Source: Armatimonadota bacterium
GTDB lineage: Bacteria; Sysuimicrobiota; Sysuimicrobiia; Sysuimicrobiales; Kaftiobacteriaceae
NCBI GenBank assembly: GCA_031459765.1
Contig: JAVKHY010000001.1
Span: forward strand, 436,149-468,155
Direction: 5' to 3'
DNA: 32,007 bases
The notes beneath the pieces are model-generated. The model was not told where the DNA came from. It did not search any database and was given only the letters and a program-made list of their open reading frames with translations. Shown piece after piece: positions 1 through 32,007 of this stretch (positions are counted from its first letter, which is position 1; each line of letters starts with the position of its first letter). The translations under genes and the position numbers were made by a program.

Positions 1-663
1 ATCGTCAGCAAGAAGGCCTACGACAGCGGGCAGATCCGCGCGGTGCGCGACCTGCGGGGGAGGAAGGTCTCCGTGAACGTGCTGGGTTCGGCCACCGAGT
101 TCTGGCTGAACGCGGCGTTGCTCCGGGGCGGCCTCTCCATGGACGACGTCCAGGTCGTGGCCGTGAACTTCCCGGAGGTGCCGGCCGCGCTGGAGAACGG
201 CGCCATCGCCGCCGGACTGCTCGGCGAGCCGCTGGCCACACTGGCCGAGGACCGCGGGCAGATCGTGCGGTTGAGCGACGACTTCATCAACGGGGTCCAG
301 GTCACCGCCCTGTACTACAGCGGGCGGTTCATTCGCGAGCACCCCAAGGCCGCGGTGGGGTTCATGGCCGCCTGGCTCCGGGCCAGCCGCGATCTGTCCC
401 GGGGCGGCTACCGGCGGGACGATATCGCGGCCGTCGTCGAGAAATACACCGGCGTTCCCGCCGCGGTGGTGAAACGGGCCGCCGCCCCGGTCCACGAGCC
501 GAACGGCCGCATGAACTTCAACGACTTCAAGCGGCTGCAGGAGTTCTTCAAGAAGCGCGGCGCCCTGACCTACGAGAGGCCCCTGGAGCCGCGCCAGTAC
601 ATCGATACGTCGTTCGTGACGGAGGCGCTGAAGATCGTGGGGCCCTTCACCGCCTCCCCGTAA
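1..663 (+). CDS. ABC importer substrate-binding protein, NMT1/SsuA type (5' end cut off)
   Basis: This is the C-terminal part of a periplasmic-type binding protein for small anions or heterocycles (nitrate/sulfonate/taurine class). The frame is open to the window edge, so the GTG at 43 is an internal codon and the signal peptide lies outside. The visible part has the pattern of this family: a stretch beginning DLRGRKVSVN, then a block ending GLLGEPLATLAEDRG, a phrase resembling ALYYSGRFIREHPKAA, and a C-terminal helical segment with FNDFKRLQEFFKKRG. Its TAA stop overlaps the start of the ATPase gene by one base (TAATG), and the permease follows, so the three form one importer. The substrate is not determinable here; thiamine precursors, sulfonates or nitriles are all possible for this family. 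Confidence 0.85.
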   Translation: MVSKKAYDSGQIRAVRDLRGRKVSVNVLGSATEFWLNAALLRGGLSMDDVQVVAVNFPEVPAALENGAIAAGLLGEPLATLAEDRGQIVRLSDDFINGVQVTALYYSGRFIREHPKAAVGFMAAWLRASRDLSRGGYRRDDIAAVVEKYTGVPAAVVKRAAAPVHEPNGRMNFNDFKRLQEFFKKRGALTYERPLEPRQYIDTSFVTEALKIVGPFTASP

Positions 664-1466
664 TGGCCACAGCCGTCCGGGAGATCGTGGGACCGCCGCC
701 CATCGCGGTGAGCGGGCTGACCCACGTCTTCCCCGGCGGGCGCGATCCCGTCACGGCGCTGGCCGACGTGTCGCTGGCGGTGCGGGCCGGCGAGTTCTGC
801 GCGCTGATCGGCCCCAGCGGGTGCGGCAAGACCACGCTGCTGCATATCCTGGCCGGCCTGATCACGCCCACGGCGGGGACGGTCACGGTGCCCGCCCGGG
901 CCAACGGCCGGCTCCCCACGGCGCTGGTCTTTCAGGGCGTGAGCACCCTGCCCTGGTTCACCGTGCGGGAGAACGTCGAGTACGGCCTGCGCCTGCTCGG
1001 GGTCCCGGCCGAGGTGAGGCGGGCGCGCGCGGCCCGACACCTGGAGCAGGTCGGGCTGGCCGGGTTCGCCGACGCCTACCCCCACCAGCTCTCCGAAGGG
1101 ATGCGCCAGCGCGTCAGCATCGCCCGCGCCCTGGCCGTCGATCCCGACGTCCTGTTGATGGACGAGCCCTTCGCCAACCTGGACGAGCAGAACCGGCTGC
1201 TGCTGCAGGAGGAGTTGCTGCGCCTGTGGCAGGCCAGCGGCAAGACGGTCCTGTTCGTCACCCACAGCCTGGACGAGGCCCTCCGCCTGGCCGACCGCGT
1301 GCTGGTGATGACCGCGCGCCCCGGGCGGATCAAGAGCGAGGTGGCGGTACCGCTGGCGCGGCCGCGCCACTTCCGGGAGATCCGCCGTGATCCCGAGTAC
1401 GGCGCCCTCAGCGCCCGCCTGTGGGACGAACTGCGGGATGAGGTGCTGAAGGCGGCAGGACGATGA
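663..1466 (+). CDS. ABC importer ATP-binding protein, SsuB/TauB type
   Basis: This cytoplasmic ATPase powers the importer formed with its two neighbours. In its 267 residues the Walker A GPSGCGKTT lies at about 50-58, the Q-loop Gln at 91, Walker B VLLMDE at about 163-168 with the D-loop after it, and the switch His at 201 (VTHSLDEA). The signature motif reads LSEGM (143-147) where the family normally has LSGGM, a substitution at the second position of the Gly pair. The start overlaps the upstream stop (TAATG) and the end overlaps the permease start (ATGA), so translation is probably coupled. The C-terminal part has the usual ARPGRI phrase of nitrate/sulfonate ATPases. Confidence 0.93.
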   Translation: MATAVREIVGPPPIAVSGLTHVFPGGRDPVTALADVSLAVRAGEFCALIGPSGCGKTTLLHILAGLITPTAGTVTVPARANGRLPTALVFQGVSTLPWFTVRENVEYGLRLLGVPAEVRRARAARHLEQVGLAGFADAYPHQLSEGMRQRVSIARALAVDPDVLLMDEPFANLDEQNRLLLQEELLRLWQASGKTVLFVTHSLDEALRLADRVLVMTARPGRIKSEVAVPLARPRHFREIRRDPEYGALSARLWDELRDEVLKAAGR

Positions 1467-2230
1467 CCGGCCGCGTCGCCGACCGCTGGATCGCCGCGGC
1501 CTCGCCGCTGCTGCTGCTGGCGGTGTGGGAGATCCTCAGCCGCACCGGCGTCCTCGATCCGCGGTACGTCCCGCCCCCCAGCGCCGTCCTGGCCACCCTG
1601 GTCGCTCTCGCGCGCAGCGGAGAGCTGCCCTTCCACCTCGCGGTCAGCGTGCGGCGCATCCTGACCGGTTTCCTGCTCGGCGCGGCCCCCGCCGTGGCTC
1701 TGGGGCTGGTCATGGGGTTGAACCGCCGCGCGCGCGCGGCCCTGATGCCGGTGGTCACGGCCATCTACCCCATCCCGAAGATCGCCGTCTACCCGCTGAT
1801 CATCTTCTACCTGGGCATCGGCGAAGCTTCGAAGGTGAGCATCGTGGCCCTCTCCATCTTCTTCCTCGTCCTCCTCAACACCATGGCGGGCGTGATGGGG
1901 CTGGACCGGGTGTACTTCAACATCGCCCGGGCCTACGGCGCGGATGCCAGGAGCATCTTCCGCACCGTGGCCTGGCCGGGAGCGCTGCCGGCGATCTTTA
2001 CCGGGCTGAAGCTGGGGATGGGGTTCGCTCTCATCGTCATCGTCGGCGCGGAACTGCTCGGATCCGACGCCGGGATCGGCTTCATGATCTGGCAGGCCTA
2101 CCAGATCTTCGACGTGGAGAAGATGTTTGCCGGGTTGCTGGTCACCGCGGCGCTGGGCTGGGGGGCGACGATGGCCCTGGACGCCGTCGAGCGCCGCGCG
2201 CTCCCGTGGCGGCCATGGGGGCAGCTGTAG
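1463..2230 (+). CDS. ABC importer permease, SsuC/TauC type
   Basis: This 255-residue inner-membrane permease has several hydrophobic helices. The cytoplasmic EAA-type loop reads ARAYGADARSIFRTVAWPGALPA near residue 155-180, followed by GLKLGMGFALIVIVGAELLG, which is typical of the binding-protein-dependent permease family for sulfonates, nitrate or pyrimidine precursors. A single permease gene is normal because these transporters work as homodimers. The start overlaps the ATPase stop by four bases (ATGA) and the 3' end overlaps the menA start by 16 bases. The substrate is unknown. Confidence 0.92.
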   Translation: MTGRVADRWIAAASPLLLLAVWEILSRTGVLDPRYVPPPSAVLATLVALARSGELPFHLAVSVRRILTGFLLGAAPAVALGLVMGLNRRARAALMPVVTAIYPIPKIAVYPLIIFYLGIGEASKVSIVALSIFFLVLLNTMAGVMGLDRVYFNIARAYGADARSIFRTVAWPGALPAIFTGLKLGMGFALIVIVGAELLGSDAGIGFMIWQAYQIFDVEKMFAGLLVTAALGWGATMALDAVERRALPWRPWGQL

Positions 2231-3135
2231 CCGCGGCCCGGCCGCCCTGGTGGACCGTCTGGTGGCGGGCGGTGCGTCCCTTCGCCTTCAGCGCCTCCGT
2301 CACCCCCGTGCTGGTCGGCACCGCGGCGGCGATCTACCACGGGCCGTTCCATCCCGGGCTGTTCCTGGCCACCCTCGCCGCGGCGATGGCGATCCACGCG
2401 GCGACGAACCTGGTCAACGACTACTACGACTACGTGCGCGGGGTGGACGCCGGTCAACCCATCGGCCCCGGCGGCGCGATCCAGCAGGGACTGCTCTCGC
2501 CGCGCGCCGTCCTCCGTGGCGCCCTCGTGCTCTTCGCGGCGGCAGGCCTGCTGGGCCTGTGGCTGGTTGCGGTGCGGGGGTGGCCCGTCCTGCTCATCGG
2601 CGCGCTCAGCGTGTTGGCCGGCTACGCCTACACCGGCGGCCCGCTGCCGCTGGGGTATCTCGGCCTGGGCGACTTCACCGTCTTCGTCTTCATGGGCCTG
2701 GTGATCGTCGGCGGCGCCTACTACGTGCAGACGGGAGGCGTCTCCGCGACGGCGGTGTGGGCGGCGCTGCCCCTGGCCGCGCTGGTGGACGGTATCCTGG
2801 TGGTGAACAACCTGCGCGATCTGGACAACGACCGGGTCAAGGGCAAGCGCACGCTGGCCACGGTCATCGGACGCGGCGCGACCCGGGCGCACTTCCTGGG
2901 GCTCCTCGCCGCGGCCTATCTCTCGCTCCCGGCCGGGACGGTGACCGGCGCGCTGCCGGCGCCGGCGCTGCTGCCGCTGTTGACCCTCCCCTCCGCAGCC
3001 CGCCTCTGGCGGGTGGTCCGCACCACCGACGAGGCGCTGGCCCTCACCCTGGGGGGCATCCGCGGCACGGCTCAACTGCACCTGCGGGTCGGACTCCTGC
3101 TGGCCGCCGGGCTGCTCCTCGCCAGGCTGTGGTGA
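2215..3135 (+). CDS. menA: 1,4-dihydroxy-2-naphthoate polyprenyltransferase (MenA, UbiA superfamily)
   Basis: This is an integral membrane enzyme that attaches a polyprenyl chain to dihydroxynaphthoate, a late step of menaquinone synthesis. The first Asp-rich motif is NDYYDYVRGVD (about 68-78) and the second is NNLRDLDNDRVKGKRTL (about 198-214, with Asp 202, 204 and 206), the arrangement of MenA rather than of UbiA. The length of 306 residues is normal. I chose the ATG at 2215 because it puts a short basic/aromatic N-terminus (WWTVWWRAVRPF) just before the first helix; the frame is open much further upstream but only inside the permease gene. No other menaquinone gene is in view. If the cell uses the futalosine route, the substrate would be the 6-naphthoate isomer; the sequence does not decide this. 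Confidence 0.9.
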   Translation: MGAAVAAARPPWWTVWWRAVRPFAFSASVTPVLVGTAAAIYHGPFHPGLFLATLAAAMAIHAATNLVNDYYDYVRGVDAGQPIGPGGAIQQGLLSPRAVLRGALVLFAAAGLLGLWLVAVRGWPVLLIGALSVLAGYAYTGGPLPLGYLGLGDFTVFVFMGLVIVGGAYYVQTGGVSATAVWAALPLAALVDGILVVNNLRDLDNDRVKGKRTLATVIGRGATRAHFLGLLAAAYLSLPAGTVTGALPAPALLPLLTLPSAARLWRVVRTTDEALALTLGGIRGTAQLHLRVGLLLAAGLLLARLW

Positions 3136-3136
3136 C

Positions 3137-3155
3137 CCCCGTTCCCGCGGCGGGG
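3137..3155. terminator. Possible short hairpin between convergent menA and M24 genes
   Basis: CCCCG at 3137-3141 and CGGGG at 3151-3155 could form a five-base-pair hairpin with a nine-base loop, in the 21-base gap between two convergent stop codons. There is no T-run on either strand. The position suits a bidirectional terminator, but the stem is short for such GC-rich DNA and could be chance. Confidence 0.25.
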
Positions 3156-3156
3156 T

Positions 3157-4248
3157 CTAGGGGGCGATTACCCGCAGGTCGCGAGGCAGGGCGCTGAGGA
3201 CCACCGGGCCCCGCTCGGTGACGATCACGATCTCCTCCAACCGGACGCCGAACTCCCCCGGCAGGTAGATCCCCGGCTCGACGCTGAAGGCCATGCCGGC
3301 CTCGAGCGGCATCTCGTTGGTGTGGGTGACGGAGGGCGGTTCGTGCCCGGAGAGGCCGATGCCGTGGCCGGTGCGGTGGGTGAAGAACCGGCCGTATCCG
3401 GCGCGCTCGATCACCCGGCGCGCGGCGAGATCGACCTCCCTGATCGGCGTCCCGGGGCGGATCACCTCGAGGGCGGCGCGCACCGCGTCCTCCACGATCC
3501 GGTGGATCTCCCGATAGCGGGGGGAGGGCTCACCCAGATAGGCCATGCGCGTGATGTCGGAGCAGTATCCCTGGTGGCGGCTGCCCAGGTCGTAGAGCAC
3601 CGGCTCGCCGGAGCGCAGGGCCCGTGGGCCGGTGTGGTGGTGCGGGAAGGCGGAGTTGGGCCCGGAGGCCACGGTGGTGAACGTCACCTCGTCGGCTCCG
3701 GCCCGGCGGAACCCCTCTCCGGCGGCATGGGCCACCTCCGCCTCGGTGATCCCGGGCCGGGAGGCGGCGCAGGCGGCCTCCATCGCCGCGTCCGCGGTCC
3801 GGGCCGCCTGCCGCAGCGCCTCGATCTCCTCCGCCGACTTCCGCATGCGCAGCGGCGCCAGGACGGTGGAGGCGGGAAGGTAGGAGGCCTCCGGCCAGAT
3901 GCGCTGCAGGTGCAGCAGGGCGTCGGCGCGCATCGTGTCGCCGACGGCGATCGTGCGCGGGGCCCGGAACTGCCCGCGCACGGCGTAGAGGGCCTTCTCG
4001 GGGCCTTCGGCGTCGGTGTAGGTGACGAAGGGTTGTCGGATGTGCCCCTCCGACTGGTGCGCGTTCAGTTCCGGCACCAGGAAGAGCCCGGCCCGGTCGT
4101 TCAGGAAGAGATAGCAGGGGCGCTCGTCGGCCAGCGGGGAGAACCCGGTCAGGTATCTCAGGTCGTCGCCCGGAGGGACGGCGAGGAGGGCGATCCCCTG
4201 TTCGGCCATCGCCCGGCGGAGGCGGTCCAGACGGGCACCGTAGTCCAT
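3157..4248 (-). CDS. M24-family Xaa-Pro aminopeptidase / prolidase-like peptidase
   Basis: This 363-residue cytoplasmic metallopeptidase probably removes or splits residues at Xaa-Pro bonds. It has a creatinase N-terminal domain (about 1-135) followed by a pita-bread domain. All five metal ligands are visible: Asp220 and Asp231 in YDLGSRHQGYCSD, His295 in HRTGHGIGLSGHE, Glu324 in FSVEPGIYLPGEFG and Glu338 in VRLEE. His204/205 in FPHHHTG is the expected substrate-side His region. The start ATG has no Shine-Dalgarno sequence upstream; it faces nth across a 62-base gap. It stands near other peptidase and amino-acid genes, consistent with peptide catabolism. Activity on true prolyl peptides rather than another X-Pro-like substrate is inferred. 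Confidence 0.92.
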   Translation of the reverse strand: MDYGARLDRLRRAMAEQGIALLAVPPGDDLRYLTGFSPLADERPCYLFLNDRAGLFLVPELNAHQSEGHIRQPFVTYTDAEGPEKALYAVRGQFRAPRTIAVGDTMRADALLHLQRIWPEASYLPASTVLAPLRMRKSAEEIEALRQAARTADAAMEAACAASRPGITEAEVAHAAGEGFRRAGADEVTFTTVASGPNSAFPHHHTGPRALRSGEPVLYDLGSRHQGYCSDITRMAYLGEPSPRYREIHRIVEDAVRAALEVIRPGTPIREVDLAARRVIERAGYGRFFTHRTGHGIGLSGHEPPSVTHTNEMPLEAGMAFSVEPGIYLPGEFGVRLEEIVIVTERGPVVLSALPRDLRVIAP

Positions 4249-4310
4249 GGTGGGGAGATTCGTGCGTCCGGGGGACTCTCCCTGGAGTCGGCGAATGTAT
4301 TCTGGGTCCC
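4249..4310. promoter_or_regulatory. Divergent promoter region between M24 and nth, possibly leaderless
   Basis: The 62 bases hold no Shine-Dalgarno for either gene. On the plus strand TATTCT (4298-4303) lies seven bases before the nth ATG. On the minus strand GAATCT (plus coordinates 4256-4261) also lies seven bases before the M24 ATG. Such placement matches -10 elements of leaderless transcripts. No convincing -35 element is seen for either, and the minus-strand hexamer is a poor match, so this is tentative. Confidence 0.35.
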
Positions 4311-5087
4311 ATGCCAGGACGCGCTCCTCGCCCCGCCCTGCCGGCCGCTCCGGCCGAATCCCCCGCCCGGCGGGCGCGCCGCGCCCTGCGCATCGTCGGG
4401 CTCCTGAAGGACCGCTACCCCCAGATCCGGATTCCGCTGGCCCACCGCGATCCGTTCCAGCTGCTGGTGGCGACCATCCTGTCGGCGCAGTGCACCGACG
4501 CCATGGTCAACCGCGTGACGCCGGTGTTGTTCGAGAAATTCAAGACGCCGCGGGACTTTGCCGCGGCGACGCCCCGGGAGATCGAGCGCCTCGTCAAGCC
4601 CACCGGGTTCTTCCGGCAGAAAACCCGCGCCATCCTCGGCATGTGCCGGTCGCTCCTGGAGCGGTTCGGCGGCCGCGTTCCGCTGACGATGGACGAGCTC
4701 GTCACCCTGGAGGGCGTCGGGCGCAAGACGGCCAATGTCGTCCTCTCGGCCAAACGGCTGGAGCCCTGGGGCGGCGGCGACGATCCCGCCGACGGCCTGG
4801 GCATCGTCGTCGATACCCACGTCCGGCGTCTCAGCCAGCGCCTCGGCCTGGCCAGCACCGACGACCCGGAGAAGATCGAGCAGGAGTTGATGAGGATCAT
4901 CCCCCGGCCGGAGTGGGCCGGCTTCTCGCTCCGCCTGATCCACTTCGGCCGCGAGGTCTGCACGGCGCGGAATCCCGGATGCGGCGACTGCCCCCTGCGG
5001 CCGCACTGTCCTTCGGCGCCGTACCGCGGAGCGCCGCCGTGGATGCGGCGCTCCCGCCCTGCGACTCCACCAGGGAGGAGACGATGA
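4311..5087 (+). CDS. nth: Endonuclease III, DNA glycosylase/AP lyase
   Basis: This is a bifunctional base-excision repair enzyme for oxidised pyrimidines. The helix-hairpin-helix is LEGVGRKTANVVLS with catalytic Lys139; catalytic Asp168 is in VVDTHVRRLSQRLG. The iron-sulfur ligands are Cys217, 224, 227 and 233, in the standard C-X6-C-X2-C-X5-C spacing. The 258 residues exceed the usual 210-220 because of an Ala/Pro/Arg-rich N-terminal tail (about 1-25), a loop EPWGGGDDPADGLG inserted before the catalytic Asp, and a basic tail after the cluster. The ATG at 4311 has no Shine-Dalgarno. The stop overlaps the next start (ATGA), so this repair gene is coupled to a peptidase gene. Confidence 0.95.
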   Translation: MPGRAPRPALPAAPAESPARRARRALRIVGLLKDRYPQIRIPLAHRDPFQLLVATILSAQCTDAMVNRVTPVLFEKFKTPRDFAAATPREIERLVKPTGFFRQKTRAILGMCRSLLERFGGRVPLTMDELVTLEGVGRKTANVVLSAKRLEPWGGGDDPADGLGIVVDTHVRRLSQRLGLASTDDPEKIEQELMRIIPRPEWAGFSLRLIHFGREVCTARNPGCGDCPLRPHCPSAPYRGAPPWMRRSRPATPPGRRR

Positions 5088-6478
5088 TCGATCTGGACCG
5101 GGTCTACGCCCACATCGACGAACATTTCGGGCGCCACCTCGACCGCGTGCAGGATTTCGTGCGTCAGCCCAGCATCAGCGGCGAGGGCGTCGGCATGCAG
5201 GAGATGGCCGAGCTGGTCGCTTCCGCCATCCGGAACCTGGGCGGGCAGAGCCGGATCATCCCCACCGCCGGATGGCCGGTGGTCTACGGCGAGCTGGACC
5301 AGGGCGCGCCGCGCACCCTGCTGCTCTACGGGATGTACGACGTCCAGCCCGTGGCCGGCGAGGAGTGGATCGTGCCGCCCTTCGGCGGCCAGGTCGTGGA
5401 CGACTTCGAGGGGCTCGGCCCCTGTCTGGTGAATCGCGGCGCGGCGAACCAGAAGGGTCCCCTCGCCGGAGCCTTCAACGCCCTGGCCAGTGTGCAGGCC
5501 GTGGCCGGGAAACTGCCCGTCAACGTCAAGTTCGTGGTGGAGGGCGAGGAAGAGCTGGGCAGCCGCCACCTGCCGGAGTTCATCGCCCGCCACAAAGACC
5601 TCCTGCGGGCCGACGGGACCTACTTTCCCGCCTTTGCCCAGGACCGCAGGGGGAAGCCGATCCTCTGGCTCGGGGTGAAGGGGATCCTCTTCTTCGAGAT
5701 GGTCTCGCGCGGCGGCGAGTGGGGCGGGCCGACCACCCGCGGCATCCACGGCAGCCAGGGGGCCTGGATCGCCAGTCCGGTGTGGCGGATGATTCACGCC
5801 CTGAAGACGATGACCTCCCCCGACGAGCGCCTGACCATCGACGGCATCTACGACAACGTCCGACCCCCGCGGCCGGAAGATGAGGAGGTCCTGGCGGCCC
5901 TGGCCCAAACCTTCGACCCGGAGGTGGTCCTGAAAGGCAACGATGTGCGGCGCTTCAAGCACGATCTGACCGGTGTCGATCTGCTCCGGCGCTACCTGTT
6001 CGATCCGATCCTGAACATCGACGGCATCGCCGGCGGGCACTACGGGCCCGGGACCAAGACGCTGCTGCCCCACGAGGTGCGGGTCAAGATGCACGTGCGC
6101 CTGGTGCCGGAGATGGAGCCCGACGAGGTTCGGGCCAAACTGCAGGCCCATCTCCGCAAGATCGGCTGCGCCGATTTCGAGGTGCACTACGAGGAAGGGT
6201 ACCCCTGGGCGCGGATGAGTCACCGGGCGCCGATCTCCCAGGCGATGATCCGCACCCTGCGCTCCTTCGGCCACGAGCCCGAGATCTGGCCGAACATCGC
6301 CGGCTCGGCGCCCTTCTACCTGTTCCAGCGGGTGCTGGGACAGCCGTTCACGATGGGCGGGATGGGCCACGGCGGCCGGCAACACAGCCCAAACGAGTAC
6401 GCGACGGTGGAGGGAATCCGGCTCTTCGAGAAGTCCGTGGCCCGCTTCCTCTACGAGTTCGCCGCGATCCGGGAGTGA
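5084..6478 (+). CDS. M20-family peptidase homologue with substituted metal ligands
   Basis: This 464-residue protein has the overall pattern of the M20 dipeptidase/deacylase family: YDVQPVAGEEWIVPPFGG near 85-102, the acid pair in EGEEELGS (Glu156/157), a dimerisation-domain His in GIHGSQGAW (His222) and a final His434 in GRQHSPNEY. Two canonical ligands differ. The first zinc His of the usual GHYDVQP is Met84 (GMYDVQP), and the bridging Asp of the usual RGA-x-D-D-KG is Asn122 (RGAANQKG). The general-base Glu is kept. Either the enzyme uses one or differently placed metals, or it has another activity. The start ATG has a GGGAGGAG ribosome site and overlaps the nth stop. No signal peptide is seen, so it is probably cytoplasmic. 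It precedes the promoter of the racemase/transport operon. Confidence 0.87.
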   Translation: MIDLDRVYAHIDEHFGRHLDRVQDFVRQPSISGEGVGMQEMAELVASAIRNLGGQSRIIPTAGWPVVYGELDQGAPRTLLLYGMYDVQPVAGEEWIVPPFGGQVVDDFEGLGPCLVNRGAANQKGPLAGAFNALASVQAVAGKLPVNVKFVVEGEEELGSRHLPEFIARHKDLLRADGTYFPAFAQDRRGKPILWLGVKGILFFEMVSRGGEWGGPTTRGIHGSQGAWIASPVWRMIHALKTMTSPDERLTIDGIYDNVRPPRPEDEEVLAALAQTFDPEVVLKGNDVRRFKHDLTGVDLLRRYLFDPILNIDGIAGGHYGPGTKTLLPHEVRVKMHVRLVPEMEPDEVRAKLQAHLRKIGCADFEVHYEEGYPWARMSHRAPISQAMIRTLRSFGHEPEIWPNIAGSAPFYLFQRVLGQPFTMGGMGHGGRQHSPNEYATVEGIRLFEKSVARFLYEFAAIRE

Positions 6479-6502
6479 CACCGCCGCCCGCAAACGTGCC
6501 CC

Positions 6503-6531
6503 TTGCCCCGGCGGGCGGCCCGTCATATAAT
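6503..6531 (+). promoter_or_regulatory. Sigma70-type promoter upstream of the racemase/peptide-import operon
   Basis: TTGCCC (6503-6508) and a perfect TATAAT (6526-6531) are separated by exactly 17 bases. The predicted transcript starts near 6538 and has a leader of roughly 100 bases before the TTG start at 6636. In DNA this GC-rich a consensus -10 at ideal spacing is unlikely by chance. It is the best promoter in the window and lies in the 157-base gap after the M20 gene. Confidence 0.75.
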
Positions 6532-6584
6532 CCGGCCTAAGTCTACGAAAATAGTCGAATACGATCGGCTCTTGTACTCATCCG

Positions 6585-6608
6585 GTACGGGCCAGGCGCC
6601 GTCCGTAC
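6585..6608 (+). promoter_or_regulatory. Inverted repeat in the leader of the racemase operon
   Basis: GTACGG (6585-6590) and CCGTAC (6603-6608) are perfect inverted copies 12 bases apart, between the predicted transcription start and the ribosome site AGGAGGTGAG (6620-6629). The inner G-T and C-G pairs could extend the stem to eight. A further GTAC occurs at 6574-6577. It may be an operator half-site pair or an RNA hairpin near the ribosome site. Nothing identifies its ligand. Confidence 0.4.
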
Positions 6609-6635
6609 GAAATTCGCACAGGAGGTGAGTGAGCC

Positions 6636-7373
6636 TTGAAATTGCTCTATATCCTGCCGGGCAGCCTGTCCCGCACCGACCTGGGCCGGCGCGAGGTCGA
6701 CCGGCGCCTGGCCATCCTCCGGCGCCTGGCCGCGCCCGGTACGGAGGTGGAGATCACCGACGTGCCGGAGGGGCCGGCCTCGATTGAGTCGGCCTACGAG
6801 GAGTATCTGTCCGTTCCCGGTACCCTGCAGAAAGTGCAGGAAGCGGCGCGCCAGGGGATGGATGCGGCGATCATCGGCTGTTTCGGCGACCCCGGCGTGG
6901 ATGCGGCGCGCGAGCTGGTGGAGATGCTCGTCGTCGGCCCCGCGGAGAGCGGGATGCTTTTCGCCTGCACGCTGGGGCACCGTTTCTCCGTGGTCACCGT
7001 GCTCGACTCGGTGGTCGCCCCGCTGCGTCACCTCGCCCACCGCATCGGCGTGGCCGAGAAACTGGCCTCCGTGCGGGCGGTGGATATCCCGGTGCTCGAA
7101 CTCAACACGGACCGCGCGCGCAGCGTATCCAGGATGATCGCTTTGGGCCGCCGGGCCGTGGAAGAGGACGGCGCCGACGCCCTGGTGCTGGGGTGCATGA
7201 GCATGGGATTCCTGGAGGCGCACGCCGAGATCGCCTCGGCGGTGGGGGTGCCGGTGGTCAACCCGGTGTACGCCGCGCTGCGCATGGCGGAGGCGCTGCA
7301 CGGGGCGGGGCTGCGCCACAGCAAGCGGGCCTATCCGGTGCCGCCGAAGTTGCGGACGATGCCGGTGGGTTAG
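6636..7373 (+). CDS. Asp/Glu/hydantoin racemase family protein
   Basis: This 245-residue cofactor-independent racemase homologue carries the two catalytic Cys expected of the family: Cys82 in IIGCFGDPG and Cys187 in LVLGCMSMG, at the ends of the two half-domains. The pattern around both (GC-F/M-GDPG, LGCMSMG) is closest to hydantoin/allantoin-type racemases, though aspartate or glutamate racemase activity, or maleate isomerase chemistry, cannot be excluded. I chose the TTG start at 6636 because a strong AGGAGGTGAG ribosome site lies six to eight bases before it and no ATG or GTG fits the frame nearby. It is the first gene after the 6526 promoter and is followed by a peptide importer, suggesting a role in using D- or modified amino acids. 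Confidence 0.88.
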   Translation: MKLLYILPGSLSRTDLGRREVDRRLAILRRLAAPGTEVEITDVPEGPASIESAYEEYLSVPGTLQKVQEAARQGMDAAIIGCFGDPGVDAARELVEMLVVGPAESGMLFACTLGHRFSVVTVLDSVVAPLRHLAHRIGVAEKLASVRAVDIPVLELNTDRARSVSRMIALGRRAVEEDGADALVLGCMSMGFLEAHAEIASAVGVPVVNPVYAALRMAEALHGAGLRHSKRAYPVPPKLRTMPVG

Positions 7374-7476
7374 GGTGCGGTCGGTGATAGCGGGGTGACC
7401 GCCGTCCCGCCGGCGGCGCCCCGAGGGTTCCCGTTTTGGCGGAGGAAGGACGTCCACTCGAAGGGGGGATGGGATC

Positions 7477-9141
7477 ATGACACGAGGCTGGTGGCGTATC
7501 GCAACGGTCACCGTGGGCCTGGCGTTGATCTTCGGCGCGGCGGCGTCAGGCCAGGCTCCCGACCGCCGCGTGCGGGAGCTGGTCCTGCTGACCCGGCCCC
7601 AGGCCGTCGATCCCCGGGAGTTCGAGACGGCGCGGTTCCTGGCGCCCGAGTTCGAGAAACTCGGCCTCAAGGTCTCCGTGCGCGTCATGCCCTGGGAGCA
7701 GATGGCGGACCTGGTCTGGTACAGTCGGGACAAGTGGGACATGACGATGTGGCAGATGGTGGGGCGGCCGGAGCGCTCCGATCCGGATGAATTCGCCATG
7801 AACCTGTTCCACTCCTCGACGGCGGAGAAGGGCTATAACTTTGTGGGCTACCGGAACCGGACCTACGACAGCATCGCCGAAGCGCAGCGGATCAAGACCG
7901 ACCTCAAGACGCGCCAGCAGCTCATCCGCGAGGCTCAGAAGATCATCGCCCGCGACGTGCCCTACATCTTTCTGGTCTTCCCGGAGAGCACCTACGTCTA
8001 CAACAACACCGTCTGGGATCCGAAGACCATCGTCGATCAGAAGGGGATCGGGATCAAGAACTTCTGGACCTTTATCCAGGCCAGACCGCTGGGCGGCCAG
8101 CAGGACATGATCCTGAACTACCCCGATCCGCTGCAGGCGATCAACCCGCTGTTCATCAGCGGCGCCGCCGACTCCTGGGTCACCGAGCTGATCTGGGACC
8201 GGCTCTTCCGCGTCGGTCCGGACGGGCTGCCGCGGCCCTGGGCGGCGGAAAAGGCGGACTGGGTGGATTCGGTCACGCTGGATGTGACCCTGCGGCGCGG
8301 GATGAAGTGGCACGACGGTCGCCCGGTGACCGCCGACGACGTCATCTTTTCCTTCACCGCGCCCATGGGCGACGAGGTCCCCATGTACAAGCCCTTCGTC
8401 CGCAACATCGAGCGGATCGAGAAGCGCTCGGACACGGTGCTGCGCTTCGTCCTGCGGGAGCCCTACGCGCCGTTCCTGATCGCCAGCCTGGCCAAACTCA
8501 ACATCATTCCGAAGCACGTCTGGGAGCCGGTCCTGGCCGACCTGGCCCGGAAGCCGGAGAACGCGGAGTCCTACCAGGAGCAGACGCCCATCGGCTCCGG
8601 GCCCTTCAGGTTCGTGCAGTGGAAGAAGCCGGAGGAGGTGATCCTGGAAGCGGTGCCCGACCACTTCGCCGCGCCGAAGATGCGCCGCTGGATCCTGCGC
8701 ATCATTCCCAACGTGGAGGCGGCTCTGGGCGGGCTGCGCCAGGGCCAGATCAACTTCCTCTCGGGCTACACCGGCGATCCGCAGCTGCTGGACCGCCTGG
8801 TCAAGGAGAACCGCCAGCTCACGCTCGTGTCCACGATGGACGTCGGCATGCGGTTCCTGGCCTTCAACCTGCGCCGGCCGCCCTTTGACGACGTGGCGTT
8901 CCGCCAGGCGCTGAACATGGCCACCAACAAGCGGGCCATCCGTTCCGTGGTCTGGAAGGGGTTTGCGTCCATCGCCGACTCCTTCGTCTCGCCCGCCCTG
9001 GAGTTCTGGTACAACCCGGAGATCCCCAAGTGGACGTACAACATCCAGGCGGCGCGGGAGCACCTGGCCAAAGCCGGCTACAGCTGGGACCGCGAGGGCC
9101 GGCTCCTCTATCCGGCGGGCAAAGTCGAAACCCTGAAGTAG
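7477..9141 (+). CDS. Circularly permuted family-5 peptide-binding protein of an ABC importer
   Basis: This is a secreted or lipid-bilayer-facing solute-binding protein of 554 residues. Residues 1-27 are a typical signal peptide (hydrophobic core TVTVGLALIFGAAASG). Residues about 32-200 match the usual C-terminal part of SBP_bac_5 proteins (ELVLLTRPQAVDPREFE, KLGLKVSV, WDMTMWQMVGRPERSDPDEF, ARDVPYIFLVFPESTYVYNN). Residues about 206-554 then match the usual N-terminal and middle parts (WHDGRPVTADDVIFSF near 277, GSGPFRFVQWKKPEE, FNLRRPPFDDVAFRQALN). The protein stops after AREHLAKAGYSWDREGRLLYPAGKVETLK-like sequence, just where the moved segment would continue. The conventional paralogue at 20270 has the normal order. 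GGGGGGAT before the ATG is the ribosome site; the 103-base gap before it holds nothing else I recognise. It is followed by a hairpin and the permease genes. Confidence 0.93.
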   Translation: MTRGWWRIATVTVGLALIFGAAASGQAPDRRVRELVLLTRPQAVDPREFETARFLAPEFEKLGLKVSVRVMPWEQMADLVWYSRDKWDMTMWQMVGRPERSDPDEFAMNLFHSSTAEKGYNFVGYRNRTYDSIAEAQRIKTDLKTRQQLIREAQKIIARDVPYIFLVFPESTYVYNNTVWDPKTIVDQKGIGIKNFWTFIQARPLGGQQDMILNYPDPLQAINPLFISGAADSWVTELIWDRLFRVGPDGLPRPWAAEKADWVDSVTLDVTLRRGMKWHDGRPVTADDVIFSFTAPMGDEVPMYKPFVRNIERIEKRSDTVLRFVLREPYAPFLIASLAKLNIIPKHVWEPVLADLARKPENAESYQEQTPIGSGPFRFVQWKKPEEVILEAVPDHFAAPKMRRWILRIIPNVEAALGGLRQGQINFLSGYTGDPQLLDRLVKENRQLTLVSTMDVGMRFLAFNLRRPPFDDVAFRQALNMATNKRAIRSVVWKGFASIADSFVSPALEFWYNPEIPKWTYNIQAAREHLAKAGYSWDREGRLLYPAGKVETLK

Positions 9142-9148
9142 TATCGCC

Positions 9149-9176
9149 CGGGGCGGGGGCGCAGGCCCCCGCCCCG
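9149..9176 (+). terminator. Perfect 12-bp hairpin between binding-protein and permease genes
   Basis: CGGGGCGGGGGC (9149-9160) and GCCCCCGCCCCG (9165-9176) form a perfect stem around the loop GCAG, seven bases after the binding-protein stop and ten before the permease start. There is no T-run. The place suits partial termination or protection of the upstream mRNA from 3' decay, giving more binding protein than permease, as known for other binding-protein operons. Confidence 0.7.
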
Positions 9177-9186
9177 CCGCGCCGAC

Positions 9187-10170
9187 ATGAAGCGTCTGAC
9201 CTTCGTCTTCAGCCGCCTCGTCCAGACCCTGCTGGTGCTGCTGGTGGTGGCGACCATTCTGTTCTTGATCTTCCGGCTGATGCCGGGCGACCCCCTGGTC
9301 GCCTACCTGGACCCCACCTTCACCGAGGAGATGGCCCAGGCGTTGCGGCGGCAGTTCGGGCTGGACCGGCCGCTCCACATCCAGTACCTGGTCTTCCTGC
9401 GGAACACGGTGCAGGGCGAGTTCGGCCACTCCTTTTTCACGCGCGAACCGGTGGCCCGGGTGATCTGGACCGTCCTGCCCAACACCCTGGCGCTGACCCT
9501 GGCCGCCCTGGTCCTGGCCTACGCCCTGGGCGTCGTCGCGGGGGCCGTGCTCGCCGCCCGGCGGGGGACGCCCCTGGAGCACTGGGGGATTCCCCTGGTC
9601 CTGGCCACGCGGGCCGCGCCGGAGTTCTGGGTGGGCATGCTGGCCCTGGCCGTGTTCAGCTTCTCCCTGCGCTGGTTCCCCTTCGGCGGAGCGACCAGCC
9701 CGGGGAGCCTCTATCCCTCGATCTGGGCCCAGCTGTTCTCGCTGGACTTCCTGCACCACCTGGCGCTGCCGGCCCTGACCCTGGCCCTCTATCTGCAGGG
9801 GCTGCCCACGTTGTTGATGCGCAACGCGATGCTCGAGGTGATGGACGAGGACTTCATCACCTTCTGCCGTATGCGCGGGCTGCCGGAGCGGACGATCCTT
9901 CTGCGCCATGCCGCGCGCAACGCCCTGCTCCCCGTGGTCACGGCCTTCGCCCTGGGCATCGGCTACTCCATCGGCGGCAACGTGATCATCGAGACCGTCT
10001 TCAGCTGGCCGGGGCTCGGCCGCACCCTGGTGCGCGCCGTGGCCGCCAAGGACTACCCCGTGGCCCAGGCCGCCTTCCTGATGATCGCCGCCGTCATGAT
10101 CGCCATGAACTTTGCGGCCGACCTGCTCTACGGCCTGCTCGATCCGCGGGTGAGCGATGAGCGACGCTGA
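9187..10170 (+). CDS. dppB: Peptide ABC importer permease, DppB/OppB type
   Basis: This 327-residue integral membrane protein starts MKRLTFVFSRLVQTLLVLLVVATILF, the usual first helix, followed by RLMPGDPLVAYL, the hallmark of DppB-type subunits. The EAA-type cytoplasmic loop, which docks on the ATPases, reads FCRMRGLPERTILLRHAARNALLP near 230-255, and the C-terminal part has IETVFSWPGLGRTLV and DPRV. It forms a heterodimer with the next gene's product, which overlaps it by 14 bases. No Shine-Dalgarno is visible, so initiation may depend on the preceding hairpin region or be weak. The specificity comes from the binding protein. Confidence 0.94.
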   Translation: MKRLTFVFSRLVQTLLVLLVVATILFLIFRLMPGDPLVAYLDPTFTEEMAQALRRQFGLDRPLHIQYLVFLRNTVQGEFGHSFFTREPVARVIWTVLPNTLALTLAALVLAYALGVVAGAVLAARRGTPLEHWGIPLVLATRAAPEFWVGMLALAVFSFSLRWFPFGGATSPGSLYPSIWAQLFSLDFLHHLALPALTLALYLQGLPTLLMRNAMLEVMDEDFITFCRMRGLPERTILLRHAARNALLPVVTAFALGIGYSIGGNVIIETVFSWPGLGRTLVRAVAAKDYPVAQAAFLMIAAVMIAMNFAADLLYGLLDPRVSDERR

Positions 10171-11083
10171 GCGCGCCCTGACCCTGCCGCCCCGGTGGGC
10201 CCAGGCCGCCGCCACCTGGCGCGAGGCGCTGCAGACGCTGGTAATCGTGGCCCGGCGGGACCGCTTCGCCCTGGCCGGTCTCCTGGTCTACCTGGTCTTC
10301 CTGATGGTGGCCCTGCTGGCGCCGGCGCTGGCCCCCTACGATCCCCTGGCGCTGAACTACCTGCCCGACGGCGAGGTGGCGGCCAACCTGCCCCCCTCAC
10401 CGGCGCACCCCCTGGGGACGACGAACCTGGGCCGCGACATCTTCTCGCAGCTGCTCTACGGCGCCCGGGCCGCGCTCATCGTGGGGTTCGTGGCCGCCCT
10501 GGGGGTGGTGATCCTGGGCACGGTCGTCGGCCTGGTCGCCGGCTACTACGGCGGTTGGATCGATGCCCTGCTCATGCGGGCGGCGGATGTGGCCTTCGGT
10601 ATTCCCTTTCTGCCCATGGCCATTGTGCTCGTGGCCTTCCTCGGTCCCAGCCTCTGGAACGTGGTCCTGGTCATGGTGCTGCTGCTGTGGCGCGACACCG
10701 GTCGCATCATCCGGGCCCAGGTGCTCACCCTGCGCGAACGCTCCTACGTGGAGTCGGCGCGGGTGCTGGGCGCCGGGCACGCCCGGACGATGTTCGTGCA
10801 CATCGCGCCCAACGTGCTGCCGCTGTCGTTCCTCTACGGGTCGCTGGCCATCGGCTGGGCCATTCTCACGGAGGCAAGCATCAGTTTCCTGGGCTTCGGC
10901 GACCCCAACGTCATCTCGTGGGGATTCATGTTGCAGGACGCCTACAACTCCCAGGCCCTGGCCCGACAGGCCTTTCACTGGTTCGTGCCGCCCGGGGTGT
11001 GCATCATGCTCACGGTGATGGCGGGGTTCTTCATCAGCCGCGGATACGAGGAACTGCTCTTTCCGCGCCTGCGGAGGCGCTGA
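10157..11083 (+). CDS. dppC: Peptide ABC importer permease, DppC/OppC type
   Basis: This 308-residue membrane subunit is the partner of the upstream permease. After a cytoplasmic N-terminus (about 1-38) comes the first helix, then APYDPLALNY, then HPLGTTNLGRDIFSQLLYGARAALIVG, the diagnostic DppC phrase. The EAA-type loop is ESARVLGAGHARTMFVHIAPNVLPL near 195-220, and the end has ILTEASISFLGFGDPN and SWGFML. It overlaps the DppB stop by 14 bases and is two bases from the ATPase start, so the operon is tightly coupled. Confidence 0.94.
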   Translation: MSDAERALTLPPRWAQAAATWREALQTLVIVARRDRFALAGLLVYLVFLMVALLAPALAPYDPLALNYLPDGEVAANLPPSPAHPLGTTNLGRDIFSQLLYGARAALIVGFVAALGVVILGTVVGLVAGYYGGWIDALLMRAADVAFGIPFLPMAIVLVAFLGPSLWNVVLVMVLLLWRDTGRIIRAQVLTLRERSYVESARVLGAGHARTMFVHIAPNVLPLSFLYGSLAIGWAILTEASISFLGFGDPNVISWGFMLQDAYNSQALARQAFHWFVPPGVCIMLTVMAGFFISRGYEELLFPRLRRR

Positions 11084-11085
11084 CC

Positions 11086-12126
11086 ATGGCGTGGCTCGAG
11101 GTGGAAGGCCTGTCCGTCGAGTACCAGACGCTCCACGGCGTGGTCCGGGCGGTCCGGGGCGTCAGCCTGGCCCTCCCGGCGGGGCGCGCCCTGGGGCTGG
11201 TCGGGGAGAGCGGCTGCGGCAAGACCACCCTGGCCCGGGCGCTGATCGGCGTGCTGCCGCGCGGAGCGCGGGTGACCGGCGGAGCGGTGCGCATGGAGGG
11301 GACCGACCTGCTGAGTCTCCCGCCCGCACAGCTCAACGAGTACCGCTGGCGCCGCATCGCCATGGTGCCCCAGGCGGCGATGGACAGCCTCGATCCGGTG
11401 CAGCGCGTCGGCGACCAGATGGTGGAGACCATGGTCCTGCGCGGAGGATACACCCGCCGGGGGGCCTGGGCGCGGGCGCGGGAGCTGTTCCTGATGGTCG
11501 GGCTGGAGGCGGACCGGCTGCGGCTGTACCCTCACGAACTGTCCGGAGGGATGAAGCAGCGGGCGGTGATCGCCCTGGCGCTGGCCCTGGGACCGCAGCT
11601 GCTGATTGCGGACGAACCGGTCACCGCCCTGGACGTGATCGTCCAGCACCAGGTCCTGAGCACGTTGCGCGACCTGCGGCGGGCCCTCAACCTCAGCCTC
11701 CTGCTCATCACCCACGACATCTCGGTGGTCGCGCATCTCTGCGACGACGTGGCGGTGATGTATGCCGGCCGCGTCGTCGAGGCCGGACCGGTGGCGGAGG
11801 TCTTTACCCGTCCCCGCCACCCGTACACCATGGGGTTGCGCAACGCCTTCCCCAGCCTGCGCGAACACCAGGACCCCCTGGTGCCGATCGAAGGCTATCC
11901 CCCCGACCTGGCCGATCCGCCGCGGGGCTGCGCCTTCGCCGCGCGCTGTCCTTTTGCGCTCCCGCGCTGCTGGGAGGAGGATCCGGTTTCGCTTCCCTCC
12001 GGGGACGGACGTTCCGCAGCCTGCCATCGGGCCGATGACGCACCCCTGCTCCGCCAGCGCGCCGCCGAGGCCTTTGCGGCGATGGCCGGGGACGAGACAC
12101 CGGTCGCTCCGCCGGAGGCGACGTGA
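11086..12126 (+). CDS. dppD: Peptide ABC importer ATP-binding protein, DppD/OppD type
   Basis: This is one of two ATPases of the importer. In 346 residues: Walker A GESGCGKTT (40-48), Q-loop Gln96 (MVPQAAMDSLDP), signature LSGGM (152-156), Walker B LLIADEP (172-178) and switch His210 (LITHDIS). The C-terminal oligopeptide extension contains HPYTMGL and four Cys (about 282, 288, 295, 313) in CAFAARCPFALPRC, the cluster known to bind iron-sulfur in OppD-type subunits. I chose ATG 11086, two bases after the DppC stop, because it places the N-terminal beta-strand LEVEGLSVEY normally; the frame is open far upstream only inside dppC. Confidence 0.94.
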   Translation: MAWLEVEGLSVEYQTLHGVVRAVRGVSLALPAGRALGLVGESGCGKTTLARALIGVLPRGARVTGGAVRMEGTDLLSLPPAQLNEYRWRRIAMVPQAAMDSLDPVQRVGDQMVETMVLRGGYTRRGAWARARELFLMVGLEADRLRLYPHELSGGMKQRAVIALALALGPQLLIADEPVTALDVIVQHQVLSTLRDLRRALNLSLLLITHDISVVAHLCDDVAVMYAGRVVEAGPVAEVFTRPRHPYTMGLRNAFPSLREHQDPLVPIEGYPPDLADPPRGCAFAARCPFALPRCWEEDPVSLPSGDGRSAACHRADDAPLLRQRAAEAFAAMAGDETPVAPPEAT

Positions 12127-12144
12127 CCGTGGGAGAGGACCGGG

Positions 12145-13131
12145 ATGCCGCTGCTTGAAGTGGAACGGCTTGAGAAGCACTACCCGCTGCACGGCGGGCT
12201 GCTGGGCTCCCTCGTCGGCGCCCGGAGGCTTGTGCACGCGGTGAACGGGATCTCCTTTGCGCTCGACGAGGGGGCAAGCTTGGGACTGGCCGGGGAGAGC
12301 GGGTGCGGGAAGACCACCACGGCCCGGCTCATCCTGCGGCTGTTGCGCCCCACCGGCGGCGTCATTCGCTTCGCCGGTCGGGACATCGCCGGACTGAACG
12401 GCGCCGAACTGCTGGCCTTCCGGCGCCGGGTCCAGTTCGTCTTTCAGAATCCCTACGAGGCGCTCAATCCGCGCTTCACCGTTCTGCGGGCGATGCTGGA
12501 GCCGCTGATCATCCACGGGATCGGGACGTCGGCGGGGGACCGGCTCGTCCGCGTGGCGGAGGCGCTGCGGCAGGTGCATCTGAACCCTCCGGAGGCCTTT
12601 TTCGCCAAGTTCCCGCACCAGCTGAGCGGCGGCCAGTTGCAGCGCGTGGTCATCGCCCGGGCCCTGCTGGTCGGCCCCGCCCTGCTCGTGGCCGACGAAC
12701 CCGTTTCCATGCTCGATGTCTCGGTGCGGGCGGGGGTGCTGAACCTGATGCGCGACCTGACCCGGCGCCGCGGGCTGACGACGCTGTACATCTCCCACGA
12801 TCTGGCGTTGATCCGCTACATGTGCACGACGACCGCGGTGATGTACCTGGGCACCATCTGCGAGATCGGCCCCACGACCGAGGTCATCGAGCGCCCGAAG
12901 CACCCCTATACGCAGGCCCTGGTCGCGGCCGTGCCCGATGCCGATCCCAACCGCCCCGTCGCGGCGGTGGAGATCAGGGAGGGGGTGCCGACCCCGCTGC
13001 GCCTGCCGCCGGGATGCCCCTTCGCCGACCGCTGCCCGCAGGTCATGGAGGTCTGCCGGCGCCTCCGGCCGCAGCTGCAGCCGGTGGAGGGAGTGCGGGT
13101 GGCGTGTCACCTCTACGGAGGAGCGCACTGA
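12145..13131 (+). CDS. dppF: Peptide ABC importer ATP-binding protein, DppF/OppF type
   Basis: This is the second ATPase of the importer, 328 residues. Walker A is GESGCGKTT (50-58), the Q-loop FVFQNPYEALNPR (Gln101), the signature LSGGQLQR, and Walker B LLVADEPVSMLDVS; the switch His is in YISHDLAL. The C-terminal tail has HPYTQAL and PPGCPFADRCPQVMEVC, the Cys-containing segment typical of the pair. GAGAGGACCGGG upstream gives a moderate ribosome site. Together with DppD it probably also energises the ATPase-less permeases at 18390-20238. The stop overlaps the regulator start (TGATG). Confidence 0.94.
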   Translation: MPLLEVERLEKHYPLHGGLLGSLVGARRLVHAVNGISFALDEGASLGLAGESGCGKTTTARLILRLLRPTGGVIRFAGRDIAGLNGAELLAFRRRVQFVFQNPYEALNPRFTVLRAMLEPLIIHGIGTSAGDRLVRVAEALRQVHLNPPEAFFAKFPHQLSGGQLQRVVIARALLVGPALLVADEPVSMLDVSVRAGVLNLMRDLTRRRGLTTLYISHDLALIRYMCTTTAVMYLGTICEIGPTTEVIERPKHPYTQALVAAVPDADPNRPVAAVEIREGVPTPLRLPPGCPFADRCPQVMEVCRRLRPQLQPVEGVRVACHLYGGAH

Positions 13132-13643
13132 TGCGAAACCAGGGCGGGCTGGACCCGCTGGACATCGAGATCATCCGCGCCCTGCAGCGCGACGGCCGGA
13201 CCCCCTACAGCACCCTGGCCGGGCAGCTCGGGGTGGCCGAAGGGACCATCCGCAAGCGCGTGGCGCGCCTTCTGGCCGAGGGCTACCTGCGCATCGTCGG
13301 CGTGGCCGCGCCCTTCAAGGTCGGGATGGACGTCGTGGCCATCATCGGGCTGAACGTGGCGCGCCAGCGCCTGACCGGGGCCCTGCGCCGACTCCAGGCC
13401 CTGGACGCCGTGCGCTACATCGCCATGACGACCGGCACCTTCGACTTCATCATCGAGGTGGTGCTGCCGAGCACGCAGGACCTCCTGCGCTTCCTGGTCA
13501 CCGACCTGGCCCGCGTGCCCGGGCTGAACCGCACCGAGACCTCGCTCGTGCTGGAGATCTCTAAACAGAGTTACGACTGGCTGCCGGCGGGCCGGCGCGC
13601 GCTCGGCCCGGCCCGGGCGGCCAAGGGAGGGTTCAGGCGGTGA
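13131..13643 (+). CDS. Lrp/AsnC-family transcriptional regulator
   Basis: This 170-residue regulator senses amino acids or related effectors. Residues about 8-60 form the AsnC-type helix-turn-helix (LDPLDIEIIRALQRDGRTPY, then LAGQLGVAEGTIRKRVARLLAEGYLRIVG). Residues about 68-145 match the ligand-binding RAM domain, with the family phrase YIAMTTGTFDFIIEVVL. The ATG at 13131 follows GGAGGAGC and overlaps the DppF stop; its own stop overlaps the next GTG. It lies inside the operon between importer and hydrolases, so it very likely controls this locus, perhaps with the inverted repeat at 6585-6608; that link is inferred only. The C-terminal tail after about 150 is Arg/Gly/Ala-rich and unremarkable. 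Confidence 0.92.
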   Translation: MRNQGGLDPLDIEIIRALQRDGRTPYSTLAGQLGVAEGTIRKRVARLLAEGYLRIVGVAAPFKVGMDVVAIIGLNVARQRLTGALRRLQALDAVRYIAMTTGTFDFIIEVVLPSTQDLLRFLVTDLARVPGLNRTETSLVLEISKQSYDWLPAGRRALGPARAAKGGFRR

Positions 13644-15406
13644 CCTACCGCGATCCGCATGAGTCCGTGCTGCTGCAGGATATCTCGCTGGACGCGCCGC
13701 GGGAACTGATCCACCGCTTCGCCCGTCTGGTGCGCGAATCCGGGAGCGAAGCGGAGTGGACTGCGGCCCGGGAGGTCGCCGGCCGGCTGGCCGGCTGGGG
13801 CATCCCGCACACCGTGCACGAGCCGCTGCTCTACCTGAGCGTCCCGGAGCGGGCGTCGGTGGAGGTCCTCGAGCCCGAACCCAGGACGATTCGGGCGAAG
13901 ACCCCTTCCTTCTCCGCCTCCACCGACGGCCGTCCGCTCCGGGGTCGTGTCGTCTACCTCCCCTCAAGCCACGGCGTCGCGGCGGATACCTTTGACGCCC
14001 CGCTGGGCGAAGCGACGGAGGAGATCCGGGGCCGGATCGCGCTCACCGAGGGGTTTCCTTCTCCGCAGAAGGTGCTGGCCATCCAGCAGCGCGGGGCGGC
14101 CGGCATCATTTTCATCCACCCCGGCGAGGCGATCCACGAGATGATCTGCACCACCATCTGGGGGGCCCCGGATCTGGACAGCCTCCCCCGGAAGCCCGCC
14201 GTGCCCGTAACCAGCGTGAACCACACCGACGGCGCTCGGCTCGTCGCCCTGTGCCGGAACGGGGGGCTCCAGGTGGCCCTGCAGACCCGGCTGCGCGAAG
14301 GCTGGATGCGCTGCCCGGTCGTCGTGGCCGAGATCCCCGGCGCCGACGAACCGGAGGTGTTCCTGCTGGCCCACGGGCACATCGATTCCTGGCACGTGGG
14401 AATCGGCGACAACGCCACGGGGGACGCCGCGCTGCTGGAACTGGCCCGCCTCTTCTGGCGCCACCGCGCCCGGCTGCGGCGGTCGTTGCGCGTCGCCTGG
14501 TGGCCGGGGCATTCCACCGGCCGCTACGCCGGATCCACCTGGTACGCCGATACCCACGCGCTGGAGCTCGTCGAGCGGTGCCTGGCCCACATGAACATCG
14601 ATTCGCCGGGATGCCGCTGGGCCACAGCGTACGAGGATATCTCCTGGATGCCGGAGGCCGAGGCGTTCTGTCAGGCCGCGATCCGCGACGCGACCGGGCA
14701 GCCCTCGATCGGGGAACGGCCGCACCGCGCCGGCGACTGGTCCTTCAACAACCTGGGCCTCACCGGATTCTACATGCTGTTCAGCACGATGCCCAAGCCC
14801 CTGCTGCGGGAGAAGGGATTCTATCCTGTCGGCGGCTGCGGCGGCAACATCGCCTGGCACACCGAGGACGACACCCTGGAGATCTTCGACGAAGCCAACC
14901 TGGCCCGGGACCTGCGCGCCTACGTGATCACAATCCTGCGGGCGCTGAACGCGCCCATCCATCCCTTCGACCTGCGGGCGGTGACGCGGGAATTCCACAC
15001 CACTCTGGCCGCCTATCAGGCGGACGCCGGCGATCACTTCGACTTCCGCCCGGCGAGGGAGGCGGTCGACGCGCTGGAGGCCGCCCTGGACCGTTTCTAC
15101 GACCGCTGCCGGACGCTGGCCGCGCGCCCCGTGGGCGACCCGGCGGTCCGGGCGGCCAACGCCACCCTGCGGCGGATACGGAGCCTGCTGGTCACGCTGA
15201 ACTTCGCCCGGGCCGATCGCTTCCGCCACGATCCCGCGGTGCCGATCCCCCCGCTGCCCGACCTGGCGCCGGCGCGGCAGCTGGCCGGGGCCGATCCGGT
15301 CATGCGCGGATTTCTCCAGACGCATCTGCTGCGGGGACAGAACCGCGTGGTCTGGACGCTCCGAGAAGCCCGCCTTCTGGCGGAGAGCGCGTCGGAGGCT
15401 CGATGA
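13640..15406 (+). CDS. M28-like metallopeptidase homologue with altered active site (first copy)
   Basis: This 588-residue protein has a protease-associated-like insert (about 95-215) within an M28-type fold. Candidate metal ligands are His247 in HGHIDSWH, Asp257 in GDNATGD, Asp321 in MNIDSPG and His407 in WHTEDDTLE. The adjacent Glu-Glu that supplies the general base and a zinc ligand in classical M28 enzymes is absent: the matching place reads WWPGHSTGRYAGSTWY (His291-Ser292). No signal peptide is present, so it is probably cytoplasmic. The GTG start overlaps the regulator stop and has GGGAGGG upstream. The C-terminal part (about 430-588) is a helical region not part of the core. The paralogue at 16605 shares this change, so the altered site is conserved and probably functional. 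Substrate unknown. Confidence 0.85.
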   Translation: MTYRDPHESVLLQDISLDAPRELIHRFARLVRESGSEAEWTAAREVAGRLAGWGIPHTVHEPLLYLSVPERASVEVLEPEPRTIRAKTPSFSASTDGRPLRGRVVYLPSSHGVAADTFDAPLGEATEEIRGRIALTEGFPSPQKVLAIQQRGAAGIIFIHPGEAIHEMICTTIWGAPDLDSLPRKPAVPVTSVNHTDGARLVALCRNGGLQVALQTRLREGWMRCPVVVAEIPGADEPEVFLLAHGHIDSWHVGIGDNATGDAALLELARLFWRHRARLRRSLRVAWWPGHSTGRYAGSTWYADTHALELVERCLAHMNIDSPGCRWATAYEDISWMPEAEAFCQAAIRDATGQPSIGERPHRAGDWSFNNLGLTGFYMLFSTMPKPLLREKGFYPVGGCGGNIAWHTEDDTLEIFDEANLARDLRAYVITILRALNAPIHPFDLRAVTREFHTTLAAYQADAGDHFDFRPAREAVDALEAALDRFYDRCRTLAARPVGDPAVRAANATLRRIRSLLVTLNFARADRFRHDPAVPIPPLPDLAPARQLAGADPVMRGFLQTHLLRGQNRVVWTLREARLLAESASEAR

Positions 15407-16581
15407 CCGTCGCCGTTCACGGGCACCAGCTCATCGACGGGACGGGTGCCCCACCCGTGCCCGACGGCGCCGTGCTGATCGAGGGAGACCGCATCTCGGC
15501 GGTCGGCCGCATCTCCTCCCTCCGGCTCCCGGCCGGGACGGAGGTGATCGAAGCCGGCGGGACGGTGCTGCCGGGGCTGGTCAACGCGCACACGCACTGC
15601 TCGATCATCCCCGCCCTCGGCGATCAGACGGGGCAGATGAAGCAGGGCCCGCTGCCCGGCGCCTTCCGCGCCGCCGGGAACATGCGCCGCGAGCTGCGCT
15701 CGGGAGTGACCACGGCGCGGATCATGGGCGAGGAACACTACCTGGATGTGGAACTGCGGCGGGCGATCGAGGCCGGACTCGTGCCCGGTCCGCGGCTGCT
15801 GTGCAGCGGGGTCCATCTCACCGCCTCCCACGGCCACGGCCGGGCGCTGACCGTCACCGACGGCGCGGAGGCGGTACGCCGGCGCGTCCGCGAGAACGTC
15901 GCCGCGGGGTGCGAGTGGATCAAGCTCTTCATCACCGGCGGGGTGAGCAGCGTCGGCGCCGCGCTCGAGGCCTACACCTACACGCGCGAGGAGATCCGCG
16001 CCGCCTGCGAGGAGGCGCACCGCGCCGGACGGCGGGTTGCGGCCCATGCCCACGGCGGACCCGGCGTGCGGGTCGCCCTCGAGGAAGGCGTCGATACCAT
16101 CGAGCACGGGGCGCTGCTCTCCGACGAAGACGTCGAGCGGCTGAAGGATCTCGGGCGCTTCCTCGTCTGCACCTTCGCCATTCTCTACCACCCCGACGGG
16201 ATCGAGCGCTCGGACCGGCACAACCCGGCGATCTGGGAGAAGGTGGTCGCCCTTCGCGATCAGGAGGCGGTGCGGTTCCGCCGGATCCTGGCCTCGGGGG
16301 TCCGCTACGCCGTGGGCACGGACAGCATGCACGGGCTGCTGTGGTTCGAGATGGCCACCCTGGTGCGCTTCGGGGCGGATCCGATGGAGGCGGTCCTGGC
16401 CGCCACCTCCCGGGCGGCCGAGGCCTGCGCCGTGGCGGACCGCGTGGGCACTCTGGCGCCGGGCAAACTCGCGGACGTCGTCGTCGTGGACGGTGATCCC
16501 CTGACCGAGATCGAGGCGATGGGCCGCGTCCGGTTCGTGATGAAGGCCGGCCGGCGGTACGAGCACCTGTCCGAAGAATGA
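15403..16581 (+). CDS. Amidohydrolase-superfamily enzyme, imidazolonepropionase/prolidase-like
   Basis: This 392-residue metal-dependent hydrolase has the full set of expected ligands: His63 and His65 in NAHTHC, Lys174 in WIKLFITGG (likely carboxylated), His215/217 in AAHAHG, His235 in IEHG and Asp307 in VGTDS. The N-terminal strand-rich segment (LIDGTGAPPVPDGAVLIEGDRI-like) and the C-terminal GKLADVVVVDGDPL are typical of the imidazolonepropionase-related amidohydrolases, which include dipeptidases releasing C-terminal Arg, Lys or Pro. I chose ATG 15403 because it overlaps the M28-like stop (ATGA) and starts the family domain directly. It lies between the two M28-like paralogues, suggesting that all three work on one substrate class. 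Which amide or ring it opens is not decidable here. Confidence 0.9.
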   Translation: MTVAVHGHQLIDGTGAPPVPDGAVLIEGDRISAVGRISSLRLPAGTEVIEAGGTVLPGLVNAHTHCSIIPALGDQTGQMKQGPLPGAFRAAGNMRRELRSGVTTARIMGEEHYLDVELRRAIEAGLVPGPRLLCSGVHLTASHGHGRALTVTDGAEAVRRRVRENVAAGCEWIKLFITGGVSSVGAALEAYTYTREEIRAACEEAHRAGRRVAAHAHGGPGVRVALEEGVDTIEHGALLSDEDVERLKDLGRFLVCTFAILYHPDGIERSDRHNPAIWEKVVALRDQEAVRFRRILASGVRYAVGTDSMHGLLWFEMATLVRFGADPMEAVLAATSRAAEACAVADRVGTLAPGKLADVVVVDGDPLTEIEAMGRVRFVMKAGRRYEHLSEE

Positions 16582-16604
16582 TCCCCGTCATCGGGAGGTG
16601 AAGC

Positions 16605-18383
16605 GTGAGCACACCGACGGTCTGGAAGGATCCGCAGGAGCAGGCGGTTCTGGCCACGGTGTCCCTGGACGCGCCGTGGGCGCTGGTCGAGAAGTTCAGC
16701 ACGCTGGTGCGCGATTCGGGAGGCAAGGGGGAGCGCAGGGCCATCGAGTACATCATGAAACGGCTGTCGCGGTGGGGTGTGCCCCACACCCTGCACGAGC
16801 CCGAGTCGCTGGTCAGCATCCCCAAGAAGGCGAAGCTGGAGGTGGTGTCTCCCGAGGCGCGGGCCCTTGCGGCCAAGACGCCGTCGATGTCTTTGTCCAC
16901 CGATGGGCGCGCGCGGCGCGGTCTTTTGGTCTACGTCCCGCCTCAACCCGGCGGCGCCATCATCGGGCTCTTCGAGCCCCAGCGGGACATCGCGCAGGAT
17001 GTGGCCGGCAGGATCGTCCTCACCGACGGCTATCCCTCTCCGGCCAAGGTCATCGAGTTCCAGGAGAAGGGGGCGATGGGGGCCGTCTTCATCAGCCCCG
17101 GGGAGCGCATCCACGAGGGCATCTGCACCAGCATCTGGGGCTCGCCGGATCTGGACACGATCCGGCGCAAGCCGCGGATCCCCGTGGTGGCGATCAACAA
17201 GACCGAAGGCGCCTGGCTGCGCGGGCTGGTCCAGGCCGGGCCGGTCAAGATCCGCCTGTCCACGAAGCTGGACGAGGGCTGGCGTCCGATCCCGGTGCTC
17301 GTGGCGGAGATCCCTGGGCGCGACGAACCCGAGAAGTTCGTCCTGCTGCACGGCCACATCGACTCCTGGCACGAAGGCGTCGGGGACAACGCCACCGGCG
17401 ACGCCACGCTGCTGGAGGCGGCCCGGGTGCTGTGGGCGCACCGCGACCTGCTCCGCCGCAGCGTGCGGATCGCCTGGTGGTCGGGCCACTCCCACGGACG
17501 CTACGCCGGCTCGACCTGGTACGCCGACACCTACGCCCTAGACCTCGACGAGAACTGCATCGTCCACATCAACTGCGACTCTCCGGGATGCCGCTGGGCC
17601 TCGGTGTACGAAGACGTCTTCTGGATGAGCGAGGCGGAAGCCATCGCCCGGGAGGTGATCCGGGACGTCACGGGGCAGGAAGCGGCAGGAGGACGGCCCC
17701 TGCGCGCCGGAGACAAATCCTTCAGCAACATCGGAATCTCGACCTTCTACATGCTGAGCTCGACGATGCCCCAGGCCCTGGTCCAGGAGAAGGGGTACTA
17801 CCCGGTAGGCGGGTGCGGCGGCAACATCGCCTGGCACACCGAGGATGATCGCCTCGAGATCGCGGACCGCGACAACCTGCTGCGCGATATGAAGGTCTAT
17901 GTTGCGGCCGCGTTCCGCGCCGCGAACAGCCCCCTCTACCCGCTGGACTTCCGGGCCACCGCGGCGGAGTTCGGCCGGACGCTGGCGCGCTACCAGGAGG
18001 CGGCGGGCGCGCACTTCGATTTCAGTCCCGCCATCGCCGAGGTGGAGGCGCTGGCCGATCATCTGGGGCGGTTCTACGACACCCTGGCCGCGCTGGCCGG
18101 TCGCCCCTTGACCGACCCGCAGGTGCGGCGCGCCAACGACGTGCTGCGCAGGCTGGGTCGGGTGCTCGTCCCGATCAACTACACCCGCGCCGGACGCTTC
18201 CGCCACGACCCGGCGGTGAACATCCCGGCCCTGCCCGACCTGGAACCGGCGCTGCGCCTGGCCCAGGCTCCCCCGGGCGGTGACCTCTATCGCCTCACCC
18301 GCATCCACCTGACCCGGGGGCAGAACCGCGTCGTCGCCGCGCTGCGCGAGGCGCGGCGCCTCCTCCAGGAGGCCCGGCTCTAG
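16605..18383 (+). CDS. M28-like metallopeptidase homologue with altered active site (second copy)
   Basis: This 592-residue paralogue of the protein at 13640 aligns with it throughout: SLDAPWALVEKFSTLVRDSG at the N-terminus, a protease-associated-like middle and the M28-type core. Candidate ligands are His251 in HGHIDSWH, Asp261 in GDNATGD, Asp325 in INCDSPG and a His near 412 in WHTEDDRLE. Here too the Glu-Glu pair is replaced, by His295-Ser296 in WWSGHSHGRYAGSTWYAD. GTG at 16605 has a strong GGGAGGTG just before it, in a 23-base gap after the amidohydrolase. No signal peptide is visible. The two copies may cover different side chains or form a hetero-oligomer; that is inference. Confidence 0.85.
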   Translation: MSTPTVWKDPQEQAVLATVSLDAPWALVEKFSTLVRDSGGKGERRAIEYIMKRLSRWGVPHTLHEPESLVSIPKKAKLEVVSPEARALAAKTPSMSLSTDGRARRGLLVYVPPQPGGAIIGLFEPQRDIAQDVAGRIVLTDGYPSPAKVIEFQEKGAMGAVFISPGERIHEGICTSIWGSPDLDTIRRKPRIPVVAINKTEGAWLRGLVQAGPVKIRLSTKLDEGWRPIPVLVAEIPGRDEPEKFVLLHGHIDSWHEGVGDNATGDATLLEAARVLWAHRDLLRRSVRIAWWSGHSHGRYAGSTWYADTYALDLDENCIVHINCDSPGCRWASVYEDVFWMSEAEAIAREVIRDVTGQEAAGGRPLRAGDKSFSNIGISTFYMLSSTMPQALVQEKGYYPVGGCGGNIAWHTEDDRLEIADRDNLLRDMKVYVAAAFRAANSPLYPLDFRATAAEFGRTLARYQEAAGAHFDFSPAIAEVEALADHLGRFYDTLAALAGRPLTDPQVRRANDVLRRLGRVLVPINYTRAGRFRHDPAVNIPALPDLEPALRLAQAPPGGDLYRLTRIHLTRGQNRVVAALREARRLLQEARL

Positions 18384-18389
18384 CCTCCG

Positions 18390-19340
18390 ATGCACCGCTA
18401 CGTGCTGCGCCGGCTGACCGTCATGGTGCCGATCCTGCTGGGCATCACCGTGGTCAGCTACGTCATCATGTCCCTCACCCCCGGCGATCCGGTGCAGATG
18501 CTGATCAGCCCCAGCATGAGCGCGGAGGACATGGCGATCCGGCGGAAGGCTCTGGGGCTGGACCAGCCGGTGCACATTCGGTACGTGAAGTGGCTGGGGG
18601 AGCTGGTGCGGGGCAACCTCGGCTACTCCTTCAGCAGCGGCGCACCGGTGACCCGGAGGGTCGGGGAGCGCATCATCCCCACCCTCAAGCTCACGGGCAC
18701 GGCGCTGCTGCTCTCCTACCTGATCGGCATCCCGGTCGGGGTGGTCGCGGCGACCAGGCGCTACAGCACGACCGACTACCTGGTGACGGTCATCACCTTC
18801 TTGGGGATCAGCCTGCCCACGTTCTTCCTGGGGCTGGCCGGGATCTACATCTTCGCCCTGCGGCTGAGGTGGCTGCCGGTGGGCGGGACGATGACCCTCG
18901 GCGGAGAGGGCGGATTCCTGGACGGGCTGCACCACCTCATCCTTCCGGCCGGCGTCCTGGCCGTGGCCGGCGCCGGGGTGGTGGCCCGGTACGTGCGGAG
19001 CAGCCTGCTGGAGGTGCTGGGACAGGACTACGTGCGCACGGCGCGGGCCAAGGGGCTGGCCGAAGCGCTGGTGTTGCGCCGGCACGCCCTGCGCAACGCC
19101 CTGATCCCGGTGATCACGCTGGCCGGGCTGCAGATCCCGGCCCTGCTGGCCGGCGCCGTGATCACCGAGCAGGTCTTCGAATGGCCGGGGATGGGGCGGC
19201 TGACCATCGAGGCCATCAACCAGCGCGACTATCCCGTGATGATGGCGATCACGCTCATCACGGCGGTCCTGGTCGCCGCCGGCAATCTGCTGGCCGACAT
19301 CGCCTACGCCGCGGCCGATCCGCGCATCCACTATGAGTGA
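18390..19340 (+). CDS. Second peptide ABC importer permease, DppB/OppB type
   Basis: This 316-residue membrane subunit begins MHRYVLRRLTVMVPILLGITVVSYVIMSLTPGDPVQML, residues characteristic of DppB subunits (quoted phrases within: VPILLGITVVSY, TPGDPVQML). The EAA-type loop reads YVRTARAKGLAEALVLRRHALR near 212-233 and the C-terminus has TEQVFEWPGMGRL and DPRI. It begins six bases after the M28-like stop without a clear ribosome site and overlaps the next permease by eight bases. It is closer in style to dipeptide/nickel-type permeases than the copy at 9187 is, so the two systems are old paralogues rather than a recent duplication. Confidence 0.94.
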   Translation: MHRYVLRRLTVMVPILLGITVVSYVIMSLTPGDPVQMLISPSMSAEDMAIRRKALGLDQPVHIRYVKWLGELVRGNLGYSFSSGAPVTRRVGERIIPTLKLTGTALLLSYLIGIPVGVVAATRRYSTTDYLVTVITFLGISLPTFFLGLAGIYIFALRLRWLPVGGTMTLGGEGGFLDGLHHLILPAGVLAVAGAGVVARYVRSSLLEVLGQDYVRTARAKGLAEALVLRRHALRNALIPVITLAGLQIPALLAGAVITEQVFEWPGMGRLTIEAINQRDYPVMMAITLITAVLVAAGNLLADIAYAAADPRIHYE

Positions 19341-20238
19341 CGCCGTGTCCGTGCCTTCCGCCCTCCGGCCGTCCCGGCCGGCGCGTCCGGTCACCTTCTG
19401 GAGCCTGGCCCTGCAGCGGTTCCTGCGGCACCGTTTGGCCGTGACCGGGCTGCTGGTGATGGTCGCCGTCAGCCTGCTGGCCGTCGGGGCGGCGGTGGTG
19501 GCGCCCCATGCGCCGACGGCCATCGACCCCATGGCGTTCCAGGCCGCGCCTTCGCCCACCCATCCGCTGGGAACGGACAGCGTGGGGCGGGACGTGTTGA
19601 GCCGCCTGATCTACGCGGCGCGCGTCTCGCTGACCGTGGGCGTGCTGGCCGTGGCGATGTACGCGGCCATCGGCACGGCGGTGGGCGCCGCGGCCGGATA
19701 CTACGGCGGGACACTGGATCTCGTCCTCAGCCGGGTCATGGATGTGATGCTGTCCTTCCCGCCGCTCATCATCATCCTCTTCGCCGTCAGCGTGTTCGGC
19801 CGGCCGAGCATCTGGAACGTCGTGGTCGTCCTGGGTCTGCTGGGCTGGCCGGCCCTGGCCCGCCTGGTGCGCGGGCAGTTCCTGGCCCTGCGCGACCTGG
19901 AGTTCGTCCTGGCCGCGCGGGCCGTGGGCGCGTCCGATGCGCGCGTCGTGATCCGGCACATGCTACCCAACGCCCTGGCCCCGGTGCTGGTCGCGGCGAC
20001 CTTCGGCATGGCCAACGCCATCTTGATCGAGGCCGCGCTGTCCTTTCTGGGGATGGGCGTGCAGCCGCCGACGCCGTCCTGGGGCAACATGCTCACCGAC
20101 GCGCAGTCGCTCACGGTGCTGGAACGGATGCCCTGGCTGTGGGTGCCGCCCGGCTTCATGATTCTGATCTCGGTGCTGTCCATCAACTTCATGGGCGACG
20201 GCCTCCGGGACGCGCTGGACCCGGGGCTGCGGCTGTAG
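19333..20238 (+). CDS. Second peptide ABC importer permease, DppC/OppC type
   Basis: This 301-residue partner permease has a cytoplasmic N-terminus (about 1-34), then HPLGTDSVGRDVLSRLIYAARVSLTVG, the diagnostic DppC phrase, and an EAA-type loop AARAVGASDARVVIRHMLPNALAP near 195-218. Its end has EAALSFLGMGVQPPTPSWGNML, ending in GLRDALDPGLRL. The start overlaps the DppB-type stop by eight bases. No ATPase gene follows; instead a binding-protein gene comes 31 bases downstream. It must therefore borrow ATPases, most simply the pair at 11086-13131. Confidence 0.94.
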   Translation: MSDAVSVPSALRPSRPARPVTFWSLALQRFLRHRLAVTGLLVMVAVSLLAVGAAVVAPHAPTAIDPMAFQAAPSPTHPLGTDSVGRDVLSRLIYAARVSLTVGVLAVAMYAAIGTAVGAAAGYYGGTLDLVLSRVMDVMLSFPPLIIILFAVSVFGRPSIWNVVVVLGLLGWPALARLVRGQFLALRDLEFVLAARAVGASDARVVIRHMLPNALAPVLVAATFGMANAILIEAALSFLGMGVQPPTPSWGNMLTDAQSLTVLERMPWLWVPPGFMILISVLSINFMGDGLRDALDPGLRL

Positions 20239-20269
20239 CGGGGAGAGGCAGGAAAGGGGGAGGAGAGGG

Positions 20270-21886
20270 ATGACGCAGAGATGCCGATGGCGGGTCTTCG
20301 TCGTCGCGGTCCTGGCCGCGGCGCTGGTGCTGCCGGCGGGGACGCTGGCCGCCCCGAAGTCCCAGCTGGTGGTGGTGGCGGGGATGTGGAGTCCGCCCAA
20401 CAACTTCAGCCCCATCAACACCGACAGTTCCTACGGGTACTACTGTGTCCGCTTCATGTTCCAGGGCATGCTGGAGACGCGGATCGAGAACAACCAGATG
20501 AAGTTCGTGCCGGCGCTGGCCAGCCGGTGGGAGGTGGGCGAGGACCGGCAGACCTTCCGCTTCACCCTCCACCCCCGGGCGGCCTGGCACGACGGCCGGC
20601 CCGTCACCGCGGAGGACGTCCTCTTCACGGTGATGACGATCACCGACCCCCGAACCCAGACCAACCGCGGGGCGGAGCTGGCCACCATCGCCGGCCTCAC
20701 CGCCGGCGGCAAGCGCGTGGAGGGGCAGCCGCTCGGGTTCCGGATCCTGGGGCCGAAGTCCTTCGAGGTCAGAACCAAGGCGCCGGTGGATCCGCAGATG
20801 TTCCTGGAGCGCTTCGGCGGGAACGTCTACATCATCCCCCGGCACATCCTGGGCGCCGTGCCGCCGGCGGACTTGGCCCGGCACCCCTTCTTCCTGAATC
20901 CCACCGTGGGCAACGGGCCCTTCAAGTTCGTCCAGTACAAGACCGACCAGTTCGTGGAGTTCGTGGCCAATGACGCCTACCACAACGGCGCCCCGCAGGT
21001 GCGGCGCGTCTTCGTCCGCATCATCCCGCCGACGACGATGCTGGCCCAGCTGGAACGCCAGGACCTGGACGTCAGCGCCGGATTCGGCATCGGCGAGATC
21101 CTCATCGAGGACTGGGAGCGCGTCAAGGCCATGCCCCACGTCCGTGCCGTGAGCATCCCGGCGCCGGGGTACCAGTTCATGTCCTTCAACTTCGCCCGGG
21201 ACTACCTGGCGGACAAGCGGGTGCGCCGGGCCATGGCTCATGCCATCAACCGCCCGCTGATCGTGAACCAGCTGTACCGCGGCGAGGCGCAGATCGCCGA
21301 AGGGCCCATCCCGCCCTCCAACCCGTACTTCAACAAGAACGTCAAGCCCTGGGCCTACGACCCGGCGCGGGCCCGGGCGCTGCTCCAGGAAGCGGGGTGG
21401 GACTTCAACCGGACCATCATCCTGCGCGTTCCCACGGGGAACATCCTCCGCGAGCGGTCGGCGGACATCATCCGGGAGAACCTGGTGGCGGTGGGGATCA
21501 AGACGGAGATCCAGAAGTCCGACTTCCCGACGCACCTGTCGGCCCTGTACGCCAAGAACTACGACCTGGCCCTCGTCGGCTGGGCGGGACCCACCGACCC
21601 CGACGTCAGCTCCCAGTTCCGCACCGGCGGCCAGTACAACTTCACGCACCACAGCATTCCCCAGATGGACCAGCTCCTGGACGAGGGTGTCCGGACCGCC
21701 GATCCGGCCAAGCGCCGGGCGATCTACGACCGGTTCCAGGAGCTGTTTGCCGACGAACTGCCCTACGTCGTCCTGTACTATCCCAACGGCCGGGCGGCGG
21801 TGGCCCGACGGATGAGCAACGTGCTCTACGACGTGGCCGGCCTTTACGATTACCAGACCTACACCTGGGTCGCCGGGACGCAGTAG
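20270..21886 (+). CDS. Second peptide-binding protein, SBP family 5 (normal domain order)
   Basis: This 538-residue exported binding protein belongs to the second importer. Residues 1-28 are a signal peptide (RVFVVAVLAAALVLPAGTLA). The order is conventional: NNFSPINTDSSYGYY, WHDGRPVTAEDVLFTV near 107, GNGPFKFVQYKTDQ, FNFARDYLADKRVRRAMAHAIN, then the C-terminal lobe (AVGIKTEIQK, YDLALVGWAGPTDPD, ADELPYVVLYYPNGRAA). It serves as the internal reference showing that the protein at 7477 is permuted. A purine-rich ribosome site (GGGGGAGGAGAGGG) precedes the ATG. A perfect hairpin follows the stop, as after the first binding-protein gene. No lipobox Cys is seen after the signal. Confidence 0.95.
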   Translation: MTQRCRWRVFVVAVLAAALVLPAGTLAAPKSQLVVVAGMWSPPNNFSPINTDSSYGYYCVRFMFQGMLETRIENNQMKFVPALASRWEVGEDRQTFRFTLHPRAAWHDGRPVTAEDVLFTVMTITDPRTQTNRGAELATIAGLTAGGKRVEGQPLGFRILGPKSFEVRTKAPVDPQMFLERFGGNVYIIPRHILGAVPPADLARHPFFLNPTVGNGPFKFVQYKTDQFVEFVANDAYHNGAPQVRRVFVRIIPPTTMLAQLERQDLDVSAGFGIGEILIEDWERVKAMPHVRAVSIPAPGYQFMSFNFARDYLADKRVRRAMAHAINRPLIVNQLYRGEAQIAEGPIPPSNPYFNKNVKPWAYDPARARALLQEAGWDFNRTIILRVPTGNILRERSADIIRENLVAVGIKTEIQKSDFPTHLSALYAKNYDLALVGWAGPTDPDVSSQFRTGGQYNFTHHSIPQMDQLLDEGVRTADPAKRRAIYDRFQELFADELPYVVLYYPNGRAAVARRMSNVLYDVAGLYDYQTYTWVAGTQ

Positions 21887-21892
21887 CCGCAT

Positions 21893-21921
21893 CCGGGGGC
21901 GGAGAACACCTCCGCCCCCGG
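21893..21921 (+). terminator. Perfect 12-bp hairpin after the second binding-protein gene
   Basis: CCGGGGGCGGAG (21893-21904) and CTCCGCCCCCGG (21910-21921) form a perfect stem around AACAC, six bases after the stop codon. No T-run follows. It may end or stabilise the transcript of the long operon; the dehydrogenase starts 17 bases later and may be expressed by read-through. Its position mirrors the hairpin at 9149-9176. Confidence 0.7.
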
Positions 21922-21938
21922 TCCTTCGGGAGAGGCGG

Positions 21939-22985
21939 ATGAAGGCCGTCGTCATCAGAGAGCACGGGGGCCTCGACACTCTCCGTCTCGACGAGGTGCC
22001 CACCCCCCGGCCGGGGCCGGGTGAGGTGCTCCTCCGCGTCCGGGCCGTGGCCCTGAACAACATGGACGTCTGGGCCCGCAGCGGCCCGCCCGGCGGCCGC
22101 CCCATCTTCCCCTGGGGGCGCTGGAAGCTTCCGATGATCACCGGCGGCGACGTGGCCGGCGTGGTGGAGGAGGTGGGGACCGGGGTGACGGAGGTCGCGC
22201 CGGGCGACCGCGTGGTCGTCAACCCCATCCTCTCCTGCGGCCGCTGCGCCTTCTGTCTGGCCGGCGAGCAGTCCATGTGCCCGGAGTACCGCATCTTCGG
22301 CGAGCACCGTCCGGGCGGGATGGCGGAGTACACCGTGGTCCCCGCCGCCAACGCCCTGCGCATTCCGGACGGCGTCACTTTCGAGGCGGCCGCGGCGGCG
22401 CCGGCCTGCTACACGACGGCCTGGCGCGGGCTTATCACGGCCGGTCGCCTGCAGGCCGGGGAGGAGCTGCTCGTTGTGGGCGCCTCCGGGGGCGTGGGCA
22501 CGGCGGCGCTGACCATCGGCCGCTTCGCCGGGGCCCGGGTCTTCGCCCTCGTGGGGAATGCGGAGAAGGCGGCGAAGGCCGAGCGGCTCGGGGCGACTCC
22601 CATCAACCGCTCAGAGCACCCGAAGTTCAGCGAGCGCGTGCGGGAACTGACCGGGACCGGTGTGCACATGGTCTCCGACCCGGTCGGCGCGGCCACCTGG
22701 CCGGAGTCGATCCGCAGCCTGCGGCCCGGCGGGCGGATGGTGATCTGCGGCGCCAGCGGCGGCGAGCGGCCGGACTTCGACATCCGCGAACTCTACCAGC
22801 GTCACCGCCGGATTCTCGGCGCGCCGATGGGAAACGTGACGGACTTCCTCACCGTGATGGGGCTGATCTTCCGCGGCGCCATCACCCCGGTGATCCACAC
22901 CGTCCTCCCCCTGGCCGAGGTCCGCGAGGCCCACCGGATCTTCGAGTCGCGGGAGCACTTCGGGAAGATCGTGTTGGTGCCGTGA
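21939..22985 (+). CDS. Zinc-type MDR alcohol dehydrogenase / quinone reductase-like oxidoreductase
   Basis: This 348-residue cytoplasmic NAD(P)-dependent oxidoreductase has a GroES-like N-terminal domain (about 1-130) and a Rossmann domain with VVGASGGVGTAALTIGRFAGA near 180-200. The structural zinc is supported by four Cys in SCGRCAFCLAGEQSMC (about 99-113). The catalytic-zinc Cys of classical alcohol dehydrogenases is replaced: the segment near 38-44 reads NNMDVWARSGPPGG, as in the quinone-reductase-like branch. GGDVAGVVEEVGTGV lies near 68-82. It follows the operon hairpin and has AGAGGCGG as ribosome site. The substrate is unknown; a role with products of the peptide pathway is only positional. 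Confidence 0.88.
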   Translation: MKAVVIREHGGLDTLRLDEVPTPRPGPGEVLLRVRAVALNNMDVWARSGPPGGRPIFPWGRWKLPMITGGDVAGVVEEVGTGVTEVAPGDRVVVNPILSCGRCAFCLAGEQSMCPEYRIFGEHRPGGMAEYTVVPAANALRIPDGVTFEAAAAAPACYTTAWRGLITAGRLQAGEELLVVGASGGVGTAALTIGRFAGARVFALVGNAEKAAKAERLGATPINRSEHPKFSERVRELTGTGVHMVSDPVGAATWPESIRSLRPGGRMVICGASGGERPDFDIRELYQRHRRILGAPMGNVTDFLTVMGLIFRGAITPVIHTVLPLAEVREAHRIFESREHFGKIVLVP

Positions 22986-23018
22986 CCCCGGTGCCGGCGG
23001 TCGGCGTCGGGGTGCGCA

Positions 23019-23729
23019 TCACCCGGACGGCACCAGGCGGGCGGGCAGGCGGTCGGCCAGTTCGCCCAGGTCCCTTACCCGCGGGGTGTACTCCGGGTGG
23101 TCGCCGAAGCGATCCAGCAGGATGCCGGCCAGCCCGGCCCGGGCGGCGGCCTCCACGTCCCGCTCGACGTCGTCGCCGACGCTGACCGCCTCTTCCGGCC
23201 GGAGACCGCAGCGCCGGAGGGCGATCTCGAACAGGCGCGGATCCGGTTTCCAGATCCCTTCCACCGACGACGTGACCACGGCGGTGAAGTAGAAGCGCAG
23301 GCCCAGGTGATCCAGCACCTCCTCGAGCGAGGGTTCCCAGTTGGAGACCACGGCCAGCTGGTACCCGCGGCGCCGCAGCCGGTGCATCGCCGGCCGGACG
23401 TCGCGGAACACCTTCAGCAGCCACCAGCTCTCGCTGAACCACCGCCCCAGGCGGTCGGCGAGATCGCGGCGCTGCGGAAGGAGGAGGTCCAGCAGATCAC
23501 GCGCCACCGCCCGCCACAGACGGCGTTCCTGTTCTACGGTGCGGATGGTGTCCATGACCGACCGGTAACGCAGGTTCAGCGCCTCCAGCGCCTCCGCGAT
23601 CCGGTCGCGCCGCACGATCTCGTCGTGTTCGATGAAGAAGTCCTGGAGCAGGATCCGCAGCGGTCGGCGGTAGGCGATCAACGTGTCGCCGGCATCGAAG
23701 AAGATGGTGCGGACCGACGGGGGGATCAG
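23019..23729 (-). CDS. HAD-family hydrolase, probably initiating at CTG
   Basis: This is a 236-residue haloacid-dehalogenase-type phosphatase. Motif I is FFDAGDTL (Asp12 nucleophile, Asp replaced by Gly at the usual +2 acid position but followed by Asp15), motif II VVSNWEPS, motif III the Lys in WKPDPRLFE, motif IV VGDDVERDVEAA. No ATG, GTG or TTG lies between the end of MutY and motif I. In frame there is CTG at 23729 (reading leftward), preceded at seven bases by GGAGGG, and it overlaps the MutY stop as CTGA, exactly like the ATGA and GTGA junctions elsewhere in this window. The alternative starts (GTG at 23816 or ATG at 23897) would add up to 56 residues of low-complexity sequence lying wholly inside mutY. 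Substrate unknown. Confidence 0.85.
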   Translation of the reverse strand: MIPPSVRTIFFDAGDTLIAYRRPLRILLQDFFIEHDEIVRRDRIAEALEALNLRYRSVMDTIRTVEQERRLWRAVARDLLDLLLPQRRDLADRLGRWFSESWWLLKVFRDVRPAMHRLRRRGYQLAVVSNWEPSLEEVLDHLGLRFYFTAVVTSSVEGIWKPDPRLFEIALRRCGLRPEEAVSVGDDVERDVEAAARAGLAGILLDRFGDHPEYTPRVRDLGELADRLPARLVPSG

Positions 23730-24406
23730 CGCCGGTCCCTCCGCATCGGCCGGAGAACGGTGAGACAGATCCCGCGCATCGGGCAGTCCGCGCAGCGCGG
23801 AGCGCGGGCCCTGCACACCGTGGCCCCGAAATCCATCAGGGCCTGGTTGAAGTTGTAGCCGTCGCTGGCGGGGAGCAGCTCCGCGGCCAGGGTCCACAGC
23901 AGCCGGTCCGCCGTGGGCCGGTCGCGGAAGAAGACGCGTCGCAGCACCCGGCGGACATTCGTCTCCAGGATCGGGGTCGGTTTCCCAAAGGCGAAGGTCA
24001 GCAGCGCGCCGGCGGTGTACGGGCCGATCCCCTTAAGGCGCAGCAGCTCCTCGCGGGTCCGCGGCAGCCGGCCGTCGTGTTCCCGGATCGCGGCGCGGGC
24101 GATCGCCCGCAGCCGCAGCGGTCTGATGTTGTAGCCCAGCGGATACCAGGCCTCGCGGACCTCGCGTGCGGGCGCGCGGGCCAGGGCTTCGAGCGACGGG
24201 TAGCGCCGCAGAAACTCTCGATACTTCGGCAGCACCCGCTCCACCTGGGTCTGCTGGAGCATGACCTCGGAGACAAGGATCCGGTAGGGGTCGCGGGTGC
24301 GCCGCCACGGCAGATCCCGACCGTGGCGGGCGTACCAGCGGAGCAGGCGGCGGACAAAGGTCCGCCGGCGGTTCAGGTCCGACCCGGCCGCGGTCTGCGG
24401 TGCCAT
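23726..24406 (-). CDS. mutY: Short MutY-like adenine DNA glycosylase
   Basis: This 226-residue base-excision repair glycosylase normally removes A opposite 8-oxoguanine. VSEVMLQQTQVERV carries the catalytic Glu47; the helix-hairpin-helix is LKGIGPYTAGALL with Tyr130; iron-sulfur Cys are 198, 205, 208 and 214 (C-X6-C-X2-C-X5-C). Two oddities stand out. The place of the catalytic Asp of the usual LDGNV is Glu148 (ILETNVRRVL), and the C-terminal NUDIX-like domain that recognises 8-oxoguanine is absent. Related short homologues might act on other mispairs. I chose ATG 24406 (34-base overlap with the upstream gene); a CTG at 24376 also forms a CTGA overlap, and the frame continues to 24544 without useful sequence. 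Confidence 0.88.
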   Translation of the reverse strand: MAPQTAAGSDLNRRRTFVRRLLRWYARHGRDLPWRRTRDPYRILVSEVMLQQTQVERVLPKYREFLRRYPSLEALARAPAREVREAWYPLGYNIRPLRLRAIARAAIREHDGRLPRTREELLRLKGIGPYTAGALLTFAFGKPTPILETNVRRVLRRVFFRDRPTADRLLWTLAAELLPASDGYNFNQALMDFGATVCRARAPRCADCPMRGICLTVLRPMRRDRR

Positions 24407-25605
24407 TGCCAGAGCAGCAACAGGGCGAGCAGGATCGGGATCGCCGCCGCCCACACCGCCGGAGCTCCCCCGCGCGCCGCGGCCCGGGGTCCGGCCAGGG
24501 TGGCGAAGCGGAGGAGACGCCGCTGTCCGATGACCTGGGTCCACATCAGATCGACGTACGCGCCGCGGGCGGCGACGACAGGGTCGGTGTTAGTTCCTTC
24601 CGCGGTTAGGCGTTCCGTCCCCTGCCAGACTCGGTCGCGGCGGCGCAGGTACAGCTGCCCCCGGCTGGACCAGACGGCGTAGACCCGGCCGCCGTCGTCC
24701 ACGGCGACCGCCGGCGTGGAGGCGTCCTGGCCCTCCGGCGAGATCGGCTGCCGGGCGATCCAGCGCGTGCGTCGCTCGGCGAAGTAGACGCGCGTGGGCC
24801 GGCCGCGGTGTTCCCAGACGACGTAGACGCGGCCGTCCGGATGGGCGGCGAGGGCGACGGCGAAGGCGTCGGCCTCGCCGGCGCTGACCTGCTCCGGGAA
24901 CTCCCACTCCCCGCTCCGCCGCGCGTACCTTACCTGATAGACGTTGCCGTCGAGCTGATACCAGGCGCTGTGCAGGGTGCCGGATCTATCCGCTGCCAGC
25001 GCCGGGTTGATCGAGTCGGGCAGTCCGGGCGAGATGACCACGGGGCTGCTCCACCGGCCTCCGACCCAGCCGCTGTAGAGAATCTCGTAGACCGAGCCGT
25101 GGCGCGTCGCCGCCGGCGGCGCCTGGCGACGGATGCCGTACCAGACGACGTGCGGGGCGCCGGCCGGATCCACGGCCAGGGCGGGGATGCCGGCGTATTC
25201 ATTTCCCGGCGAGATCTTCAGCGGCGGGCTCCAGCGCCGCCCGTCGAATCGGCTGTAGTAGATGTGGCCGATCGGTTCGTAGGTGGTCCAGGCCAGGTGG
25301 AGGTCGCCGTTGGGGCCGGCGGCCAGGGTGGGGTAGCGCGAGGCCGCCGGCCCTGCGGTGTGCCGACGCACCCGCCAGCTGCGGCCGTCGTCGGTGGAGG
25401 ACGCGACGTGGACCTGGTCGGTCCCCCCTACCGACTTGACGAAGGCCAGGTGGAGGCTGCCGTTGGGGTCGCGGGCGATCTTGGGCTGGCTGGCCCACTC
25501 CGTGGTGTCCTCGGACACGTCGGCGGCGACAATCGTCTGGGCCGGCGCGGGGTGTGCTGCGGCGAGCAAGAGGAGGGCAGGGAGCAGGCGGAGGAAGGCG
25601 GTCAC
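24373..25605 (-). CDS. Exported BNR/sialidase-like beta-propeller protein with C-terminal anchor
   Basis: This 410-residue protein starts with a signal peptide (MTAFLRLLPALLLLAAAHPAPAQ) and ends with one helix (AAIPILLALLLLWQWHRR) and basic residues, so it is likely anchored with the propeller outside. The body has about six repeats of a PxLAxDxxGxLHxAW-like pattern, and one clear Asp-box (SSTDDGRSW near 70-78). Such folds bind or cleave glycans or other polymers; no complete sialidase Arg triad can be assigned by eye, so activity is uncertain. The GTG start has no clear ribosome site and faces the next gene across only 16 bases. It overlaps the mutY start. Confidence 0.8.
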   Translation of the reverse strand: MTAFLRLLPALLLLAAAHPAPAQTIVAADVSEDTTEWASQPKIARDPNGSLHLAFVKSVGGTDQVHVASSTDDGRSWRVRRHTAGPAASRYPTLAAGPNGDLHLAWTTYEPIGHIYYSRFDGRRWSPPLKISPGNEYAGIPALAVDPAGAPHVVWYGIRRQAPPAATRHGSVYEILYSGWVGGRWSSPVVISPGLPDSINPALAADRSGTLHSAWYQLDGNVYQVRYARRSGEWEFPEQVSAGEADAFAVALAAHPDGRVYVVWEHRGRPTRVYFAERRTRWIARQPISPEGQDASTPAVAVDDGGRVYAVWSSRGQLYLRRRDRVWQGTERLTAEGTNTDPVVAARGAYVDLMWTQVIGQRRLLRFATLAGPRAAARGGAPAVWAAAIPILLALLLLWQWHRRPRPGRT

Positions 25606-25621
25606 GCTAGAGACAATTCAC

Positions 25622-27259
25622 ATGGATGTGCAGGCATCCTTCCGCACCGGCCGTGCGCCGGTGTTTTCACCCCGGGGGATCATCGCCACGGGCCATCCCC
25701 TCGCCTCCGCTGCGGGGCTGCACGTCCTGATGCGGGGCGGTAACGCGGTGGATGCCGCGCTGGCCGCCGCCGGCGTCCTCGGGGTCGTCCAGCCCATGAT
25801 GTCGGGGCTCGGCGGCGATACCTTCATCGTGCTGTGGCGGGCGGCGGAGCGCAGGGCCGTCGCCCTCAACGGCAGCGGCGTTGCGCCCTACGCGGCCACG
25901 GCGGAGTGGTTCCGCTCCCGCGGCTACACGACGATGCCCCTGCGCGGGATGCTCTCCGTCTCCGTGCCCGGCGCGGTGGATGCCATGACCGTGGCCCTGG
26001 CGCGGTGGGGCTCCGGGCGCTTCACCCTGGGGCAACTGCTCGAGCCGGCGATGGAGTATGCCGCGCACGGCTTTCCGGTCGCCGAGCGGGTCGCGCAGTG
26101 GATTCGCCAGTCGGCGGATGTGCTGGCCCGGTATCCGTCGTCGGCCCGCATCTACCTGCCGGACGGGCGGACGCCGCAGACCGGTCAGACGCTGAGAAAT
26201 CCCGATCTCGCCCGCAGCCTTCGGCTTGTGGCCGAGGGCGGGGCGGAGGTGTTCTACCGGGGAGAGCTGGCCCGTCGGCTGGTCCGCTACTGTCGGGAGC
26301 ACGGGGGGTTGCTGGGGGAGCGCGAGTTCGCCGAGCACGTTTCGGAGGTCTACGAGCCGATCCGGACCACCTACCGGGGGATCACGGTATGCACGACCGC
26401 GCCCCCCTCCCAGGGCGTCATCCTCCTGGAGATGCTGAACATCCTGGAGGGATTCCCGCCCGAGGAGCTGCGCTGGGGCGCGGCGCGGGCCGTCCACCTG
26501 ATGGTGGAGGCGAAGAAACTGGCCGTGGCCGACCGCCTGGCCTATCTGGGCGACCCGCGCCAGGTCAGGAATCCCCTCGATACGCTCCTCTCAAAGGAGT
26601 TTGCCTCCCGTCGTCGGCGGGCCATCGATCCGGGGCGGGCGCAGGCCGTCGCTTCCGCCGGCGCCCTCCCCGAGACGGTCGGGGACACGACCTATCTCTG
26701 CGCCGCAGACGCCGAAGGCAACGTGGTGTCTTTCATCACGAGCCTGTCCGCCATCTTCGGCTGCGGTGAGGTGGTCGAAGGCACGGGCATCCTGCTCAAC
26801 AACCGCGCCGGCCGCGGCTTCACGCTGGAAGAGGGTCATCCCAACTGCATCGCACCCGGCAAACGGACGATGCACACCCTGATGCCGTTCCTGGCGTTGC
26901 GGGAGGACGCTCCCTGGCTGGCCTGGGGCACGCCCGGCGGCGACGGCCAGCCCCAGTGGAACCTGCAGGCCTTCTCGGCGGTCGTGGACAGCGGCATTCC
27001 CCTGCAGGCGGCCGTCGAACTGCCGCGCTGGACCAGTTTCCCCACCACCGACCCCGCCATCCTGCCCGCGCCCTTCGAGCTGCGGGCCGAAACCGGCTTC
27101 CCGGAGGGGACGCTCCGGGAGCTCGAGGCGATGGGACACGCCGTGCGGCACCCGGAGCCGGACGACCAGCCCGGCGGGATGCAGGCCCTCCTGCTCGGCG
27201 ACGGCGTCTACATCGGCGCCTCCGATCCCCGCGTGGACGGCTGCGCCGTGGGATTCTGA
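25622..27259 (+). CDS. Gamma-glutamyltransferase-family N-terminal nucleophile hydrolase
   Basis: This 545-residue protein should self-cleave before Thr356 in GDTTYLCAADAEGN, giving large and small subunits, and transfer or hydrolyse gamma-glutamyl or related acyl-amide bonds. Family marks include the N-terminal ATGHPLASAAGLHVLMRGGNAVDAA, MSGLGGDTFIVLW near 60-72, VPGAVDAM, and after the nucleophile FGCGEVVEGTGILLNNR, PGKRTMHTLMPFLAL and WGTPGGDGQPQ. No signal peptide is present, unlike periplasmic GGT, suggesting a cytoplasmic form. ATG 25622 is the natural start but has no ribosome site. It could process glutathione, gamma-glutamyl peptides or acylated compounds. Confidence 0.9.
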   Translation: MDVQASFRTGRAPVFSPRGIIATGHPLASAAGLHVLMRGGNAVDAALAAAGVLGVVQPMMSGLGGDTFIVLWRAAERRAVALNGSGVAPYAATAEWFRSRGYTTMPLRGMLSVSVPGAVDAMTVALARWGSGRFTLGQLLEPAMEYAAHGFPVAERVAQWIRQSADVLARYPSSARIYLPDGRTPQTGQTLRNPDLARSLRLVAEGGAEVFYRGELARRLVRYCREHGGLLGEREFAEHVSEVYEPIRTTYRGITVCTTAPPSQGVILLEMLNILEGFPPEELRWGAARAVHLMVEAKKLAVADRLAYLGDPRQVRNPLDTLLSKEFASRRRRAIDPGRAQAVASAGALPETVGDTTYLCAADAEGNVVSFITSLSAIFGCGEVVEGTGILLNNRAGRGFTLEEGHPNCIAPGKRTMHTLMPFLALREDAPWLAWGTPGGDGQPQWNLQAFSAVVDSGIPLQAAVELPRWTSFPTTDPAILPAPFELRAETGFPEGTLRELEAMGHAVRHPEPDDQPGGMQALLLGDGVYIGASDPRVDGCAVGF

Positions 27260-27303
27260 GCGGGCGGAGGAACAGAGGGAGAGCGCATGGAGGAGAGTCG
27301 CCC

Positions 27304-27897
27304 ATGAAGGAGATCCGCCGGGAGCGGACGCTGGTCTTTCTGAAGCCCGACGGCGTGCAGCGCGGACTCATCGGCGAAGTGCTGGCCCGGTTCGAGCGCG
27401 CCGGGCTGAAGGTTGTGGCCCTGAAGATGCTCTGGCCCGATCGGGACCTGCTGGACCGCCATTACCCGAAAGATGAATCCTTCCTGGCCACGATTGGGGG
27501 GAAGACGAAGGAAGCCTTCGCCGCCTACGGCCTGGATGTGCGCCGGGAGACCGGAACCGACGACCCGCTGGCCATCGGCCGCCAGGTGCGGGGGTGGCTG
27601 ATCGACTACGTCTCCTCCGGGCCCGTCGCCGCCTTCGTCCTGGAGGGCATCCACGCCGTGAGCGTCGTGCGCAAGCTCGTCGGGGACACCCTGCCTTTTC
27701 GCGCCGCGCCGGGCACCATTCGCGGGGACTACTCCATCGATTCGCCGACGGTGGCCAACCTCATGAAGCGGCCCGTGCGCAACCTCATCCACGCCTCCGG
27801 TTCTCCGGAAGAAGCCGCCCAGGAGATCTCCCTGTGGTTCGGCGCGGACGAGATCTTCGACTACCCGCGGGCGGACGAGCGGGCGATGTTCGGCTAG
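27304..27897 (+). CDS. ndk: Nucleoside diphosphate kinase, long form with two insertions
   Basis: This enzyme transfers the gamma-phosphate between nucleotides through phospho-His163 (NLIHASGSPEEA). Family residues include ERTLVFLKPDGVQRGLIGE at the N-terminus (Lys14), SSGPVAAFVLEG and AAPGTIRGDYS. The length of 197 exceeds the usual 135-155: about 30 extra residues lie between HYPKDESF and the WLIDYVSSGP segment (60-100), and about 14 between RGDYSID and the active His (146-160). Longer NDKs with such inserts are known from some archaea and candidate phyla. The start ATG follows GGAGGAGAG. A six-codon out-of-frame ATG at 27287 contains that ribosome site and ends at the start codon. Confidence 0.95.
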   Translation: MKEIRRERTLVFLKPDGVQRGLIGEVLARFERAGLKVVALKMLWPDRDLLDRHYPKDESFLATIGGKTKEAFAAYGLDVRRETGTDDPLAIGRQVRGWLIDYVSSGPVAAFVLEGIHAVSVVRKLVGDTLPFRAAPGTIRGDYSIDSPTVANLMKRPVRNLIHASGSPEEAAQEISLWFGADEIFDYPRADERAMFG

Positions 27898-28015
27898 TCG
27901 TCTTCGCAGCGCAGGGCCTTCTCCGTCGAAGCAGGAGCGGTCTCCCCGGGGCGAGAACGGCCAGACCCAATCGGGACGAGGCGGCTCGGAAGGATGCGGG
28001 TGAAGGGAGGGCGTC

Positions 28016-30574
28016 ATGGCGCCAGTGGATCTGCCGGCCATCGCCGTCCCGCTCATCGACCGAGAGGCGGAACTTGCCGCAGCCCGGGCGGCCCTGCTGA
28101 GTGACGACATCCGCCTGCTGACCCTGACCGGCGCGCCCGGCGTGGGGAAGACGCGTCTGGCGATGGCGGCGGCCGCCGAGGTGGCGGGGGCGTATGCCGA
28201 CGGCGCAGTGTTCGTCGATCTGACCCCGATCACCGATCATGCGCAGGTGAGCCGGGCCGTAGCCGGGCGCCTGGGCCTCCGTCCGCACACCGCCCAACCG
28301 GCGCTGGACTTGCTCACCCAGGTGCTGAGGGAGCAGCACCTCTTGCTGGTCCTGGACGGTTTCGAGCACGTGGTGGACGCCGCTCCCGACGTGGCCGTCA
28401 TGGTTGCGGCAGCGCCCGGCTTGAAGGTGTTGGTGACCAGCCGCGAGCCGCTGCGCATAAGCTGGGAGCATCAGCTTGTCGTCCCGCCTCTCGGGGTTCC
28501 CGATCTCAGCCGCCCGCTGGACACCGCCGTGGTGGCGGCATCGCCCGCGGTCATGCTCTTCGTGGTCCGAGCTCAGGCGGTTGACCGTGCGTTCACCCTG
28601 AACCCCGCCAACGCGCGGGCCGTCGCCGAAATCTGCGTGGGTCTGGACGGCCTGCCTCTGGCGCTGGAGCTGGCCGCCGCGCAGGTCAAGACGCTCTCCC
28701 CGGAGGCGATCCGCGACCGCCTGGACCACCGGTTGACCTTGTTGCACCGGGCGGTGCGCGACCTGCCGGCCCGGCACCATACGCTGCGGGCGGCCGTGGG
28801 GTGGAGTTACTCCCGGCTGGATCCAGGGCAGCAGGCGCTTTTCCGCCGCCTGGCCGTGTTCGTGGGCGGGGTTCCCCTGGAGGGAGCCGAGGCTGTGTGT
28901 GGGGACCTCCAGGTGGACGTGCTCGACGGACTTGCCTCCCTGGTGGACAGGAGCCTCCTGCAGCGGGAGGAGCACCCCGAGGGGGCTCCGCGCTTTCGGA
29001 TGCTGGAAACGCTCCGCGAGTTCGCCCTGGAACAGCTGGCGGTCAGCGGGGAACTGGACACAGTCTGGCGCCGCCACGCCGAGTTCTACCTTTCCCTGGT
29101 GGAGCGGGCCGCACCTGAACTGACCGGCCGGGAGCAGGGACAGTGGCTTGACCGCATGGAGCGCGAGTACCCCAACATCCGTGCCGCCCTGAACCGGGCA
29201 CGGGAAGCTGGCGACGCCGCGCTCCTCCCCCGGTTCGTCGCCGCGCTCTGGCGTTTCTGGAACGTGCGCGGCTACTGGGTCGAAGGACGCACCTGGACGG
29301 CGGCCGCCCTGCCTCTCGTCCCGACGGACTCCGGGGCGCTGCGCCTGCGGGTCCTGCACGGTTCGTCCGTGCTTGCCTGGCGGGCTCGCGAATATGCCGC
29401 GGCGGCCGCCCTGGCCGAGGAGACCGCCGCCCTGGCCAGGCGGCTGGGAGACGGCCAGACCCTGGCGCATGCCCTCCGCATACTGTCCCTGATCGATCGA
29501 GACCGGCGTGAGCTGAGGCGAGCCCAGGAGCTGGCCGCGCAGAGCCTGAGGCTTTTCGAGGACCTGCAGGACCGACAGGGGCTGGCCACGGCCGCGCGCC
29601 TGCTGGGACTGGTGTACATCGAGACGGGCGAGTTCCGCGGCGCCCGGGACCTCTTCGAACGCAGCCTTACCCTTTCCAGGGAGCTCGGCGACGACCGCGG
29701 CGCGACCTGGTCCACCTACGGCGTGGCCGCCGTCGCGCTGGCCGAGGGTAACCTCGTCCAGGCCGCGGCCCTGGGCGAGGCGTGCCTGCGGGCATTCGAG
29801 GCGCGGGCTGAACGGGACGGCGTGGCCCAGGCGCTGGTCCACCTGGGACGCGTCGCCCTCGCCCGCGGCAGCCATGGGGAGGCCGAGCGACTCCAGAGCG
29901 AGGCTCTGCACATCCGCCGGTTCCTGGGGGATCCTGTCCTGATCGCTTCTTCCCAGCGGGAGCTCGCCGTGATCGCCCAGGACGCGGGGGCCGACGGGCG
30001 GGCCCTGGGCCTCTACCGGGAATCTCTGGAGGCCTTCGAGCGCGCCGGCGACAGGCTGGGGATCGCGCGCTGCCTGGAGGGACTGGCGGTGCTGGCGGCG
30101 GACAACGCCCAGGCCCACCAGGCGGCCAGGCTCTTCGGTGCCGCCGATGCGCTGTTGGATCGGATCGGCGTCGTCCGGCGGCCCGGCTGGTTCCCGGCGC
30201 AGGTGCGTCCCGAGCGGGTGACACGCGCGCATTCCGCCGTACAGAGGGAACTTGGCGCGGAAGCCTTCAGTCGCGCAGCGGCCGCGGGGGCAGGGCTCTC
30301 CGTCAGCGTGGCGGTGGCCGAGGCCATGGGGGTGGCTGTCCGCCAGCCCGCGCCGGGAGGCCCGCCGCGGATCGGGTCCCTGACCCGGCGGGAGCTGGAG
30401 GTCGCCGGCCTGGTGGCCCTGGGGCTGTCGAACCGCGAGATCGCCGGGCGGCTCTTCATCAGCGAGCACACGGCTGCCACCCACGTCCAGCACATCCTGG
30501 ACAAACTGGACCTCTCCTCCCGCGCCCAGATCGCCGCCTGGGCCGTCGAGCAGGGAATCAAGCCGCCAGCCTGA
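28016..30574 (+). CDS. Large ATP-binding LuxR-type transcriptional regulator
   Basis: This 852-residue signal-responsive regulator has a nucleotide-binding domain of the NB-ARC/AAA type (Walker A GAPGVGKT at 39-46; Walker B LLLVLD at 109-114; sensor SREPLR near 141), then a helical winged region, TPR-like repeats (about 330-740, for example VYIETGEFRGARDLFERSL) and a C-terminal LuxR helix-turn-helix (about 788-848: LTRRELEVAGLVALGLSNREIAGRLFISEHT). Such LAL/AfsR-like proteins switch on pathways after ligand or partner binding. The start ATG follows GAAGGGAGGG, in a 118-base gap after ndk that otherwise shows nothing recognisable. Its target is unknown; the next three genes are the nearest candidates. 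Confidence 0.93.
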   Translation: MAPVDLPAIAVPLIDREAELAAARAALLSDDIRLLTLTGAPGVGKTRLAMAAAAEVAGAYADGAVFVDLTPITDHAQVSRAVAGRLGLRPHTAQPALDLLTQVLREQHLLLVLDGFEHVVDAAPDVAVMVAAAPGLKVLVTSREPLRISWEHQLVVPPLGVPDLSRPLDTAVVAASPAVMLFVVRAQAVDRAFTLNPANARAVAEICVGLDGLPLALELAAAQVKTLSPEAIRDRLDHRLTLLHRAVRDLPARHHTLRAAVGWSYSRLDPGQQALFRRLAVFVGGVPLEGAEAVCGDLQVDVLDGLASLVDRSLLQREEHPEGAPRFRMLETLREFALEQLAVSGELDTVWRRHAEFYLSLVERAAPELTGREQGQWLDRMEREYPNIRAALNRAREAGDAALLPRFVAALWRFWNVRGYWVEGRTWTAAALPLVPTDSGALRLRVLHGSSVLAWRAREYAAAAALAEETAALARRLGDGQTLAHALRILSLIDRDRRELRRAQELAAQSLRLFEDLQDRQGLATAARLLGLVYIETGEFRGARDLFERSLTLSRELGDDRGATWSTYGVAAVALAEGNLVQAAALGEACLRAFEARAERDGVAQALVHLGRVALARGSHGEAERLQSEALHIRRFLGDPVLIASSQRELAVIAQDAGADGRALGLYRESLEAFERAGDRLGIARCLEGLAVLAADNAQAHQAARLFGAADALLDRIGVVRRPGWFPAQVRPERVTRAHSAVQRELGAEAFSRAAAAGAGLSVSVAVAEAMGVAVRQPAPGGPPRIGSLTRRELEVAGLVALGLSNREIAGRLFISEHTAATHVQHILDKLDLSSRAQIAAWAVEQGIKPPA

Positions 30575-30631
30575 CCCTCCCCGCCGACACCGGTCAGAAA
30601 AATCATCATTCGGATACTGATTCCTGGTGAT

Positions 30632-30651
30632 GCCGCCGGGGGCCCGGCGGC
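30632..30651 (+). terminator. GC-rich hairpin downstream of the LuxR-type regulator
   Basis: GCCGCCGGG (30632-30640) and CCCGGCGGC (30643-30651) are perfect inverted copies separated by two bases, in practice an eight-pair stem with a four-base loop. It lies 57 bases after the regulator stop and is followed by TTAA rather than a T-run. It may be a terminator or an operator. The preceding 35 bases (about 30595-30630) are unusually AT-rich for this window and may hold a promoter for the small genes; I see no convincing -35/-10 pair. Confidence 0.45.
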
Positions 30652-30687
30652 CTTAACCTGTGGGGCGGCGTCACAGGAGAGAGAACG

Positions 30688-30865
30688 ATGGAGACGCTGT
30701 CCGCCATTCTCAGAGTGGTCCACATCGTCAACGCCGTCCTGATGGCGTGGCCCTACGCAGGTCTGAACGCTCTTCCCGCTGTGGCTGACGGTGGTGTTGA
30801 TTGCCGCCAGCGCTGTCTTTGCGTGGCGGGCTTACCAGAGTGTCACGCCCTACGGATGGGCGTAA
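30688..30865 (+). pseudogene. Frameshifted small two-helix membrane protein gene
   Basis: A good ribosome site (AGGAGAGAG) precedes ATG 30688, whose frame gives a hydrophobic start METLSAILRVVHIVNAVLMAWPY and then degenerates into a Cys/Arg-rich non-membrane tail ending at 30882. From 30767 a different frame (+1) encodes LFPLWLTVVLIAASAVFAWRAYQ and ends at a TAA at 30863, a second membrane helix. A single-base change between about 30757 and 30773 would join them into a protein of about 59 residues. It is either a decayed gene or a sequencing/assembly indel. Function unknown. Confidence 0.6.
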
Positions 30866-30878
30866 GAAGGTCGGAGGC

Positions 30879-31274
30879 ATGAGACCGGCGGTGATCATGT
30901 TCCTGGTGTGGGTGAGCGCGGAGCTGACCAGCGGGATGGCAGCGGCCGGAGCACCGCCTCCCGCCGCGCTACTGGGGATCTGGGTGCAGGATCAGGTCGG
31001 ACCCGTTCTCACCTACGAGCGTGTCCTGCGCTTCAGTCCCGACGGCTCCTACGAGTTCCTCTTCACGGTGCGCAACAGGGGGGCGACGGCCCGTACGGTG
31101 CTCGTGCGCGAACGCGGGCGCTTTACGGTTCAGGGGGGTCGTCTGACCTTCATACCCCGGTCCGGTCCCCGCAGAGCCTTTCCCTGGCGCGTGGACCGGG
31201 ATCCCTACGTCGGCGACGTCCGTCTGGTCCTCGTCATGCCTGACGGCATCCTCGACGTCTACTACCGGCGGTAG
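30879..31274 (+). CDS. Small exported protein of unknown function, lipocalin-like strand pattern
   Basis: This 131-residue protein has an N-terminal signal or anchor (MRPAVIMFLVWVSAELTSGMAAAG, about 1-24) and then beta-rich sequence: LLGIWVQDQ, YERVLRFSPDGSYEFLFTVRN, VRERGRFTVQGGRLTFIP, VRLVLVMPDGILDVYYRR. The GxW at the start and alternating strands resemble small lipocalin-like or copper-resistance-type barrels, but the match is too weak to name. Start ATG 30879 follows GTCGGAGG and lies just after the frameshifted membrane gene; the open frame further upstream is only that gene's shadow. Confidence 0.7.
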   Translation: MRPAVIMFLVWVSAELTSGMAAAGAPPPAALLGIWVQDQVGPVLTYERVLRFSPDGSYEFLFTVRNRGATARTVLVRERGRFTVQGGRLTFIPRSGPRRAFPWRVDRDPYVGDVRLVLVMPDGILDVYYRR

Positions 31275-31321
31275 GGGCGGCGATGCATCCCGGCTCGAGC
31301 GCCGGTGGAGGGTAGGGGACC

Positions 31322-32007
31322 ATGAGGGGAAGCCAGGAGAGCAGCCAGGAATCCTGCAGGATGCACGGGCGGGTAGGCTACGCGCGGACGACCTGGGGCG
31401 CGGTCATCCTCGTGGCAGCCCTGGCCGTCGGAGCCTGCCGGGGAGGCGGACCCGCCTCCCGGACCGTCCCAAGATCCACCGGTCCTGCGGTTTCCCATCC
31501 TAATGACGCACTGCCTCCTCCTCTCCCCTTGCCGGCGACCCTCCCGGACGGAGGCGCAGCGGCGTTGGCCTCCCAGATCCTTGCCGCCGGTCCGGACGCC
31601 CTCCCGGCTCTGCTCGCCGCCCTGCAGGCCAGCGGGATCGCCGTGCGCGGCCCCGGCGGAGTCCTGGCCGTGCAGCCGCCGGACCAGGGGCAGGGACTCG
31701 CCGTCAGCGCCTGGGAGGCCCGCTTCATGGCGAGCCTGGTGGGGAAGGACCGCACGCTCCTGGTCCCGCTCACCGCGCTCCAGGACGTGCTCGTCCGGGC
31801 CGCGCCGGAGTTGCAGGGGGAACCGATCGCCCGGCACATCCTGGACGGCATTCGCGCCCACGCCCAGGGGCCGGACGGGCCGATGCGCGTGTGGGCCCGG
31901 CTCATCGTGGAGCTGGGGCGACAGCGGCAAACGGGCGGCGCGCAGGACCTGCTGGGTCAGGTGAGCCCGGCAGAGGTGCGCCTCGACGCCGTGCAACTCT
32001 CCCTCAT
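31322..32007 (+). CDS. Putative lipoprotein or exported protein, 3' end beyond the window
   Basis: An uninterrupted frame runs from ATG 31322 (after GAGGGTAGGGG) to the window edge, 228 codons. The N-terminus has a basic region (HGRVGYART) followed by a hydrophobic stretch WGAVILVAALAVGACRGGG; the Cys at about 39 (AVGAC) fits a lipobox. A Pro/Ala-rich linker follows, then helical sequence (ASQILAAGPDALPALLAALQ, GLAVSAWEARFMASLVG, IARHILDGIRAHAQG) with no family I recognise. A second start at codon 14 (31361) is possible. The 47 bases before the gene show nothing else. Confidence 0.7.
   Translation, partial: MRGSQESSQESCRMHGRVGYARTTWGAVILVAALAVGACRGGGPASRTVPRSTGPAVSHPNDALPPPLPLPATLPDGGAAALASQILAAGPDALPALLAALQASGIAVRGPGGVLAVQPPDQGQGLAVSAWEARFMASLVGKDRTLLVPLTALQDVLVRAAPELQGEPIARHILDGIRAHAQGPDGPMRVWARLIVELGRQRQTGGAQDLLGQVSPAEVRLDAVQLSL

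Follow-up and report, generated by a model that had tools for sequence, protein, structure and literature searches.

Introduction

One naturally permuted binding protein of the ABC-importer type, TpMglB-2 (Tp0684) of Treponema pallidum, has been characterized; its authors proposed a 'Cluster Bc' to accommodate it (PMC4990184). TpMglB-2 keeps the bilobed fold and its circular permutation is common to many species. Proteins of this type belong to cluster B (glucose/galactose binding), occur mostly in treponemes and Gram-positives and are probably tethered (PMC4990184). Within cluster C (family 5: AppA, DppA, NikA, OppA), the importer of closest architecture is DppABCDF of Escherichia coli, whose DppA has its segments in the ordinary order and uses Arg383 and Asp436 both to bind the dipeptide and to contact the scoop loop of DppB (PMC12136057). 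A search of open-licence papers for permuted cluster-C or oligopeptide-binding proteins gave nothing relevant beyond TpMglB-2 (subscription journals may mention one), and the literature and PDB sequences searched held neither a solved structure nor binding data for a permuted cluster-C member.

Here we describe a protein encoded in a 32,007-nucleotide stretch of the genome of an Armatimonadota bacterium (phylum Sysuimicrobiota; the whole stretch is referred to as the window). We are highly confident that it is a natural, circularly permuted cluster-C substrate-binding protein, exported and serving as the receptor of a DppBCDF-type importer, most likely as an ordinary two-lobed Venus flytrap. 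Like TpMglB-2 it is a naturally permuted binding protein of the ABC-importer type, as judged here from sequence; unlike TpMglB-2 it belongs to cluster C, and its kind is found in Sysuimicrobiota, Chloroflexota, Alphaproteobacteria and Halobacteria. Since the two proteins come from different clusters, their permutations are independent.

Results

The two blocks of the chain are swapped

The features of the protein and its neighbours are collected in Table 1. The open reading frame is present as originally predicted, and matches to PF00496 and AppA now place the usual C-terminal segment directly behind the signal peptide (block B) and the usual N-terminal and middle part second in the chain (block A). 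The family-5 signature, noted near residue 277, lies at residues 278–289, compared with about residues 105–116 in the window's ordinary binding protein (20270–21886). The protein ends at PAGKVETLK, which is indeed the adjoining point where block B would normally begin.

Table 1. Features of the permuted binding protein and of the genes around it (window coordinates).
Feature	Position	Strand	Basis
M20-family peptidase, neighbour in close relatives	5084..6478	+	window and relatives' loci
Asp/Glu/hydantoin racemase family protein, conserved neighbour	6636..7373	+	window and relatives' loci
Circularly permuted family-5 (cluster C) substrate-binding protein, 554 aa	7477..9141	+	ORF, PF00496 match order, rotation scan
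Putative signal peptide, residues about 1–26 (...GAAASGQ), lipobox cysteine absent	7477..7554	+	sequence
Moved block B, residues 33–203, canonical C-terminal part of the family	7573..8085	+	AppA match, profile 288–366, rotated alignments
R40, aligned with E. coli DppA Arg383	7594..7596	+	alignment
E99, aligned with E. coli DppA Asp436	7771..7773	+	alignment
Linker IQARPLGGQ, residues about 200–208, usual C terminus to usual N terminus	8074..8100	+	alignments
Block A, residues 204–554, canonical N-terminal and middle part	8086..9138	+	profile 2–287, AppA match
Family-5 signature region WHDGRPVTADDV, residues 278–289	8308..8343	+	ORF, comparison with ordinary protein 20270–21886
DppB-type permease, partner of the permuted protein	9187..10170	+	annotation of window
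DppC-type permease	10157..11083	+	annotation of window
DppD-type ATPase with oligo_HPY	11080..12126	+	annotation of window
DppF-type ATPase with oligo_HPY	12145..13131	+	annotation of window
Lrp/AsnC-family regulator, conserved neighbour in close relatives	13128..13643	+	window and relatives' loci
M28-family peptidase, conserved neighbour	13640..15406	+	window and relatives' loci

PF00496 (SBP_bac_5) matches the protein with 227.9 bits (curated cut-off 32.4) in two swapped stretches: in a profile search of the genome, profile positions 2–287 lie downstream of 288–366, and the window protein departs from the canonical succession of N-terminal, middle and C-terminal segments. AppA (1XOC) is likewise matched in two swapped pieces, residues 225–539 of the query corresponding to AppA 38–348 and residues 54–171 to AppA 379–491. 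A rotation scan against 44 ordinary relatives gave the highest summed score with the cut at residues 193–213, in agreement with the proposed rotation near residue 205, and the rotated chain was the better single match for 42 of these relatives. When rotated at 203/204, the chain aligns as one domain with an ordinary protein from a genome of the same family and phylum (E = 4e-49) and with AppA (1XOC; E = 3.5e-48). The remaining SBP_bac_5 proteins of the same genome for which both halves could be placed are all in the ordinary order.

The original prediction had based the swap on a match to the end of the protein at 20270–21886. The permutation itself stands; direct BLASTP support for the C-terminal half does not. 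BLASTP against this protein aligned only the N-terminal and middle half (264–550) and left the C-terminal half unmatched, and a pairwise rotation test showed no gain because the C-terminal half of that protein is too diverged for pairwise detection. It is therefore a weak yardstick, although the conclusion drawn from it was right.

Apart from the order of its blocks, the protein resembles the rest of cluster C. It shows homology over its whole length once rotated, carries the WHDG..(V/L)TADDV signature, is exported and has DppBCDF-type neighbours; it differs in its permuted blocks, in the predicted position of its termini in lobe II and in the fusion of the usual termini by a linker. The Pfam, NCBIfam and PDB sequence matches listed all belong to cluster C/family 5, none of them pointing to cluster B, and among the PDB sequence matches listed there was no permuted cluster-C member, the best stretch in each of them covering block A only. 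Cluster-C homology combined with a non-canonical order identifies a permuted variant rather than an ordinary member. The order of the profile segments, the rotation scan, collinear homologues with identical breakpoints and trees of either half (see below) all support a true circular permutation of a family-5 binding protein, as had been proposed.

Predicted fold and ligand-contacting residues

AlphaFold2 (AF2) gave a pLDDT of 62 and a pTM of 0.63 with ten permuted sequences of close homologues. Omission of the signal peptide and addition of fragments of ordinary proteins, themselves unchanged but aligned to the permuted chain in swapped positions, raised these values to 79.6 and 0.78. Foldseek matched the AF2 model to AppA, NikZ and DppA with E-values down to 1.7e-21; the matches cover only about 350–370 columns because the alignment follows sequence order. 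According to the sequence alignment, block B would supply the distal half of lobe II and then lead back into lobe I. Alignment with E. coli DppA puts the cut in the lobe II loop just ahead of the strand that bears Arg383, from which it would follow that the new termini lie within the second lobe, as anticipated. Both ends of the chain, the signal peptide set aside, would thus sit in a surface loop of lobe II, with the short linker connecting the former termini in lobe I. We infer that the folded shape and the mechanism are those of DppA and AppA.

R40 lies about seven residues past the start of the moved block. The position equivalent to Arg383 is arginine in only 13 of 38 permuted proteins, and the carboxylate contact is therefore not general. 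The counterpart of Asp436 is acidic in 32 of the 38, a mostly retained acid that may point to ligands with a free amino group.

A complete importer adjoins the permuted gene

In every locus with enough flanking sequence the permuted gene adjoins DppBCDF-type genes, mostly in the order SBP-DppB-DppC-DppD-DppF. The transporter architecture is that of E. coli DppABCDF. The racemase and the M28 peptidase are common neighbours among the closer relatives, which often also have an M20 peptidase, a hydantoinase/oxoprolinase and Lrp or IclR regulators; D-aminoacylases are present at one haloarchaeal locus. The ligand of the permuted receptor is presumably a peptide or peptide-like compound, and a standard permease would take over peptides or peptide-like amides from it. 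The scoop region of the partner DppB has the same length as that of an ordinary DppB of the window, and we found no special adaptation of the partner permease in this region. The window's DppB (YLDPT) shows no evident counterpart of the residue pair E41-R42 found in the scoop loop of E. coli DppB.

A second importer set at 18390–21886 consists of DppB- and DppC-type permeases and the binding protein in ordinary order. It has no adjacent ATPase genes within the window, and may share the DppD/DppF pair at 11080–13131.

The same order recurs in two domains of life

A search for homologues of like order, suggested as a check for a clade feature, was positive. In all, 38 distinct homologues (28–88% identity) from Sysuimicrobiota, Chloroflexota, Alphaproteobacteria and Halobacteria share this order and both breakpoints; with the window's own protein, and after removal of duplicates, this gives 39 permuted proteins that are collinear from end to end. 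Past the signal peptide, each of them opens with the strand that in ordinary proteins comes after the 'AGY.WD..G.L.YP' loop, and each terminates inside this loop (one frameshifted member was excluded from the comparison).

Strong matches are present in 16 of 43 genomes of the phylum, the source genome included, and nearly all extend end to end in the same order. Ten contigs in a species-level genome collection carry the permuted protein, among them contigs of Alphaproteobacteria and of a Caldilineae member. With three to five candidates scored per genome, so that the counts are lower bounds, matches occur in at least 11 of 249 genomes of an order-level sample round a Rhizobiaceae genome, and in at least 3 of 251 and at least 1 of 399 genomes of phylum-level samples round a Caldilineae and the Rhizobiaceae genome respectively (centre genomes counted). 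The gene is also found on plasmids, several of them complete and circular, of Neorhizobium, Nitratireductor, Roseomonas, Microvirga, Ketogulonicigenium, Maritalea and haloarchaea; a junction-spanning query (the first 376 residues of an alphaproteobacterial member) retrieved 38 plasmid records, many of them haloarchaeal. Scans of viral contigs gave no relatives of the permuted protein and phage records gave ordinary-order pieces only.

The gene is under purifying selection, with dN/dS against two close relatives of 0.13–0.17 overall and 0.06–0.11 in the moved block. The presence of the same swap in several phyla and in salt-loving archaea marks it as an old arrangement passed on by inheritance, rather than an error of sequencing.

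Some members are noteworthy in their own right. A frameshift splits the permuted gene in the Neorhizobium galegae VafX2 plasmid (L054, 8923–10576) and in a further locus (L048, 1094–2721); it is in one piece on other N. galegae plasmids, and the split reflects either a sequencing error or a pseudogene. One Rhizobiaceae genome (G046; L061, L062) encodes two permuted proteins from different branches of the clade, with 59% and 29% identity to the window's. Haloarchaeal megaplasmids repeatedly encode permuted binding proteins (L057, L058, L060, H53–H77), some with lipobox or Tat-like signals, and those members are probably tethered at lobe II. Across the whole set a lipobox pattern occurs in only 4 of 39 N termini, and tethering, as proposed for TpMglB-2, is accordingly a weak explanation for the permutation here.

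Phylogeny and origin

In trees of the rotated permuted proteins together with ordinary proteins, the permuted set lies on one side of a branch (SH-aLRT 99). The same split is recovered with block A (SH-aLRT 99) or block B (SH-aLRT 93) alone, which is evidence against a chimera. From this grouping in the full and half trees a single origin is the simplest reading, although the ordinary proteins come mainly from one phylum and the nearest ordinary relatives elsewhere may be missing. The nearest sampled sister in ordinary order is a small family-5 family of the same phylum (L095, L106–L111); it matches the rotated protein through to the C terminus, and its members with long enough flanks are also near DppB-type genes. 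The predicted route, tandem duplication followed by trimming, is plausible, and no duplicated intermediate was seen among the homologues. We suggest a single swap event, which probably took place within a transporter operon already present, through duplication and trimming; the permuted gene would then have spread both vertically and horizontally.

Discussion

How far does the permutation reach into function? The boldest reading is that the permuted proteins form an ancient class of single origin across Bacteria and Archaea, a 'cluster Cc', whose receptors are mechanically or functionally distinct in closure, release or docking. We regard this as tentative and rather doubtful. If true, termini placed beside the strand of lobe II that contacts the ligand would make the receptor distinct, and this would account for the retention of the swap. 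That the permutation alters function, either through an effect of the nearby termini on closure, release or permease docking or because the protein is a sensor, seems to us improbable. The closeness of R40 to the start of the moved block and the variability of the Arg383 position within the clade speak for such a change, but the complete importer beside the gene wherever flanks suffice, the ordinary length of the partner's scoop region and the mostly acidic counterpart of Asp436 argue against it. We favour an ordinary Venus flytrap receptor with a permuted chain.

The cut falls in a helix-strand loop of variable length among ordinary proteins, and this site may therefore be tolerant, which would leave room for several independent permutations in the same loop. 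The position of all permuted proteins on one side of the branch, in the full tree as in both half trees, and the two breakpoints common to all of them make repeated origin very unlikely.

It could also be supposed that an unrelated domain makes up the first 200 residues, with a truncated family-5 protein fused behind it, as the restriction of the direct BLASTP match with the window's second binding protein to the 264–550 half might indicate. This is contradicted by the profile and sequence matches: AppA 379–491 and PF00496 288–366 both fall in the N-terminal block, a single domain match crosses the junction after rotation, and block B alone aligns with the family and can be placed in its tree. 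We consider such a fusion exceedingly improbable. The chance that an ordinary gene was rearranged in assembly or sequencing is negligible: the source assembly is fragmented (29 contigs), but an identical block order turns up in numerous independent genomes as well as on complete plasmids of Neorhizobium, Ketogulonicigenium, Nitratireductor and haloarchaea, which refutes it, and identical breakpoints among homologues and purifying selection also stand against it.

Natural permutations are hardly described for the binding proteins of ABC importers, and the literature searched held one, in another structural cluster. The protein described here adds a second case, widespread and independent of the first, from the peptide/nickel/oligosaccharide class. 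It had been hidden by automatic annotation, which labels these genes simply as 'ABC transporter substrate-binding protein'. With its termini predicted to lie in lobe II the protein offers a ready scaffold for biosensor design. For the family, it indicates that the receptor can change its topology and still be paired with an ordinary permease, and it amounts to an experiment of nature on how far flytrap closure and docking depend on where the termini lie.
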